Shown here: one piece after another, positions 1-64,000 of the stretch | Layout of the letters: each line of letters begins with the position of its first letter | Position numbering within the stretch: the first letter of the stretch is position 1 | Assembly (NCBI RefSeq): GCF_002025705.1 | Contig: NZ_CP018846.1 | Coordinates: forward strand, 310,001-374,000 | Direction: 5' to 3' | Length of the DNA stretch: 64,000 bases | Source of the DNA: Pseudomonas putida | Lineage (GTDB): Bacteria > Pseudomonadota > Gammaproteobacteria > Pseudomonadales > Pseudomonadaceae | Notes under the pieces: model-generated | Database searches by the model: none | What the model saw: the letters and a program-made list of their open reading frames with translations, nothing else | Told to the model about the DNA's origin: nothing | Made by a program: the position numbers and the translations under genes

Positions 1-687
1 GCAGTGATTCACCATCCCTTGTTCGGAATCGGCATTACCCTGGGCGCCTACCAGATCGTGCTGGCAGCCTATGAAAAGACCCGTTGGATCTTCCTGCAGC
101 CGGTGCTGGTGTCGATGCTGCTGGTGATCGGCGTGCTGCTGACCTGCGGCATCAGCTACGCCGAATACCGCAAGAGCACCGAGATCATGAACATCCTCCT
201 CGGGCCCGCTACCGTGGCCCTGGCGGTGCCGCTCTACCTTAACCTGAGGCGCATCCGGCAACTGTTCTGGCCGACATTTACTACGCTGGTAATCGGAGGC
301 CTGTTCGCCACGGTCTGCTGCCTGCTGCTGGGCTGGTGGTTTGGTGCCGAGCATATGATCCTGATGACCATGGCGCCGAAATCGGTCACTTCACCGATCG
401 CCATGCTGGTGGCCGAGCAGATTGGTGGTGTGGCAGCGTTGGCGGCCGTATTCGTCTTGATTACCGGTGTGATCGGGGCGATCTTCGGCCCGGCGCTGCT
501 GACCCGGTTGGGTGTGCACAGCCCGGAGGCACGTGGCATGTCGTTGGGGGTAACGGCACATGCCGTGGGTACGTCGGTGGCCTTGCAGGAAAGTGACGAA
601 TGCGGCGCCTTTGCCGCGCTGGCGATGAGCCTGATGGGGGTGGCCACGGCGGTGTTCCTGCCGTTGGCGGTCAGCCTGGTGGCTTGA
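1..687 (+). CDS. LrgB/CidB-family membrane protein, 5'-truncated by the window edge
   Basis: The reading frame is already open at base 1 and ends at 687 (at least 228 codons). It is almost entirely hydrophobic, with about six predicted membrane segments, and carries the family-typical segment MAPKSVTSPIAM around residue 125 and a C-terminal AHAVGTSVAL stretch. LrgB/CidB proteins are about 230-240 residues, so roughly ten N-terminal residues lie outside the window; the GTG at position 4 is probably not the true start. The family is the inner-membrane partner of LrgA/CidA holin-like proteins, proposed to modulate murein hydrolase activity or metabolite export. An lrgA-like gene would be expected just upstream. 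The next gene begins nine bases after the stop, suggesting one transcript. Family assignment is confident, the physiological role is not. Confidence 0.85.
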   Translation, partial: AVIHHPLFGIGITLGAYQIVLAAYEKTRWIFLQPVLVSMLLVIGVLLTCGISYAEYRKSTEIMNILLGPATVALAVPLYLNLRRIRQLFWPTFTTLVIGGLFATVCCLLLGWWFGAEHMILMTMAPKSVTSPIAMLVAEQIGGVAALAAVFVLITGVIGAIFGPALLTRLGVHSPEARGMSLGVTAHAVGTSVALQESDECGAFAALAMSLMGVATAVFLPLAVSLVA

Positions 688-696
688 GGAGTTGTG

Positions 697-1287
697 ATGA
701 CGCTACCGCTGTTTCCGCTCAATACCGTGTTGTTTCCCGGTTGCCTGCTGGATCTGCAGATCTTCGAGGCGCGCTACCTGGACATGATTGGCCGCTGCAT
801 GAAGCAGGGTACCGGCTTTGGCGTGGTCTGCATCGTCGAAGGCGAGCAGGTCGGCAAGGCGCCGCCAGTGGTGGCGTCGATCGGCTGCGAAGCGGTGATC
901 CGCGACTTCGTCCAGCAGGACAATGGCTTGCTGGGCATTCGTGTGGAGGGTGTGCGTCGCTTCGAGCTGAGCCAGACCGACGTGCAGAAGGATCAGTTGC
1001 TGGTAGGCGAGGTGCATTGGCTGGCGGAGCAGCCGGACAGCCCATTGATCGAACAGGATGATGATTTGCTGGCGCTGCTGGTCGCCCTCGGCGAGCACCC
1101 GATGGTCGAAGCGCTGGACATGCCGCGGGACGTCGACGGGCGCCAGGCGTTGTCCAACCAGCTGGCGTACCTGTTGCCGTTCATGGAAGAGGACAAGCTG
1201 GATCTGCTGGCGATCGGCTCGCCGGCGCAGCGGCTGGAAGAGATCCAGAAGCTGCTGGAGCGAATTCAGGGTGAGCTGTTCGCCTGA
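697..1287 (+). CDS. Lon-substrate-binding-domain protein (LON_substr_bdg)
   Basis: This 196-residue protein begins with PLFPLNTVLFPG, the hallmark of the N-terminal substrate-binding domain of Lon protease, and the whole protein is this domain with no ATPase or protease part. Stand-alone proteins of this type are widespread in proteobacteria and poorly characterised; binding of unfolded peptide segments is inferred only from Lon. I chose the ATG at 697 because GAGGAG at 686-691 lies at ideal spacing, whereas the in-frame GTG at 694 is too close to it. It follows the LrgB-type gene by nine bases and is probably cotranscribed. It is followed by a REP pair. Confidence 0.85.
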   Translation: MTLPLFPLNTVLFPGCLLDLQIFEARYLDMIGRCMKQGTGFGVVCIVEGEQVGKAPPVVASIGCEAVIRDFVQQDNGLLGIRVEGVRRFELSQTDVQKDQLLVGEVHWLAEQPDSPLIEQDDDLLALLVALGEHPMVEALDMPRDVDGRQALSNQLAYLLPFMEEDKLDLLAIGSPAQRLEEIQKLLERIQGELFA

Positions 1288-1300
1288 TTGAATTCATTGG

Positions 1301-1391
1301 CCTGTACCGGCCTCTTCGCGGCTAAAGCCGCTCCTACAGGTTTGCGCTATCCCTGTGGGAGCGGCTTTAGCCGCGAAGAGGCCAGTACAGG
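1301..1391. repeat. Paired inverted REP-type repeat
   Basis: Two arms of about 40 bases are near-perfect reverse complements. Each contains a GCGGCT-TTAGCCGC-type palindrome and the motif GGAGCGGC, separated by a short spacer (about 1341-1350). It lies between two convergent genes, the usual place for Pseudomonas putida REP/BIME elements. Related units occur at about ten other sites in this window. It could act as a transcription attenuator or gyrase/IHF-type site, but the sequence shows only the structure. Confidence 0.85.
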
Positions 1392-1396
1392 CAAGC

Positions 1397-2713
1397 TCAA
1401 TACTGGTATCGAAGCAGGGCGTGCGGCAGCGCATGCATGGCAAAGAACGCCAGCAACGCGGTACACGCCGGCAACACCAGCCACCATACCCGCAGCGGCA
1501 GTGCAGTCAGCGGCTGGCGATGTTGCACCAGCGTCAAACTCAGTGCGCACACGCAACAGGCCAGCAAGGCCCCGGCCATGATGTCGGTCGGCCAATGCGC
1601 CCCCAGGTAGACCCGCGACAAGGCAATCGCCAGTGCCGGGATGCAGCCCAGCAGTACCCAGGTCAGGCGCATGCGCGGCGGCATGCCGCGCCCCGCCAGT
1701 ACAGCCAGGGTCAGAAAGAACGCGAACGACGCCGAACTGTGCCCGCTGGGCATGCTGTAGCTGGTCAGCGGGTCGCTCAGCACCTCCGGCCTCGCCCGGG
1801 CGAACAGCCATTTCAGCGAGCCGTTGGCCAGGGCCGTGCCGATCAGCGTCCCGCCGGCGAACAGGGCATGGCGCCATTGCCGCGCCAACAACAGCAAGCC
1901 GGTCAGCAGGCCGCCCAGGAAGAACTGTGTCTTGAAGTCGCCCAGGCGGGTCACCAGGACCACGGTGCCGTCGATCATTCGGCTGCGGTGTTCTTGTACC
2001 AGCGTCATCACGCCCTGATCGAATGCCTGCAGGTAGGGCCAGCCAAGGAACACCGCCGTCAGTGCGATGAAGCTGAGGCCGGCGATCAGCCGGGTGCCGT
2101 GCCGCTGATCGCGCAGGCTGCTGTTAAGGCTCAGGCCGATCAGCACCGCCAGGGTGCCGGCGATGATGCCGGCATCCAGCCAGAAGCCTTCCGGCAACGG
2201 CAGGCGCATGGCCGCACCGGTGGCCCAGCCTGGCAGCAGGTAGGCGACCGACCAGCCCGCACCCGCCACCAGGCTGACCGCGATGAAGCGCGGCAGCGGC
2301 ATGTCGAACATCCCGGCGACCATCGGCAGCATCGGCCGCAGCGGGCCGATGAAGCGGCCTACCAGCAGGCTGGCGATGCCGTAACGCTGGAAGTAGGCCT
2401 CGGCGCTGCCAATCCACTCAGGGTGGTGGCGCAGCAACGGCAGGCGGCGGATGTTCTGGTGGAAGTACTTGCCGATGGTGTACGACAGCGCGTCACCGAG
2501 CAGGCCGCCGAGGAACCCCAGCAGCAGGGTTTCCCCAAGGGTGAATGCGCCACTGCCAGCCAGCACGGCAACGGCGAACAGCAGCACCGTGCCTGGCACG
2601 ATGATGCCGGCAATCGCCAGGCACTCCACGCAAGCCACCACAAAAATAGCCAGGCCAAGCCACTGGGGGTTGGCGCTGAGCCAGCCGGTCAGGCTGTCGA
2701 GCCATTGGCCCAT
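1397..2713 (-). CDS. DedA-family / PAP2 phosphatase fusion membrane protein
   Basis: The 438-residue protein joins two membrane domains. Residues about 15-175 are DedA/SNARE-associated type, with the VPGT, GDALSYTIGKY and FxGRFIGPLRP motifs. Residues about 230-410 are a type-2 phosphatidic acid phosphatase, with all three catalytic signatures present: KWLFARARP, PSGHS, and SRVYLGAHWPTD. DedA proteins have been linked to undecaprenyl phosphate or lipid flipping, and PAP2 enzymes remove phosphate from lipid pyrophosphates, so a role in recycling an isoprenoid or phospholipid carrier is inferred. It starts three bases after the glycosylase gene stop and is probably in its operon. The fusion is known in Pseudomonas; its substrate is unknown to me. 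Confidence 0.9.
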   Translation of the reverse strand: MGQWLDSLTGWLSANPQWLGLAIFVVACVECLAIAGIIVPGTVLLFAVAVLAGSGAFTLGETLLLGFLGGLLGDALSYTIGKYFHQNIRRLPLLRHHPEWIGSAEAYFQRYGIASLLVGRFIGPLRPMLPMVAGMFDMPLPRFIAVSLVAGAGWSVAYLLPGWATGAAMRLPLPEGFWLDAGIIAGTLAVLIGLSLNSSLRDQRHGTRLIAGLSFIALTAVFLGWPYLQAFDQGVMTLVQEHRSRMIDGTVVLVTRLGDFKTQFFLGGLLTGLLLLARQWRHALFAGGTLIGTALANGSLKWLFARARPEVLSDPLTSYSMPSGHSSASFAFFLTLAVLAGRGMPPRMRLTWVLLGCIPALAIALSRVYLGAHWPTDIMAGALLACCVCALSLTLVQHRQPLTALPLRVWWLVLPACTALLAFFAMHALPHALLRYQY

Positions 2714-2716
2714 GTT

Positions 2717-3409
2717 TCAGCTTCCTTGTTCGAGTATGAAAAAGTCTTGCCCTTCGACTTGGCCCCGGCGCAGCGGGTTCCGGGTGCAGAAGCGGGCGAA
2801 ATCGGCGTCGACGAAGCGATACGGCAGGTGCTCGTCGCGGCCATGGGGGATACCCAGGCGTGGCGCCTGGACCACCCGCGGCACGGCGATGCCGCAGTCT
2901 TCCACGTACAGGCGCTCAGGATCGAAGCGTTGCGCGTCCCAGTGCGGCACTTTAAGGCCCATGGCCTTGCACAGCAGGGTCTGCCCGGCGCACAGGCGTT
3001 CGGCCGGGCGCAGGTTGCCGCTGGCATCGGGGTTGTTCAGTTGCATCTGCGCCAGGCTGTTGGCACCAGATATGGCATCGAGCCAAGGGTAGGCGGACTT
3101 GATCAGTACCGCATTACCTGGGCCTTGGGCGCTGAAGTTGAGCGAATCACCGCCGCGTGAGTAGTACATGTAGATGTGCCCGCCATCGAGGAACAGCGCC
3201 TTGCGCTTCTCGGTATAGCCAAGCGAGGCGTGGCTGCCCTTGTCGGCCAGGTAGTAAGCCTCGGTCTCGATGATCCGTGCGGCCAGCCACAGGTCGCCGT
3301 GGCGATGGCGAATGACTTTGCCCAGCAACGCCTTGGCCAACGTCTGGGCGTCGCGGTCGAAGAAGCTGTCAGGGAGGGCGCGTGCAGGGCAGGGGGCTGA
3401 GGCTGGCAT
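2717..3409 (-). CDS. 3-methyladenine DNA glycosylase (AAG/MPG family)
   Basis: The 230-residue protein belongs to the alkyladenine glycosylase family of base-excision repair, which excises 3-methyladenine, hypoxanthine and ethenoadenine. Visible signatures are LLGKVIRHR near the N-terminus, the catalytic region RIIETEAYYLADKGSHAS, with the glutamate that activates water, and GGHIYMYYSRGG. The ATG at 3409 is preferred; a TTG at 3448 would add 13 unconserved residues, and neither has a strong ribosome site. It is the first gene of a two-gene unit with the DedA-PAP2 gene and is divergent from proA. Confidence 0.88.
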   Translation of the reverse strand: MPASAPCPARALPDSFFDRDAQTLAKALLGKVIRHRHGDLWLAARIIETEAYYLADKGSHASLGYTEKRKALFLDGGHIYMYYSRGGDSLNFSAQGPGNAVLIKSAYPWLDAISGANSLAQMQLNNPDASGNLRPAERLCAGQTLLCKAMGLKVPHWDAQRFDPERLYVEDCGIAVPRVVQAPRLGIPHGRDEHLPYRFVDADFARFCTRNPLRRGQVEGQDFFILEQGS

Positions 3410-3613
3410 GCTGGCGGTTCGTGGCAGTAAAGGCCGGGATGATAGCAATGAATAGCTTAATCGAGGCTGAACCCGGACTGTTCGATAAGCGCGGTTACAT
3501 CTTTCCTATGGAATCTTGTGAGCCATTTTCTACCATCCGCCACCCGCCGCTGGGCGTATACCTGCGCGACAGTTATAATCAGCCGATTTCCCCTTCGCCA
3601 AGACACCGAACCC

Positions 3614-4885
3614 ATGACTGAGTCCGTTCTTGACTACATGACCCGCCTGGGTCGCGCCGCTCGCCAGGCTTCCCGCGTCATCGCACGTGCCAGCACCGCG
3701 CAGAAGAACCGCGCCCTGCAGGCCGCCGCCGATGCGCTCGATGCCGCGCGCGCCGAGCTTGCCGCAGCCAATGAACTGGACCTGGCCGCCGGCCGTGCCA
3801 ATGGCCTGGAGCCAGCGCTGCTTGACCGCCTGGCGCTGACCCCGGCGCGCATCGACGGCATGATCACTGGCCTGCGCCAGGTTGCCAGCCTGCCAGACCC
3901 GGTTGGTGCCATCCGCGACATGAGCTACCGCCCGTCGGGCATCCAGGTCGGCAAGATGCGCGTGCCTCTGGGGGTGATCGGGATCATCTACGAGTCGCGT
4001 CCGAACGTGACCATCGATGCCGCCAGCCTGTGCCTGAAGTCGGGCAACGCGACCATCCTGCGTGGCGGCTCCGAGGCTATCCATTCCAACCGTGCCATCG
4101 CCATCTGCATTCAGCGTGGCCTGGCTGCAGCGGGCCTGCCGGCTGCCGTGGTGCAAGTGGTCGAGACCACCGACCGCGAAGCCGTTGGTGCGCTGATCAG
4201 CATGCCTGAGTTCGTCGATGTCATCGTGCCGCGTGGCGGCCGTGGCCTGATCGAGCGCATCAGCCGCGACGCCCGCGTGCCGGTCATCAAGCACCTGGAC
4301 GGCATCTGCCACGTCTATGTGGCCGAGCACGCCGACCTGGACAAGGCCTGGCGCGTGGCATTCAACGCCAAGACCTACCGCTACGGCATCTGTGGCGCGA
4401 TGGAAACCCTGCTGGTCGACCAGCGCGTGGCTGAAGGCTTCTTGCCGGAAATGGCCCGTCGCTTCCAGGAGAAAGGGGTCGAGCTGCGTGGTTGCGAGCG
4501 TACCCGCGCGCTGATCGATGCCAAGCCGGCCACTGAAGACGACTGGCACACCGAGTACCTCGACGCGATCCTGTCGATCCGCGTAGTCGACGGCCTGGAC
4601 CATGCCATCGAGCACATCAACCAGTACGGCTCGCACCACACCGACTCGATCATCACCGAACACCAGGGCCAGGCCCGACAGTTCATGGCCGAAGTCGATT
4701 CGGCATCGGTGATGCTCAACACCCCGACCTGCTTCGCCGATGGCTTCGAGTACGGCCTGGGCGCGGAAATCGGCATTTCCACCGACAAGCTGCACGCCCG
4801 CGGCCCCGTCGGCCTGGAAGGCCTGACCTGTGAGAAGTACGTGGTGATCGGTGACGGCCAGCTACGCGGTCAGGAGTCCTGCTGA
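3614..4885 (+). CDS. proA: Gamma-glutamyl phosphate reductase
   Basis: The 423-residue enzyme carries out the second step of proline synthesis, NADPH-dependent reduction of glutamyl-5-phosphate to the semialdehyde in the cytoplasm. The aldehyde-dehydrogenase-like fold is evident from [17 protein letters not shown] (NADP domain) and from the active-site cysteine at about residue 260 in [12 protein letters not shown]. The usual proteobacterial version reads RPG-CNA here, a substitution pattern I recall as normal in Pseudomonas. Length matches the family. I chose the ATG at 3614; an upstream in-frame extension to 3518 is unsupported. nadD begins immediately after the stop. Confidence 0.97.
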
Positions 4886-4886
4886 G

Positions 4887-5546
4887 TTGAGCAAGGCCCA
4901 GGCAGTCCGGCGCATCGGCATTCTTGGCGGTACCTTCGACCCCGTGCACATCGGCCATCTGCGCAGCGCGCTGGAAGTGGCCGAGTTCATGGGGCTCGAT
5001 GAGCTGCGCCTGTTGCCCAATGCCCGCCCGCCACACCGCGATACCCCGCAGGTGGCGGCTCAGGATCGCCTGGCCATGGTGCGCGAAGCGGTACAGGGCG
5101 TAGCCTGCCTGAGCGTCGATGCCCGCGAGCTCGAGCGCGACAAACCGTCGTACACCATCGACACGCTGGAGTCGCTGCGCGCCGAGCTGGGCGTCGAAGA
5201 CCAGCTGTTCCTGGTCCTGGGCTGGGACGCTTTCTGCGGCCTGCCTGGCTGGCACCGCTGGGAAGAACTGCTGCAATACTGTCACATCCTGGTGCTGCAG
5301 CGCCCGGATGCCGACGTTGAACCCCCTGACGAGTTGCGCAACCTGCTGGCTGCGCGCTCGGAGAGCGATCCCACCGCCATGTCCGGCCCGGCGGGGAATA
5401 TTTCGTTCGTCTGGCAGACGCCGCTTGCGGTGTCGGCTACACAGATCCGACAGCTGCTGGCCAGCGGCAAATCGGTGAGGTTCCTGGTGCCGGACGCCGT
5501 ACTGGCCTACATCGAGGCGCACGAACTGTATCGTGCCCCTAACTGA
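4887..5546 (+). CDS. nadD: Nicotinate-nucleotide adenylyltransferase, TTG start
   Basis: NadD (219 residues) transfers AMP from ATP to nicotinate mononucleotide in NAD synthesis. The nucleotidyltransferase signature [12 protein letters not shown] lies at residues 13-24 and the second ATP motif SATQIRQLL near residue 190. The frame has no usable ATG: I chose TTG at 4887, one base after the proA stop, because AGGAG at 4872-4876 precedes it by ten bases and the protein then starts SKAQAV. A GTG at 4851 inside proA would give 12 extra residues. Translational coupling to proA is likely. Confidence 0.93.
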
Positions 5547-5591
5547 CGGTGCCCCCAGGGCGCCTCATCCAAACGAGTTGAAGAGTTTTAT

Positions 5592-6014
5592 ATGAGCAAG
5601 CAGAAAATCAATGGCGAAGAACTGGTCAAACTGACCATCAGCGCCCTGGAAGACGTCAAGGCCCAGGACATTCAGGTCATCGACGTGCGCGAAAAGCACA
5701 GCCTGACCGACTACATGATCATTGCCACCGGTACTTCCAACCGCCAAATCAACGCGATGCTGGAAAAGGTCCGTGAAACGGTCAAGAAACAAGGCGCGCA
5801 ACCACTGGGTGAAGAAGGCAAGGGCGACAGCGATTGGGTACTGCTGGACCTGAACGACGTCATCGTTCACATGATGACCGCCGCTGCCCGCCAGTTCTAC
5901 GACCTGGAGCGCCTGTGGATGGGCGCCGAGCAGAGCCGTGCCGCCGACGCCAAGCACCACAGCCCGGAAAACGCCAGCGACTACTTCACCGACAAGCTGA
6001 AAGACCGGGAATAA
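5592..6014 (+). CDS. rsfS: Ribosome silencing factor RsfS
   Basis: The 140-residue protein of the Iojap/RsfS family binds ribosomal protein uL14 on the 50S subunit and blocks subunit joining when nutrients are low. The core DIQVIDVREKHSLTDYMIIATG and the DSDWVLLDLNDVIVHMM stretch are diagnostic. It sits between nadD and rlmH, the classical arrangement, and the next gene starts nine bases after its stop. The C-terminal 20 residues (rich in charged residues) extend beyond the core domain, as usual in gammaproteobacteria. Confidence 0.95.
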   Translation: MSKQKINGEELVKLTISALEDVKAQDIQVIDVREKHSLTDYMIIATGTSNRQINAMLEKVRETVKKQGAQPLGEEGKGDSDWVLLDLNDVIVHMMTAAARQFYDLERLWMGAEQSRAADAKHHSPENASDYFTDKLKDRE

Positions 6015-6023
6015 GGAAGCGTC

Positions 6024-6491
6024 GTGCGTCTTCGCCTGATCGCGGTCGGCTCGCGCATGCCCAAGTGGGTCGAGGAAGGCTGGCATGAATATGCCAAGCG
6101 CCTGCCCCAGGAGCTGTCGCTCGAGCTGGTGGAAATCCCGCTGAACACCCGTGGCAAGAATGCCGACGTCGCCCGCCTGATCCGTCAGGAGGGCGAAGCC
6201 ATGCTGAGCAAGGTTCAGCCTGGGGAACGCATCGTCACCCTCGAGGTCCATGGCAAGCCCTGGAGTACCGAGCAGCTGGCGACCGAGCTGGACCGCTGGC
6301 GCCTGGACTCGCGTACGGTGAATTTGATGGTGGGCGGCCCGGAAGGGCTGGCGCCTGAGGTCTGTGCGCGCGCCGAGCAACGCTGGTCGCTGTCGCCGCT
6401 GACCCTGCCGCACCCGTTGGTAAGGATACTCATCGGCGAGCAGATCTACCGCGCCTGGACAGTATTGTCCGGGCACCCTTACCACAAATGA
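6024..6491 (+). CDS. rlmH: 23S rRNA pseudouridine-1915 N3-methyltransferase
   Basis: RlmH (155 residues, the standard length) is a SPOUT-class methyltransferase that methylates pseudouridine 1915 of 23S rRNA in helix 69 using S-adenosylmethionine. The trefoil-knot motifs are seen as [17 protein letters not shown] [14 protein letters not shown] at about residues 98-111 and the C-terminal [20 protein letters not shown]. The start is GTG at 6024 after a GGAAG ribosome site. It is part of the same operon as rsfS and mrdA. Confidence 0.96.
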
Positions 6492-6507
6492 GCCTGTAAG
6501 CAGTCCG

Positions 6508-8397
6508 ATGTCGCAGCCGATCCGTCTCAAGGACCACGAGAAAGACGCCCGCCTGGTGCGTAACCGCGTCGTTGTCGGCGCGGTGGCGGTGATACTGCTC
6601 ATCTGCGTGCTGGTTGCGCGGCTGTACTACTTGCAGATCATCCAGTACGACTATCACTCCACGCTGTCGGAGAACAACCGGGTGCATGTGCAGCCGATTC
6701 CGCCTACGCGTGGCCTGATTTTTGACCGCAACGGCGTGATCATTGCCGACAACCGGCCTAGCTTCAGCCTGTCCATGACTCGCGAACGTGCGGGTAACTG
6801 GCAGGAAGTGCTGGATACCATCGTCGAAGTACTGGACTTGACGGCGGATGACCGGGCGATTTTCGAAAAGCGCATGAAGCAGGGGCGTCGGCCGTTCGAG
6901 CCGGTGCCGATCCTGTTCGAGCTGAACGAGGAGCAGATTGCCCGCGTGGCGGTCAACCAGTTCCGCCTGCCCGGCGTGGAAGTCGTCGCCCAGCTGGTGC
7001 GCCACTACCCTCAGGGTGCGCATTTCGCCCACTCGGTCGGTTATGTCGGGCGGATCAACGAGAAAGAACTGAAAACCCTCGACCCGGTCAATTACAGCGG
7101 CACCCACCATATCGGCAAGACCGGCATCGAGCGCTTCTACGAGCCTGAGCTGCACGGTCAGGTCGGTTACGAGGAGGTCGAGACCAACGCCCGGGGCCGT
7201 GTGCTGCGGGTGCTCAAGCGCACCGATCCGAAGCCGGGCAAGGACATCGTGCTGAGCCTCGACATCAAGCTGCAGGAGGCCGCCGAGGCCGCTCTGGGTG
7301 GCCGGCGGGGCGCCGTGGTGGCGCTCGACCCGCGTACCGGTGAGGTGCTGGCGATGGTCAGCCAGCCCAGCTTCGACCCCAACCTGTTCGTCACTGGCAT
7401 CAGCTTCAAGGCCTATGCCGAGCTGCGCGACTCGATCGACCGGCCACTGTTCAACCGCGTCCTGCGCGGCCTGTATCCGCCGGGCTCGACCATCAAACCG
7501 GCAGTTGCCATTGCCGGCCTCGACAGTGGGGTGGTCAACGCCAGTAGCCGGGTGTTCGACCCGGGCTACTACCAGTTGCCCAACTACGATCACAAATACC
7601 GTAACTGGAACCGTACCGGTGATGGTTGGGTCGATCTGGACACCGCGATCATGCGCTCCAATGACACCTACTTCTACGACCTTGCCCACAAGATGGGCAT
7701 CGATCGGCTGTCCAGTTACATGAACAAGTTCGGCATCGGCCAGAAGGTGGCCCTCGACATGTTCGAGGAGTCGCCCGGGCTGATGCCGTCGCGCGAGTGG
7801 AAGCGAGCCACCCGCCGGCAAGCCTGGTTCCCGGGGGAAACGCTGATCCTCGGCATCGGCCAGGGCTACATGCAAGCCACGCCGCTGCAACTGGCCCAGG
7901 CCACCGCGCTGATCGCCAACAAGGGCGTGTGGAACCGCCCGCACCTGGCCAAGACCATCGAAGGTCAGCCGCCGGTGGACCCCAACCCGATGGAAGACAT
8001 CGTCCTGCGTGACAAGTCCGATTGGGCCAAGGTCACCCACGGCATGGAGCAAGTGATGCACAACGCCCGCGGTACCGCCCGCAAGGCTGCGGCCGGCGCC
8101 CAGTACCGCATCGCCGGCAAGAGCGGTACCGCCCAGGTGGTGGCCATCAAGCAGGGCGAGAAGTACGACCGCAACAAACTCCAGGAACGCCACCGCGACC
8201 ACGCGCTGTTCGTCGCCTTCGCCCCAGCTGACGATCCGAAGATCGTGGTCTCGGTGATGGTCGAGAACGGTGAGTCCGGCTCTGGCGTTGCAGCACCCGT
8301 CGTGCGGCAGATCATGGACGCCTGGCTGCTCGATGAGAGCGGCCGGCTCAAGACTGAATTCGCGCCTGCCACCGTCGCCCAGGAAACGGCCCAGTGA
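6508..8397 (+). CDS. mrdA: Penicillin-binding protein 2 (elongasome transpeptidase)
   Basis: The 629-residue class B PBP has one N-terminal membrane anchor (about residues 20-42), a dimerisation domain and a transpeptidase domain. The catalytic serine is in PPGSTIKP near residue 328, the SxN motif is SND near residue 385, and the KTG-type motif is KSGTAQV near residue 539. It cross-links peptidoglycan during side-wall growth together with RodA, encoded next, and is a beta-lactam (mecillinam) target. rodA overlaps its stop by four bases, so the two are translationally coupled. Confidence 0.97.
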   Translation: MSQPIRLKDHEKDARLVRNRVVVGAVAVILLICVLVARLYYLQIIQYDYHSTLSENNRVHVQPIPPTRGLIFDRNGVIIADNRPSFSLSMTRERAGNWQEVLDTIVEVLDLTADDRAIFEKRMKQGRRPFEPVPILFELNEEQIARVAVNQFRLPGVEVVAQLVRHYPQGAHFAHSVGYVGRINEKELKTLDPVNYSGTHHIGKTGIERFYEPELHGQVGYEEVETNARGRVLRVLKRTDPKPGKDIVLSLDIKLQEAAEAALGGRRGAVVALDPRTGEVLAMVSQPSFDPNLFVTGISFKAYAELRDSIDRPLFNRVLRGLYPPGSTIKPAVAIAGLDSGVVNASSRVFDPGYYQLPNYDHKYRNWNRTGDGWVDLDTAIMRSNDTYFYDLAHKMGIDRLSSYMNKFGIGQKVALDMFEESPGLMPSREWKRATRRQAWFPGETLILGIGQGYMQATPLQLAQATALIANKGVWNRPHLAKTIEGQPPVDPNPMEDIVLRDKSDWAKVTHGMEQVMHNARGTARKAAAGAQYRIAGKSGTAQVVAIKQGEKYDRNKLQERHRDHALFVAFAPADDPKIVVSVMVENGESGSGVAAPVVRQIMDAWLLDESGRLKTEFAPATVAQETAQ

Positions 8398-9539
8398 AGA
8401 ATAATTTCGATCGCATGCTCTCCAGCGAGGACGTGATGCGTCGACGCGCCAGCTTCCTGCAGCGCATCCACATCGACGGCCCCTTGCTGATCATCCTGCT
8501 GACCCTCGCGGCCGGCAGCCTGTTCGTCCTCTATTCGGCCAGTGGCAAGAACTGGGACCTGCTGCTCAAGCAGGCTACCTCGTTCGGTATCGGCCTGGTC
8601 TCGATGTTCGTCATCGCCCAGCTGGAGCCACGCTTCATGGCGCGCTGGGTGCCGTTGGCGTATCTGGTGGGGGTATTCCTGCTGGTGGTGGTGGACGTCA
8701 TGGGCCACAACGCCATGGGCGCCACGCGCTGGATCAACATCCCCGGGGTGATCCGCTTCCAGCCCTCGGAGTTCCTCAAGATCATCATGCCGGCGACCAT
8801 CGCCTGGTACCTCTCCAAGCGCACCTTGCCGCCGCACTTGAAACACGTGGCAATAAGCCTGGTGTTGATCGGTGTGCCGTTCATTCTTATCGTCCGCCAA
8901 CCTGACTTGGGCACGGCGCTGCTGATTCTCGCCTCCGGCGCATTCGTGCTGTTCATGGGTGGCCTGCGTTGGCGCTGGATTCTCAGCGTGCTTGCAGCGA
9001 CGGTGCCCGTAGCGGTGGCGATGTGGTTCTTCGTGATGCACGACTACCAGAAGCAGCGCGTACTGACCTTCCTCGACCCGGAGAGCGACCCGCTGGGCAC
9101 CGGCTGGAACATCATCCAGTCAAAGGCGGCGATCGGCTCCGGTGGCGTGTTCGGCAAGGGTTGGCTGCTGGGTACCCAGTCGCACCTGGACTTCCTGCCG
9201 GAAAGCCACACCGACTTCATCATCGCGGTGCTTGGCGAGGAGTTCGGCCTGGTCGGTATCTGTCTGCTGCTGATCGTCTATCTGCTGCTGATCGGCCGCG
9301 GGCTGATGATCACCGCGCAGGCGCAGACCCTGTTCGGCAAGCTGTTGGCGGGCAGCCTGACCATGACCTTCTTTGTATATGTGTTCGTCAATATCGGTAT
9401 GGTCAGTGGCCTGTTGCCTGTAGTGGGTGTGCCGCTGCCCTTCATTAGCTATGGCGGAACTTCGTTGGTGACGCTGCTGTCAGCGTTTGGCGTTCTGATG
9501 TCGATCCATACGCACCGCAAATGGATCGCGCAGGTTTGA
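8394..9539 (+). CDS. rodA: RodA peptidoglycan glycosyltransferase
   Basis: The 381-residue SEDS-family protein has about ten membrane segments and the characteristic WINIPGVIRFQPSEFLKI and C-terminal PLPFISYGGTSLVT motifs. It polymerises lipid II into glycan strands for rod-shape elongation with PBP2. The start is GTG at 8394, overlapping the mrdA stop in GTGA. The aspartate in the large periplasmic loop region SHLDFLPESHTDFI fits the family. mltB follows directly. Confidence 0.97.
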   Translation: MKNNFDRMLSSEDVMRRRASFLQRIHIDGPLLIILLTLAAGSLFVLYSASGKNWDLLLKQATSFGIGLVSMFVIAQLEPRFMARWVPLAYLVGVFLLVVVDVMGHNAMGATRWINIPGVIRFQPSEFLKIIMPATIAWYLSKRTLPPHLKHVAISLVLIGVPFILIVRQPDLGTALLILASGAFVLFMGGLRWRWILSVLAATVPVAVAMWFFVMHDYQKQRVLTFLDPESDPLGTGWNIIQSKAAIGSGGVFGKGWLLGTQSHLDFLPESHTDFIIAVLGEEFGLVGICLLLIVYLLLIGRGLMITAQAQTLFGKLLAGSLTMTFFVYVFVNIGMVSGLLPVVGVPLPFISYGGTSLVTLLSAFGVLMSIHTHRKWIAQV

Positions 9540-9556
9540 ATAAGGTGAAGAATTTA

Positions 9557-10567
9557 ATGCAAGCAGTGCGTAACTGGGCTGCCCGTTGTGCGCCGTGGAT
9601 CGGCGCGGTGGGCCTGTTCGGCGCTGTACAGCTGGCCCATGCCGGTGATTACGACGGCTCGCCGCAGGTGACCGAATTCGTTCTCCAGATGAGCCGCGAC
9701 TATGGGTTTGCTCCCGAACAATTGAACGGGGTATTCCGCGAGGTACAGCGCAAGCAGTCGATCCTCGATGCCATCTCGCGCCCGGCCGAACGGGTCAAAC
9801 CGTGGAAGGAATACCGGCCGATGTTCATCACCGACGCGCGCATCGCCCGTGGCGTGGACTTCTGGCGCCAACACGAGGCGGTGCTGGCACGTGCCGAGCA
9901 AGAATATGGCGTGCCAGCGCAGTACATCGTTGCAATCATCGGCGTGGAAACCTTCTTCGGCCGCAATACCGGCAATTACCGGGTGATCGATGCCTTGTCG
10001 ACCCTGGCCTTCGACTACCCGCCGCGCGCGGAATTCTTCCGCAAGGAACTGCGAGAGTTCCTGCTGCTGACCCGTGACGAACAGGTCGACCCGCTCACCC
10101 TCAAGGGTTCTTATGCCGGTGCCATGGGCCTGCCGCAGTTCATGCCGAGCAGCTTCCGCAACTACGCGGTGGACTTCGACGGCGATGGCCACATCAATAT
10201 CTGGAACAACCCCGACGATGCCATCGGCAGCGTGGCCAGCTACTTCAAGCGCCATGGCTGGGTGGCCGGCGAGCGCGTGGTCAGCCGTGCCCAGGTCAGC
10301 GGCGCGCAGGCAGATCTTGGCCTGACCACGGGTATCGAACCTGCGAAAACCTTCGGGGAGTTGCGGGCGTTGGGCTGGTCGAGCCATGATGCGTTGCGCG
10401 ATGATCTGCCGGTTACCGCTTTCCGCCTGGAAGGCGACAACGGCCCCGAGTACTGGTTGGGCCTGAAGAACTTCTACGCGATCACTCGCTACAACCGCAG
10501 CGTGATGTATGCCATGGCGGTGCATCAGCTTGCGGAACAGCTGGTCCAAGTACGGGGCGTCAAGTAA
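9557..10567 (+). CDS. mltB: Membrane-bound lytic murein transglycosylase B
   Basis: The 336-residue enzyme cleaves the MurNAc-GlcNAc bond, leaving 1,6-anhydroMurNAc. The catalytic glutamate is in IGVETFFGR, and GSYAGAMGLPQFMPSSF and VDFDGDGHINIWN are signature stretches. I chose ATG at 9557, with AAGGTG just upstream; it gives a signal peptide ending AHA before GDYDGS. An in-frame ATG at 9521 lies within rodA and would spoil the signal sequence. I see no lipobox cysteine, so the protein may be soluble in the periplasm despite the family name. It overlaps rlpA by one base. Confidence 0.93.
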   Translation: MQAVRNWAARCAPWIGAVGLFGAVQLAHAGDYDGSPQVTEFVLQMSRDYGFAPEQLNGVFREVQRKQSILDAISRPAERVKPWKEYRPMFITDARIARGVDFWRQHEAVLARAEQEYGVPAQYIVAIIGVETFFGRNTGNYRVIDALSTLAFDYPPRAEFFRKELREFLLLTRDEQVDPLTLKGSYAGAMGLPQFMPSSFRNYAVDFDGDGHINIWNNPDDAIGSVASYFKRHGWVAGERVVSRAQVSGAQADLGLTTGIEPAKTFGELRALGWSSHDALRDDLPVTAFRLEGDNGPEYWLGLKNFYAITRYNRSVMYAMAVHQLAEQLVQVRGVK

Positions 10568-11565
10568 TGCGCGCAATCATCTCTGCCAATACCTTCAAGC
10601 TGCTGACCTGCATGACCGTCGGCATGTTGCTGGTCAGCTGTTCCTCCAGCCGCCCGACCACCCAGAGCAGTGGCAACGTCGTCCGTTCGCAGCCTGGCCT
10701 GGACATCAACCGTGCCCACAAGGACGGAGCGCCGTGGTGGGACGTGGACGTCAACAAGATTCCCGATGCTACGCCAACCGTGCACACCGGTGCCTACAAG
10801 GCCAACCCGTACACTGTACTGGGCAAGACCTACTACCCGCTGCAGGACTCGCGCAATTACCGCGCCGAGGGCACCGCGTCGTGGTACGGCACCAAGTTCC
10901 ATGGCCAGAACACCGCCAACGGCGAACTCTACGACCTGTATGGCATGAGTGCGGCACACAAGACCCTGCCGCTGCCGGCCTACGTCAAGGTGACCAACCT
11001 GGCCAACGGCCGCAGTGTGATTCTGCGGGTCAACGACCGTGGGCCGTTCTATTCCGACCGCATCATCGACCTGTCCTATGCCGCGGCGAAGAAGCTCGGC
11101 TACGCCGAGATCGGTACTGCGCACGTGCGGGTCGAGGGCATCGACCCGCAGCAATGGTGGGCACAGAAGGGCCAGCAGCCGCCGCTGATGCTGAAAGAAC
11201 CGCAGGTCGCGCAGACCCAGGCGATTCCGGCCAGCACCGGGCGGGTCGAGCAATGGACCCCGCCGCCGCAGCAGCACGCGGCGCCGGTGGTGCCGGTACA
11301 GGTGGGCGGCAACAGTGTGGCCGCCAACACCGGGGGCAACGTTCTTCAGGTGGGCGCCTTCGCCAACCCGGATGCCGCCGAACTGCTGCGCTCCAAGCTG
11401 AGCACCATGGTCAGCGCGCCGGTGTTCATCAGCTCCATCGTGCGTAACCAGCAAACCCTGCACCGCGTGCGCCTGGGGCCGTTCAGCAGCCAGGGCGAGA
11501 TCCAGCAGGCGCAGAACAGCATTCGCCTGGCGAACCTTGGCCAGGCCAAGCTGGTCACAGACTGA
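10567..11565 (+). CDS. rlpA: RlpA septal/rare lipoprotein, lytic transglycosylase
   Basis: The 332-residue outer-membrane lipoprotein has a lipobox LVSC in its first 25 residues, a double-psi beta-barrel domain at about residues 100-180 (GTASWYG, NGELYD, VNDRGPF, DLSYAAA) and a C-terminal SPOR domain from about residue 258 (LQVGAFANPDAAE). In P. aeruginosa RlpA is a transglycosylase specific for glycan without stem peptides, and SPOR directs it to division sites. The linker is Pro/Gln-rich. Its ATG shares a base with the mltB stop. Confidence 0.94.
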   Translation: MRAIISANTFKLLTCMTVGMLLVSCSSSRPTTQSSGNVVRSQPGLDINRAHKDGAPWWDVDVNKIPDATPTVHTGAYKANPYTVLGKTYYPLQDSRNYRAEGTASWYGTKFHGQNTANGELYDLYGMSAAHKTLPLPAYVKVTNLANGRSVILRVNDRGPFYSDRIIDLSYAAAKKLGYAEIGTAHVRVEGIDPQQWWAQKGQQPPLMLKEPQVAQTQAIPASTGRVEQWTPPPQQHAAPVVPVQVGGNSVAANTGGNVLQVGAFANPDAAELLRSKLSTMVSAPVFISSIVRNQQTLHRVRLGPFSSQGEIQQAQNSIRLANLGQAKLVTD

Positions 11566-11579
11566 CTTGCCTGAGCAGC

Positions 11580-11675
11580 AAGCTTCCAGCTGCAAGTTGC
11601 AAGAAGGGGCGGCGCAATCCTGGGCTGGCTTTTTCTTGTGGCTTGAAGCTTGAGACTTGCCGCTCAAGCTGTCGG
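11580..11675. repeat. Imperfect inverted repeat of AAGCTT-type units
   Basis: The first arm (about 11580-11607, built on AGCTTCCAGCTGCAAG) is partly complementary to the second (about 11635-11672, GGCTTGAAGCTTGAGAC), separated by a GC-rich spacer. This differs from the other REP family in the window and resembles the low-complexity AAGCTTCAAGCTGCAAG repeats found between Pseudomonas genes. It probably ends or attenuates the mrdA-rlpA transcript before dacA. The remaining bases up to 11861 form the dacA leader; a TACAAT at 11706 could be a -10 box but has no well-spaced -35. Confidence 0.5.
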
Positions 11676-11861
11676 TTTTGTCATGAATTGCCGGCCCCGG
11701 CCATGTACAATGTCGGCTTTTGCCCGCAGCGGCATAACGCCGCACCCTGATTCAGACGTTCAGGGGTGGGCCGGCCATGGCCACTAAAACTAGACTGACT
11801 GGCGCTGGGCACACGATGTGGCCCAGGGAACATCAGACCATTAGCGATTTTCGAGAGACGG

Positions 11862-13022
11862 ATGAACATCACCAACCTTGCCAAACGACTTTGCCTGCCC
11901 GTACTGCTGATGCTCACGCCTGCTGCCTTCGCAGCAGAGCAGATGATGCCTGCACCACCGCAGCTGGCTGCCAAGTCCTACGTACTCATGGACGCGTCCA
12001 GCGGCAACGTGCTGGTCGAGAACAATGGTGACGAGCGCCTGCCGCCAGCCAGCCTGACCAAGCTGATGACCGCCTACATCGCCACCGTCGATATCCGTCG
12101 TGGCCAGATTGGCGAGAACGACCCGGTCACCGTCAGCGAAAACGCCTGGCGTACCGGCGGTTCGCGCATGTTCATCAAGGTCGGTAGCCAGGTTACCGTC
12201 AGCGACCTGCTGCACGGCATCATCATCCAGTCGGGTAACGATGCCTCGGTCGCCCTGTCCGAGCACATCGCCGGCAGCGAAGACGCCTTCGCCGACATGA
12301 TGAACAAGACTGCTGCCGAACTGGGCATGTCCAACAGCCACTTCATGAACCCGACTGGCCTGCCGAACCCGGAGCACTACTCCTCGGCTCACGACATGGC
12401 CCTGCTGGCCCGCGCGATCATCAACATCGACCCGGCCCACTACGCTATCTACTCGCAGAAAGAGTTCTTCTGGAACAACATCAAGCAGCCGAACCGCAAC
12501 CTGCTGCTGTGGCGTGACAAGACCGTCGACGGTCTGAAAACCGGCCACACCGAGGAAGCCGGTTACTGCATGGTGGCTTCGGCCGTTCGTGATGGCCAGC
12601 GGCTGATCGCCGTGGTGTTCGGCACCAACAGCGAGCAAGCCCGCGCCGCCGAGACCCAGAAGCTGCTGACCTACGGTTTCCGCTTCTTCGAAACCCAGAC
12701 CTTCTACCAGAAGGGCACCGAGCTGACCCAGGCACCGGTATGGAAGGGCGCGACCAGCCAAGTCAAGGCTGGCCTGGCCGACGACCTGACCATGACTATG
12801 CCTAAAGGCCAATTGAAGCGCCTGCAGGCTTCGATGACCATGAACCCGCAGCTCACCGCACCGATTGCCAAAGGTGACGTGATCGGCAAAGTGGAAGTCA
12901 AACTGGACGAGAACGTGGTTCACAGCGCCGACCTGATCGCCCTCGATGGCGTCGAGGAAGGTGGTTTCTTCCGCCGTATGTGGGATAGCATCCGTCTATT
13001 CTTCTACGGGTTGTTCAACTGA
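11862..13022 (+). CDS. dacA: D-alanyl-D-alanine carboxypeptidase (PBP5/6 type)
   Basis: The 386-residue periplasmic enzyme removes the terminal D-alanine from peptidoglycan stem peptides. A signal peptide ends at AFAAEQ. The serine motif is SLTK (Ser64-Lys67), the second motif SGN is near residue 127 and KTG is near residue 225. The C-terminus (RRMWDSIRLFFYGLFN) is the amphipathic helix that anchors PBP5 to the inner membrane. It has its own leader and is followed by a hairpin terminator, so it may be expressed apart from the upstream operon. Confidence 0.96.
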   Translation: MNITNLAKRLCLPVLLMLTPAAFAAEQMMPAPPQLAAKSYVLMDASSGNVLVENNGDERLPPASLTKLMTAYIATVDIRRGQIGENDPVTVSENAWRTGGSRMFIKVGSQVTVSDLLHGIIIQSGNDASVALSEHIAGSEDAFADMMNKTAAELGMSNSHFMNPTGLPNPEHYSSAHDMALLARAIINIDPAHYAIYSQKEFFWNNIKQPNRNLLLWRDKTVDGLKTGHTEEAGYCMVASAVRDGQRLIAVVFGTNSEQARAAETQKLLTYGFRFFETQTFYQKGTELTQAPVWKGATSQVKAGLADDLTMTMPKGQLKRLQASMTMNPQLTAPIAKGDVIGKVEVKLDENVVHSADLIALDGVEEGGFFRRMWDSIRLFFYGLFN

Positions 13023-13036
13023 TACGTGACCTGCAA

Positions 13037-13069
13037 GCCCCCGCACATCCTGCGGGGGCGTTGTTGTTG
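13037..13069 (+). terminator. Rho-independent-type terminator after dacA
   Basis: GCCCCCGCA at 13037-13045 pairs with TGCGGGGGC at 13051-13059 around a five-base loop, followed by the T-rich GTTGTTGTTG. The stem is strong; the T tract is interrupted, so some read-through into ybeD is likely. Confidence 0.7.
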
Positions 13070-13095
13070 CCACGGCTTACGAGGCCGTTTCCGCC

Positions 13096-13371
13096 ATGAG
13101 CGAACCTGACGTAAAGTCGCACAAGATCGAATTCCCATGCGCCGATTACCCGATCAAGGTAATCGGCGACACCGTTGTCGGCTTCAAGGACACGGTGATC
13201 GAGATCCTCAGCAAGCATGCCAAGGTCGACCTTTCCACGCTGGCCGAGCGCCAGAGCAAGGAAGGCAAGTACACCACCGTGCAGCTGCATATCGTCGCCG
13301 AAAGCGAAAACCAGCTGCATGACATCAATAGTGCCCTGCGTGCCACCGGCATCGTGAAAATGGTGCTCTGA
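13096..13371 (+). CDS. ybeD: YbeD-family protein (DUF493)
   Basis: The 91-residue protein is a typical DUF493 member: an ACT-like small alpha-beta fold with [12 protein letters not shown] at residues 13-24 and [13 protein letters not shown] in the second half. Family members precede lipB in many proteobacteria, as here, where its stop overlaps the lipB start in TGATG. A regulatory role has been suggested from structure, but no function is established. Confidence 0.92.
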
Positions 13372-14018
13372 TGTCCCTTTGCCTCGGTATTCGCGAGCTT
13401 GGCCTGCAGCCCTATGAACCGGTGCTGGAGGCCATGCGTCGCTTCACCGAGCAGCGTAGCCCGGACAGCCAGGACGAAATCTGGCTGGTCGAGCATCCCG
13501 CGGTCTTCACCCAGGGCCAGGCTGGCAAGGCCGAGCACCTGCTGGTACCGGGCGACATCCCGGTGGTGCAGACCGACCGCGGTGGCCAGGTGACCTACCA
13601 TGGCCCCGGGCAGCTGGTGGCCTACCTGCTGCTGGACGTGCGCCGCCTGGGTTTTGGCGTGCGCGAGCTGGTCAGCCGCATCGAGCAGACCTTGATCGAC
13701 CTGCTCGCCAGCTACGGCGTCAGCGCCGTGGCCAAGCCCGATGCGCCGGGTGTCTATGTCGACGGAGCGAAAATCGCCTCCCTCGGCCTGCGAATCCGCA
13801 ACGGCCGTTCCTTCCACGGCCTTGCTCTGAACGTGGACATGGACCTAGCGCCATTCCGCCGAATCAACCCCTGTGGGTATGCGGGGCTGGCCATGACCCA
13901 GCTGCGCGACCTGGCAGGCCCGATCGTACTCGACGAGGTCAGGACAAGGCTGCGCGGACAGCTGGTCAAGCACCTCGACTATGCTGAGCAGACGACCCTC
14001 ACGGGCGGAATCGACTGA
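13371..14018 (+). CDS. lipB: Octanoyl-[ACP]-protein N-octanoyltransferase
   Basis: LipB (215 residues) transfers octanoate from acyl carrier protein to the lipoyl domains of 2-oxoacid dehydrogenases and GcvH. Signatures are [20 protein letters not shown] around residues 64-83, [21 protein letters not shown] with the catalytic lysine, and INPCGYAGL with the catalytic cysteine. The start overlaps the ybeD stop, and lipA follows two bases after its own stop. Confidence 0.97.
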
Positions 14019-14020
14019 AT

Positions 14021-15037
14021 ATGACAACTGTGCAAGAAGCCGTGCCGAACCTGATACCTACCCAGGATGCCACCGCGCGCCCAGCGCCGAAGAAAGTGGA
14101 AGCTGGGGTAAAACTGCGTGGCGCCGAAAAGGTCGCGCGTATCCCGGTAAAGATCATCCCCACCGACGAACTGCCTAAAAAGCCTGACTGGATCCGCGTG
14201 CGCATCCCGGTATCGCCGGAAGTCGACCGTATCAAGCAGCTGCTGCGCAAGCACAAGCTGCACAGTGTGTGCGAAGAGGCGTCCTGCCCGAACCTTGGCG
14301 AGTGCTTCTCCGGTGGCACCGCGACCTTCATGATCATGGGTGATATCTGCACCCGTCGTTGCCCGTTCTGCGACGTCGGCCACGGTCGGCCGAAGCCGCT
14401 GGACCTGGACGAGCCGAAGAACCTGGCCGTGGCCATCGCCGACCTGCGCCTGAAGTACGTGGTGATCACTTCGGTGGACCGCGACGACCTGCGTGACGGT
14501 GGTGCCCAGCACTTCGCCGACTGCATTCGCGAAATCCGTGCATTGTCGCCAGGTGTGCAACTGGAGACCCTGGTGCCAGACTACCGCGGCCGTATGGACG
14601 TTGCCCTGGAAATCACTGCGCAAGAGCCGCCAGATGTGTTCAACCACAACCTGGAAACCGTACCGCGCCTGTACAAGGCTGCGCGTCCTGGTTCGGACTA
14701 CGACTGGTCGTTGGACCTGCTGCAGAAGTTCAAGCAGATGGTTCCGCACGTACCGACCAAGTCGGGCCTGATGCTCGGCCTGGGCGAGACCGACGAGGAA
14801 GTGATCGAAGTGATGCAGCGCATGCGCGAGCACGACATCGACATGCTGACCCTCGGCCAGTACCTGCAGCCGTCGCGCAGCCACTTGCCGGTGCAGCGTT
14901 TCGTCCACCCGGACACCTTCGCCTGGTTCGCCGAGGAAGGCTACAAGATGGGCTTCAAGAACGTCGCTTCCGGCCCATTGGTGCGTTCGTCGTACCACGC
15001 CGACCAGCAGGCTCACGAAGCCAAGATCAAGCTCTGA
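14021..15037 (+). CDS. lipA: Lipoyl synthase (radical SAM)
   Basis: LipA (338 residues) inserts two sulfurs into octanoyl-protein to make lipoate. Both iron-sulfur sites are visible: the auxiliary cluster in [12 protein letters not shown] and the radical SAM CxxxCxxC in CTRRCPFC. It also has the C-terminal RSSYHAD serine ligand motif. An N-terminal extension of about 60 residues precedes the core, as usual for Pseudomonas. It ends the lipoate operon, with a terminator just downstream. Confidence 0.97.
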
Positions 15038-15055
15038 TCCGGGCCTTCGCTGAAC

Positions 15056-15098
15056 ATGCCGATGCACGCTGAGAGGCGGCATCGGCATTTTTGTTTTT
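15056..15098 (+). terminator. Rho-independent terminator after lipA
   Basis: ATGCCGATGC at 15056-15065 pairs perfectly with GCATCGGCAT at 15079-15088, followed by ATTTTTGTTTTT. This is a canonical intrinsic terminator and separates lipA from ldcA. Confidence 0.9.
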
Positions 15099-15119
15099 GC
15101 TGCATAGAAAGGAGCTGCG

Positions 15120-16058
15120 ATGAATTGCGCTGAAACCATGGAATCGCGTTTGCCCAAGGCGCTGGCAGCCAATGCCTGCTTCGCCATCGTCGCCCCTGCC
15201 GGGCCGGCTCGCCTGGATGCGCAGAAGGCGGCCCAGTGGTTCGCCGAGCGAGGCTACCGCTGCCGGATCTTCCCGGGTGTTCATCAGGCCGAGGGTTACC
15301 TGGCTGGTAGCGATGATCAGCGCCTTGAAGATCTGCATGCGGCCGTTGCCGACCCTGATGTCGACGCAATCCTGTGCATGCGCGGTGGTTATGGCAGCAT
15401 GCGTCTGCTCGATCGGCTGGACTTCGAGTTGATCCGCCGCAACCCCAAGCCGCTGGTTGGATACAGCGACATCACGGCGTTGCACACGGCCATCTACCAG
15501 CGTACCGGGTTGATCACCTTCCACGGCGCAATGCTCAATGCCGACCTGTTGGGTGCCAAGCTGCAGCCGACCGAGTCGTCGCTGCTGGTGCAATTGGGCG
15601 GGCTTTTGCGGGAGGGGGATGAAATTGCCCATCCGGCCGATTTCGCCTTGAGTTGCGTGGTGCCCGGCGTTGCCAGCGGGCGCTTGCTGGGGGGCAATCT
15701 GTCGATGCTGGGGGCGACACTGGGGACAGTGGCGGAAATTGATACGCGGGGCTGCATTCTGTTCATCGAGGACGTCAACGAGCCGTTATATCGGGTGGAC
15801 AGGCTGCTGACCCAGTTGCGCCTTGCAGGCAAGCTGGAGGGCATCAAGGGCGTGCTGGCAGGGGATTTTGCCGGGATTACTACCGCAGCGCTGGCACCGT
15901 TGCTTGAGGAGACTTTCGGGCCGTTGGGCGTACCAGTACTGGCTGGGTGGCGCAGCGGGCATTGTGATCCGAATGTGTGCTTGCCGCTGGGGGCCTGGGT
16001 GAGGCTGGACAGTGAGAAGCAGACACTGGTGCTGGGGCAAGATCTGTTCAGGGCTTGA
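15120..16058 (+). CDS. ldcA: Murein LD-carboxypeptidase (peptidase S66)
   Basis: The 312-residue cytoplasmic serine peptidase removes the terminal D-alanine from murein tetrapeptides during peptidoglycan recycling. The nucleophile serine lies in MRGGYGSMRLLD (about residue 90), and the Glu/His of the triad are in the FIEDVNEPLYRVDR and SGHCDPN regions. GGAG at 15111 gives a good ribosome site for the ATG at 15120. It stands alone, between the lipA terminator and a long palindromic repeat. Confidence 0.92.
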   Translation: MNCAETMESRLPKALAANACFAIVAPAGPARLDAQKAAQWFAERGYRCRIFPGVHQAEGYLAGSDDQRLEDLHAAVADPDVDAILCMRGGYGSMRLLDRLDFELIRRNPKPLVGYSDITALHTAIYQRTGLITFHGAMLNADLLGAKLQPTESSLLVQLGGLLREGDEIAHPADFALSCVVPGVASGRLLGGNLSMLGATLGTVAEIDTRGCILFIEDVNEPLYRVDRLLTQLRLAGKLEGIKGVLAGDFAGITTAALAPLLEETFGPLGVPVLAGWRSGHCDPNVCLPLGAWVRLDSEKQTLVLGQDLFRA

Positions 16059-16065
16059 GATTGCC

Positions 16066-16196
16066 GGGGCTGCTTCGCAGCCCTTTCCGACCGGTCCGGC
16101 GCCCCGGCAAGGCCGCTCCTACAGGTCACGCGTTTTCCTGTAGGAGCGGCCTTGCCGGGGCGCCGGACCGGTCGGAAAGGGCCGCAAAGCGGCCCC
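16066..16196. repeat. Long nested palindromic repeat
   Basis: This is an almost perfect palindrome of about 130 bases. The outer arms are GGGGCTGCTTCGCAGCCC / GGGCCGCAAAGCGGCCCC types, then a GCGCCGGACCGGTCGG core in both orientations, then a REP pair built on GGCCGCTCCTACAGG. The same GCGCCGGACCGGTCGG core occurs at about 50722 and 57291. It lies between convergent genes ldcA and the transglycosylase and could terminate both. Confidence 0.85.
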
Positions 16197-16203
16197 AGGT
16201 GCA

Positions 16204-17520
16204 TCAGCGCTGACGCAGGCTGTCGAGCAGTTTGTGGGTCGGGTAGCCATCTGCCGGCCACCCCAGCCCCTGCTGGGCATTGCGAATCGCCTTGCGGGTA
16301 TTGGCCCCGATGATGCCATCCGGGTTGCCCGCCTCATGCCCCTTGGCATTCAACAAGTTCTGCAACTCCATCCGCTCGCTGCGACTCAGTGGCAGGTCTT
16401 CCTTCGGCCAGCTGCCGCTGATGAAGCCCCAACCCGAGAAGCGATCACCCAGCAGGCTCACCGCCAGCGCGTAGGAAGACGAGTTGTTGTACTTGAGAAT
16501 GGCGCGGAAGTTGTCCAGTACCAGGAATGCCGGCCCACGGGCGCCAGCCGGTAACAGTAGGGCAGCTGACAACTGGTTGCTGCCGGCCGGCAGCTGGGTA
16601 CCCGCAGGTAGCTTTACGCCCATCTGCAGCCATTCGTAAACCGGTTTGCGCAGCGTGCCGTCGGCCTGCCAATAGTCGAAGCCTGCTGGTACTTGCACTT
16701 CGAAGCCCCACGGCTGGCCATGCTTCCAGCCAGAGCTCTGCAGGTAATGTGCAGTCGATGCCAATGCGTCGGGCGTGCTGTTCCAGATATCCCGGCGACC
16801 GTCACCGTCGAAATCCACCGCATGGGTGTTGTAGGTGGTCGGGATGAACTGGGTCTGGCCCATGGCGCCGGCCCACGAACCACGCATGGCCTCAGGCTGG
16901 ATGTCGCCATGCTGGATGATCTGCAGGGCGGCGATCAGCTGGTCCTGGGCGAACTGGGGGCGGCGGCCTTCATAGGCCAGGGTGGCCAGCGAGCGGATCA
17001 CCGACTTGTTGCCCTGGAACTGGCCGAAGTTGCTTTCCATGCCCCACACTGCGACCAGTGCCTGGCGGTCGACGCCGTAGCGTTGCTCGATGCGGGTGAG
17101 CAGCTCGGCGTTCTGTTCCAGCAGTTTCTTGCCGTTGCGCACGCGCAGGGGCGACAGGGCACCATCAAGGTATTCCCATACCGGGCGGGTGAATTCGGGC
17201 TGGCTGCGGTCGGCCTTGATCACGTCCATGTCTGGCGTGACGCCGAGGAACGCGCGGTCGAAGGTGCTTGGCGCGATGCCGGCCTGGAGTGCCTGCAGGC
17301 GGAAGTTCGCCTGCCATTCGGCAAAGGTCTGCAGGGGCTGGATTTCGGTGCTGACGTCAGGCGTGGCGCTGGGCAGGGTCACTACCGGCGCGGGCTGGGC
17401 GGGCGCCAGCGGCAGGGCGTCGGCGGCGGTGGGTTTTTCCGCGCAGGCGACGAGCAGGATGAAGCTGGAGGCCGCGAGTAGCTGGCGGGATTTCCAACGG
17501 GGAAGAAGACTCAAGAGCAT
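16204..17520 (-). CDS. Lytic murein transglycosylase with C-terminal peptidoglycan-binding domain
   Basis: The 438-residue lipoprotein has a lipobox LVAC at residue 26 and a Pro/Ala-rich linker. An MltB-type catalytic domain spans about residues 65-360 (catalytic glutamate in WGMESNFGQF, plus GSWAGAMGQTQFIPTTY and VDFDGDGRRDIW). A PG_binding_1 domain occupies the last 60 residues (NPDGIIGANTRKAIRNAQ). It cleaves glycan strands non-hydrolytically. This is the second MltB-family enzyme in the window and differs from the one at 9557 by its lipid anchor and binding domain. It lies downstream of arfA on the same strand. Confidence 0.92.
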   Translation of the reverse strand: MLLSLLPRWKSRQLLAASSFILLVACAEKPTAADALPLAPAQPAPVVTLPSATPDVSTEIQPLQTFAEWQANFRLQALQAGIAPSTFDRAFLGVTPDMDVIKADRSQPEFTRPVWEYLDGALSPLRVRNGKKLLEQNAELLTRIEQRYGVDRQALVAVWGMESNFGQFQGNKSVIRSLATLAYEGRRPQFAQDQLIAALQIIQHGDIQPEAMRGSWAGAMGQTQFIPTTYNTHAVDFDGDGRRDIWNSTPDALASTAHYLQSSGWKHGQPWGFEVQVPAGFDYWQADGTLRKPVYEWLQMGVKLPAGTQLPAGSNQLSAALLLPAGARGPAFLVLDNFRAILKYNNSSSYALAVSLLGDRFSGWGFISGSWPKEDLPLSRSERMELQNLLNAKGHEAGNPDGIIGANTRKAIRNAQQGLGWPADGYPTHKLLDSLRQR

Positions 17521-17580
17521 GCACAGATCCAGAATTGCAGGTCAGGTGCCGACCATACCATGCCTGCGCTTGCGATGCTT

Positions 17581-17745
17581 TCATGCGGCCAAAAAGTAAG
17601 AAGCCTCCCAATCTCTCGATTGGAAGGCTTCGCGGCGGTAGCTGCCTTTGCCCTTGTCTGGTCGCTCCTGGCGGCAGCGGAAGAGGGGCTGGGCAATGAT
17701 CGACTTGGCCTTGTTCGGGCCGTGCTTTTTCGGCTTTTTGCTCAT
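17581..17745 (-). CDS. arfA: Alternative ribosome-rescue factor A
   Basis: This 54-residue frame encodes a typical ArfA: an N-terminal Lys-rich part (MSKKPKKHGPNKAK), then QPLFRCRQERPDKGKGSYRR and DWEAS near the end, matching the PLFR-R-E--KGKGSY-R...WEAS pattern of E. coli ArfA. ArfA recruits RF2 to ribosomes stalled on non-stop mRNA, as a backup to tmRNA. AGGAA lies eight bases before the ATG at 17745. A strong hairpin inside the frame (17600-17631) followed by U residues fits the known control in which arfA mRNA is itself non-stop. Its short hydrophobic tail SYFLAA lies beyond the hairpin. Confidence 0.93.
   Translation of the reverse strand: MSKKPKKHGPNKAKSIIAQPLFRCRQERPDKGKGSYRREAFQSRDWEASYFLAA
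17591..17631 (-). terminator. Hairpin/terminator within the arfA reading frame
   Basis: On the minus strand GAAGCCTTCCAATC and GATTGGGAGGCTTC form a 14-bp stem (one G-U pair) closed by a GAGA tetraloop, followed by TTCTTACTTTTT-type U-rich sequence before the TGA at 17583. In other proteobacteria an RNase III site or terminator at this position makes arfA mRNA lack a stop codon, so ArfA is produced stably only when tmRNA is limiting. Whether this one acts by termination or cleavage cannot be told from sequence. Confidence 0.8.
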
Positions 17746-17854
17746 GGCGGGGTTCCTGGCTTGGGTGGCTTTCGGGGCGCACTTTAGGCCTGGGAAGGTG
17801 AAGGAGCCAATTGATTGTGTTTATGGTCGCTCTCTGGGGCTGCTTCAGCCCCGG

Positions 17855-18892
17855 CTATTCTGCAGGCAGCACCAGCCTTTGCCCTGCCATCAATAGCGAC
17901 AAGCGCGACAACCCGGTCCAGGGCGAACCCTCGGCCTGCCCCTTGATCTGCGCATCGATACGCTGGGCATCTCGCAGCAACTGTGCCCAGCGCTGTGCCG
18001 AGAGGCGCTGCAGAGCCTTGCTGACGAGTGGTCGGCGCTTGTCCCAAACCGGTGGCCGGGCCTGGCTGAAGGCCTTGTCCAGCGGCACACCCTGGGAAAA
18101 TTGCTGGGCCAGGCCGGCCAGCAGGCGCAACTCGCGGGCCAGAGCCCAGAGAATCACCGGCGGTTCCACACCCTCGCCGCGCAAGCCTTCGAGCATGCGC
18201 AGGGCGTGTGCTGCCTCACCATTGAGGATGGCGTCAACCAGCCCGAAGACATCGAAACGCGCGCTGTCGGCAACCGCAGCCTGCACTGTCTCGACGGTGA
18301 TCTGGTTACCGTCAGCCAGCAGCTTGAGCTTTTCGATCTCCTGGGCTGCGGCCAGCAAATTGCCTTCGACCCGCGCGGCGATCAGGTCGACGGCATCGCG
18401 TTGGGCCGACAGCCCGGCCTGGGACAGGCGCTGGTTGATCCACTGCGGCAATTGCTGGGTATCCACCGGCCAGATCTGGATGAACTGGCAATGCGTGCCT
18501 TCGATCAGTGCCTTGCCCCACTTGGTCTTCTGTGCACTGCCATCGAGCTTGGGCAGGCTGATCAGCAGCAGGGTGTCTTCGGCGGGTCTGGCGCAATACT
18601 CCATGAGCGCGGCAGCCCCTTTGTCACCGGGCTTGCCCGACGGCAGGCGCAGCTCCAGCAGGCGCCGCTGGGCGAACAGCGACAGGCTGGCACCCGCTTG
18701 CAGCAGGGTACCCCAGTCGAAGTTGGCGTCGGCACTGAACACCTGGCGCTCGTCGAAGCCTTGCTGGCGGGCCGCATTGCGGATGGCGTCGGCGGCTTCC
18801 TGGCACAGCAACGGGTCATCGCCACTGACCACGTAGACCGGGGCCAGGCTGCCTTGCAGGTGCTTGTTGAGTTGGGCGGGGGCGAGCTTCAT
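17855..18892 (-). CDS. holA: DNA polymerase III subunit delta
   Basis: HolA (345 residues) is the clamp-opening subunit of the beta-clamp loader. The family is recognised from the N-terminal MKLAPAQLNKHLQGSLAPVYVVSGDDPLL, the LLISLPKLDGSAQKTKWGKAL region and the three-domain length. Delta lacks a functional P-loop, consistent with what is seen. It lies after lptE on the same strand, separated by 36 bases, in the conserved leuS-lptE-holA order. Confidence 0.95.
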   Translation of the reverse strand: MKLAPAQLNKHLQGSLAPVYVVSGDDPLLCQEAADAIRNAARQQGFDERQVFSADANFDWGTLLQAGASLSLFAQRRLLELRLPSGKPGDKGAAALMEYCARPAEDTLLLISLPKLDGSAQKTKWGKALIEGTHCQFIQIWPVDTQQLPQWINQRLSQAGLSAQRDAVDLIAARVEGNLLAAAQEIEKLKLLADGNQITVETVQAAVADSARFDVFGLVDAILNGEAAHALRMLEGLRGEGVEPPVILWALARELRLLAGLAQQFSQGVPLDKAFSQARPPVWDKRRPLVSKALQRLSAQRWAQLLRDAQRIDAQIKGQAEGSPWTGLSRLSLLMAGQRLVLPAE

Positions 18893-18928
18893 GGGAGCAG
18901 GCGGGGCGCCGGAGCGCCCCGCTCGGGC

Positions 18929-19534
18929 TTAGTTGCCCGGGATTTCCAGAGGTGACTGCTGCGGCGTTTCCGCCTGCTGGCGGCGCGCGGCCTCAAGCGC
19001 GTCGGCTTCAGCCTTGGCACGTGCGTCGGCCTTGCGTTGCAGCTCGTCGAGTTGGGATGGGGTCAGCATCTGCAGGCGAGTGACCATCGACTGCACCAGG
19101 TCGCGGCGCATTTCTTCGCGCGAGCGCTGGGCCTCCTGATCGGAGCCGGTGATATTACTGCCGTCACGCACATAGATCTTGCGTACTTCTACCTTGTCGC
19201 TCAGCAGCTCGAGGTTGTTAAGGCCCAGGATGCTGTAATTGAGCGTGGTGGTGAGCTCGTATTCGGCAGTGGCGTTGCCAGCCGCGTAGCTCGCCGAACG
19301 CGAGTTTTCCTGCTCGTTGGTCAGCACCAGGCGATAAGGTGCGCCGGCGTGCACATTGACGCCACTGTTCTCAAGTACCTGGCGCAGTTGAACCAGGGTC
19401 GGGCCATAGGCGTTGCGTGCGCTGACGTCCATTTCCTTGACGCTCAGTTCGTTGGTGCCGGTGCCGCGCAGCTGGAAACCGCAGGCGCTGAGCAGGACAG
19501 CCAGGCCCATTACCAGCAGATTGCGTTTGATCAT
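18929..19534 (-). CDS. lptE: LPS-assembly lipoprotein LptE
   Basis: The 201-residue outer-membrane lipoprotein forms a plug complex with LptD that inserts LPS into the outer leaflet. The signal sequence MIKRNLLVMGLAVLLSAC has a clear lipobox ending at Cys18, followed by GFQLRGTG, a standard LptE N-terminus. I chose ATG at 19534 for its GGGAG ribosome site; the longer frame to 19573 would bury the signal peptide. The C-terminus is rich in Arg/Ala/Gln and likely helical. It sits between leuS and holA in one operon. Confidence 0.94.
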   Translation of the reverse strand: MIKRNLLVMGLAVLLSACGFQLRGTGTNELSVKEMDVSARNAYGPTLVQLRQVLENSGVNVHAGAPYRLVLTNEQENSRSASYAAGNATAEYELTTTLNYSILGLNNLELLSDKVEVRKIYVRDGSNITGSDQEAQRSREEMRRDLVQSMVTRLQMLTPSQLDELQRKADARAKAEADALEAARRQQAETPQQSPLEIPGN

Positions 19535-19595
19535 GTTGTTGCTCCCTTGTGGGCCGATACCGCCCACCCGCATAGGCTGCGGGTGGGCGTTGCCA

Positions 19596-22274
<2,679 letters not shown>

Positions 22275-22430
22275 TCATTTAGAGTGAACGCCGTAGCATA
22301 CAGCAGCGCTGCGTATCGTGGGAAACCTTGATTGCGAATGCCCGCTGGTCGCGGCATCCGGCTGCTTTTTGCAGCGACGCTAAGCTCAGGTGTGGGGGGA
22401 GATATTCTTTATCTTCAATGAGGTGAACGG

Positions 22431-22745
22431 ATGGGAGAGACGCAGCTACCCGCAAGCAAACCGGAGCTTTACGAACGCCTGATCGACCGTCTTGGCCTGG
22501 CACTGGAAGTCGCCAGAACCTCGGTGAGATTACGCGACGAGATGCCAGCCGAGCTGGAGTTGCGTGGCTTGAGCCATGCAGAGTTCGAAGTGATCAAGGC
22601 TTACCTGGATTCCCTCCCGGAACGCCGCAATGCCTGCGCCGGTACTTTCCCACAAGCGGAACCGGCAACGGCCAAGATTATCTGGCTCAAGGACAAGAAA
22701 CGCCCCGCCAACTCGGCGAGATCCAGGACGCTGCCGCATCGCTAG
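22431..22745 (+). CDS. Small hypothetical protein
   Basis: I do not recognise this 104-residue protein. A good ribosome site (GAGGTGA) precedes the ATG. The first 60 residues are predicted helical and acidic (ELYERLIDRLGLALEVARTS, HAEFEVIKAYLDSLPERR); the last 25 are basic and probably disordered. It has no signal peptide, membrane segment or cysteine motif beyond one Cys. It is divergent from leuS. Codon use agrees with a real gene, and it is probably a conserved Pseudomonas hypothetical. Confidence 0.6.
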   Translation: MGETQLPASKPELYERLIDRLGLALEVARTSVRLRDEMPAELELRGLSHAEFEVIKAYLDSLPERRNACAGTFPQAEPATAKIIWLKDKKRPANSARSRTLPHR

Positions 22746-22803
22746 CCGTTCAGGACGCCAGGCGCAGGCTATCGCGCGCCGGTTCTACAACATACATCCC
22801 ATG

Positions 22804-22839
22804 ATTGGCGCCGGTTCACACTTGTTGACCGGCGCCGAT
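22804..22839. repeat. 12-base inverted repeat
   Basis: ATTGGCGCCGGT at 22804-22815 is followed after 12 bases by ACCGGCGCCGAT, complementary at 11 of 12 positions. It lies between the hypothetical gene and the YdcF-like gene. No T tract follows, so it is either a weak terminator or a protein-binding site for the next gene. Confidence 0.45.
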
Positions 22840-22876
22840 CCTCTATAGGCTGCACGCCTTCCATGGAGGTGTGTCG

Positions 22877-23638
22877 ATGCCGATCCGGTTTTTCATCAAA
22901 CAATGGCTGATGCCGCCTGGCATCCTGTTTCTGCTGCTGCTTGCGGCGTGGTGGTTGCGCAACCGACGGCCGCAGCTGGCCATGGTCTGTTTTGTCGCGG
23001 GGCTGGGAGGCCTGTGGTTGATGAGCTTGCCGCTGGTGGTGCAGCAGTCTGCACGCCTGCTGGAGACCGAACCGCCTTTGCCGACAAGCGACTGGGCTGG
23101 CCTTGCAGGCAGGGCGGATGCCATCGTCGTGCTCGGTGCAGGGCGTGAGCGCGGTGACCCAGCCTGGGGTGGTGATGATCAGCCCACGGCAACTGCACTC
23201 GAGCGCATGCGCTTTGCCGCGCGGCTGGCGAAAGCCTCGGGGTTGCCAGTGCTGACCAGTGGCGGCTTGCATTACGGTACGCCGCCAAGCGAGGCGCAGT
23301 TGATGGCAGACCGCCTGCGCGAGGATTTCGCGGTGCAGGTGAAGTGGAAGGAAGAGGCCAGCCGCACGACTTGGGAAAATGCCCAGTTGAGCGCCAAGGT
23401 GTTGCAGCCGTTGGGCATACGCCGAGTGGTGGTGGTGACCCAGGCGTGGCACATGCAGCGCTCGCGCTGGAGCTTCGAGCGGGCCGGGTTTGAGGTGGTG
23501 CCGGCGCCGGTCGGGTTCCTGGGGCGCGATCATGCACGGCCGTTCGGCGGGTTGCTGCCGGAGAGCCGGGCCATGTGGCAGAGCGGCCAGTTGTTCAATG
23601 AAGCGGCTGGGTTGGTGGGGTACCGGTTGCTTTACTGA
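22877..23638 (+). CDS. YdcF/ElyC-family protein (DUF218)
   Basis: The 253-residue protein has two N-terminal membrane segments (about residues 10-26 and 34-52) and a DUF218 domain beginning ADAIVVLGAGRER, with the later RTTWENAQLSAKVL and VVVTQAWHMQRSRWSFE motifs. ElyC, its E. coli relative, affects envelope integrity and lipid carrier use at low temperature; YdcF binds nucleotide cofactors. The closest function is uncertain. I chose ATG at 22877 because GGAGGT at 22865 fits it better than the GTG at 22871. Confidence 0.85.
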   Translation: MPIRFFIKQWLMPPGILFLLLLAAWWLRNRRPQLAMVCFVAGLGGLWLMSLPLVVQQSARLLETEPPLPTSDWAGLAGRADAIVVLGAGRERGDPAWGGDDQPTATALERMRFAARLAKASGLPVLTSGGLHYGTPPSEAQLMADRLREDFAVQVKWKEEASRTTWENAQLSAKVLQPLGIRRVVVVTQAWHMQRSRWSFERAGFEVVPAPVGFLGRDHARPFGGLLPESRAMWQSGQLFNEAAGLVGYRLLY

Positions 23639-23660
23639 ATGGCGACCTGCACAAAACTCT

Positions 23661-23757
23661 TGTGGGAGCGGCCTTGCGTCGCGAAAGGGCTGCGCGTTGG
23701 TGCACAGATTTTTGGGGCCGCTTTGCGGCCCTTTCGCGACGCAAGGCCGCTCCCACA
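23661..23757. repeat. Inverted REP pair between convergent genes
   Basis: TGTGGGAGCGGCCTTGCGTCGCGAAAGGG-type sequence is repeated in inverse orientation at the other end, with an internal GGGGCCGC-GCGGCCC palindrome. It lies between the YdcF-like gene and lnt, which converge, and belongs to the same family as the repeats near 46.3, 50.7 and 57.4 kb. Confidence 0.85.
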
Positions 23758-23764
23758 GGGCCTG

Positions 23765-25282
23765 TCAGACGGTCTTGGCAATACGGCCGGCCAGCAACGC
23801 CCAGCCCAGCAACAGCACACAGAGGATCGCCAGCGGCCACGACCGCCACTGCAGGTAAGGCGTCAGTTGCTGCATCGGCACCACTTCGCCATACAGCACC
23901 GCGCGCTGGAACTGCGGCACCTCTGCGGTGATCCGGCCAAACGGGTCGATCAGTGCCGTCACGCCGTTGTTGGTGGCGCGGATCATCCAGCGGCCGGCCT
24001 CCAATGCACGCATCTGCGCCATCTGCAGGTGTTGCAGCGGGCCGATCGAGGTGCCGAACCAGGTGTCGTTGCTGATGGTCAGCAGCAGGTCACTGCGTGC
24101 TGCCAGGCCTGCAGCGAACTCGGGGTAGACCACTTCGTAGCAGATGAACGGCGCAATCTGGTAACCCTTGGCCTGCAGCAGTGGCTGGTCCGCGGGGCCG
24201 CGGGCAAAGTCCGACATCGGCAGGTTGAAGAACTCGATCGCGCCGCGAAGCATGTCCTGCAGGGGCACATACTCGCCGAACGGCACCAGTTTCTGCTTGA
24301 GGTAGGTACCGTCGCCTTCGCCGGTCACGGTGACGCCGTTGTAGTAGCGGCGCTGATGGTGCACCACTTCACGCACCGGCACGCCGGTGATCAGCGCCGA
24401 ATGCCGGTCGGCGGCAAAGCGCCCCATTACATCGATATACCCCTGGGCCTGGTCCTTGAGCACCGGTACGGCAGTTTCCGGCCACACCAGCAGGTCGACC
24501 GGCCTGGAGCTGAAACTCATGTCGCGGTACAGCGCCAGTTGCGCATCGATGTGCGCCGGGTCCCATTTCAGGTCTTGTTCGACATTACCCTGCAGGGCCG
24601 CGACCTTGAGTGGGTCGCCGGCAGGCTTTGTCCAGGCGTGGCCTTTGAGGGCCATGCCGATCACCCAGGGCGCCAGCAGCAATACCGCAGCTACCGCGAG
24701 GAATGATGGGCGTTCGCGCAGGCGGTGCAGGTTGCACAGCAGCGCGGCACTCAGTGCCAGGGTGAAGGATATCAGCCACACCCCGCCCAGCGGCGCCAGG
24801 CCTGCGAGCGGGCCATCCAGCTGGCTGTAACCGGCATACAGCCAAGGGAAACCGGTGAGGAACCAGCCACGGAAGGCCTCTTGCAATAGCCATAGTGCGG
24901 CGAAGCAAAGGGCGTCGGCCAGGGGCGCCTCATTACGCCTGAACCAGCGCGCCCACAACCAGGTGGGCAAGGCGAAGAACCAGGCGAGGGCGGCGAAGAA
25001 CGCCAGCAGCAAGACGATCGCCAACAGCGGCGAGGCGCCGCCGTAGGTGTTCATGCTGACGTAGATCCACCAGGTGCCAGCGCCGTAGAGGCCGAAGCCG
25101 AACCACCAGCCACGCCACATGGCCTGGCGCGGGCTGAGCTCGCGCAGGCCGAGGTAGAGCAGGGCGATGGACAGCAGGGCCAGTGGCCAGATGTCGAACG
25201 GCGCCAGGGCCAGGAGGGTCGATGCGCCGGCCGCCAGGGCCAGCAGGTTACCGGGCCAGCCGGGGCGGGTGATCCAACGCAT
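23765..25282 (-). CDS. lnt: Apolipoprotein N-acyltransferase
   Basis: Lnt (505 residues) adds the third acyl chain to outer-membrane lipoproteins. About six N-terminal membrane segments precede a nitrilase-like periplasmic domain with the triad Glu in WPETAVPV, Lys in KQKLVPFGEYVPL and Cys in ICYEVVYPE (about residue 381), and there is a final C-terminal membrane segment. It lies eight bases after ybeX on the same strand, forming the ybeZ-ybeY-ybeX-lnt operon. Confidence 0.97.
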   Translation of the reverse strand: MRWITRPGWPGNLLALAAGASTLLALAPFDIWPLALLSIALLYLGLRELSPRQAMWRGWWFGFGLYGAGTWWIYVSMNTYGGASPLLAIVLLLAFFAALAWFFALPTWLWARWFRRNEAPLADALCFAALWLLQEAFRGWFLTGFPWLYAGYSQLDGPLAGLAPLGGVWLISFTLALSAALLCNLHRLRERPSFLAVAAVLLLAPWVIGMALKGHAWTKPAGDPLKVAALQGNVEQDLKWDPAHIDAQLALYRDMSFSSRPVDLLVWPETAVPVLKDQAQGYIDVMGRFAADRHSALITGVPVREVVHHQRRYYNGVTVTGEGDGTYLKQKLVPFGEYVPLQDMLRGAIEFFNLPMSDFARGPADQPLLQAKGYQIAPFICYEVVYPEFAAGLAARSDLLLTISNDTWFGTSIGPLQHLQMAQMRALEAGRWMIRATNNGVTALIDPFGRITAEVPQFQRAVLYGEVVPMQQLTPYLQWRSWPLAILCVLLLGWALLAGRIAKTV

Positions 25283-25290
25283 GTTTGTCC

Positions 25291-26130
25291 TTAGCGGGTG
25301 ATCGGAGTCAGGCGCAGCAGGTGTATCCGCCGGCTGTCGGCATTGAGAATACGGAACTTGTAGGCGCCGATCTCGGTGGTCTCGTTGCGCTTGGGCAGGT
25401 GGCCGAAGGCACTCATCACCAGGCCGCCAACGGTGTCGAACTCGTCATCCGAGAACTCGCTGTCGAAGAACTCGTTGAAGTTGTCGATCGGGGTCAGCGC
25501 CTTGACCAGGAAGTCGCCACTTGGCAGCGGCTTGATGTAGCTGTCTTCTTCGACGTCATGCTCGTCCTCGATGTCACCGACGATCTGTTCCAGCACGTCC
25601 TCGATGGTCACCAGGCCTGCCACACCGCCGTATTCGTCGATGACGATGGCCATGTGGTTGTGGTTGGCGCGGAACTCGCGCAGCAGCACATTCAGGCGCT
25701 TGGACTCCGGCACGAAAGTGGCCGGGCGCAGCAGGTCCTTGATGTTGAAGCTATCGCCGTTCTCCTTGAGGATCAGCGGCAGCAGGTCCTTGGCCAGCAG
25801 GATCCCGAGCACATCGTCATGGCTTTCACCGATCACCGGGTAGCGCGAGTGGGCGGCGTCGATGACGGCCGGAAGGAACTCGCGCGGCGATTGGGTCGCC
25901 TTGATGCTGATCATCTGCGAACGCGGGACCATGATGTCGCGTACCTGCAGGTCGGCGACCTGGATGGCACCTTCGACGATGGTCAGTGCTTCGCTGTCGA
26001 GCAGCTTGTTCTGATGGGCTTCGCGCAGCAGCTCAAGGAGCTCCTGGCGGTTTTTCGGCTCATGGGCAAAAGCCTGGGTCAGTTTACCCAGCCAGGACTT
26101 TTGCCCGTTGCTCGATCGATCTTCGCTCAT
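25291..26130 (-). CDS. ybeX: CorC/YbeX transporter-associated CBS-domain protein
   Basis: The 279-residue cytoplasmic protein has two CBS domains (about residues 65-190; RDIMVPRSQMISI and HNHMAIVIDEYGGVAGLVTIEDVLEQIVG-type motifs) and a C-terminal CorC_HlyC domain (about 205-278). It has been linked to cobalt/magnesium efflux and, in E. coli, to ribosome metabolism with YbeY. The start ATG at 26130 begins MSEDRSSNG; an upstream extension to 26262 overlaps ybeY and is rejected. Confidence 0.93.
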   Translation of the reverse strand: MSEDRSSNGQKSWLGKLTQAFAHEPKNRQELLELLREAHQNKLLDSEALTIVEGAIQVADLQVRDIMVPRSQMISIKATQSPREFLPAVIDAAHSRYPVIGESHDDVLGILLAKDLLPLILKENGDSFNIKDLLRPATFVPESKRLNVLLREFRANHNHMAIVIDEYGGVAGLVTIEDVLEQIVGDIEDEHDVEEDSYIKPLPSGDFLVKALTPIDNFNEFFDSEFSDDEFDTVGGLVMSAFGHLPKRNETTEIGAYKFRILNADSRRIHLLRLTPITR

Positions 26131-26155
26131 GGCGGTTCTCGTGATCCTTGGTGTA

Positions 26156-26629
26156 TCAGTGTGGGAGAAGTTCGTTTTCATCGTCGGCGTACGGGTCGGG
26201 GTGACCCAGTTCTGCCAGCAATTCCCGTTCCAGCGCTTCCATCTCCTCGGCCTCATCGTCATCGATGTGGTCGTAGCCGAGCAGGTGCAGGCAGCCGTGG
26301 ATGACCAGGTGCGCCCAGTGCGCTTCCAGCGACTTGCCCTGTTCGGCGGCCTCGCGTTCGACCACCGGCACGCAGATCACCAGGTCGCCCAGCAGCGGAA
26401 TGTCGAGCAGGTCATCGGGTACATCGGCCGGGAACGACAGCACATTGGTCGCGTAGTCCTTGTGCCGGTAGGTGTGGTTGAGCTCGCGGCCTTCGGCCTC
26501 GTCGACCAGACGGATGGTCATTTCCGAGTCGGCCGTGCGCTGGCGCAAGGCCAGTTCGCACCAGCGGCGGAAAGCAGCATCGTCAGGGGCGGCGGCATCC
26601 GTGGCCCTTTGCAGGTCAAGTTCAAGCAT
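26156..26629 (-). CDS. ybeY: Endoribonuclease YbeY
   Basis: The 157-residue metalloprotein takes part in 16S rRNA 3'-end maturation and 70S quality control. The zinc site [11 protein letters not shown] (H-x3-H-x5-H) is intact, followed by the acidic helix [12 protein letters not shown]. The start at 26629 overlaps the end of ybeZ by eight bases, implying translational coupling. Confidence 0.96.
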
Positions 26630-27620
26630 CTTTGTTGCTGGCCTCGGGCTTGGCTTGACGGGCTTCGAAGCGGTCGTAGGCTTCGACGATACGCTGCACC
26701 AGTGGGTGACGAACCACATCTTTGGGTTGGAAATGGGTGAAACTGATCCCCGGTACGTCCTTGAGCACCTCGATCACATGGGCCAGGCCCGACTTGGTGC
26801 CACGTGGCAGGTCGACCTGGGTGATGTCGCCGGTAATCACCGCGGTCGAGCCGAAGCCGATGCGGGTAAGGAACATCTTCATCTGCTCGAGCGTGGTGTT
26901 CTGGCTCTCGTCCAGGATGATGAAGCTGTTGTTCAGGGTGCGGCCACGCATGTAGGCCAGCGGGGCGATCTCGATCACCTGGCGCTCGATCAGCTTGGCC
27001 ACGTGTTCAAAGCCGAGCATTTCGTATAGCGCGTCGTACAGTGGGCGCAGGTACGGGTCGATCTTCTGGGCCAGGTCACCCGGCAGGAAGCCGAGCTTTT
27101 CGCCCGCCTCGACTGCCGGGCGTACCAGCAGGATGCGGCGTACCTGCTCGCGCTCCAGGGCATCGACGGCGCAGGCCACGGCAAGGTAGGTCTTGCCGGT
27201 ACCGGCCGGGCCGATGCCGAAGTTGATGTCGTTGGCCAGGATTTCCTTGACGTAGCGCTGCTGGTTGACGCCGCGCGGGCGAATATTGCCCTTGCGTGTG
27301 CGCAGCGAGACGCTGACCTCATTGACCGCCGGGTTGTCGATGTTTTCGACCGTCGACTCCTGCAGATACAGGTGCACGGTTTCCGGCGACAGGTCGTTGG
27401 CCTTGGTCTCGCGATAGAGGCGGCGCAACAGTTGTTCGGCAGCGGAAGTGGTCTTGGGTTCGCCGATCAGCTCGAATTGGTTGCCGCGGTTGCGGATTTC
27501 GATGGCCAGGCGTTGTTCGATCAGGCGCAGGTGCTCGTCGAACTGGCCGCACAAGTTGGCGAAACGGTGGGCCTCGAAGGGTTCGAGGATGAAACGATGG
27601 GGTTGTATGGGTGCGTTCAA
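26622..27620 (-). CDS. ybeZ: PhoH-like ATPase YbeZ
   Basis: The 332-residue protein has an N-terminal KH-like region and a PhoH ATPase domain with Walker [12 protein letters not shown] near residue 135 and Walker [12 protein letters not shown]. It partners YbeY in rRNA processing. It is the first gene of the lnt operon here. In P. aeruginosa miaB lies just upstream; here a REP pair and then a DUF1820 gene are found instead. Confidence 0.95.
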
Positions 27621-27717
27621 GGTCGTTTTTAGCCGCTCGACGGCGATGGATGTGAACTCAAGAATAACCCTTGAAGGGCAGTGGCGAAAGCACTGAAACG
27701 TTCAACGGTCTGTACTG

Positions 27718-27826
27718 CCTGTTCCGGCCTCTTCGCGGGCAAGCCTGCTCGCACAGGTACTGCGCCACCCTGAGGGCTGCGGATAACCTTTGGGAGCGGG
27801 CTTGCCCGCGAAGGGGCCGGTACAGG
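27718..27826. repeat. Inverted REP pair
   Basis: CCTGTTCCGGCCTCTTCGCG at one end mirrors GCGAAGGGGCCGGTACAGG at the other, each followed by a GGGCAAGCC-type core. It fills most of the gap between the divergent ybeZ and DUF1820 genes (27621-27869). I see no other gene in this gap. Confidence 0.85.
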
Positions 27827-27869
27827 TATCATGCGCGCCATTTCTTACGCATGTGTTAACCCGCCGAAC

Positions 27870-28196
27870 ATGAGCAAACGCGAGCCCGCCATTTATAAAG
27901 TGATCTTCCTCAACCAGGGGCAGGTCTTCGAGATGTATGCCAAGCAGATCTACCAGAGCGACCTGTGGGGTTTTCTGGAAATCGAAGAGTTCGTTTTCGG
28001 TGAGCGCACCCAGGTGGTGGTCGACCCGAGCGAAGAGAAACTCAAGAACCAGTTCGAAGGGGTGATCCGCAGTTTCGTGCCGATGCATTCGATCGTGCGC
28101 ATCGATGAGGTGGAGCGCCTGGGTACGGCCAAGATCAGCGAGGCCAGGGCCACTGGCAACGTGATGCCGTTCCCGATGCCGATGCCGGAGAAGTAA
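27870..28196 (+). CDS. DUF1820 family protein
   Basis: The 108-residue cytoplasmic protein starts MSKREPAIYKVIFLNQGQVFEMYAKQ, the typical beginning of DUF1820. The middle region SDLWGFLEIEEFVFGER is aromatic and acidic, and the tail is Pro/Met-rich. Function is unknown. The ATG at 27870 is preferred over an in-frame ATG at 27831 that abuts the REP. It is convergent with the next gene, three bases away. Confidence 0.82.
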   Translation: MSKREPAIYKVIFLNQGQVFEMYAKQIYQSDLWGFLEIEEFVFGERTQVVVDPSEEKLKNQFEGVIRSFVPMHSIVRIDEVERLGTAKISEARATGNVMPFPMPMPEK

Positions 28197-28199
28197 GGA

Positions 28200-28745
28200 T
28201 CAGGGGAGTGGCGAGAACGGCGTGCGCCCTTCGGCGTTCTGCAGTTCGAGCAGGTATTTGCGGAAGATCTGGCCAAGCACCTGAGTAGCGTGCTCCAGCT
28301 CGTCGCGCGGCATCTGCTCGGTCACTTCGTCGGCCATGTCCAGCGCGTCCTCGGCGCCGTTCACCGCGGCCATCTTCAGCAGGATATAGGCCTGCACGTT
28401 GTTGGCCTTGACCCCTTCGCCATGGAAGAACATGGCGCCAAGGCGGTACTGGGCTTCGGCGTGGCCTTGCAGCGAGGCCTTTTCGAACCAGTCCAAGGCC
28501 TTTTTCAGGTCTTTCGGTGTCAGCGTGTAGTAGTACTCGCCCAGCTCGAACTGTGCCTGGGCGTCCCCGGTCGCCGCTGTTTCCTCGCAGGCTTTCAGCG
28601 CGTTCTGCAGGTCTTCTGGCTGAACATTGAGCGTGCAGCGCCCCGTTGCCGGAATCAGCAACGAGTTACCGCCCTCCGCCAGGGCCAGCAGGGGCTGAAG
28701 AAGCAACAGGCAGCCCAAGGTCAGGGCGCGGCCGGTGCGGTTCAT
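28200..28745 (-). CDS. Secreted Sel1-repeat (tetratricopeptide-like) protein
   Basis: The 181-residue protein has a signal peptide ending LALA before EGG, then two to three Sel1/TPR-like helical repeats (GDAQAQFELGEYYYT, GHAEAQYRLGAMFFHGEGV, NNVQAYILLKMAAVNG). Such repeats bind protein partners, and the periplasm is the likely site. The ATG at 28745 gives the signal peptide; longer starts do not. It is convergent with the DUF1820 gene, and the P. aeruginosa hemL neighbourhood also contains small hypotheticals here. Confidence 0.82.
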   Translation of the reverse strand: MNRTGRALTLGCLLLLQPLLALAEGGNSLLIPATGRCTLNVQPEDLQNALKACEETAATGDAQAQFELGEYYYTLTPKDLKKALDWFEKASLQGHAEAQYRLGAMFFHGEGVKANNVQAYILLKMAAVNGAEDALDMADEVTEQMPRDELEHATQVLGQIFRKYLLELQNAEGRTPFSPLP

Positions 28746-28883
28746 GGGGATCGACTTACCTCTGCAAAGCTGCGGCCAATGTCTCTGGTGGCACATTATG
28801 GGATAAGCAGCGCCAACCTTACAAAGTTTTACGCGAAATTCTGTATTGAAGAAGCCTTTGCTGATTGAGCAGCGCATTTATTA

Positions 28884-28973
28884 CCTGCTCTGGCCTCATC
28901 GCGGGTAAACCCGCCCCACAGGTCACGCATGTCCTTGTATGGGCGGGTTTACCCGCGATGAGGCCAGAGCAGG
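28884..28973. repeat. Inverted REP pair
   Basis: CCTGCTCTGGCCTCATCGCGGGTAAACCC-type sequence is mirrored almost perfectly around a 20-base spacer. It lies between the Sel1 gene and hemL, both transcribed on the minus strand, and may act as the hemL terminator. Confidence 0.85.
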
Positions 28974-28980
28974 CTGGCAT

Positions 28981-30264
28981 TTACTTCAGCGCGGCGAAGG
29001 CCTTTTCAGCTGCATCCAGGGTGATCTGCAGCTCTTTCTCACCATGGACGATCGAAGTGAAGCCCGCCTCGAACGCGCTCGGCGCCAGGTACACGCCACC
29101 GTCGAGCATCAGGTGGAAGAAGCGCTTGAAGCGCTCGGCGTCGCTGGCCATCACGTCGTCGAAGGTGACGATGTCGTCGGCGCCACTGAAATACAGGCCG
29201 AACATGGCGCCCGCCTGGGTGGTGACGAACGGCACGCCAGCGGCATCGGCGCGCTGCTGCAGGCCATCGAGCATACGGCTGGTGAATGCGCTCAATTCGT
29301 CATGGAAGCCCGGGCGGCTGATCAGCTTCAGGGTGGTCAGGCCAGCGGCCATTGCCAGTGGGTTGCCCGACAGCGTACCGGCCTGATAGACCGGGCCCAA
29401 CGGGGCGATGCAGCCCATGATTTCGCGTTTGCCACCGAAGCAGCCCACCGGCATGCCACCACCGACGATCTTGCCGAAGGTCGACAGGTCCGGCTTGATC
29501 CCGTAGTAACCCTGGGCGCCGCCCAGCGAAACGCGGAAACCGGTCATCACTTCGTCAAAAATCAGCACCACGCCGTGCTTGTCGCACTGCTCGCGCAGGC
29601 CTTCGAGGAAGCCAGGCGCCGGTGGCACGCAGTTCATGTTGCCGGCCACCGGTTCGACGATGATGCAGGCCACGGTCTGGCCGACCTCGGCCAGGGTCTT
29701 CTCGACGGCCGCGATATCGTTGAACGGCAGGGTCAGGGTGTGCTTGGCGAAGTCCGCCGGTACGCCTGCCGAACTCGGCACGCCTTGGGTCAGCAGGCCG
29801 GAACCGGCTTTTACCAGCAGGCTGTCGGAGTGGCCGTGGTAGCAGCCTTCGAACTTGATGATGGCGTCACGGCCGGTGTAGCCACGGGCCAGGCGGATGG
29901 CACTCATGGTTGCTTCGGTGCCGGAGCTGACCATGCGCACCATTTCCATCGATGGCACCAGCGAGCAGACCAGGTCGGCCATCTCGGTTTCCATCGCGGT
30001 CGGCGCGCCATAGGACAGGCCGTGCTGCAACTGGTTACGCACGGCGTCCAGTACTTCCGGGTGGCCGTGGCCGAGAATCATCGGGCCCCACGAGCCGACG
30101 TAGTCGACATAGCGCTTGTCATCTTCGTCGACAACGTAGGCGCCTTCGGCATGTTTGAAGAACAGCGGAGTGCCGCCGACGCTCTTGAAAGCGCGGACCG
30201 GCGAGTTGACGCCGCCTGGGATGTGTTTCTGGGCTTTGGCGAACAGGTCTTCGGAACGGGACAT
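28981..30264 (-). CDS. hemL: Glutamate-1-semialdehyde 2,1-aminomutase
   Basis: The 427-residue PLP enzyme makes 5-aminolevulinate for haem synthesis. Diagnostic regions are [13 protein letters not shown] at the N-terminus, [25 protein letters not shown] and the cofactor lysine in [15 protein letters not shown] chose ATG at 30264; the frame stays open upstream through thiE, but only as a shadow. It follows thiE by 17 bases. Confidence 0.97.
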
Positions 30265-30281
30265 GGGATCTTCTCTCGAAA

Positions 30282-30905
30282 TCAGGAAGCGAACAGGGCG
30301 TTGAAGGCGCGGGCGCGGCGGGTGACTTCCTGCGCGCTGTCGGCACCGAACAGGCCGTGGATCACCGCCAGCAGGTCGGCTCCATGGGCGATCAGCGGGG
30401 CGGCGTTGTCGAGGGTGATGCCACCGATCACGGCGATCGGCAGTTTCACCTGGGCACGGGCTTGCTCCAGCAGATCGACGTTGGCAGCCGGCGCACCCGG
30501 CTTGGTGACGGAATTGAAGAAGCGGCCGAAGGCCACGTAGCTGGCACCTTCGCTGGCGGCCTGGGCGGCCAGCTCGAGGTTTGCGTGGCAGGTAGAACCG
30601 ATGATTGCCTGGCGGCCGAGCAGGGCGCGAGCCGGCGTCAGTGGGCCATCGGTCTGGCCCAGGTGCACGCCGACACCCAGGCGCGCGGCCAGTTCGGCGT
30701 CGTCGTTGATGATCAGTTGTGTGCCATAACGCTCGCAAAGCTTCATCAGCGCTTCGGCCTCGCGCAGCCGGCGGGCGGCGTCGTCGCTCTTGTCGCGGTA
30801 CTGCAGCAGGCACACCCCGCCTTCCAGCGCGGCTTCGACGTGGGACAGGAAACGGCCGGCGAGCAGCTGGCTGTCGGTGATTGCGTACAGACCGCGTAGC
30901 TTCAT
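30282..30905 (-). CDS. thiE: Thiamine-phosphate synthase
   Basis: ThiE (207 residues) joins HMP pyrophosphate and thiazole phosphate into thiamine phosphate. The TIM-barrel signatures are [35 protein letters not shown] and [16 protein letters not shown]. It lies 13 bases downstream of thiD in a thiD-thiE-hemL operon. I saw no THI-box riboswitch upstream of thiD. Confidence 0.96.
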
Positions 30906-30918
30906 TGAAAGCCTCGTA

Positions 30919-31716
30919 TCAGGAGCAGAAATCCAGGGGCAGGCGGCGCGGGACGAACTGGCCTTTGCCCAGCTGCTCGGCGTCGCGCAGGGTGCGCCAG
31001 GTGTAATCCAGGGCGCTTTTCACCGCGCTTTGCAGTTGCTCGCCAAGGGCCAGGCGACCGGCCAGGGCGCTGGCCAGGGTGCAGCCCGAGCCATGATAGC
31101 TGCCCGGCAGGCGCTGGCAGGTCCAGGTGTGGCTCTGGCCGTCGCGGCTGTACAGGCGGTTATGGATTTCGTCCTCGTCGCCGTGACCACCGGTAATCAG
31201 CAGGTGTCTACAGAACGGCAACAGTTTTTCGGCACACTCGTCGGCAGTGCCGTCAGGCAGTTCGGCGAGGATGCGCGCTTCTGGCAGGTTCGGCGTGGCG
31301 ATGGTCGCCAGCGGCAGCAGGCGTTCGCGCAGGGCATAGCCGACTTCGTCCTTGCCCAGGCGGCCACCGCCACCGGCACGCAGCACCGGGTCGCAGACCA
31401 GCGGCAGGTGCGGGTGGGCACTGAGCAGCTCGGCGACGGTGTCGACCATGCCGATCGAGCCGAGCATGCCCAGCTTCACGGCGGCGACCGTGGAGTCGGC
31501 CAGCACGGCATTGGCCTGGGCCAGGACCCATTCGCGGTCGAGCACGCGGAAGTCGGAAACGTTGACGGTATCCTGCACGGTCAGGGCGGTCACGGTAGGT
31601 GCAGCGTGACAGCCTTGGGCGATCAGGGCTTCGATATCTGCCTGCAAGCCGGCGCCGCCACTTGGGTCGTGGCCGGAGAGACAGAGGACAACGGGGCGGG
31701 AGCTGTAGGTATTCAT
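30919..31716 (-). CDS. thiD: Hydroxymethylpyrimidine/phosphomethylpyrimidine kinase
   Basis: ThiD (265 residues) performs two phosphorylations of HMP in thiamine synthesis. The ribokinase-like signatures [16 protein letters not shown] at the N-terminus, [13 protein letters not shown] and [18 protein letters not shown] (anion hole and catalytic Asp/Cys region) are clear. The start ATG at 31716 gives MNTYSSRP; an upstream ATG at 31743 is less likely. It is the first gene of the operon, divergent from the LadS-like gene. Confidence 0.94.
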
Positions 31717-31981
31717 GGTCGGCGAGCTTACCACCAAACCCATTTGTGCGGATCGTCCTACAAACGAGATTTGTTGATCGAGCGGTCAAATTTTATTGGC
31801 TATTACCTCTGAAAGCATTGATTTAGAGCCTTTTCTTTAAAAAATGGAGTGGCCCATCGCAAGGGTTGAAAGCTATGCTAGAGTGCTCGGATAACTCGAC
31901 AAACGGGCTCTGCCGGATTTCGTCGTCTCAAAAGGATTGGAGGCCATCGCGACGCGACCGGACAGGCCATGCTGGGGCTGT

Positions 31982-33973
31982 ATGCGCTATTTGCTGATTA
32001 TGCTTCTGGGCTTGCTGCCCGCGCTGGCCGGAGCCGTCGAATTCGACGAGGCGACCCGGCACCTTCCATTGGGCAAAGTCATGCAGGTCTACGAGGACCG
32101 TGATGGCAGCGCCAGCATCGCCCAGGTCAGCGCGCCTATTTTCGCCAGCCGTTTCCGCACGCACCGCGAGGATGTGCTGAACGCCGGTTACTCGACTTCG
32201 GTGTTCTGGCTCAAGGTCGACCTGCACTACGTCGCCTCTGCCAATGCATTGCCACGTCAGTGGTTGCTGGAGCTGGCATACCCGCCCATGGACCATATCG
32301 AGCTGTACTTGCCTGGCAGTGATGGCGAGTTCCGCCTGGCTCAGCGCACCGGCGACGCCTTGCCCTACGACAGCCGCCAGATACGCCAGAACAATTACCT
32401 GTTTGAACTACCCCTGCAGCCGGGGCAGTCGACCACCGCCTACCTGCGCCTGCACAGTCAGGGTTCGTTGCAGGCACCGCTGGCGTTGTGGTCTGCCGAA
32501 GCCTATATGGAAGATCAGCCGACCCGCCTCTATGTGCTGGGCATGATCTACGGCGTGCTGCTGGTAATGGCGGTGTACAACCTGTTCATCTACCTCAGCG
32601 TGCGCGACGTCAGTTACCTCTATTACATTCTCTATATTGCCTCGTTCGGCCTATATCAGGTTTCGGTCAACGGGGCGGGGGTCGCCTATTTCTGGCCGGA
32701 CAGCCCGTGGTGGGCCAACGCCGCAACGCCTCTGTTCATCGGCGCTGCGGGCCTGTTCGGTTGCCAGTTCGCACGTCACTTCCTGCAGTTGGGCAAGATC
32801 AGCCGCGGCTTGGACCGGCTGCTGCAGTTCTTGATGCTTGGTGGCGTGCTGGTGATGGTGCTGTCGGTGAGCATGCGCTACGGCATCGCCTTGCGCATGG
32901 CCACGGTGCTGGCTTTGCTGTTCACCGTAAGCATCTTTGCTGCCGGCTTGTATGCCTGGGTACGTGGCCTGCGCGTGGCGCGCTGGTTCATCATTGCCTG
33001 GACGGCGTTTCTGCTCGGAGGGCTGGTCAACACCCTGATGGTGCTGGGTTACCTGCCCAACCTGTTCATCACCATGTATTCCAGCCAGTTGGGTTCGGCG
33101 CTGGAAGTCGCGTTGCTGTCGCTGGCCCTGGCTGATCGCATCAACAGCATGCGCGAACAGCAGGCGCAGACCCTGCGTGATACAGGCCAGGCGTTGGAGC
33201 AGATGAACCAGCAACTGGCCAGAAGCAACCACCTCAAAGACGAATTCCTCGCCACCGTCACCCACGAACTGCGTACGCCGATGAATGGCGTAATTGGCTC
33301 GCTCGAACTGATGCACACGTTGCCCATGAGCGCCGAGATGGCCCAGTACCACCGCACAGCGGTCGGTTCGGCCCAGGACATGATGGACATGGTTGACGAC
33401 ATTCTCACCTTGACCGAGCTGCAGGCTGGCCGCATGCGCCCGCAGGCGATGCCGTTCAGCTTGCGGCGCACGCTGCAGGACCTGCGTGCCGGCTATGCCG
33501 GAACAGCCTTGGGCAAGGGCTTGTACCTGAGCCTGGACATCCCCGCCGAGTTGCCGGACGAGTTGCTGGGCGATGCGCAGAAAGTGGCGCGCTGCCTGGG
33601 TTGCCTGGTGGACAACGGCCTGAAGTTCACGCACCAGGGGGGGGTGATGGTGCAGGTTCGCGGTCGCCGCCTTGGCCCTGACAGCCTCGCGCTGAGTTTC
33701 ACCATCAGCGACAGCGGTATCGGTTTCGATGATCTGGACCAGGCGATCCTCTACCAGCGGTTCTTCCAGGTCGACGGTTCGATGACCCGGCGCTATGGCG
33801 GACTGGGTATTGGCTTGTCGATCTGTCGGCAGCTCGCCGAGTTGCTTGGTGGCAAGCTGTCTCATGAGTCGACGCGGGGGCTGGGGAGCCGGTTTGAGCT
33901 GACCTTGAATGTGGCCATTGCCCAGGTGCAGATGCCGCCGGGCAGAGCTGTTTCGGGGGTTACGCGGTTCTAG
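31982..33973 (+). CDS. LadS-like 7TMR-DISM sensor histidine kinase without receiver domain
   Basis: The 663-residue protein has a signal peptide (ending ALAGAV), an extracellular 7TMR-DISMED2 domain (about 20-165), seven membrane segments (about 170-375), a coiled coil and a histidine kinase: H-box THELRTPMNGVIGSLEL near residue 435, N-box LVDNGLKFTHQGG, and G-boxes DSGIGF and GLGIGLSI. Position beside thiD-thiE-hemL matches P. aeruginosa LadS, which promotes biofilm via RetS/GacS. LadS is a hybrid kinase, but here the protein ends just after the ATPase domain. I chose ATG at 31982 because it gives the signal peptide. Confidence 0.85.
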   Translation: MRYLLIMLLGLLPALAGAVEFDEATRHLPLGKVMQVYEDRDGSASIAQVSAPIFASRFRTHREDVLNAGYSTSVFWLKVDLHYVASANALPRQWLLELAYPPMDHIELYLPGSDGEFRLAQRTGDALPYDSRQIRQNNYLFELPLQPGQSTTAYLRLHSQGSLQAPLALWSAEAYMEDQPTRLYVLGMIYGVLLVMAVYNLFIYLSVRDVSYLYYILYIASFGLYQVSVNGAGVAYFWPDSPWWANAATPLFIGAAGLFGCQFARHFLQLGKISRGLDRLLQFLMLGGVLVMVLSVSMRYGIALRMATVLALLFTVSIFAAGLYAWVRGLRVARWFIIAWTAFLLGGLVNTLMVLGYLPNLFITMYSSQLGSALEVALLSLALADRINSMREQQAQTLRDTGQALEQMNQQLARSNHLKDEFLATVTHELRTPMNGVIGSLELMHTLPMSAEMAQYHRTAVGSAQDMMDMVDDILTLTELQAGRMRPQAMPFSLRRTLQDLRAGYAGTALGKGLYLSLDIPAELPDELLGDAQKVARCLGCLVDNGLKFTHQGGVMVQVRGRRLGPDSLALSFTISDSGIGFDDLDQAILYQRFFQVDGSMTRRYGGLGIGLSICRQLAELLGGKLSHESTRGLGSRFELTLNVAIAQVQMPPGRAVSGVTRF

Positions 33974-34135
33974 GTGCATGCCTTGAGGGTTTGGCACCTG
34001 TGAGATCTTGTGGCGAGCCCCTGGTAGACCTGAGTCTCCCCCTCGCCACATGTTTAGTCATTAATGTCACTTTGACTGACCCGCAGGGAGTGCTTCACTG
34101 GGCCTTTCAGGCATGCCCGGATCCAGGAGCTCCCG

Positions 34136-35788
34136 ATGAACCTGCACCAGTACGCTGAAACCCACGAAGTCACCAACCAGCCGCCGTCACTTGACGGTGC
34201 CAACCTGTACCGCCTCGATCTGCCATTGCAGGAGTGGTCACGGCGCTTCGGGGCCGGTTGGGCCGAATCGCGGATCGACGCCTATGGTGCCCTGGCCGGC
34301 GGGCCGTTGATGGCCGCAGGCTTCCTGGCCAATGCGCACAAGCCGGAATTCAGCAGCCATGACCGCTACGGCCATCGCATCGACCTGGTCGAGTTTCACC
34401 CCGCCTATCACGAACTGATGCGCACCGCCGTCGAACACGGCCTGCCTTCATTGCCCTGGGCTGAACCTCGGCCCGGTGCCCATGTGGCGCGGGCGTCGAT
34501 GACTTACCTGCACAGCCAGGCCGAAGCGGGTACCGGCTGCCCGCTGACGATGACTTTCGCTGCCGTGCCTGCGCTCAGGCTGCAGCCCGAGCTGGCCGAA
34601 TACTGGCTGCCGAAGATTCTTGCCTGTGAGTACGACCCGCGTAATGTCGGCGACCGGCACAAGGCCGGGGTGACAATTGGCATGGCCATGACCGAGAAAC
34701 AGGGTGGCACCGATGTGCGCGCCAATACCACTCGCGCTTACCCGGTCGGAGGTCCCGGCCCGGGGCAGCCCTACGAGCTGGTCGGGCACAAGTGGTTCTG
34801 CTCGGCGCCAATGTGCGACGCCTTCCTGACCCTGGCGCAGACCGACAAAGGCCTGAGCTGCTTCCTGTTGCCGCGCCACCGGCCCGACGACAGCCGCAAC
34901 CAGTTCTACATCCAGCGCCTGAAGAACAAGCTGGGCAACAGCTCCAATGCCTCCAGCGAAGTCGAGTTTCGTGGTGCCTTGGCGTGGATGGTCGGCGAGG
35001 AGGGGCGTGGGGTACCGACCATCATCGAGATGGTCGCCATGACCCGCTTCGACTGCATGGTCGGCTCCAGCGCGCTGATGCGTCAGGCGTTGACCCAGGC
35101 TGCACACCACTGCGCCCATCGCAAGGTCGGTGGCCGGGTGCTGAACGAACAACCACTGATGCAGAACGTGCTGGCCGACCTGGCCCTTGAAAGCGAGGCG
35201 GCGCTGGCCCTGAGCCTGCGCATGGGGCACGCCCTGGAGCAGCTCGACGACCCGCAGCAGGCGCATTTCGCGCGGCTGGTCACGGCAGTGGGCAAGTACT
35301 GGATCTGCAAGCGGGCGCCGGCAATGATAAACGAGGCCGCCGAGTGCCTGGGCGGTGCGGGTTATGTGGAAGACAGCATCCTGCCGCGGCTGTACCGCGA
35401 AGCACCGGTCAACTCGACCTGGGAGGGCTCGGGTAACGTGCAATGCCTGGACGTGTTGCGCGCGTTGTCCAAGGAGCCTGGGGTGCTCGATGCTCTGTTC
35501 GCCGAGCTAGGCGACGGGCATGGTGACCCACGCCTGGCCGCGCATATCGGCAACCTCAAAGGGGCGTTTGCCGATACCAGCGATATCCAGTACCGGGCAC
35601 GGCAGCTGACCGAGGACATCGCCTTGGCGCTGCAGGCCAAGCTGCTGCTGGAGGCGGGTAATGCCGTGGTCAGCGATGCGTTCATCGGTAGCCGGTTGAC
35701 CGGTGGCGGGCGGGTGTACGGCGCATTGCCGCGCGGGGTGGATGCCGAGGCACTGGTGGCTCGGGCAACGCCAGCCTGGGCTGGATGA
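34136..35788 (+). CDS. AidB-like acyl-CoA dehydrogenase family protein
   Basis: The 550-residue flavoprotein closely follows E. coli AidB along its length: NQPPSLDGANLYRLD at the start, IGMAMTEKQGGTDVRANTT, LVGHKWFCSAPMCDAFL, MTRFDCMVGSSALMRQA and EAPVNSTWEGSGNVQCLDVLRAL-type segments. AidB binds FAD and DNA and is part of the adaptive response to alkylation; its catalytic substrate is debated. No ada-type gene is adjacent, so the role here is inferred. Its own leader (33974-34135) has a possible hairpin (34009-34017 with 34042-34050). Confidence 0.88.
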   Translation: MNLHQYAETHEVTNQPPSLDGANLYRLDLPLQEWSRRFGAGWAESRIDAYGALAGGPLMAAGFLANAHKPEFSSHDRYGHRIDLVEFHPAYHELMRTAVEHGLPSLPWAEPRPGAHVARASMTYLHSQAEAGTGCPLTMTFAAVPALRLQPELAEYWLPKILACEYDPRNVGDRHKAGVTIGMAMTEKQGGTDVRANTTRAYPVGGPGPGQPYELVGHKWFCSAPMCDAFLTLAQTDKGLSCFLLPRHRPDDSRNQFYIQRLKNKLGNSSNASSEVEFRGALAWMVGEEGRGVPTIIEMVAMTRFDCMVGSSALMRQALTQAAHHCAHRKVGGRVLNEQPLMQNVLADLALESEAALALSLRMGHALEQLDDPQQAHFARLVTAVGKYWICKRAPAMINEAAECLGGAGYVEDSILPRLYREAPVNSTWEGSGNVQCLDVLRALSKEPGVLDALFAELGDGHGDPRLAAHIGNLKGAFADTSDIQYRARQLTEDIALALQAKLLLEAGNAVVSDAFIGSRLTGGGRVYGALPRGVDAEALVARATPAWAG

Positions 35789-35791
35789 ATT

Positions 35792-35885
35792 GCCTTCTTT
35801 GCAGGCAAGCCCGCTCCCACAGGGTTATCACCGACCTTGAAGGTGGCTCAGCATGTGTGGAAGGGGGCGTGCCCGCGAAGAAGGC
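35792..35885. repeat. Degenerate REP pair
   Basis: GCCTTCTTTGCAGGCAAGCC at the left and GGCGTGCCCGCGAAGAAGGC at the right are imperfect inverses of one another, with GCTCCCACAGG at the inner side of the first. The element lies between the AidB-like gene and amn and has decayed compared with the others. Confidence 0.65.
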
Positions 35886-35964
35886 GACACCGATCAATGG
35901 GGATGTATTTACCCAAGAAGGCAGGCAAGATGGCTTACACGCATGTCCAGACAGGAAGCCCAGT

Positions 35965-37428
35965 GTGAGCCAAGCTTTTGTAGTCGTTGATACCCCCGAA
36001 CAGGCCGTCGACCGTCTGGCGGCCTTGCATGAACAGGCCACCGGGGCCCTGAGCCAGGCCCTCAAGCGTTACCTCAAGGACCGTACCGAGCCGGATGCCG
36101 ACGAGCGCGCCTTGTACCGCTATCCGGCCCTGCGCCTGACCTACTACAGCCACGGCGAAGTTGCCGCCACTACCCGTGCCTATGCCAAGGTCCAGGTAGC
36201 GGGCACCTACAGTGTCACTGTCACCCAGCCCGCGGCATTCCGCGGTTACCTGCTGGAGCAACTGCGCCCGTTGATGCACGACTACACGGTGACCGTGGAA
36301 GTCGGCGTCAGCGAACAGAACATCCCGTACCCCTATGTGGTCGACCAGGGCGATGAGCTTGCCGGCAGCGGCATCACCGCCGCTGAGCTTGCGCGGGTGT
36401 TCCCCAGCACCGACCTGTCGGCGGCCACCGACAACATTGCCGACGGCCTCTACGACTGGGGCAACGCCGAAACCCTGCCGCTGGCGCTGTTCGATGCCGC
36501 CCGCGTGGACTTCTCCCTGCGCCGCCTGGTGCACTACACCGGCAGCGACTGGCGCCATGTGCAGCCGTGGATCCTGCTGACCAACTATCACCGTTATGTC
36601 GACCAGTTCATCAGCCATGGCCTTGAGCAACTGCGTGAAGACCCGCGCTTCGTGCGCATGGTGCTGCCGGGCAACGTGATGATCGAGAAGGGCATGGACC
36701 ACGGCGAAGCTCAAGCCCTGGTGGCCAGTGTGGTCTGGCACCGCTACCAGATGCCGGCCTACCACCTGATCGCTGGCGACGGCGATGGCGTGACCCTGGT
36801 CAACATCGGCGTCGGCCCGTCCAACGCCAAGAACATCACCGACCACCTGGCGGTGCTGCGCCCGCACTGCTGGCTGATGATCGGCCACTGCGGTGGCCTG
36901 CGCCAGTCGCAGACCATCGGCGACTATGTGCTGGCTCACGCCTATATGCGCCGCGACGGTATTCTCGACCGCGTGGTACCGCCGAACATTCCGATCCCGG
37001 CGCTGGCCGAAGTGCAGTTGGCGCTGCAGGAAGCCGCAGCGCAGGTAACCGGTGAGCGTGGCGAAGAGCTGAAAAAGCGCCTGCGCACCGGCACCGTGCT
37101 GACCTACGACGACCGTAACTGGGAGCTGCGCTGGGCCCAGGAGCGCCCCTTGATCAACCTGTCGCGCGCCGTTGCGGTAGACATGGAAAGCGGCACCATC
37201 GCAGCCCAGGGCTATCGCCTGCGGGTACCGTACGGCACCTTGCTGTGCGTTTCCGACAAACCGCTGCACAGCGAAATCAAGCTGCCGGGTTCGGCCAACG
37301 CCTTCTACAACCGTGCGGTCAGCCAGCACCTGAAAATCGGCATCGCTGCCCTCGACCTGCTGCGCACCGAGCTCAATTCGTTGCACTCGCGTAAACTGCG
37401 CAGCTTCGATGAGCCGCCGTTCCGCTGA
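35965..37428 (+). CDS. amn: AMP nucleosidase
   Basis: The 487-residue enzyme hydrolyses AMP to adenine and ribose-5-phosphate, controlling the adenylate pool. The N-terminal AMP nucleosidase domain (to about residue 175) is followed by a nucleoside phosphorylase-like catalytic domain (NIGVGPSNAKNITDHLAVLRPHCWLMIGHC region and AVDMESGTIAAQGYR). I chose GTG at 35965, preceded by AGGAAG, giving a normal family length. The open frame extends 60 codons further into the REP, which is not credible. Confidence 0.93.
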   Translation: MSQAFVVVDTPEQAVDRLAALHEQATGALSQALKRYLKDRTEPDADERALYRYPALRLTYYSHGEVAATTRAYAKVQVAGTYSVTVTQPAAFRGYLLEQLRPLMHDYTVTVEVGVSEQNIPYPYVVDQGDELAGSGITAAELARVFPSTDLSAATDNIADGLYDWGNAETLPLALFDAARVDFSLRRLVHYTGSDWRHVQPWILLTNYHRYVDQFISHGLEQLREDPRFVRMVLPGNVMIEKGMDHGEAQALVASVVWHRYQMPAYHLIAGDGDGVTLVNIGVGPSNAKNITDHLAVLRPHCWLMIGHCGGLRQSQTIGDYVLAHAYMRRDGILDRVVPPNIPIPALAEVQLALQEAAAQVTGERGEELKKRLRTGTVLTYDDRNWELRWAQERPLINLSRAVAVDMESGTIAAQGYRLRVPYGTLLCVSDKPLHSEIKLPGSANAFYNRAVSQHLKIGIAALDLLRTELNSLHSRKLRSFDEPPFR

Positions 37429-37434
37429 GGATCC

Positions 37435-38064
37435 ATGCCACTGCCACCCCGTTCCAAGCCGCGCCGCCCCCAGGCGCGGCCTGCCGGCCCCCGTCGCCAG
37501 GCCAAGGCGCCACCGGCCGAGCCACGCCTGATTCTGTTCAACAAACCGTTCGATGTACTCACCCAGTTCAGCGACGGTGAGGGGCGCGCGACCCTCAAGG
37601 ATTTCATCGGCATCCCTGGTGTATACCCGGCCGGGCGGCTCGACCGCGACAGTGAGGGCTTGTTGCTACTGACCAACGATGGCGGGCTGCAGGCGCGCAT
37701 TGCCGACCCGAAGCACAAGTTGCCCAAGACCTACTGGGTACAAGTAGAGGGCGAGCCGAGCGACGAACAGATCCAGCGTTTGCGCGATGGTGTGGAACTG
37801 AATGACGGCCCGACCTTGCCCGCCGAAGCCCGGCGCCTCGACGAGCCCGAGCTATGGCCACGCAATCCGCCGGTACGTTTTCGCAAAAGTGTGCCGACCA
37901 GCTGGCTGGAACTGGTGATCCGCGAGGGCCGCAACCGCCAGGTGCGGCGGATGACAGCTGCCGTGGGTTTGCCGACCTTGCGCCTGGTGCGTGTGCGGAT
38001 CGGTGACTGGGCACTGGATGGGCTGGAGCAGGGTTGCTGGCGCGAAGTGGCGCCAAAGCTTTAG
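37435..38064 (+). CDS. rluE: 23S rRNA pseudouridine-2457 synthase (RluE type)
   Basis: The 209-residue RsuA/RluE-family enzyme has the catalytic aspartate in [20 protein letters not shown] (Asp in GRLDRD), [11 protein letters not shown] and the C-terminal [16 protein letters not shown] basic, Pro/Arg-rich tail of about 28 residues precedes the catalytic domain; there is no S4 domain, as in RluE. It starts six bases after the amn stop. Its stop overlaps the stop of the convergent DUF2788 gene (shared TTAG at 38061-38064). Confidence 0.92.
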
Positions 38065-38264
38065 ACCCCTTCGAGAAACGCCACCACCACGCTCTTGATG
38101 ATGAAGGCCAGCACCCCCAGCCCAAGCACGAAGAACAAGATCATCGTGCCAAAGCGCCCGGCCTTGGACTTTTTCGCCAGGTCCCAGACGATGAAGCCCA
38201 TGAAACCGATCAGTACGGTGACCAGGACGATCATCATCCACTCTTCGAATACGGCGGGATCCAT
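38061..38264 (-). CDS. DUF2788 small membrane protein
   Basis: The 67-residue protein has two membrane segments (about residues 9-27 and 41-63) around a short basic loop KKSKAGRFG. It starts [11 protein letters not shown], as in DUF2788 family members of Pseudomonas. No function is known. It lies 52 bases from the lrp-family gene on the same strand. Confidence 0.78.
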
Positions 38265-38316
38265 CTGTGTTCTCCAGGCAGGCTGAGCTTGCGATTATAC
38301 GCGGGGGAGCCGGCGT

Positions 38317-38793
38317 TTAGCGCAGGTGGGTCAATGGCAGCTCGGTGCTCGCCAGCACCTGGTTGAGCACGAAGCTCGAGCGCACGCTGGTAACGCCTTC
38401 GATACGGGTCAGGCTGCCTAGTAGCAATTTCTGGTAGTGGTCCATGTCCGGCACCACCACCTTGAGCTGATAGTCGGCATCCATACCAGTGACCAGGCTG
38501 CACTCGAGCACCTGCGGCAGGTTGCGGATGGCGGCTTCGAAGGTCTCGAAGCGTTCCGGGGTGTGCCGGTCCATGCCGATCAGCACGTAGGCGGTCAGGC
38601 TCAGGCCAAGCTTCTTGCGGTCGAGCAGGGCGACCTGGCGCGAGATATAGCCGTCGTCTTCCAATTGCTTGACCCGACGTGAGCATGGCGATGGCGACAG
38701 GCCAATGCGTTCGGCCAGCTCCTGGTTGGAGATGCGTGCGTCACGCTGCAATTCGGCGAGGATGCTCAGGTCGTAGCGGTCAAGTTTGCTCAT
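38317..38793 (-). CDS. Lrp/AsnC-family transcriptional regulator
   Basis: The 158-residue protein has an N-terminal helix-turn-helix (KLDRYDLSILAELQRDARISNQELAERIGLS type, residues 3-60) and a C-terminal RAM ligand-binding domain (residues 70-150; ECSLVTGMDADYQLKVVV). Such proteins respond to amino acids and often regulate a divergent gene. Here the divergent side is the apparently non-coding 38794-39184 stretch, so its target is unclear. Confidence 0.92.
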   Translation of the reverse strand: MSKLDRYDLSILAELQRDARISNQELAERIGLSPSPCSRRVKQLEDDGYISRQVALLDRKKLGLSLTAYVLIGMDRHTPERFETFEAAIRNLPQVLECSLVTGMDADYQLKVVVPDMDHYQKLLLGSLTRIEGVTSVRSSFVLNQVLASTELPLTHLR

Positions 38794-38825
38794 GGAAAAG
38801 GCCTTTTCTGTTCAGATTGCGGTGA

Positions 38826-38855
38826 ATTATCGATCCAGGGTTAAAAATTGCGCAA
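38826..38855 (-). promoter_or_regulatory. Possible promoter of the Lrp-family gene
   Basis: Read on the minus strand, TTGCGC (38855-38850) and GATAAT (38831-38826) are 18 bases apart and lie 32 bases before the ATG. The -10 matches five of six consensus bases but the -35 only three, so support is modest. Confidence 0.35.
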
Positions 38856-39080
38856 GTGCTATTTATCTGAGCAATCTTCGCAATCCTCTGCCGCAACCTC
38901 TCCCGTATCGTTACCTACAGAATCACTGCCCGGACATCAGTCCACGGCGACGCGCCCTAGGCGGGCGGTCGCGGCCAGCCATCCAACAGGATCTGCAGGC
39001 CCCCGGGCTACACAGCTTCCAGAAGACGCTGTGAGGTGAGCCGGCGCCACAAGTGCCGAGCACGGACGACAATTCTCAAA
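38856..39080. other. Apparently non-coding stretch, possible small RNA
   Basis: Between the Lrp-family gene and the DUF6515 gene are about 390 bases without a convincing gene. The stretch contains short palindromes (for example GCGACGCGCC with GGGCGGTCGC around 38949-38973) and ends in a strong intrinsic terminator at 39081-39105. No open frame has a ribosome site or normal codon use. A short plus-strand transcript is the simplest explanation of the terminator, but I could not identify a known RNA family. Confidence 0.35.
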
Positions 39081-39105
39081 GGGAGGCCAATGGCCTCCCT
39101 TTTTT
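39081..39105 (+). terminator. Intrinsic terminator without an obvious upstream gene
   Basis: GGGAGGCC and GGCCTCCC form an 8-bp stem around AAT, followed by TTTTTT. The T tract is on the plus strand. No plus-strand coding gene precedes it since rluE about 1 kb upstream, beyond two minus-strand genes. Confidence 0.85.
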
Positions 39106-39184
39106 CATGGCCGCGATTTCATCTGCCCGTGGTGCCGGCGCGGTAGACTGGCAGCATGCCGTTTTCTTTACCGTGAGGAACAAC

Positions 39185-40015
39185 ATGAAGTCGCGCATCT
39201 GGCAGTTGGCAGGTGTTGGTTTGTTGGGTTTGAGCATCAGCTTCGGGGCCATGGCCGAAGGGCCGGGCGAGGGGCATGGCGAGGGGCGTGGCAACGAGGG
39301 TGGCCCGGGCCGCCCACTCAACTCGCGTGACGAAGTGCAACAGACCCAGCCCGCGCGGCAGGGCTACTACCAGGATATCCCCCGGCACAACGGCGACAAT
39401 CGCCACTGGCAAGCCGGCGGCCCGGGGCAACGGCCCGGCGGCGACTGGCAGGGGCGCCCGGACGGCCACGGTAATGGCTGGGGCCCCGGGCCGCAGTATC
39501 GCCCTGGGCACACCATCGATCACTTCCCGGACCGCTACTGGAAAGTGCCGTATCGCGGCAATGACTACTTCTACTCCGGTGGTTACTGGTATCGCCCGCA
39601 CGGTGGCAGCTACGTGGTGGTGACCCCGCCCTACGGCGTGCGGGTCAACTACTTGCCGTCCTATGCACGGGAAGTCTGGCTGGGTGGCGCTCTGTTCTTT
39701 CTGGTGGCTGACACCTATTACCAGTACCTGGCTGACAGCCAGGAGTACGTCGTGGTCAACCCGCCCGCCATGGCACCGGCACCGTTGCCAGCGGCAGCCC
39801 CGGCCGGCAACAGCTACGACGTGATTGCCTACCCGATGTACGGCCAAGGGCAGGAGCAGCAGGATCAGGACCGCTATCAGTGTCACCGCTGGGCTGTGAG
39901 CCAGTCAGGCTTCGACCCGGCAACGGCGCCTTATGCGCCGCCCATCGAAGTGGCGAGCAACTACCGACGGGCGCTGAGCGCCTGCTTCAGCGGCAGGGGC
40001 TACAGCGTCAACTGA
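39185..40015 (+). CDS. DUF6515-like secreted protein, Gly/Pro-rich
   Basis: The 276-residue protein has a signal peptide ending GAMA before EGPGEGHGEG. Residues 25-120 are low-complexity, rich in Gly, Pro, Gln and His. The folded part (about 120-200) has FYSGGYWYRPHGGSYVVVTPPYGVRV, typical of the DUF6515 group, and a hydrophobic stretch near residue 165. The C-terminal part has DRYQCHRWAVSQSGFDP, a small conserved cysteine motif seen in related proteins. GAGGAACAAC before ATG 39185 decides the start. Function is unknown. Confidence 0.75.
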   Translation: MKSRIWQLAGVGLLGLSISFGAMAEGPGEGHGEGRGNEGGPGRPLNSRDEVQQTQPARQGYYQDIPRHNGDNRHWQAGGPGQRPGGDWQGRPDGHGNGWGPGPQYRPGHTIDHFPDRYWKVPYRGNDYFYSGGYWYRPHGGSYVVVTPPYGVRVNYLPSYAREVWLGGALFFLVADTYYQYLADSQEYVVVNPPAMAPAPLPAAAPAGNSYDVIAYPMYGQGQEQQDQDRYQCHRWAVSQSGFDPATAPYAPPIEVASNYRRALSACFSGRGYSVN

Positions 40016-40016
40016 G

Positions 40017-40886
40017 TCACACCGGATCGGCATGCACCATCACATCCGCCCTTGGATAACGCTGGCGGATGACCTCCGAGGCCCGCACGCACAGGTCGTG
40101 GGCTTCATTCAATGGCAACTGCCCGGGCAACTCAAGGTGCAGTTGCACGAACCACTGGTTGCCCGACACCCGCGTACGCAGGTCATGCACGCCTTTGACG
40201 CCCGGAATACCCAGGACCAGCTCGACCATCCCTTCGCCAATGTCGCCGGGCAATTCCTTATCCATGAGGATAGCCGTGCTTTCGCGTGCGATCTGCAGTG
40301 CACTCCAGAGGATGTAGAACGCGATGCCCAGACCGAACAGCGCATCCAGTTGCGGCCAGCCGAAGCGTGCCAGCAGTAGCGCGAGCAGGATGCTGCCGTT
40401 GAGCAGCAGGTCGGAGCGGTAATGCAGTGAATCGGCGCGCACTGCGGTCGAGCCAGTCAGGCGAATGACCTTGCGTTGCAGTGCCAGCAAGGCGATGGTC
40501 AGCGCCAGCGACAGCAGCATCACGCCGATGCCGATGGCGGTGTCACCCAGCGGCTCCGGGGCTTGCAGGCGCTCGACAGCCTGTACCCCGATCAGCACCG
40601 CGCTCACCCCGATGAACAATGCCTGGGCCATGCCGGCCAGGGCCTCGGCCTTGCCGTGGCCGAAGCGATGGTCGTCATCGGCCGGGCGCAGGGCGTAATG
40701 CACGGCCAGCAGGTTGAGGAACGAGGCGACTGCGTCCAGTGCCGAGTCGGTCAACCCGGCCAGCAGGCTGACCGAACCGCTCAGCCACCAGGCCACCGCC
40801 TTGCTCACGACCAGGATGCTGGCCACTGCCAGTGAGGCGCGGGTGGCCAGGCGCAGTAAACGCTGGTGTTCTGCCGGGGTAATCAT
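40017..40886 (-). CDS. Cation diffusion facilitator (FieF/YiiP-like)
   Basis: The 289-residue protein has six membrane segments and a C-terminal cytoplasmic metal-binding domain. The transport-site motifs are TDSALDAVAS in the second segment and ADSLHYRSDLLLN in the fifth (D-x3-D and H-x3-D type), plus HRFGHGKAEALAG. It exports Fe(II)/Zn(II) using the proton gradient. It starts 25 bases from the neighbouring lipoprotein gene on the same strand, so the two may share a transcript. Confidence 0.9.
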   Translation of the reverse strand: MITPAEHQRLLRLATRASLAVASILVVSKAVAWWLSGSVSLLAGLTDSALDAVASFLNLLAVHYALRPADDDHRFGHGKAEALAGMAQALFIGVSAVLIGVQAVERLQAPEPLGDTAIGIGVMLLSLALTIALLALQRKVIRLTGSTAVRADSLHYRSDLLLNGSILLALLLARFGWPQLDALFGLGIAFYILWSALQIARESTAILMDKELPGDIGEGMVELVLGIPGVKGVHDLRTRVSGNQWFVQLHLELPGQLPLNEAHDLCVRASEVIRQRYPRADVMVHADPV

Positions 40887-40911
40887 GCCCAGGGTGAAGT
40901 CCTCGTGGGTA

Positions 40912-41331
40912 TCAGGCCGCAGGTACCAGGCCCAAGGCCGCCAGCTGCTCGACGCTGCCGCGGTGCTGGATCAGCCGTGGGTCATCCAGCGGCAGGCGCT
41001 GGCCCAGTTCGCTTTCGAGAATGGCTTGCAGCTTGAGGTTGTCGACCTTGCCATCCGGGCTGACGGCATCACGCAATTTTGCCGGGTCGACCTGAGCGGT
41101 GTGCCCGCCCCGGTAGTAGATGGCGCCGGTGGCGAAGTCGATGCCGAAGGCGATCAGGCCTGGGATCACGTAGAACAGGATGCCGATGGCGTCCATGGCG
41201 GCGACCACGGGGTCGATCTTGCCGCCGATCTGGCCACGGCGCTCGGGATAGAAAATGGTGCCGCAGGCCGTCAGCTGGGTCAGCAGGGTGACGATCAGGG
41301 CGCCACCAATGACGCGGGATGGGATGCGCAT
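40912..41331 (-). CDS. Predicted lipoprotein of unknown function
   Basis: The 139-residue protein has a signal sequence with lipobox LTAC at Cys23, then GTIFYPERRGQIGGKIDP, a hydrophobic segment (IGILFYVIPGLIAFGIDF) and a hydrophilic tail. The layout recalls YceK/YidQ-type lipoproteins but the sequence motif differs. GGAGA before the ATG at 41331 is a good ribosome site; longer frames lack one. Some database entries misname similar proteins as polyribonucleotide nucleotidyltransferase; nothing here supports that. Confidence 0.72.
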   Translation of the reverse strand: MRIPSRVIGGALIVTLLTQLTACGTIFYPERRGQIGGKIDPVVAAMDAIGILFYVIPGLIAFGIDFATGAIYYRGGHTAQVDPAKLRDAVSPDGKVDNLKLQAILESELGQRLPLDDPRLIQHRGSVEQLAALGLVPAA

Positions 41332-41447
41332 GTAAATCTCCGAAAAGGTGTTCAGCAGGGCAAGCGAAGCGCCAGCACCTGAAGCTAAGACCATGATAGA
41401 GCAGGCTGGGTTCGCCGTTATACTCGCCAGACTGTTCGAGGACCACC

Positions 41448-43976
41448 ATGATTTCTTTACCGATCGATGCTGTCTTGCCCGCCCTGCGCCAAACCCTTGG
41501 AAACCGCGACGAAGCCGTGCTCGAAGCACCCCCCGGTGCGGGCAAGACCACCCGCGTGCCGCTGGCGCTGCTCAACGAGCCGTGGCTGGCCGGGCAGACC
41601 ATCCTCATGCTCGAACCGCGCCGCCTGGCTGCGCGGGCCGCGGCCGAGCGCCTGGCCAGCGAGCTGGGCGAAAAGGTTGGTGAAACCGTGGGCTATCGCA
41701 TCCGCCTGGACAGCAAGGTCGGGCCGAACACGCGCATCGAGGTGGTCACCGAAGGCATCCTCACCCGCCGGTTGCAGTCCGACCCGGCACTTGAAGGTGT
41801 GGGCCTGCTGATCTTCGACGAATTTCATGAGCGCAGCCTGGATGCCGACCTGGCCCTGGCGCTGAGCCTCAATGGCCGCGAGCTGTTACGTGACGACCCA
41901 CCGCTGAAAATCCTGCTGATGTCCGCGACCTTGGAAGGCGAGCGCCTGTCGCGTTTGCTCGACGACGCGCCAGTGGTCAGCAGTGAAGGGCGCATGCACC
42001 CGGTGGATATCCGCTGGGGCCGGCCGTTCCAGCCGGGCGAGTTCATCGAGCCACGGGTTGTGGATAACGTGCTGCTGGCATTGGCCGAACAGCCTGGCAG
42101 CGTGCTGGTGTTTCTGCCTGGCCAGGCCGAGATCCGCCGTGTGCACCAAAGCCTGCAGGATGCCTTGGGTGAACGGCCAGATGTTCTGCTCTGCCCGCTG
42201 CACGGCGAACTCGACCTCAATGCCCAGCGTGCGGCCATCGACCCGCCAGCCAAGGGCCTGCGCAAGGTGGTGCTGGCCACCAACATCGCCGAGACCAGCC
42301 TGACCATCGATGGTGTGCGCGTTGTCATCGATGCCGGCCTGGCGCGGGTGCCGCGTTTCGACCCGGGTAGTGGCATGACCCGCCTGGATACCCAGCGTAT
42401 CTCCCGCGCTAGCGCCACCCAACGCGCCGGCCGCGCGGGGCGGCTGGAGCCGGGGGTGTGTTACCGCCTGTGGTCCGAGGCCCAGCATGACCAGCTGGCT
42501 GCCCACGGCAGCGCCGAGATTCTTCAGGCCGACCTTGCCGGCCTGGCTCTGCAACTGGCCCGCTGGGGCGTCAGGCCTGATCAGTTGCGCTGGCTAGACC
42601 AGCCGCCTGCGGCGGCCTACTCCCAGGCCCAGGACCTGCTGGCACGCCTTGGCGCATTCAAGGCGGGCAGCCGTGACAACCTCAGCGACCATGGCCAGGC
42701 CATGGCCGAATTGCCGGCCCACCCACGCATCGCCCACCTGCTGCTTCGCGGCCAGGACCTCGGGCTGGCGAGCATGGCCTGCGATGTCGCGGCCCTGCTC
42801 GGCGAGCGCGATATCCAGCGTGGTGGCGGTGCCGACCTGCACAGCCGGCTGGCGCTGGTCAGTGGCGAGAGCAAGGCCAGCCGCGCAGGCCAGGGCGGCG
42901 TGCAACGCGCCCGGCAGCTCGCCCGCCAGTACCGTGGCTTGCTGCGTGGCAAGCCCGGAGCAGCGGTTGCCGACCCCGATCACCCTCGCTGGCTCGGCGC
43001 CCTGCTGGCGCTGGCCTATCCCGATCGAGTCGCCCAGCAGCGGCGTGAGGGCAGTGCGGAATATCGCTTGGCCAACGGCCGCGCCGCCTTGTTTGCTGAA
43101 GTTGATGCGCTGATGAAATGCCCGTGGCTGGTGATCGCCGACCTTGGCAGCCGCCAGGGCCAGCGTGAGGAGCGAATCTATCTTGCGGCTGAGTTCGAGC
43201 CTGCGCTGCTCGACGATGTACTGGCGGAGCAGGTGGAGCGCGTCGACATCCTCGACTGGGACGAACGTGAACAGGTGCTGCGTGCCGAGCGCCAGATCAA
43301 GGTTGGCGAACTGGTGCTCAGCCGCGAGCCGCTGCCTGGCCTGGACGACGAAGCCCGCGCCCGGGCATTGATCGGCCTGGTGCGGCGCAAAGGCCTGAAC
43401 CTGCTGACCTGGACCCCGGAGCTGCGCCAATGGCAAGCGCGGGTAGCGCTGTTGCGTCAACTGGATTTGGACAAGGAGGGCCAAAGCGAATGGCCCGACC
43501 TGGCTGACGAAGCGCTGCTGGCAAGTCTGGAAGACTGGCTGCAACCCTACCTGGGCAAGGTCTCGCGCCTGAGCCACTTCGCCGCCCTGGACCTGTCATC
43601 GATCTTGCGCAACCTGCTGCCCTGGCCATTGCCACAGCGCCTGGACGAATGGGCGCCGGCACATCTGGCAGTGCCGTCCGGCTCGAACATCCGCCTGGAC
43701 TACAGTGAAATCCCGCCGATTCTCGCCGTGCGCCTGCAGGAGCTGTTCGGCCTGGCCGATACGCCGCGCATCGCCCAGGGCCGCCAGCAGGTCAAGCTGC
43801 ACCTGTTGTCGCCGGCACGGCGGCCAGTACAAGTGACCCAGGACCTGGCCAACTTCTGGCGCACGACTTATGCCGAAGTGAAGAAGGATTTGAAGGGGCG
43901 CTATCCCAAGCACTACTGGCCGGACGACCCCTTGGTGGCCGAGGCTACCGCGCGGGCCAAACCACGCGGTACTTAA
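41448..43976 (+). CDS. hrpB: ATP-dependent helicase HrpB
   Basis: The 842-residue DEAH-family helicase has Walker A PPGAGKTTRVP near residue 28, DEFHERS near residue 123, SAT in LLMSATLEG and motif VI in QRAGRAGRLEPG. The winged-helix and HrpB-specific C-terminal domains bring it to the usual length. It is an RNA helicase of poorly defined role. Divergent from the lipoprotein gene, with 116 bases between them. Confidence 0.95.
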   Translation: MISLPIDAVLPALRQTLGNRDEAVLEAPPGAGKTTRVPLALLNEPWLAGQTILMLEPRRLAARAAAERLASELGEKVGETVGYRIRLDSKVGPNTRIEVVTEGILTRRLQSDPALEGVGLLIFDEFHERSLDADLALALSLNGRELLRDDPPLKILLMSATLEGERLSRLLDDAPVVSSEGRMHPVDIRWGRPFQPGEFIEPRVVDNVLLALAEQPGSVLVFLPGQAEIRRVHQSLQDALGERPDVLLCPLHGELDLNAQRAAIDPPAKGLRKVVLATNIAETSLTIDGVRVVIDAGLARVPRFDPGSGMTRLDTQRISRASATQRAGRAGRLEPGVCYRLWSEAQHDQLAAHGSAEILQADLAGLALQLARWGVRPDQLRWLDQPPAAAYSQAQDLLARLGAFKAGSRDNLSDHGQAMAELPAHPRIAHLLLRGQDLGLASMACDVAALLGERDIQRGGGADLHSRLALVSGESKASRAGQGGVQRARQLARQYRGLLRGKPGAAVADPDHPRWLGALLALAYPDRVAQQRREGSAEYRLANGRAALFAEVDALMKCPWLVIADLGSRQGQREERIYLAAEFEPALLDDVLAEQVERVDILDWDEREQVLRAERQIKVGELVLSREPLPGLDDEARARALIGLVRRKGLNLLTWTPELRQWQARVALLRQLDLDKEGQSEWPDLADEALLASLEDWLQPYLGKVSRLSHFAALDLSSILRNLLPWPLPQRLDEWAPAHLAVPSGSNIRLDYSEIPPILAVRLQELFGLADTPRIAQGRQQVKLHLLSPARRPVQVTQDLANFWRTTYAEVKKDLKGRYPKHYWPDDPLVAEATARAKPRGT

Positions 43977-43988
43977 GCCAGAAAAGTT

Positions 43989-44522
43989 CTAAAGTGCTCT
44001 GGCAGGAACGCGTTGGAGCAAGAAGCGGATCTCAGAACCTTTCTGGGTGTTCATGTAGGAAAAGCGAGGAGTATCTGTTGGCGAATCATGGCGCGCCTTG
44101 ACTGTCTGGCCGAGATGATCGCGCAGCCGGCACAACAGTGAATCCTCCGACCACTTCAGCGGCTCCACCTTGATGAAGTCGCTGACTGTCGCGTATTTGT
44201 AGAGGCCAAGATACCCGTTGCGGCTAATGCCTACTTGCTTGTCGTGATCGGGTCCGCTTCCAGAAATCATGAAGTGCAGCCGATCATCAGTTCTTGAATG
44301 CAGCAAGAATCGAAATACATAAGCCTGCTGTTCTTTGCCGGCAATGATCCAGTCGCTTTGCCCATCGATGATTTTACCTTGGCTGTCTTCGAAGTAACTT
44401 CGATAAACAGACCGGCGCTGTTCGACGGGAGCTGACTCGCTTGAAGTTTCCACGGTGTGCAAGGTGCCGAGGAAAACCTCAAGGCTATCAATCCAGTTGG
44501 CAGGCATGGGTGTGGCGGGCAT
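43989..44522 (-). CDS. Uncharacterised protein, paralogue of the one at 48544
   Basis: I do not recognise a named family. The 177-residue soluble protein has no signal peptide or membrane segment. GGAGGAG lies six bases before the ATG at 44522. From residue 67 it aligns without large gaps with the product of 48544-49086: VFRFLLHSRTDDRL matches VFKLIYHSQTPNRL, GYLGLY matches GYVGMY, and FIKVEPLKW matches FFKIEPLAW. Both share L-CR-R-HLG--VK. Short beta-rich repeats of this kind suggest a beta-trefoil or fascin-like fold, which is inference. Its base composition is more AT-rich than that of its neighbours, hinting at transfer. Confidence 0.75.
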   Translation of the reverse strand: MPATPMPANWIDSLEVFLGTLHTVETSSESAPVEQRRSVYRSYFEDSQGKIIDGQSDWIIAGKEQQAYVFRFLLHSRTDDRLHFMISGSGPDHDKQVGISRNGYLGLYKYATVSDFIKVEPLKWSEDSLLCRLRDHLGQTVKARHDSPTDTPRFSYMNTQKGSEIRFLLQRVPARAL

Positions 44523-44540
44523 GGCGTTCTCCTCCGATGT

Positions 44541-44569
44541 GAAATAACGAAGGCCCACGCTAGTGGGCC
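44541..44569 (-). terminator. Possible terminator of the YciC-like gene
   Basis: GGCCCAC and GTGGGCC (44552-44569) form a perfect 7-bp stem with a four-base loop. On the minus strand it is followed by TTCGTTATTTC, a moderately U-rich tail. It lies between the YciC-like gene and the uncharacterised gene, so the latter may rely on its own promoter. Confidence 0.5.
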
Positions 44570-44613
44570 CACGGGAGAACTGACAGCTCGTAACCTTTCC
44601 CCGAATAGACTGA

Positions 44614-45270
44614 TCAGCTGTCAGCCTGGCCTTCCAGCAACATGAACAGGCGGTACAGCACGACGGTGCTGAACAACTGAAGGAAACCGCTCAGACTATC
44701 CATCGCCAGCTCTACCCCGGGCGCAGGCTCCGGGAAGGCCATCAGCAACAGCCCGTCGATCAGCCAGATCGGGGCCAGCACACCCAGCACGCAGATCATG
44801 ATGCGCATGAAGTGCCCGGTGGTCATGCGCGCACTTTCGCGCATCGACTGCACCACCGGCAGGCCGCGCAGCACCAGCAGGTATTCGGCGAACACCAGGT
44901 TGATCATGATCCACACGCCCGGGAACACCAGCAGGGCCAGGCCGGCCATGATCAGCAGCGAGCTGATCGTGATCAGCAGGGCCAGTTGCGGCCACAGCTG
45001 CAAGGCGCGGGCGATCAGGTCGCGTTTGCGGATGTCCTGGCCGTTGCTGCGGGTGTCCAGGTAAAGGATCAGCGCCGCGCTGTACAGCGGGTAGAACAAC
45101 AGGCTGACTAGCATGCCGTAGGCCGGCGAGGCCTGGTCGCCCAGTTGGCGGTACAGCAGCTGGGTGATGAGGGCTTCGAGCACCACCAGTGGCAGGCACA
45201 GCGGGATGATGCTGGCCAGGTGGCGGCGGAAGAAGTACAGGGAGTCGCGCAGAACGCTCAGCGGATTCAT
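44614..45270 (-). CDS. YciC-family inner-membrane protein
   Basis: The 218-residue protein is nearly all hydrophobic with about five to six membrane segments and begins NPLSVLRDSLYFFRRHL, the usual YciC/UPF0259 start. The motif RESARMTTGHFMRIM lies between segments. No function is established for the family. Confidence 0.8.
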   Translation of the reverse strand: MNPLSVLRDSLYFFRRHLASIIPLCLPLVVLEALITQLLYRQLGDQASPAYGMLVSLLFYPLYSAALILYLDTRSNGQDIRKRDLIARALQLWPQLALLITISSLLIMAGLALLVFPGVWIMINLVFAEYLLVLRGLPVVQSMRESARMTTGHFMRIMICVLGVLAPIWLIDGLLLMAFPEPAPGVELAMDSLSGFLQLFSTVVLYRLFMLLEGQADS

Positions 45271-45425
45271 CAGTCAACATCGCAAGACAGTAAAAACAGG
45301 GGCATAACTTTAGCCCAGAGCTGTCACTTGCTGAAAAAAGTTTCACCCGTGCAGTGATTGAATCCTTCGCCCGAGCGCCCCATCTTTGCCATGTCCGATG
45401 TCCTGCTAGCCCATGAGGTAGCCCA

Positions 45426-46199
45426 ATGAACACTGATGAACAAACCCTGATCGACGGCCTGTTCGGCCGCATCAAGCAAGCCGAAGACCCAAGCCAGCCA
45501 CGTGACGCGCAGGCGCAGGCACGGATCGAGGAGCACGTCCGCCAGCAGCCGGCGGCGCCTTACTACATGACCCAGGCGATTCTGGTTCAGGAAGCCGCTA
45601 TCAAGCGCCTGGACGAACAGAACAAGCAGCTGGAGGCCGAGCTCAAGCAAGCGCGGGCCCAGCTTGAGGCGACACGTGCCAGCAGTGGCAATGGGGGTGG
45701 TGGGTTCCTCTCCAGCATCTTCGGTGCCGGTGCGCGCAATCCGGAGCCGGTTCAGCCGCAGCGCGCCAGCGCGCCGGTAACGTCGGGTGGTGGCTGGCGT
45801 GAGCCGAGCGCGCCGGGCTTCTCCCAGCCGCAGCCGCAGCCGCAAATGCAGGCACAAGCACAACCGCAACAACCCGGCTTTGGCGCCGCACCAGCGCGTA
45901 GCGGTGCCAGCAGCTTCCTGGGTGGTGCGATGCAGACCGCTGCGGGGGTTGCCGGTGGCGTGTTGCTGGCGCAAGGCATCAGCAGCCTGTTCAATCACCA
46001 CTCGCAGCCTGAGGAAGTGGTCGAGGTGATCAAGGAAGAGCCAGCTCCGGCCAGTGACAGCGGCGGCTGGAATGACCAGGGCGGGCAGCAGCAGGTTGCC
46101 GACAACGGCGGTTGGGGCAACGACCAGGGCGGCTGGACCGATACCGACTACGGCAGTGATGATGGTGGCTTCTTCTCGGATGACGATACGTTCGTCTGA
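45426..46199 (+). CDS. DUF2076 domain-containing protein
   Basis: The 257-residue protein begins MNTDEQTLIDGLFGRIKQAE, the DUF2076 signature, followed by a coiled coil (EQNKQLEAELKQARAQLEA, residues about 62-85). A Pro/Gln-rich linker precedes a hydrophobic Ala/Gly stretch (about 165-185) and an acidic, Gly/Asp/Trp-rich tail (GGWNDQGG, DDGGFFSDDDTFV). The arrangement suggests a periplasmic or membrane-associated scaffold; function is unknown. Confidence 0.85.
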   Translation: MNTDEQTLIDGLFGRIKQAEDPSQPRDAQAQARIEEHVRQQPAAPYYMTQAILVQEAAIKRLDEQNKQLEAELKQARAQLEATRASSGNGGGGFLSSIFGAGARNPEPVQPQRASAPVTSGGGWREPSAPGFSQPQPQPQMQAQAQPQQPGFGAAPARSGASSFLGGAMQTAAGVAGGVLLAQGISSLFNHHSQPEEVVEVIKEEPAPASDSGGWNDQGGQQQVADNGGWGNDQGGWTDTDYGSDDGGFFSDDDTFV

Positions 46200-46226
46200 C
46201 CGGTCTGGCATACTGGCTGCATTTTA

Positions 46227-46350
46227 GGGGGGCGCTTTGCGCCCCTTTCGCGACGCAAGGCCGCTCCTACAAAGATTGCACAGTGTCTGAAGCTGGTGCA
46301 GGACCTGTGGGGGCGGCCTTTTGTCGCGAAAGGGCTGCACAGCAGCCCCT
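46227..46350. repeat. Inverted REP-type repeat
   Basis: A GGGGCGC-GCGCCCC palindrome followed by CTTTCGCGACGCAAGGCCGC is mirrored by GCGGCCTTTTGTCGCGAAAGGG and a GGGCTG-CAGCCC palindrome. It lies upstream of the NYN-domain gene and is read through from the DUF2076 gene. Confidence 0.8.
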
Positions 46351-46371
46351 GCAGACCGGAGAGGTTCCAAG

Positions 46372-46851
46372 GTGAAAAAGATCGCGCTGTTCGCCGATGT
46401 GCAGAACCTCTACTACACCGTGCGCCAGGCCCACGGCTGCCACTTCAACTACACCGCATTGTGGAAGGACGTCAGCCGCGAAGGCGAGATCGTAGAGGCC
46501 GTGGCCTACGCCATCGACCGTGGCGACAGCAAGCAGCAGCAGTTTCAGCAGATCCTGCGCAATCTGGGTTTTGACGTACGCCTCAAACCTTTCATCCAGC
46601 GCAGCGACGGTTCGGCGAAGGGTGACTGGGATGTGGGTATTACCCTCGATGTGATCGATGCCGCCAGCCGGGTCGATCAGGTAGTGCTGGCCTCCGGTGA
46701 TGGTGACTTCGACCTGCTGCTGGAGCGGGTCATCCAGCGCCACGGCACTGAGGCTGTGGTTTATGGCGTCCCCGGTCTGACGGCGTTGTCACTGATTCGT
46801 GCCGCCACCCGTTATGTGCCCATCGAAGGCGCGCTGTTGCTCAAGCACTGA
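46372..46851 (+). CDS. NYN-domain (LabA/DUF88) protein
   Basis: The 159-residue protein is a stand-alone NYN/PIN-like domain: KKIALFADVQNLYYTVRQ at the start, KGDWDVGITLDVIDAA and VVLASGDGDFDLLLERV contain the conserved aspartates (Asp9-type, DWD and GDGDF) of the predicted metal-dependent nuclease site. NYN proteins cleave RNA in several systems. The start is GTG at 46372 after GGAGAGG. The downstream exonuclease gene begins eight bases after its stop, so the two form a likely unit. Confidence 0.88.
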   Translation: MKKIALFADVQNLYYTVRQAHGCHFNYTALWKDVSREGEIVEAVAYAIDRGDSKQQQFQQILRNLGFDVRLKPFIQRSDGSAKGDWDVGITLDVIDAASRVDQVVLASGDGDFDLLLERVIQRHGTEAVVYGVPGLTALSLIRAATRYVPIEGALLLKH

Positions 46852-46859
46852 GGTTTTTT

Positions 46860-47465
46860 GTGGAACGTATCGCTGTAATCGACTTTGAAACCACCGGCAT
46901 TTCACCCGGCGCCGGCTGCCGCGCCACCGAGGTGGCAGTGGTGATGCTGGAACGCGGGCGTATTGTCGAGCGCTATCAGAGCCTGATGAACGCCGGCGTG
47001 CCGGTGCCAGCTTTCGTCGCCGGGCTGACCGGCATCACCACCGCCATGCTGCGCAGTGCGCCGCCGGTGGACAGGGTGATGAACGAAGTGGCCGAGTTCG
47101 TCGGTGATACCCCGCTGCTGGCACACAACGCATCCTTCGACCAGAAATTCTGGGATTACGAACTGGGCCGCATCGGCCGTAGCCGCCAGCAGTCCTTCGC
47201 CTGTTCCCTGCTGCTGTCACGGCGCCTGCTGCCGGCAGCGCCGAACCACAAGCTGGGTACCCTGACCCGCTGGGCCGGGCTGCCGGACACCGGTACTGCG
47301 CACCGGGCCATGGCCGATGCCGAAATGGCTGCCAACCTGCTGCAACACCTGGCCGGTGTGCTGCGCCAGAGCCATGGCGTCCAGCAACTTTCCCACGAAC
47401 TCTTGTGCCGCCTGCAGAAAACGCCTGCGGCGAAAGTTCGCGAAACCTTGGCCAAGTTCGCCTGA
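46860..47465 (+). CDS. DnaQ-like 3'-5' exonuclease
   Basis: The 201-residue protein has an exonuclease domain of the DEDD(h) class: Exo I VIDFETTG, Exo II LLAHNASFDQKFW and Exo III TAHRAMADAEMAANLL, giving the catalytic Asp/Glu/Asp/Asp and His. It resembles the epsilon/DnaQ family but is shorter than true DnaQ and has no clamp-binding extension that I can see. The start is GTG at 46860. It lies right behind the NYN nuclease gene. Confidence 0.88.
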   Translation: MERIAVIDFETTGISPGAGCRATEVAVVMLERGRIVERYQSLMNAGVPVPAFVAGLTGITTAMLRSAPPVDRVMNEVAEFVGDTPLLAHNASFDQKFWDYELGRIGRSRQQSFACSLLLSRRLLPAAPNHKLGTLTRWAGLPDTGTAHRAMADAEMAANLLQHLAGVLRQSHGVQQLSHELLCRLQKTPAAKVRETLAKFA

Positions 47466-47575
47466 GCAGCGCAGCAAAAGTGTGCCGCTCATTTGGAGCG
47501 GTTTTGTAACTTATCTTTACTTGAACACAGCCCTAAACTCGGTCACCCGAAAACGGATTTTTTGAGTTGCCTGCC

Positions 47576-48490
47576 ATGCCTGCCTCCCGTCGCTTTCCGC
47601 TTTTGCTCGTCGGCGCCTTTCTGGCCTTGTACCTGGTCTGGGGTTCCACTTACCTGTTCATCCGCATTGGGGTCGAGTCATGGCCGCCGATGCTGATGGC
47701 GGGCGTGCGCTTCCTGATCGCCGGTGGCTTGCTGTACGGGTTTCTGCGCTGGCGCGGGGTGCCAGCTCCGACCTGGCCACAATGGCGTGCGGCAGGTGCC
47801 ATCGGCTTTCTGCTGCTCAGCTGTGGCAACGGCGGTGTGACCGTGGCCGAGCATGCTGGTGTGGCATCGGGCGTGGCGGCGTTGGCGGTGGCCACGGTTC
47901 CGTTATTCACCTTGGTGTTCGGCTTGCTGTTCGGCCACCGCAATTCGCGGCTGGAATGGGCTGGGATATTCCTTGGCCTGCTCGGCATTGGCTTGCTCAA
48001 CCTCGGCTCGAACCTGCAGGCCAGCCCCATCGGCGCGGCGCTGATCCTGTTTGCTGCGGCTTCGTGGGCGTTCGGTTCGGTGTGGAGCAAAAGCCTGCCA
48101 TTGCCCCAGGGGCCGATGGCCAGTGCCGCCGAGATGCTGGTAGGCGGTGCGGTATTGCTGCTGGGCAGCGTGCTGTCGGGTGAGCGCATGACGCAGATGC
48201 CGAGTGCTGCTGGCTGGGGCGCGTTGGCCTATCTGGTGCTGTTCGGTTCGATCCTCGCCTTCAGCGCCTACATGTACCTGCTCAAGAACGTGCGCCCTGC
48301 CGCTGCCACCAGCTATGCCTACGTCAACCCAGCGGTGGCGGTGTTGCTGGGCATCATCTTTGCCGGCGAAGAGATCGGTGCGGAAGAATGCCTGGCCATG
48401 GCGGTGATCATCGGTGCGGTGGTGCTGATCGGCCTGCCGCAGTGGCGCAAGGCGCCCGTGCAGCCGTTGAAGGGCGAAACCTGTAAGTAA
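47576..48490 (+). CDS. yedA: YedA-like drug/metabolite exporter (EamA)
   Basis: The 304-residue DMT-superfamily transporter has ten membrane segments in two EamA halves. The start FLALYLVWGSTYLFIRIGVESWPPMLMAGVRF closely follows E. coli YedA, hence the symbol. ATG at 47576 has a weak ribosome site; a TTG at 47567 is possible. A diverged copy of its last 73 bases is found again at 49187-49257, downstream of the next gene. Confidence 0.85.
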   Translation: MPASRRFPLLLVGAFLALYLVWGSTYLFIRIGVESWPPMLMAGVRFLIAGGLLYGFLRWRGVPAPTWPQWRAAGAIGFLLLSCGNGGVTVAEHAGVASGVAALAVATVPLFTLVFGLLFGHRNSRLEWAGIFLGLLGIGLLNLGSNLQASPIGAALILFAAASWAFGSVWSKSLPLPQGPMASAAEMLVGGAVLLLGSVLSGERMTQMPSAAGWGALAYLVLFGSILAFSAYMYLLKNVRPAAATSYAYVNPAVAVLLGIIFAGEEIGAEECLAMAVIIGAVVLIGLPQWRKAPVQPLKGETCK

Positions 48491-48497
48491 CCAAGGG
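48425..48497 (+). repeat. 3' end of the exporter gene, left copy of a direct repeat
   Basis: This segment, encoding the last residues LKGETCK and the stop of the exporter, has a diverged copy at 49187-49257. In the best stretch (48468-48497 against 49228-49257) 26 of 30 bases agree, and all four differences are transitions. Confidence 0.75.
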
Positions 48498-48543
48498 ACG
48501 GCACGGGGTGCTAGCGGCCGTCGCCCTGCGCTCAGATTGACTG

Positions 48544-49086
48544 TTAGCGGATCGGGGTGATGAAGAACATGCAGTCCCCAGGAATCTGTACATTCAGGTG
48601 ATCGATGAGCCCGCCTTTCGCACCACCATACTTGGGGTCATTCTTGAGATCGCCAACTTTCACGATTTCGCCCAAGTGGTTACGCCAGCGGCACTGGAGC
48701 TTTGTGCCATCCCACGCCAGGGGTTCAATTTTGAAGAACTTGGTTGCATCTGCAGCGGCATACATGCCGACATAACCTTTGTGGCTGCAGGCCAGGCGTT
48801 TTCCGTTGTTATCCGAAGTCCCGCAAAATCGATAGTTCAAGCGGTTTGGGGTCTGCGAGTGGTAGATAAGCTTGAAGACTTTTTGCGCGTCTTTGTAGTC
48901 AGCGCCTGGAGTACCTTTCATCGCCCAGTTCCAAAGGGAAGTGTCGAAAGTGTTTGCATAATCACTGCGCTGGCTGAGTACTACCGGATAGGTACTGCCC
49001 AGATGCAGTACGTCGATGGTGCACTCGACAACGACCAGCTTGCCGAAAGACATCAGGTCCGATGAAGTTACTTGACTGAGATCCAT
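48544..49086 (-). CDS. Uncharacterised protein, paralogue of the one at 43989
   Basis: The 180-residue soluble protein starts MDLSQVTSSDLMSFGKLVVV, with AGGAG nine bases ahead of the ATG. The region from residue 70 aligns with the 43989-44522 product (HSQTPNRL, KGYVGMY, FFKIEPLAW, LQCRWRNHLGEIVKV). The N-terminal 65 residues are only weakly similar between the two. No signal peptide or catalytic motif is visible; aromatic and Lys/Asn content is high. Its GC is lower than that of the flanking genes, and it lies between two copies of the exporter's 3' end. The open frame continues upstream to 50754 antisense to rhlE, but that part is a shadow. Confidence 0.75.
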   Translation of the reverse strand: MDLSQVTSSDLMSFGKLVVVECTIDVLHLGSTYPVVLSQRSDYANTFDTSLWNWAMKGTPGADYKDAQKVFKLIYHSQTPNRLNYRFCGTSDNNGKRLACSHKGYVGMYAAADATKFFKIEPLAWDGTKLQCRWRNHLGEIVKVGDLKNDPKYGGAKGGLIDHLNVQIPGDCMFFITPIR

Positions 49087-49186
49087 AACTGAGAACTCCT
49101 GGTGAGTTGTCACGTTGAGGCAGCGGGGTTGCGGCCTCGGTGCATTCTTGCCAGGAGCCTCAAGTCGCAGCAGAAGGAAACCGCCC

Positions 49187-49257
49187 CTGTTCAGCTGCCG
49201 CAGCGGTGCTTGGCCATCAACAACGGATGAAGGGCGAAATCTGCAAGTAGCCAGGGG
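49187..49257 (+). repeat. Decayed duplicate of the exporter 3' end, right copy
   Basis: CTGTTCAGCTGCCGCAGCGG matches CTGATCGGCCTGCCGCAGTGG of the exporter with one gap, and further on a short MKGEICK-stop frame mirrors LKGETCK-stop. It ends about 48 bases before rhlE. Nothing else is evident in the 49087-49305 gap. Confidence 0.7.
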
Positions 49258-49305
49258 CGATGCGGTAAACTTGCCGCCTTCGCTGAACCCCCTGACGGTA
49301 TTGCC

Positions 49306-50637
49306 ATGAATTTCGCCCAACTCGGCCTGATCGAACCCCTGCTGCGTACCTTGCAGCAGCTGGACTACACCACCCCGACGCCAGTCCAGGCCAAGGCCAT
49401 CCCTGCTGTGCTGGCCGGTCGCGACCTGATGGCCGCGGCCCAGACCGGTACCGGCAAGACGGCCGGTTTCGCCCTGCCGGTGCTGCAGCGCCTGGCCCTG
49501 GAAGGTGAAAAGGTCGCCAGCAATTCGATCCGCGCGCTGGTGCTGGTGCCGACCCGCGAGCTGGCTGAGCAGGTCCACAACAACGTGCGCGAGTATGCCG
49601 AGAACCTTCCACTGAGCACCTACGCGGTGTATGGCGGGGTCAGCATCAACCCACAGATGATGCGCCTGCGCCGTGGCGTCGACCTGCTGGTCGCCACACC
49701 CGGTCGCTTGCTCGACCTGTTCCGTCAGAACGCGGTGAAGTTCAACCAGGTGCAGACCCTGGTGCTCGACGAAGCCGACCGCATGCTCGACCTGGGCTTT
49801 GCCGAGGAGCTGCAGTCGGTGTACGCCGCCTTGCCGCGCAAGCGCCAGACACTGCTGTTCTCCGCCACCTTCTCCGAGCAGATCCGCATGCTCGCGGGCC
49901 TGGCCCTGAACGACCCGCTGAGCATCGAAGTCAGCCCGCGCAACGCCGCGGCGACCACCGTCAAGCAGTGGCTGGTGCCTGTGGACAAGAAGCGCAAGGC
50001 CGACTTGTTCATGCACCTGCTGCGCAAGCAGCGCTGGAAACAGGTGCTGGTGTTCGCCAAGACCCGCAATGGCGTCGATCAGCTGGTCGAGCGCTTGCTG
50101 GCTGAAGGCGTGAATGCCGACGGCATCCACGGTGACCGCCCGCAGGCTACCCGCCAGCGCGCGCTGGACAGCTTCAAGGCGCGGGAGATCCAGGTGCTGG
50201 TAGCGACCGATGTCGCGGCCCGTGGCCTGGATATCGACGACCTGCCGCTGGTGGTCAACCTCGATCTGCCGATCGTGGCCGAAGATTACGTGCACCGCAT
50301 CGGCCGTACCGGCCGGGCCGGCAACAAGGGCGAGGCGATTTCGCTGGTGTGTGCCGATGAAGTGCAGATGCTGTCGGCGATTGAAGTGCTCACCCGGCAG
50401 ACCTTGCCGCGCCATGAAGAGCCTGACTTCATCCCCGAGCACCGGGTACCGATGACCGATGCCAGTGGCCAGGTGATCAAGAAGCCGAAGAAGCCCAAGA
50501 AGCCGAAGGAAAACAGCGCCAAGCGCGGGCTGGGGCGCTGGATGGACAGTGCCGAGGCGGGGGCTGGTGAGCCGGCGGTCAAGGCCGTGCGTAAAGTGCC
50601 GAGCTTCAACGGCGGGCCGCGCAAGCGTAAGCCTTGA
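49306..50637 (+). CDS. rhlE: DEAD-box RNA helicase, RhlE type
   Basis: The 443-residue protein has the complete motif set: Q motif in TTPTPVQAKAIP, Walker A AQTGTGKT, PTRELAEQV, VLDEADRML, SATFSEQ, ATDVAARGLDID and HRIGRTGR. The basic C-terminal tail (KKPKKPKKPK and NGGPRKRKP) is typical of RhlE-type helicases of ribosome assembly and RNA decay. Pseudomonas has several RhlE paralogues, so the exact one is uncertain. Confidence 0.9.
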   Translation: MNFAQLGLIEPLLRTLQQLDYTTPTPVQAKAIPAVLAGRDLMAAAQTGTGKTAGFALPVLQRLALEGEKVASNSIRALVLVPTRELAEQVHNNVREYAENLPLSTYAVYGGVSINPQMMRLRRGVDLLVATPGRLLDLFRQNAVKFNQVQTLVLDEADRMLDLGFAEELQSVYAALPRKRQTLLFSATFSEQIRMLAGLALNDPLSIEVSPRNAAATTVKQWLVPVDKKRKADLFMHLLRKQRWKQVLVFAKTRNGVDQLVERLLAEGVNADGIHGDRPQATRQRALDSFKAREIQVLVATDVAARGLDIDDLPLVVNLDLPIVAEDYVHRIGRTGRAGNKGEAISLVCADEVQMLSAIEVLTRQTLPRHEEPDFIPEHRVPMTDASGQVIKKPKKPKKPKENSAKRGLGRWMDSAEAGAGEPAVKAVRKVPSFNGGPRKRKP

Positions 50638-50644
50638 GATCTCT

Positions 50645-50763
50645 GGGGCCGCTTTGCGGCCCTTTCGCGACACGAGGCCGCTCCTACAAAGGGCACGCGA
50701 TTCCCTGTAGGAGCGGCCTTGCCGGGGCGCCGGACCGGTCGGAAAGGGCTGCAAAGCAGCCCC
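50645..50763. repeat. Composite palindromic repeat
   Basis: A GGGGCCGC-GCGGCCC palindrome and CTTTCGCGACACGAGGCCGC are followed by TGTAGGAGCGGCC, then the GCGCCGGACCGGTCGG core and a GGGCTGC-GCAGCCC palindrome. It mixes units of the REP type and the GCGCCGGACCGGTCGG type and lies between convergent genes. Confidence 0.82.
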
Positions 50764-50772
50764 GGCAATTCA

Positions 50773-52014
50773 TCAGGCAGATCGCGCCAGCCAATCCACT
50801 GCAGTACGCCCCGCACGAAGCCCGCTGGCAAAGCAGGCTGTCAGCAGATATCCGCCGGTCGGTGCCTCCCAGTCCAGCATCTCGCCGGCGCAGAACACCC
50901 CCGGCATTGCGCGCACCATCAACCCTTCATCCAGCCCTTCGAATCGCACGCCACCGGCACTGCTGATCGCTTCGTCCAGCGGCCGCGTTCTCACCAGCGT
51001 GATCGGCAAGGCCTTGATCGCCCGCGCCAGCGCCTCAGGATCGGTAAACGTCGCTTGATCCGTCAGCTCCCGCAGCAACCCCGCCTTGACCCCGTCGATC
51101 CCCAGCTGGCTGTGCAGATGCTTGGCCATCGAACGCGAGCCCCGCGGCTTGGCCAGTGCCTGGGCAACTTTGTCCACAGGCTTGTCCGGCAGCAGATCGA
51201 GCAACAGCCTGGCATGCCCTTCATGCTCGATGGCCTGGCGCAGCTGCGCCGACCATGCATACACCAGGCTGCCTTCGACACCTTGCGCCGTGAGGATGAA
51301 TTCGCCCTTGCGCGGCGCCATGCCCGGTACGCTCAAGGCAATATTCTTCAGCGGGGCACCCGCGAACTTGTCCACAAGCAGTGGGCTCCAGCCCTCCACT
51401 TCGAAACCGCAGTTGCTCGGCCGCAATGGCGAGATTTCCACAGCGCGTTCGGCCAGCAATGGCTGCCAGGCACCATCTGAGCCCAGTCTTGCCCAACTGG
51501 CGCCACCGAGGGCCAGCACCACGGCGTCGGCTTTGACCTGCAATTCGCCCTGTGGATAAGCAATCTGCAAGCTACCGTCGGCATTCCAGCCCAGCCAGCG
51601 ATGACGGGTGTGGATAACTACGCCATTGTCACGCAAGCGCTTCAGCCAGGCGCGAAGCAGCGGGGCGGCCTTCATGTCGGTGGGGAAAACCCGGCCCGAA
51701 GTACCGACAAACGTTTCGATCCCCAGCCCATGAATCCACTGGCGCAGCGCATCGGCATCGAAGTCGCGCAATAACCCGTCGATCTGACCCTCGCGCTCGG
51801 CATAGCGCGAAACGAACTGTGGATAAGCTTCCGAATGGGTAATGTTCATGCCGCCGACGCCGGCCAGCAGGAATTTGCGGCCCACCGATGGCATGGCGTC
51901 GAACACTTCCACCGCCAGGCCCGCCTGGGCCATGGCTTCTGCGGCCATCAGGCCGGCCGGGCCGCCGCCAATGACGACGGCCAGGGGAGGGGTTGCGGGG
52001 GATTTTTCTGGCAT
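50773..52014 (-). CDS. HI0933-like FAD-dependent oxidoreductase (TIGR03862 type)
   Basis: The 413-residue flavoprotein has the N-terminal FAD motif VVIGGGPAGLMAAEAMAQAG and VGRKFLLAGVGGMNITHS, the second motif VVLALGGASWARLGSDG and a C-terminal GVFCAGEMLDWEAPTGGYLLTACFASG, all features of the YhiN/HI0933 family. Substrate is unknown; BaiN-type reductases are the characterised relatives. I chose ATG at 52014. The gene contains three perfect TTATCCACA 9-mers in its coding strand. Confidence 0.88.
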   Translation of the reverse strand: MPEKSPATPPLAVVIGGGPAGLMAAEAMAQAGLAVEVFDAMPSVGRKFLLAGVGGMNITHSEAYPQFVSRYAEREGQIDGLLRDFDADALRQWIHGLGIETFVGTSGRVFPTDMKAAPLLRAWLKRLRDNGVVIHTRHRWLGWNADGSLQIAYPQGELQVKADAVVLALGGASWARLGSDGAWQPLLAERAVEISPLRPSNCGFEVEGWSPLLVDKFAGAPLKNIALSVPGMAPRKGEFILTAQGVEGSLVYAWSAQLRQAIEHEGHARLLLDLLPDKPVDKVAQALAKPRGSRSMAKHLHSQLGIDGVKAGLLRELTDQATFTDPEALARAIKALPITLVRTRPLDEAISSAGGVRFEGLDEGLMVRAMPGVFCAGEMLDWEAPTGGYLLTACFASGLRAGRTAVDWLARSA

Positions 52015-52150
52015 GGTGGGCCGCAGGCTGTGGAAAAGGCCGCCCATTCTAGCGCAGCAGGGCCGGCAGAAGCACTGGACAAAAAATGATCATTGTTCTG
52101 CAGGCCAGACTGGCAAAGGGCTGCAGCGCCTTTCCCGCAGGTTATCCACA
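51170..52150. other. Cluster of DnaA-box-like 9-mers
   Basis: TTATCCACA (perfect consensus DnaA box) occurs on the minus strand at 51551-51559, 51609-51617 and 51818-51826 and on the plus strand at 52142-52150. One-mismatch forms lie at 51170-51178, 51368-51376 and 52029-52037. No dnaA, dnaN or rpmH gene is nearby, so this is not the main origin. A DnaA-titration or regulatory site is possible, chance is the alternative. Confidence 0.4.
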
Positions 52151-52163
52151 AGCGGTTCCACAG

Positions 52164-53078
52164 TCATTGTGAACAACCCATGACCCGTGCCGCACTGTGG
52201 TGAAGAATGCCGTGGCGCTTGGCCAAGGCTTCACGGTCCTTGCTATAGCCACCACCGATCACGCCGACCACCGGGATATCGCGGCCCAGGCAGTGGCGCA
52301 TCACCATTTCGTCACGCGCTGCCAGGCCCTGGTCGGTGAGTTGCAGGTAACCCAGGGCATCGTCCTTGTGCACATCGACGCCGGCGTCGTACAGCACCAG
52401 ATCAGGTTGATACAGCGGCAGCAGGTAGTTCAGCGCATCTTCCACCACCTTCAGGTAAGCCGTGTCGCCCATGCCGCGTGGCAGGGGAATGTCCCAGTCA
52501 CTGTGGGCCTTGCGTGCCGGGAAGTTCTGCTCGCAGTGCAGCGATACGGTAATGGCCTCCGGGGTGTCGTGGAGGATGCGCGCGGTGCCGTCGCCCTGGT
52601 GCACATCACAGTCGAAGATCAGCACCCGGTGCACGCGGCCGGCTTCGAGCAGGTAGCGGCTGATCACTGCCAGGTCATTGAAGATGCAGAAGCCGGCCGG
52701 GTGGTCATGGTGGGCGTGGTGGGTGCCGCCGGCCAGGTGGCAGGCGATGCCGTGCTGCAGCGCCATCTCGGCGGTCAACAGCGAGCCGCCCACCGCACGC
52801 ACGGTGCGCCGGGCCAGGGCCTCGCTCCAGGGCAGGCCGAGGCGGCGCTGGTCTTCGCGGGACAGTTCGCCGTTCATGTAGCGCTCGATGTAGCTGCGGT
52901 CATGGGCCAGGGCGAGGATATCGTTGGGGCAGATGTCCGGGCGCAGCAGGGCTTGGTCGGTGGTCAGCCCGCTGTCTACCAGGTGGTCGCGCAGCAGGCG
53001 GAACTTGTCCATGGGAAAGCGGTGCTCGGCGGGGAATTCCGGGCTGTAGTCTTCGTGGTAGATCAGCGGCAACGGCAT
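52164..53078 (-). CDS. Histone deacetylase-like hydrolase (acetoin utilisation/HDAC superfamily)
   Basis: The 304-residue protein has the HDAC core: HHAHHDHPAGFCIFNDLAV with the charge-relay histidines, DCDVHQGDG with zinc ligands Asp and His, and DAGVDVHKDDALG with the second Asp. Bacterial members deacetylate polyamines or small amides; the substrate here is unknown. It begins MPLPLIYHEDYSPEFP, the usual short N-terminus. Between it and the flavoprotein are 149 bases that hold one of the DnaA-box 9-mers. Confidence 0.9.
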   Translation of the reverse strand: MPLPLIYHEDYSPEFPAEHRFPMDKFRLLRDHLVDSGLTTDQALLRPDICPNDILALAHDRSYIERYMNGELSREDQRRLGLPWSEALARRTVRAVGGSLLTAEMALQHGIACHLAGGTHHAHHDHPAGFCIFNDLAVISRYLLEAGRVHRVLIFDCDVHQGDGTARILHDTPEAITVSLHCEQNFPARKAHSDWDIPLPRGMGDTAYLKVVEDALNYLLPLYQPDLVLYDAGVDVHKDDALGYLQLTDQGLAARDEMVMRHCLGRDIPVVGVIGGGYSKDREALAKRHGILHHSAARVMGCSQ

Positions 53079-53116
53079 GGGGAGTTCGCAATCGGGGCCA
53101 GCGCTGATCTTGCCAG

Positions 53117-53803
53117 TTATTTCCCTGCGCTGGCCAATACGCGTTGCCAGTCCGGCTCGTTCAGGCGGCCAAGGATCCGCGCCTTGCCGTTGGCGTCCAC
53201 CGAGACAAACAGCGCGCTGGCGTAATTGCTCTCGCGTTCACCGCCAGCCACGCGCTGCTGGCGGGCGAAATGGTCGATGCAGCCATTGTGGGTCACCAGC
53301 ACCAGGTTGTGCCCCGCACGCTTGCGCGCCAGCGCTTCACTGGCGAACTGGTTGTCGCAGCTTTCCAGCCAGGCTTCGCTGGGTACGCTCTGGCCAAGGA
53401 TGAAGTGCGCAGTTTGCTGGGTGCGCACTTTAGGGCTGGCGAGCAAATCGGCATTGCCCAGGCCCAGTTGCTTCAACCCTTGGCCTACGCGCGTGGCGGC
53501 CTCGCTGCCAGCCACGGTGATGCCGGTGGGGTCGTTCAGGCACGGGCCGGGCGCGCTGTCGCAACGCTCGGCATGGCGGATCATCACGATTACCGCACCG
53601 TCGGCCCAGTCCTGCAGCAGGCCGCTTTCGCTCAACTGTTGCTCATTGCCAAGGTCCACGATATGGGTCCTCGTCGCCAGCCAGGTGGTCACAGCCGCGA
53701 TGACCATGCACAGGCCGAGTGCAGCACCGAGGGCTTTGCGTGACATGCGTCGCTTGCGACGGGCGTGGATGGCGGGATGGCCCAAGGTGTTGCCTGGTTG
53801 CAT
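53117..53803 (-). CDS. Ais-like histidine phosphatase, membrane-anchored
   Basis: The 228-residue protein has a membrane anchor (about residues 25-43) and a histidine phosphatase domain with the catalytic RHAERCD motif near residue 76, the DPTGITVAG segment and VTHNGCIDHF with the second histidine. The RHAERCD / C-x-D--GITV pattern matches Ais of E. coli, which removes phosphate from LPS core heptose. A role on an envelope phosphate is inferred. GGAGTGA precedes the ATG at 53803. An alternative ATG lies at residue 20. Confidence 0.82.
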   Translation of the reverse strand: MQPGNTLGHPAIHARRKRRMSRKALGAALGLCMVIAAVTTWLATRTHIVDLGNEQQLSESGLLQDWADGAVIVMIRHAERCDSAPGPCLNDPTGITVAGSEAATRVGQGLKQLGLGNADLLASPKVRTQQTAHFILGQSVPSEAWLESCDNQFASEALARKRAGHNLVLVTHNGCIDHFARQQRVAGGERESNYASALFVSVDANGKARILGRLNEPDWQRVLASAGK

Positions 53804-53970
53804 GCGTCACTCCAATGGCGCGGCGGTGGATTGGGGGCATTGTGCGCAGCCGTCTGTCGGGGGCCGGTGAAGGGGTTGTGAAAATTGCATTCTGGGCGCC
53901 GCCTGTTGCGTGAAAAACCTGGCCGCGCCTACGCTGTTAAATGCCCCACCGCAAAACCGGAGCTCGCCCC

Positions 53971-54543
53971 ATGACCCCCATCCTTCACCTGGAAAGCGCG
54001 CGCCTGGTGCTGCGCCAATGGCACGATGACGACCTGCGCGAGTTCGCCGCGTTGTGTGCCGACCCGCAGGTGATGCGCTATTTCCCGGCGCCGATGACAC
54101 GGCTGGAAGCCGCGGCGCTGATTGGCAGGATCCGTGGGCATTTCAATGAGTACGGCTTTGGCCTGTGGGCCCTGGAGCGCAAGGATAGTGGGGCGTTCAT
54201 CGGCATGACGGGGCTGCTCAATGTCAATTTCGACGCGCCGTTCGCCCCGGCGGTGGAGATTGGCTGGCGCCTGGCCCGGCGCCACTGGGGCCTGGGGTTT
54301 GCCAGCGAGGCGGCGTGGACCTGCCTGCGTTGTGCTTTCGCCCAATTGCGCGTGGAGGAGGTGGTGTCGTTCACTAGCGAGAGCAACTTGCCGTCGCAGA
54401 AAGTCATGCAGGCCATTGGCATGGTCCAGGACGTCAATGGCAGCTTCGACCACCCCCGCCTGCCCATTGGCCACCCGCTGCGCCCCCATGTGCTGTACCG
54501 CATCGACCGTGCGCATTGGGAGCAGACCCTGCGCACTGAATGA
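53971..54543 (+). CDS. GNAT N-acetyltransferase (RimJ/RimL type)
   Basis: The 190-residue protein starts ILHLESARLVLRQWHDDD, and acetyl-CoA binding is expected from the RLARRHWGLGFASEAAWTCLRCAF region (Q/R-x-x-G-x-G/A-type loop). The SNLPSQKVMQAIGM segment is characteristic of the RimJ/L branch that acetylates protein N-termini or small amines. ATG at 53971 has GGAG upstream; an ATG at 53941 is possible but adds non-conserved residues. Substrate unknown. Confidence 0.85.
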   Translation: MTPILHLESARLVLRQWHDDDLREFAALCADPQVMRYFPAPMTRLEAAALIGRIRGHFNEYGFGLWALERKDSGAFIGMTGLLNVNFDAPFAPAVEIGWRLARRHWGLGFASEAAWTCLRCAFAQLRVEEVVSFTSESNLPSQKVMQAIGMVQDVNGSFDHPRLPIGHPLRPHVLYRIDRAHWEQTLRTE

Positions 54544-54633
54544 GCCGTCATGCACGGCGTCAATGGCAAACCCTGTATCATTTCCCACCTGAGAGCGCCG
54601 TAGAGCTGTGATGCCTTGCTAGGAGAACCCCCG

Positions 54634-55503
54634 ATGAGTCATGTGTTGGACGACCTGGTCGACCTGTTGAGCCTCGAGTCGATCGAGGAGAACCTGTTCC
54701 GTGGCCGCAGCCAGGACCTGGGCTTCCGCCAGCTGTACGGTGGCCAGGTGCTGGGCCAGTCGCTGTCGGCCGCCAGCCAGACGGTCGAGGATGCGCGCCA
54801 CGTGCATTCGTTGCACGGTTACTTCCTGCGCCCGGGCGATGCCAGTTTGCCGGTGGTGTACTCGGTTGACCGCGTGCGCGATGGCGGCAGCTTCAGCACC
54901 CGGCGGGTGACGGCGATCCAGAAGGGCCAGCCGATCTTCACCTGCAGCGCGTCGTTCCAGTACGACGAGGAAGGTTTCGAGCACCAGGTGCAGATGCCCG
55001 ACGTGGTCGGCCCGGAAAACCTCCCGACCGAAGTCGAGCTGGCCAGCGCCCATGCCGACAAGCTGCCCGAACGCATCCGCGACAAGGTGCTATGCGCCAA
55101 GCCGATCGAGATTCGCCCGGTGACCGAGCGCGACCCGTTCAACCCCCAGCCCGGCGACCCGGTGAAGTACGCCTGGTTCCGCGCCGACGGTACCCTCCCT
55201 GACGTACCTGCACTGCACAAGTACCTGCTGGCCTACGCCTCCGACTTCGGCCTGCTGACCACTTCGCTGCTGCCCCATGGCAAGTCGGTGTGGCAGCGCG
55301 ACATGCAGATCGCCAGCCTCGACCACTCGCTGTGGTTCCACCGCAACCTGCGTGCGGATGAGTGGCTGCTATACGCCACCGACAGCCCGTGGGCCGGCAA
55401 TGCCCGTGGTTTCTGCCGCGGCAGCATCTTCAACCGCGCCGGCCAGCTGGTGGCGTCGTCGACCCAGGAAGGGCTGATTCGCCACCGCAAGGACTGGGCA
55501 TGA
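54634..55503 (+). CDS. tesB: Acyl-CoA thioesterase II
   Basis: The 289-residue double-hotdog enzyme hydrolyses medium- and long-chain acyl-CoA. Recognised from RSQDLGFRQLYGGQVLGQSL near the start, HSLHGYFLRPGDASLPVVY and the C-terminal FHRNLRADEWLLYATDSPWAGNARGF, with the Asp/Thr/Gln catalytic set of TesB. AGGAGA precedes ATG 54634. The HAD gene overlaps its stop (ATGA). Confidence 0.93.
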   Translation: MSHVLDDLVDLLSLESIEENLFRGRSQDLGFRQLYGGQVLGQSLSAASQTVEDARHVHSLHGYFLRPGDASLPVVYSVDRVRDGGSFSTRRVTAIQKGQPIFTCSASFQYDEEGFEHQVQMPDVVGPENLPTEVELASAHADKLPERIRDKVLCAKPIEIRPVTERDPFNPQPGDPVKYAWFRADGTLPDVPALHKYLLAYASDFGLLTTSLLPHGKSVWQRDMQIASLDHSLWFHRNLRADEWLLYATDSPWAGNARGFCRGSIFNRAGQLVASSTQEGLIRHRKDWA

Positions 55504-56090
55504 GCCTGGGCCAAATCCGCAACTGGGTGTTCGACATGGACGGCACCCTGACCGTGGCGGTGCACGATTTCGCCGCCATCCGTGTGGCCCTGGACATCCC
55601 GGCCGAGCACGACATTCTCACCCACCTGGCGGCGCTGCCAGCGGCGGAAGCGGCAGCCAAGCATGCCTGGCTGCTGGAGCATGAGCGTGATCTGGCGATT
55701 GCCTCGAAAGCCGCCACCGGGGCAGTGGAGCTGGTGCGTGAGTTGGCCGGGCGCGGTTGCCGCCTGGGCATCCTGACCCGCAATGCGCGGGAGCTGGCAC
55801 ATGTGACGCTGGAGGCCATCGGCCTGGCCGACTGCTTCCAGGTCGAGCACATTCTCGGGCGTGATGAGGCTGAGCCCAAGCCCAGCCCGGATGGGCTGTT
55901 GAAGATTGCCAGTGCCTGGGGCGTGGCGCCCCGCGAGCTGGTGATGGTCGGGGACTACCGCTTTGACCTGGACTGTGGGCGGGCCGCTGGCGCGCGTACG
56001 GTGCTGGTGAATTTGCCAGACAACCCGTGGCCTGAGCTGGTGGATTGGCATGCTGCCGATTGCCGCGCTTTGAGGGTGCTTTTGGGCTGA
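55500..56090 (+). CDS. HAD-family hydrolase, subfamily IA
   Basis: The 196-residue phosphatase-like protein has motif I FDMDGTLT (nucleophile Asp12), motif II ILTRNARE (Thr), motif III Lys in AEPKPSPDG and motif IV VMVGDYRFDLDCG. It overlaps tesB by four bases. The substrate is unknown; phosphoglycolate-type or nucleotide phosphates are typical for the branch. Confidence 0.88.
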   Translation: MSLGQIRNWVFDMDGTLTVAVHDFAAIRVALDIPAEHDILTHLAALPAAEAAAKHAWLLEHERDLAIASKAATGAVELVRELAGRGCRLGILTRNARELAHVTLEAIGLADCFQVEHILGRDEAEPKPSPDGLLKIASAWGVAPRELVMVGDYRFDLDCGRAAGARTVLVNLPDNPWPELVDWHAADCRALRVLLG

Positions 56091-56109
56091 GCCTTCTGCT
56101 GCCTGTGCA

Positions 56110-56203
56110 GGCCCTTTCGCGGGCAAGCCCGCTCCCACAGCGACCCCACATGCTTCAGGCTTGTGGAGATCCTGTGGGAGCGGGCTTGCCCGCGAAGAGG
56201 CCG
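56110..56203. repeat. Inverted REP pair
   Basis: GGCCCTTTCGCGGGCAAGCC is mirrored by GGCTTGCCCGCGAAGAGGCC with GCTCCCACAG at the inner end. It lies between the HAD gene and the oxidoreductase gene on the same strand. Confidence 0.85.
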
Positions 56204-56251
56204 GAAATGGCTATGCTGAACCCCAGTCTTTCTCTGAATGGAGCCCCAGTC

Positions 56252-57262
56252 ATGACCAGCAAGGCCATCTATGTGCAACCCGGCGGCGGCTACGACAAGG
56301 TCGAAGTCGGCACCAGTGAAGCTCCCGCACCCAAGGCCGGTGAAATCACCGTGCGCCTGCACGCCAGCTCCCTCAATTATCACGACTTCGCCGTGGTCAG
56401 CGGCATGTGGGGCCCGAGCGAGCGGCGTATCCCCATGGCCGACGGTGCCGGTGAAGTGGTCGCGGTCGGTGCGGGCGTCAGCGAGTTCAAGGTTGGCGAA
56501 AACGTCGTCAGCACCTTCTTCCCCGATTGGCTCGACGGCCAGGCCAATGTCGAAGGCTTTGCCCGGGTGCCCGGCGATGGCCTCGACGGCTACGCCCGCG
56601 AACAGGTGACTGCTCCGGCTACCTCCTTCACCCTGGCTCCCCAAGGCTTCAGCCACGCCGAGGCAGCCACCCTGACCACGGCGGGCCTCACCGCTTGGCG
56701 TGCGTTGATGAGTGATGACCACCTCAAGCCCGGCGACACGGTGCTGGTGCAGGGCACCGGCGGCGTGTCGATCTTCGCCCTGCAGTTCGCCAAGCTGGCG
56801 GGGGCCACGGTGATCGCCACGTCGTCCAGCGACGCCAAGCTCGAACGCCTGAAAGCGCTCGGCGCCGACCACCTGATCAACTACAAGAGCACCCCGGCCT
56901 GGGGCGACAAGGCGCGTGAGCTTACCGGCAATCGCGGCGTCGATCATGTGATCGAAGTGGGTGGCCCGGCGACCCTGGAGCAGTCGATGATCGCCGCGCG
57001 CATCGGCGGGCATGTGTCGCTGATCGGCATTCTCACCGGCGTGGCCGGGCAGCTGCCGCTGGTGCAGGCACTGGTGCGGCAGATCCGTCTGCAAGGCGTG
57101 CTGGTGGGCAGCCGTGCGCAGCAGCAGGCGATGGTGCGGGCGATCGATGCCAATGGCTTGCGGCCTGTGGTGGACAAGCATTTCGAGCTGGAGCAGATCG
57201 TCGATGCGTTCCGCTATCAGGAGAGCAACCGGCATTTCGGCAAGATCTGCCTGACCTGGTAA
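56252..57262 (+). CDS. Medium-chain dehydrogenase/quinone-oxidoreductase-like protein
   Basis: The 336-residue protein is of the zinc-type alcohol dehydrogenase fold: an N-terminal GroES-like domain (SLNYHDFAVVSGMWG, IPMADGAGEVVAVG) and a Rossmann domain with TVLVQGTGGVSIFALQFAKL. The catalytic zinc cysteines and histidine are not evident, so it is likely a zinc-free MDR enzyme using NADPH on an enone or quinone. ATG at 56252 gives a normal family start. Function specific to this organism unknown. Confidence 0.85.
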   Translation: MTSKAIYVQPGGGYDKVEVGTSEAPAPKAGEITVRLHASSLNYHDFAVVSGMWGPSERRIPMADGAGEVVAVGAGVSEFKVGENVVSTFFPDWLDGQANVEGFARVPGDGLDGYAREQVTAPATSFTLAPQGFSHAEAATLTTAGLTAWRALMSDDHLKPGDTVLVQGTGGVSIFALQFAKLAGATVIATSSSDAKLERLKALGADHLINYKSTPAWGDKARELTGNRGVDHVIEVGGPATLEQSMIAARIGGHVSLIGILTGVAGQLPLVQALVRQIRLQGVLVGSRAQQQAMVRAIDANGLRPVVDKHFELEQIVDAFRYQESNRHFGKICLTW

Positions 57263-57270
57263 CCCGCCCT

Positions 57271-57330
57271 TGTGGGAGCGCCCTTGCCGGGGCGCCGGAC
57301 CGGTCGGAAAGGGCCGCGACGCGGCCCCGG
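57271..57330. repeat. Half of a GCGCCGGACCGGTCGG-type repeat
   Basis: TGTGGGAGCG is followed by the GCGCCGGACCGGTCGG core and a GGGCCGCG-CGCGGCCC palindrome. It is one arm of the structure seen complete at 16066-16196. Confidence 0.75.
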
Positions 57331-57374
57331 GGATTCAGCGGTGATGCACAAATCGTCGGGGCTACTGCGATCTC

Positions 57375-57492
57375 TTGTAGGAGCGGCCTTGTGTCGCGAA
57401 AGGGCTGCGAAGCAGCCCAGGCAATCTCTGCTTCACGCTGACAACCTGGGGCTGCTTCGCAGCCCTATCGCGACACAAGGCCGCTCCTACAA
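57375..57492. repeat. Inverted REP pair overlapping the kinase 3' end
   Basis: TTGTAGGAGCGGCCTTGTGTCG is mirrored by CGACACAAGGCCGCTCCTAC, with internal GGGCTGC-GCAGCCC palindromes. The right arm contains the stop codon of the sensor kinase at 57487-57489. Confidence 0.85.
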
Positions 57493-58854
57493 CGGTCTCG
57501 GAAGGTCGAGGGTTACGAGCAACCCGCCACCGATCCTCGGCCCCAGTCTCAGGCTGCCACCATGGGCACTGGCAATGCTGGCAGCAATGCTCAACCCCAA
57601 CCCATGGCCACCACCACTGCGTGAAGGGTCGGCCTGGTAGAACGGCTCCAGCACCCGCTGCAGGTGCTCCGCCTCGACCCCCGGCCCGCGGTCGCCGATC
57701 TGGATGCGCAGCCGGTCCGGCGTATCCCGCACTTCGATATCCACCGGCCCCGGCGCATGTTGGCGGGCGTTGTCCAGCACGTTCTGCAGGCAGCGGCGCA
57801 GGCCACTGGGGTGGGCGCGGTAGGGCAGGGCATGGCCACTGACGCGGACCTCACAGCCGAGGTCTTCGAAGTCGGCTTGCAGGCCCATCAGCAGCGCGTC
57901 GATGTCCACCGGCTCGCGGGCTTCTTCCAGCTCGCCACTGCGCAGGAAGTCGAGGCTGGCCGACACCATGTCTTCCATATGTTGCAGGTCGCCACGAAAA
58001 CGCTGGCGCAGGTTTTCCTCTGGCAGCAGCTCGGTACGCAGGCGCAGGCGAGTGATCGGCGTGCGCAGGTCGTGGGAGACGGCGGCGAAGAAGCGCGTGC
58101 GCTCGGCGATGCTGTCGATCAGCTGGCGTTGCATGGCATTGAACGCCTGGGCTGCCTGGCGTACTTCCTGCGGGCCGTCCAGGCTCAGCGGCGGCCGGTG
58201 GATATCCTGCCCCAGCGCCTCGGCCGCCGCCGCCATCTGCTTGAGCGGGCGCAAGGCCAGGCGCACGGCGAGCAGCGCGATCAGCACCACGGCGATGCTG
58301 CGCAACAGGTAGATGCGGAAGATGAAGTCGAACACCAGCGAGCCGATCGATGCATTGCGCCAGCCCTGGTCTTCGGTGGCTTGCAGGTACAGCGGGCGGC
58401 CATCGGGCAAGGTCAGTTCGACCACGGCGCGCACGCTCGCCGGCGCGCCACGCAGCAGCATCGCTGCACCGCCTGGGCGGCCTTCGCCGTTGACGATATC
58501 AAGCTGAAGCAGGCGTATCGGGGCAGGCCCGTCCGTACGTGCCGCCAGCAGTTCCTGCAGTAGCCGTGCATGCGCAGGTTCCACGGGTTTGCCTGGGGGC
58601 GGTGACGCTGGCAGGCGATGCCAACGAGAGGACTCCATGCCGTCAAGCAAGGCCGGCAATTGCGCCGGCTGGTCGTGGGCCACGCGCAGCAGGTCGGCCA
58701 TGCGCCCGGCCAACAGGCGCAGGGGAATTTCCAGCACCTGGGTCTGGCGTACTTCGTACCAGATGCTGCTGGTCAGCAACTGCGAGGCCAGCACACCACC
58801 CACCAGGATCAGCACCATGCGCCCCTGCAGCGAGCGCGGCCACCAGCGGGTCAT
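57487..58854 (-). CDS. Sensor histidine kinase (OmpR-class two-component system)
   Basis: The 455-residue membrane kinase has two membrane segments (about residues 11-31 and 171-198) around a periplasmic sensor domain, a HAMP domain (about 200-255), an H-box AVSHDLRTPITRLRLRTELL near residue 265 and an ATPase domain with NVLDNARQHAPG, GDRGPGV and GHGLGLSI. Its sensed signal is unknown. It overlaps the response regulator gene by four bases. The stop codon and final residues RPL lie inside a REP arm. Confidence 0.92.
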   Translation of the reverse strand: MTRWWPRSLQGRMVLILVGGVLASQLLTSSIWYEVRQTQVLEIPLRLLAGRMADLLRVAHDQPAQLPALLDGMESSRWHRLPASPPPGKPVEPAHARLLQELLAARTDGPAPIRLLQLDIVNGEGRPGGAAMLLRGAPASVRAVVELTLPDGRPLYLQATEDQGWRNASIGSLVFDFIFRIYLLRSIAVVLIALLAVRLALRPLKQMAAAAEALGQDIHRPPLSLDGPQEVRQAAQAFNAMQRQLIDSIAERTRFFAAVSHDLRTPITRLRLRTELLPEENLRQRFRGDLQHMEDMVSASLDFLRSGELEEAREPVDIDALLMGLQADFEDLGCEVRVSGHALPYRAHPSGLRRCLQNVLDNARQHAPGPVDIEVRDTPDRLRIQIGDRGPGVEAEHLQRVLEPFYQADPSRSGGGHGLGLSIAASIASAHGGSLRLGPRIGGGLLVTLDLPRPL

Positions 58855-59573
58855 TCGCTGAGCACTGCGTCGACGGTGAGCATGTAGCCCTCGTTGCGCA
58901 CGGTGCGGATCAAGGTCGGGTTGCGCGGGTCGTCACCCAGGTGCTGGCGCACGCGGCTGACGCACACGTCGATGCTGCGATCGAACGGCTCGCGCTCACG
59001 GTCGAACACGTGGTTGAGCAGGAAGTCGCGGCTCAGCGCGCGGTTGGGGTGCTGCAGCAGCAGGCGCAGCAGGCGGTAGTCGGAATTGCCCAGGCTGATC
59101 ACCAGGCCCGCGGGCGAGCGCAACTGGCGCGTGGCGGTGTCCAGGCTCCAGCCGGCGAAGCGCAACCGGCCGGCTTCGTCGAGCCGGGCACGCTCGGGGA
59201 AGCTCTGGGTGCGGCGCAGCACCACCTTGATCCGCGCCAGCAGCTCACGTGGGTCGAATGGCTTGCCGAGGTAATCGTCGGCGCCCATCTCCAGGCCGAC
59301 GATGCGGTCCACCAGGGTGCCGCGGGCGGTCAGCATGATCACCGGGATGTTGCTGCGCACGCGCAGCTCGCGGCACAGGCTCAGGCCGTCCTCGCCGGGC
59401 AGCATCAAGTCGAGCACCACCAGGTCGACCCGGTGTTCTTCCAGGCGCTTGCGCATCTCGCGACCCTCGGCCGCCACCGAGGTGCGGTAGCCGGCTTCAT
59501 CCAGGTAGGTGGAGAGCAACTGACGGATCTCGGGGTCGTCGTCGACGATGAGGATGTGGTCGGGTTTGGTCAT
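58851..59573 (-). CDS. OmpR/PhoB-family response regulator
   Basis: The 240-residue regulator has a receiver domain with the acid pocket VDDDPE, phosphorylation Asp55 in VVLDLMLPG, Thr in MLTARG and Lys in LGKPFDPREL. The winged-helix output domain has the LLLQHPNRALSRDFLLNHVFDRE region. It is cotranscribed with the kinase and divergent from the TonB-dependent receptor, so it might control the iron-uptake genes, which is inference only. Confidence 0.94.
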   Translation of the reverse strand: MTKPDHILIVDDDPEIRQLLSTYLDEAGYRTSVAAEGREMRKRLEEHRVDLVVLDLMLPGEDGLSLCRELRVRSNIPVIMLTARGTLVDRIVGLEMGADDYLGKPFDPRELLARIKVVLRRTQSFPERARLDEAGRLRFAGWSLDTATRQLRSPAGLVISLGNSDYRLLRLLLQHPNRALSRDFLLNHVFDREREPFDRSIDVCVSRVRQHLGDDPRNPTLIRTVRNEGYMLTVDAVLSE

Positions 59574-59734
59574 GCAAGGGCTCGTACGGGGGGCTCATGG
59601 CGCGTGAATGGAGGGCACCTTACACCGCGTCTGCTGGCGCGAATGTAACGGAATGTGTTGCAGGGCCGACGGCCTGCACGGCAATACATTTGCGGACACA
59701 AGCGGGCTGCTGGCCATCATTAGAATTCCGCAAC

Positions 59735-59753
59735 ACAAATGAGACTGATTTTC
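59735..59753. promoter_or_regulatory. Putative Fur box upstream of the siderophore receptor
   Basis: ACAAATGAGACTGATTTTC at this site matches 12 of 19 positions of the GATAATGATAATCATTATC Fur consensus. It is 15 bases before the receptor start codon, inside the leader, and would repress the gene when iron is plentiful. Confidence 0.5.
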
Positions 59754-59767
59754 TTTAAGGAATTCAC

Positions 59768-62101
59768 ATGCCCCTCGCGTCCCTTCAGCGGCTGCCTGCG
59801 ACCCTCGCGCCGGCCTTCGGCCTGGTGATCGGTGCCTGCGCAGCTTCTGCTTTTGCCGACAACCAGGCCCTCGACCTGCCCGCGACCCAGGTGAACGGTA
59901 AACAGGACCGCTACAAGGTCGACAGCGTGACCTCGAGCAAGATCACCACGCCGCTGCTGGACGCACCACAGAGCATCAGTGTAGTGCCACGCGCCGTGCT
60001 CGATGAGCAGAACGCCCAGAGCCTGCAGGACGTGCTGCGCAATGTGCCGGGCATCACGTTCATGTCTGGCGAGGGCAACCTGGGCTGGGGCGACCTGTTC
60101 TCCATCCGTGGCTTCGCCGCCGAGCAGAGCATGACCGTCGACGGTGTGCGCGACGCCGGCATGGCCAGCCGCAACGACACCTTCAACCTGGAACAGGCCG
60201 AGGTATACAAGGGCACGGGCTCGGTGGAGTCGGGCGTGTCCGCCGTCGGCGGCAGCGTCAACCTGGTCAGCAAGCGTGCGCACCTGGGCGATGCCGGCAA
60301 GCTCTCGGCCGGTATCGGCACCGACAACTACAAGCGCCTGACCGCCGACATCAACCGCCAGCTCAACGACACCACCGCCGTGCGCATCAACCTGATGAAG
60401 CACTACAACGCCGTGGCCGAGCGCGACGAGGTGGACTACGACCGCTGGGGCTTCGCCACGTCGTTCGGCTTTGGCCTGGGCACCGACACCCGGCTGTGGC
60501 TCGACGCCTTCTACCAGAAAGACAAGAACACCCCCGACGGTGGCGTGCCGATCCAGCGCGGCACCAACGGCAAGCGCATGCCCGGGGTGTCCCGCGACGC
60601 CTGGTATGGCGATTCCAGCCTTTACACCCAGCGCAGCGAAACCCGCTCGCTGACCGGCCTGTTCGAGCACGACTTCAGCGACGACCTGACCCTGCGCAAC
60701 CAGCTGCGCTGGCAGCAGACTGACAACTGGGCGGTGCTGTCGCCGGCGCGCTTCATCGCGGCCGACGCCGATGGCAACAAGACCTGCACCGGCACCCGCT
60801 GCGCCAGCCTGGGCTATGTCGGCGTCGGCGGGCTGAGCTCGATCAACGGCATCAACGCCTACACCGACTACGCCAACAGCAGCAGCGGTTACGGCTACCT
60901 GCGCGGCAGTGATTTCGGCCAGTCCAAGCGCTACGAGATCATCGACAACCAGACCGACCTGCGTTTCAACCTCGACACCGGTGGCATCCACCACGAGGCG
61001 GTGACCGGCATCGAGCTGTACCGCGAGACCTATGGCGGCTTGCACAAGACCCTGGACGTGCCGGCCGGCGACATGTTCTTCGACCTGTCCGACCCGTCGC
61101 ACCATTTCGCTTCCACCAGCACCGACAAGGGCTACGGCGACCCGCGCAGCGTGGTCAAGGATGCCGCGCTGTACGTGTCCGACACCATGACCCTGAGCCC
61201 GCAATGGCAACTGCTTACGGCCCTGCGCTACGACCACTGGCAGGTCGACACCGATCGTTCGACTGGCAGCAGCAGTACCCGTGACGATGCCTTTGGCGGC
61301 CGCCTCGGCCTGGTCTACAAGCCGCTGCCCAATGGCAGCATCTACGTGTCCTACAGCCAGGCGGCGCAACCGTCGGCAGTGGGCGCCAGCACCAACAACC
61401 AGATCTACGGCGCGGCCAGCACCGAAGACTACAAACCGGCGGTGTCAAAAACCTACGAGCTGGGCACCAAGTGGGAGCTGTTCGACGAGCGCGTGAACCT
61501 CACCGCCGCGCTGTTCCGCACCGAGCTGGAAGACAGCTGGGAATACACCGAAGGCGAAAGCGCGCCGGTGCGTTCATTGCCGGCCAAGCGGGTGGACGGC
61601 ATCGAACTGGGCCTGCAGGGCCAGCTTACCGAGCGTTGGTCGGCCTACGCCGGTTTCGCGGCAATGAAGAGCCGCCAGACCAAGGGCGACAACAAGGGCG
61701 AGGAGGCCAAGAACGTTCCCGACCTGACCGCCAACCTGTGGACCACCTACGACCTCACCGACCAGCTCAGCGTCAGTTACGGCGCCGACTATGTGGGCCG
61801 ACGCCGCTACAGCGACAACAAATACGTCGGTGGCCTGAACAACAACAGCAGCTATGCCAACGGCTCGGCCGGGGTCTACACGATCTACACCCGTGACCAC
61901 GAAAAGGCGCCGTCTTACTGGCTGCACAGCCTGGCCGCGCGCTACAAGGTCGACAGCCAGACCACGGTCAACCTCAACGTTTCCAACCTGTTCAACAAGT
62001 TCTACTACAGCCGTGTCGGCGCATCCCTCGATGGCTTCCAGCTGTACGGCATTCCGGGGGCCGGGCGCACCCTGACCGCCAGCGTGGACTACAGCTTCTG
62101 A
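59768..62101 (+). CDS. TonB-dependent catecholate siderophore receptor (PiuA/Fiu type)
   Basis: The 777-residue outer-membrane barrel has a signal peptide ending ASAFA before DNQ. A plug domain follows ([53 protein letters not shown]), then a 22-strand barrel ending in the C-terminal phenylalanine of [10 protein letters not shown]. It takes up Fe(III)-siderophores with TonB-ExbBD. Similarity to Fiu/PiuA is supported by the PiuC-type hydroxylase gene directly downstream, which shares a base with its stop. AAGG precedes the ATG. Confidence 0.93.
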
Positions 62102-62780
62102 TGCTGGTGGAAATCGACCGGCTGTTCAGTGCCGATGAACTGGATGCCCTGCGCCGGCAATTGCTGGCGCAACCCTGGGTCGACGGCAAGGCCACTGCCG
62201 GCGTGCAGTCGGCCCAGGCCAAGCACAATCGCCAGCTGGACGAGGACGACCCGGTCGCCCGCCAGCTCGGCGGGCTGATCTTGCAGCGGCTGTCGGACAA
62301 CCCGCTGTTCATGTCTGCCGCCTTGCCCAAGCGCATTTACCCGCCGCTGTTCAACCGCTATGGCGAGGGCGAGGGTTTTGGCTTTCACATCGACAACGCC
62401 ATCCGCGGCATCAAGGGCGTGCGCGAACGGGTGCGCACCGACCTGTCGGCGACCTTGTTCCTCACCGAGCCCGACAGCTACGACGGTGCGAGCTGGTGAT
62501 CCGCGACACCTTTGGCGAGCGCCAGGTCAAGCTGCCGGCTGGCCACCTGGTGCTGTATCCGGGCAGCAGCTTGCACCGGGTGCAGCCAGTGACCCGTGGC
62601 GAGCGCCTGGCCGCGTTCTTCTGGGTCGAGAGCCTGGTACGCGAAGACAGCCAGCGCAGCCTGTTGCTGGACATGGACGTGGCCATTCAGCGCCTCACCG
62701 CCCAAGGGGCCGACACGGGTTCGTTGCTCGAGTTGACCGGGGTCTATCACAACCTGCTCCGTCGCTGGGGCGATACCTGA
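62101..62780 (+). pseudogene. piuC: PiuC-type Fe(II)/2-oxoglutarate hydroxylase, frameshifted
   Basis: PiuC is a PKHD-type dioxygenase of about 226 residues found beside Fiu/PiuA. The first frame (62101-62499, 132 residues) ends in [11 protein letters not shown]-stop, and the second (62496-62780) continues with [22 protein letters not shown]. Restoring one G at 62487 would read [17 protein letters not shown], as in intact homologues. Iron ligands are present on both sides: H-x-D in GFHIDN and the distal His in [11 protein letters not shown]. The shift could be real or an assembly error; the rest of the gene shows no other decay. Confidence 0.88.
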
Positions 62781-62796
62781 CCATGGGAATCTTGCA

Positions 62797-63909
62797 ATGA
62801 ATCGTCAACGATCCTGGCGGCGTCTGCTGCCTTTGCTGCTGGTGCTCGGCGCCTGTTTGGGCATCGCCTGCAACGCCAGCGCCGTGGAAGTGACCGACGT
62901 GCTCGGGCGCAAGGTCGAAGTCGACCACGCGCCGCAGCGCATTGTGCTGGGCGAAGGGCGGCTGTTCTTCGCCTTGGCGCTGCTCGACCGCGACAACCCG
63001 TTCCAGCGGGTGGTCGGCTGGCAGAACGACATGCGCCTGCTCGACCCTCACACCTACGAGGTCTACGCCAAGCTGTACCCGCAGATGGCCAAGCTGCCAT
63101 TGATCGGCCAGGCCTCCGAGCAGAGCGTCAGTGCCGAGCAGATTCTCGCGCTCAAGCCGGACCTGGCGATCTTTAGCATCGCTGGCGAAGGCCCGACCCA
63201 GCACAGCCCGGTGGCCGACTTGCTGGAGAAAGCCGGCGTACCGGTACTGTTCATCGACTTCCGCGTGTACCCGATCCGTAACACGCGGGTCAGCATGCAG
63301 GCGCTGGGCACCTTGCTTGGGCGTGAACAGCAGGCGCAGGAATACCTGAGCCTGTACGATCGCCACCTCAAGCACATCACCGACAGCGTGGCGGCGCTCA
63401 AGGCCAGCGAGCGGCCGAAGGTGTTTCTCGAACTGCTGGCGGGTGTATGGCAGGCGCCGGGGCACACCACTGGCAAGAGCGGCCTGGGCAGCGTGGTCGA
63501 GGCGGTCGGCGGGCACAACATCGGTGCCGACGTAGTGCCGGGCGCGCTGGGCGACGTCAGTGTCGAATACGTGTTGCAGGCCGACCCTGACGTGTACATC
63601 GCCACCGGCAACCGTGCACCGGGCGTTTTGCTGGGCGCGGGTGTTTCCACCGAGGCTGCACGCCAGAGCCTGGCGAAGATCACCGCCCGCCCCGAGTTCG
63701 CACCGCTGCGGCCGATCCAGGCCGGGCAGGCCCATGGCCTGTGGCATGACTTCTACAACTCGCCATTCAACATCCTCGCGGTCGAAGCCATGGCCCGCTG
63801 GGTGCATCCCGAGCGCTTCCAGGATGTCGACCCGCAGGCCACCATGGGCGAAATCAACCGGCTGCTGAAGGTAGGCCTGGACGGCCAGTACTGGGTCGAC
63901 GCCAAGTGA
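62797..63909 (+). CDS. ABC-type iron-siderophore/haem substrate-binding protein
   Basis: The 370-residue protein has a signal peptide ending NASA before VEVTDVLGRKVEV, and the type III periplasmic-binding fold (ILALKPDLAIFS, PVLFIDFRVYP). It captures a ferric chelate or tetrapyrrole in the periplasm and passes it to the downstream permease. No lipobox follows the signal, so it is a soluble protein. It overlaps the permease start by four bases. Confidence 0.9.
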   Translation: MNRQRSWRRLLPLLLVLGACLGIACNASAVEVTDVLGRKVEVDHAPQRIVLGEGRLFFALALLDRDNPFQRVVGWQNDMRLLDPHTYEVYAKLYPQMAKLPLIGQASEQSVSAEQILALKPDLAIFSIAGEGPTQHSPVADLLEKAGVPVLFIDFRVYPIRNTRVSMQALGTLLGREQQAQEYLSLYDRHLKHITDSVAALKASERPKVFLELLAGVWQAPGHTTGKSGLGSVVEAVGGHNIGADVVPGALGDVSVEYVLQADPDVYIATGNRAPGVLLGAGVSTEAARQSLAKITARPEFAPLRPIQAGQAHGLWHDFYNSPFNILAVEAMARWVHPERFQDVDPQATMGEINRLLKVGLDGQYWVDAK

Positions 63910-64000
63910 CCGCGCTGGCTCAGCAGGGCGCGGCACTCGCGGCCTGGCATTACCGCCGCCTGCTGTGGCGGCGAGCAGCGCTGGTGTTGGCGCTGGCGCT
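63906..64000 (+). CDS. FecCD-type ABC permease, 3'-truncated by window edge
   Basis: GTG at 63906 overlaps the binding-protein stop (GTGA). The visible 31 codons read VTALAQQGAALAAWHYRRLLWRR and then a hydrophobic start (AALVLALA). A short cytoplasmic N-terminus before the first membrane segment fits a FecCD permease. Identity rests on context since only the first residues are in view. Confidence 0.65.
   Translation, partial: MTALAQQGAALAAWHYRRLLWRRAALVLALA

Follow-up and report, generated by a model that had tools for sequence, protein, structure and literature searches.

An in-frame hairpin with a putative terminator U-tract and a presumed SsrA-like C-terminus in the arfA gene of Pseudomonas putida

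Introduction

Why does a gene for a ribosome-rescue factor retain a stop codon and a short tail beyond a terminator-like hairpin that lies within its own reading frame, and how would the product of such a gene be kept in check? The question is raised by a small minus-strand frame in the window, i.e., the whole stretch of 64,000 nucleotides analyzed here (Pseudomonas putida, contig NZ_CP018846.1, positions 310,001 to 374,000). An in-frame hairpin and the control of ArfA by tmRNA are already known (PMC8012679, PMC3989591, PMC10107115). Escherichia coli ArfA (YhdL) has an in-frame hairpin before the stop codon, a non-stop mRNA under the control of tmRNA and a full-length product that is unstable; the gene studied here shares the first of these and presumably the others. 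E. coli differs in that the message is cleaved by RNase III, with some termination, and that the cut removes a longer hydrophobic tail (PMC3989581). For P. aeruginosa PA3990 a hairpin has been predicted (PMC13159725). Thus, the in-frame hairpin and non-stop design of arfA is not new, as it has been described for E. coli and predicted for PA3990.

Terminators inside the reading frame also have precedents. Work of Schaub from 2012 is said to have described an in-frame intrinsic terminator which makes a non-stop message in arfA of Neisseria gonorrhoeae. The non-stop message of Bacillus subtilis brfA likewise comes from an in-frame intrinsic terminator; BrfA reportedly has neither sequence nor structural homology to ArfA (PMC6881298). 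Both genes share this feature with the putative terminator of the one presented here; an encoded SsrA-like end was not found for either of them in the available parts of the literature searched.

Materials and Methods

The 3′ regions of arfA genes were compared in a set of 266 distinct regions obtained from 295 rows, including 80 loci of species-named relatives. The set comprises 255 Pseudomonadaceae regions and two from records titled Pantoea; the loci L106, L195, L208, L240 and L241 are absent from it. Judged by their species names, the nearest named relatives belong to the Pseudomonas putida group. In a survey of endings that included ArfA from beyond Pseudomonadales, nine of 375 loci gave no row. 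For the holA tree, an upstream ORF was available in 250 of the 266 cases, 40 of which were left out as not holA-like. Of the resulting 210 rows, 154 fall into the 11-codon class, whose tail has 5 residues. Background C-termini were taken from 327 ORFs of at least 150 amino acids on 464 kb of the same genome. For covariation, 50 distinct stems of one length, drawn from 183 rows, were used. Statements on published systems refer to the accessible portions of the cited sources.

Results

The arfA gene and its locus

The minus-strand frame encodes a protein of 54 residues, MSKKPKKHGPNKAKSIIAQPLFRCRQERPDKGKGSYRREAFQSRDWEASYFLAA. It matched the Pfam model of ArfA with 36.5 bits, exceeding the curated cut-off of 25.5, and could be aligned with ArfA of E. 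coli from solved structures, among them chains of 5u4i and 5mdv, over PLFR..KGKGSY..WEAS (best E 1e-4). The PLFR...KGKGSY core is common to ribosome-bound ArfA as represented by these chains. The identification of an ArfA frame of 54 codons by the initial annotation was thereby confirmed. No NCBIfam match was obtained for the frame at E values up to 0.001. At the same threshold the whole genome (6.14 Mb, one contig) contained a single ArfA match, arfA itself. The features of the locus are compiled in Table 1.

Table 1. Features of the arfA locus (coordinates refer to the window)
Feature	Position	Strand	Basis or remark
arfA, alternative ribosome-rescue factor A, 54 codons	17581..17745	(-)	Pfam PF03889; alignment with E. 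coli ArfA chains
TGA stop codon	17581..17583	(-)	16 nt past the stem; absent from a message ending in the U-tract
Codons for C-terminal YFLAA, in full-length (read-through) ArfA a presumed SsrA-like C-degron for ClpX	17584..17598	(-)	AA ends of relatives; tmRNA tag
U-tract UUACUUUUU of the presumed intrinsic terminator	17591..17599	(-)	Scan; codon -4 NTT in 221/225 short-tail relatives
In-frame hairpin, 14 bp, GAGA loop, encoding EAFQSRDWEAS	17600..17631	(-)	Terminator scan; folding; covariation in 50 stems of relatives
Shine-Dalgarno-like AGGAA, 7 nt before ATG	17753..17757	(-)	Sequence inspection
holA (DNA polymerase III delta), upstream neighbour	17855..18892	(-)	TIGR01128, 295.9 bits
MltB-type lytic murein transglycosylase, downstream neighbour	16204..17520	(-)	TIGR02283, 400.3 bits

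The gene starts 109 nt behind the end of holA, and the transglycosylase gene begins 60 nt past the arfA stop codon. A scan with the sigma-70 consensus disclosed no promoter-like sites between 16500 and 19000. By inspection, a weak promoter-like sequence (TTGGCT-18-TAAAGT) was noticed between holA and arfA at 17781-17810 on the minus strand, whose ATCAATTGGC was seen again in some of the loci of 12 relatives. No Rfam family was detected in the region 16500-18500 at E values up to 1. Elsewhere in the window, at 38848-39100 on the plus strand, lies the Pseudomonas sRNA P24 (RF00629, 234.7 bits).

Whole-genome searches with the Pfam ArfA model, carried out on samples that overlap each other, gave a match in 194 of 199 genomes of the genus, in 159 of 198 genomes of the family (17 of 19 genera), in 19 of 245 genomes of the order and in 8 of 370 genomes of the class. 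Matches were also obtained in the order of a distant match (71/197), in family f33 (29/101) and in genus g3 (25/25). Within the family, genera g113 and g115 did not yield an ArfA match, nor did five of the 199 genomes of the genus, all of these genomes being at least 90% complete, and possibly these are losses of the backup system.

The hairpin within the reading frame

The terminator scan revealed a hairpin at 17631-17600 followed by TTACTTTTTG. It lies inside the coding region ahead of the TGA codon, and seven of its 14 pairs are G-C. The stem with its GAGA loop and the U residues behind it had been correctly recognized before, but its placement just before WEAS was wrong, because WEAS is encoded by the 3′ arm of the stem itself. 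Folding of a 51-nt stretch around the hairpin gave -24.9 kcal/mol (z = -6.97), which was equalled by none of 200 shuffled sequences; for a stretch of 101 nt, z was -3.10. Within 2.5 kb (16500-19000) four terminator-like sites were found on both strands, compared to a mean of 1.8 in shuffled sequences, and the arfA hairpin was the only one of them on the minus strand.

Upon random synonymous recoding of the whole arfA gene, 47 of 2000 versions contained a 34-nt hairpin of the same stability, 68 of 3000 recodings of the 3′ region folded equally well, and all 14 pairs were retained in 5232 of 200000. Given its peptide, the stem in one sequence is just mildly improbable (about 2-3%). An argument from chance based on the single sequence was therefore dropped as proof of the stem, and the case rests on the relatives.

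Conservation of the stem in relatives

A best stem of at least 10 pairs that ended before the stop codon was present in 261 of the 266 distinct arfA genes, the finder reporting the best stem per gene without a null of its own. In the remaining five the best stem ended past the stop codon. Four of these genes come from family f33; the fifth is L220 of Pseudomonadaceae, which has no good stem (7 pairs only).

The initial annotation had proposed a search for compensatory changes, and these were indeed present. Across the 50 distinct stems 94.3% of the cells were paired. Seven of the 14 pairs showed changes on both sides (shuffled mean 3.4), the number of cells with such changes was 29 (shuffled mean 6.9), and the covariation score reached 0.224 (shuffled mean 0.144, slid versions at most 0.088); none of 500 shuffles came as high in any of the three, the scores being inflated by kinship among the relatives. 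For the number of pair types, 20 of 500 shuffles reached the observed value. Of the 50 stems, 24 lack the innermost pair and six lack pair 11-22. The stem has been retained through paired amino acid swaps (Q...W, R...R, S...E, P...G). Its Ala codons at positions -7 and -15 did not change once in the 154 rows of the holA tree, and the Ala at -7 is encoded by GCT in all 225 short-tail genes versus a genome background of 12.8%. These comparative data indicate that the hairpin is maintained by selection at the RNA level.

Terminator or RNase III site

Codon -4 is NTT in 221 of the 225 short-tail genes and ends in T in 223. Where it encodes Phe, TTT is used in 160 of 160 cases, compared to 18.9% of the Phe codons of the genome. 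At least four T residues within 8 nt past the stem were counted in 231 of 261 relatives. From the uniform use of TTT and from the NTT codons we concluded that the U-tract itself is selected. The stem has 11 to 14 pairs in 235 of the 266 relatives. Substrates of RNase III need a long stem of about two turns, which the 14 bp of this gene do not provide; what is present is a G+C-containing stem directly followed by a U-rich run, as in an intrinsic terminator. The hairpin of PA3990 has been called shorter than known RNase III substrates in a review (PMC13159725). An RNase III site, which does not need the U-tract retained by synonymous codons, was hence downgraded as the main reading, and an intrinsic terminator would, as our best reading, fit the short stem and the U-tract better.

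Termination in the U-tract would leave a peptide ending with ...WEASY(F). Thus, only about (F)LAA, three or four residues, would be missing, and not SYFLAA as assumed by the initial annotation. Its view that the gene gives a non-stop message under tmRNA control is supported by homology and by the apparent selection on the RNA, while the part on cleavage gives way to a terminator as the favoured origin of the 3′ end.

The C-terminal tail

The full-length protein ends with AA in 243 of the 266 distinct relatives and with LAA in 177, while 23 do not end with AA. [LMVIF]AA, i.e., Ala-Ala preceded by a nonpolar residue as in YFLAA, occurs in 226. Within Pseudomonadaceae, 236 of 255 distinct genes and, counted by genome, 193 of 212 genomes have the AA end. 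Among the 327 background ORFs of the same genome, which include no short proteins, AA was found at eight ends, two of these ORFs being alike, and LAA at none. The ORF just upstream of arfA ends with AA in two of 261 loci. At the three positions in front of AA, nonpolar or aromatic residues predominate.

Fifteen of the 16 possible GCN-GCN codon pairs are used at the arfA end. In the 154 rows on the holA tree, the last two codons underwent 69 codon changes and no amino acid change, and in all 190 short-tail rows 93 codon changes and three amino acid changes. The Ala codons at the end thus change synonymously, whereas those in the stem never do, which argues that the end pair is kept for the protein and the stem pair for the RNA. 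Judged by these codon changes, the terminal -AA is conserved at the protein rather than the DNA level. The description of the tail as hydrophobic was consequently replaced by that of a presumed SsrA-like C-degron, which fits better with a conserved -LAA.

Rows that do not end with AA make up 13 of the 210 on the tree, namely three with a short tail and 10 of the 20 with a longer tail. The latter 20 rows form seven clades, five of which have an AA-ending member; there, in 10 rows, AA closes tails that are 5 to 18 residues longer. The largest clade lacking AA comprises seven rows ending with RAC or ARA after a longer tail. The tail extensions were also considered as independent gains of AA, an argument weakened by the fact that some tails longer by 15 nt may have arisen by insertion in front of a pre-existing GCC GCC TGA and not by loss of a stop codon.

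None of 33 distinct ArfA proteins from beyond Pseudomonadales, which are best matches from 30 of the 71 matching genomes in the order of the distant match plus three loci from the search of the class, ends with AA. Their tails are different and often hydrophobic, so that a hydrophobic tail does not require AA and the presumed degron is a feature of the clade. Family f33 was rejected as an independent proof of the degron. There, 27 of 28 ArfA proteins end with AA, L195 being one further case, but in 25 of the 27 most of the Ala codon sequence is base-paired within a hairpin that surrounds the stop codon, and AA can therefore not be credited to the protein.

Other layouts were noticed as well. 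In f33, another family of the order, the genes (L192-L196, L359-L382) mostly have their stop codon enclosed by a long hairpin with imperfect pairing, which resembles an RNase III-type site more than a U-tract terminator; L382 is an exception having a stem and a T-run upstream of the stop codon. In family f229 (L338-L340, L343, L345, L347, L349, L353) seven of eight ArfA proteins end with VCC and the other one with VWC, and the conserved VCC could be a different degron. The stop codon of arfA is TGA in 220, TAA in 44 and TAG in two of the 266 relatives, versus 54 TAG stops in the 327 background ORFs. TAG is the stop codon not read by RF2, the partner of ArfA; since the arfA rows are related, its scarcity may be due to chance.

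The tmRNA tag and clpX

The tmRNA of this genome encodes the tag ANDENYEGYALAA, which ends with YALAA, and the end of ArfA, YFLAA, matches four of these five final residues. A clpX gene is present in the genome.

Discussion

The carboxylate of the terminal Ala-Ala is the main element of the SsrA tag read by ClpXP, and SsrA-like endings of natural proteins are known to target this protease (PMC7652416). In the same work GFP-yalaa was degraded and GFP-laa was not (PMC7652416), so the tail must be accessible. Full-length ArfA of E. coli is unstable and is stabilized by two Asp residues at the C-terminus, an effect that the authors ascribed to the hydrophobic C-terminus (PMC3989581). The likeness of YFLAA to YALAA, the reading of Ala-Ala by ClpXP and the instability of the E. 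coli protein led us to propose two successive locks for this backup ribosome-rescue gene, a terminator with tmRNA and then an encoded degron. We consider this proposal quite likely. It is founded on the identity of the gene, the covarying stem, the codon bias of the U-tract, the protein-level conservation of -AA, the tmRNA tag and the clpX gene.

The first lock would act on the RNA. The in-frame hairpin with its U-tract would end most arfA transcripts before the stop codon, ribosomes would stall at the 3′ end, tmRNA would add ANDENYEGYALAA, and the tagged ArfA peptide would be destroyed. If trans-translation fails, the untagged ...WEASY(F) would be released and active. The second lock would act on the protein. 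Read-through messages would be translated up to the stop codon, giving a product whose end YFLAA may be an encoded imitation of YALAA, and ClpXP would destroy it without the help of tmRNA. ArfA would thus escape ClpXP only when the message is truncated and tmRNA is absent. The protease reading the tail could also be another one. FtsH is a further candidate for such C-termini. Lon and Tsp have been named for SsrA tags (PMC3989581), and ClpAP is named among the proteases as well (PMC13159725).

A control like that of E. coli, with RNase III cutting the hairpin to give the non-stop mRNA and a tail that is simply hydrophobic instead of a specific degron, is in our opinion rather unlikely. The non-stop end of the E. 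coli message is produced by RNase III (PMC3989581), and nonpolar or aromatic residues prevail in front of AA, but the stems of the relatives are short, as noted for PA3990 in the available text of the review (PMC13159725), and the U-tract, needless for RNase III, is kept by synonymous codons. Moreover, ArfA from beyond Pseudomonadales often has a hydrophobic tail, yet AA is lacking in all 33 cases.

The conserved Ala-Ala might instead serve the work of the ArfA C-terminus on the ribosome, in the mRNA channel or with RF2. Indeed, the C-terminus sits in the mRNA channel in solved complexes; against this, truncation leaves E. coli ArfA with full activity, and no more than 46-48 residues have been modelled (PMC8012679). 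The messages thought to make active ArfA would not contain these codons at all, and AA also closes longer tails in five of the seven clades, if only in 10 of their 20 rows, so we regard a ribosomal role of the pair as improbable. That Ala-Ala arose by chance from base composition, or from a DNA or RNA signal spanning the stop codon, is hardly credible. With 12,785 codons Ala leads the nine residues tabulated for the genome and GCC GCC TGA is G+C-rich, but the third positions are free, all 69 changes being synonymous with 15 of the 16 codon pairs in use, and AA ends are rare among the background ORFs (8/327) and in the ORF that precedes arfA (2/261). An encoded degron therefore remains our preferred reading of the tail.

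Unlike in E. coli, the stem of the gene studied here is short and followed by a selected U-tract, the protein ends with an SsrA-like -LAA, and termination would cost only about three or four residues. With PA3990, known to us from a review, it shares the predicted hairpin, and the readings as terminator and degron are proposed here. In the literature searched, a body that takes in few subscription papers, we found no statement placing ArfA among the AA-ending ClpXP substrates or assigning it an SsrA-like end. If the second lock holds, the encoded degron would be a new form of the second lock known from E. coli ArfA, described there as a hydrophobic tail. We think it likely that ArfA of Pseudomonadaceae carries a hard-wired end of the tmRNA-tag type, with an RNA-selected terminator and a protein-selected degron lying side by side within about 16 codons.

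For the kind of hairpin, the comparative evidence gives a clear and testable answer, a terminator and not an RNase III site. Since only about three or four residues would distinguish the read-through product from active ArfA, this product would need an off-switch of its own, and the two locks would explain why a stop codon and a tail have been retained past the terminator. If this is true, one tag sequence would be used twice in these bacteria, added in trans by tmRNA and encoded in cis by arfA.
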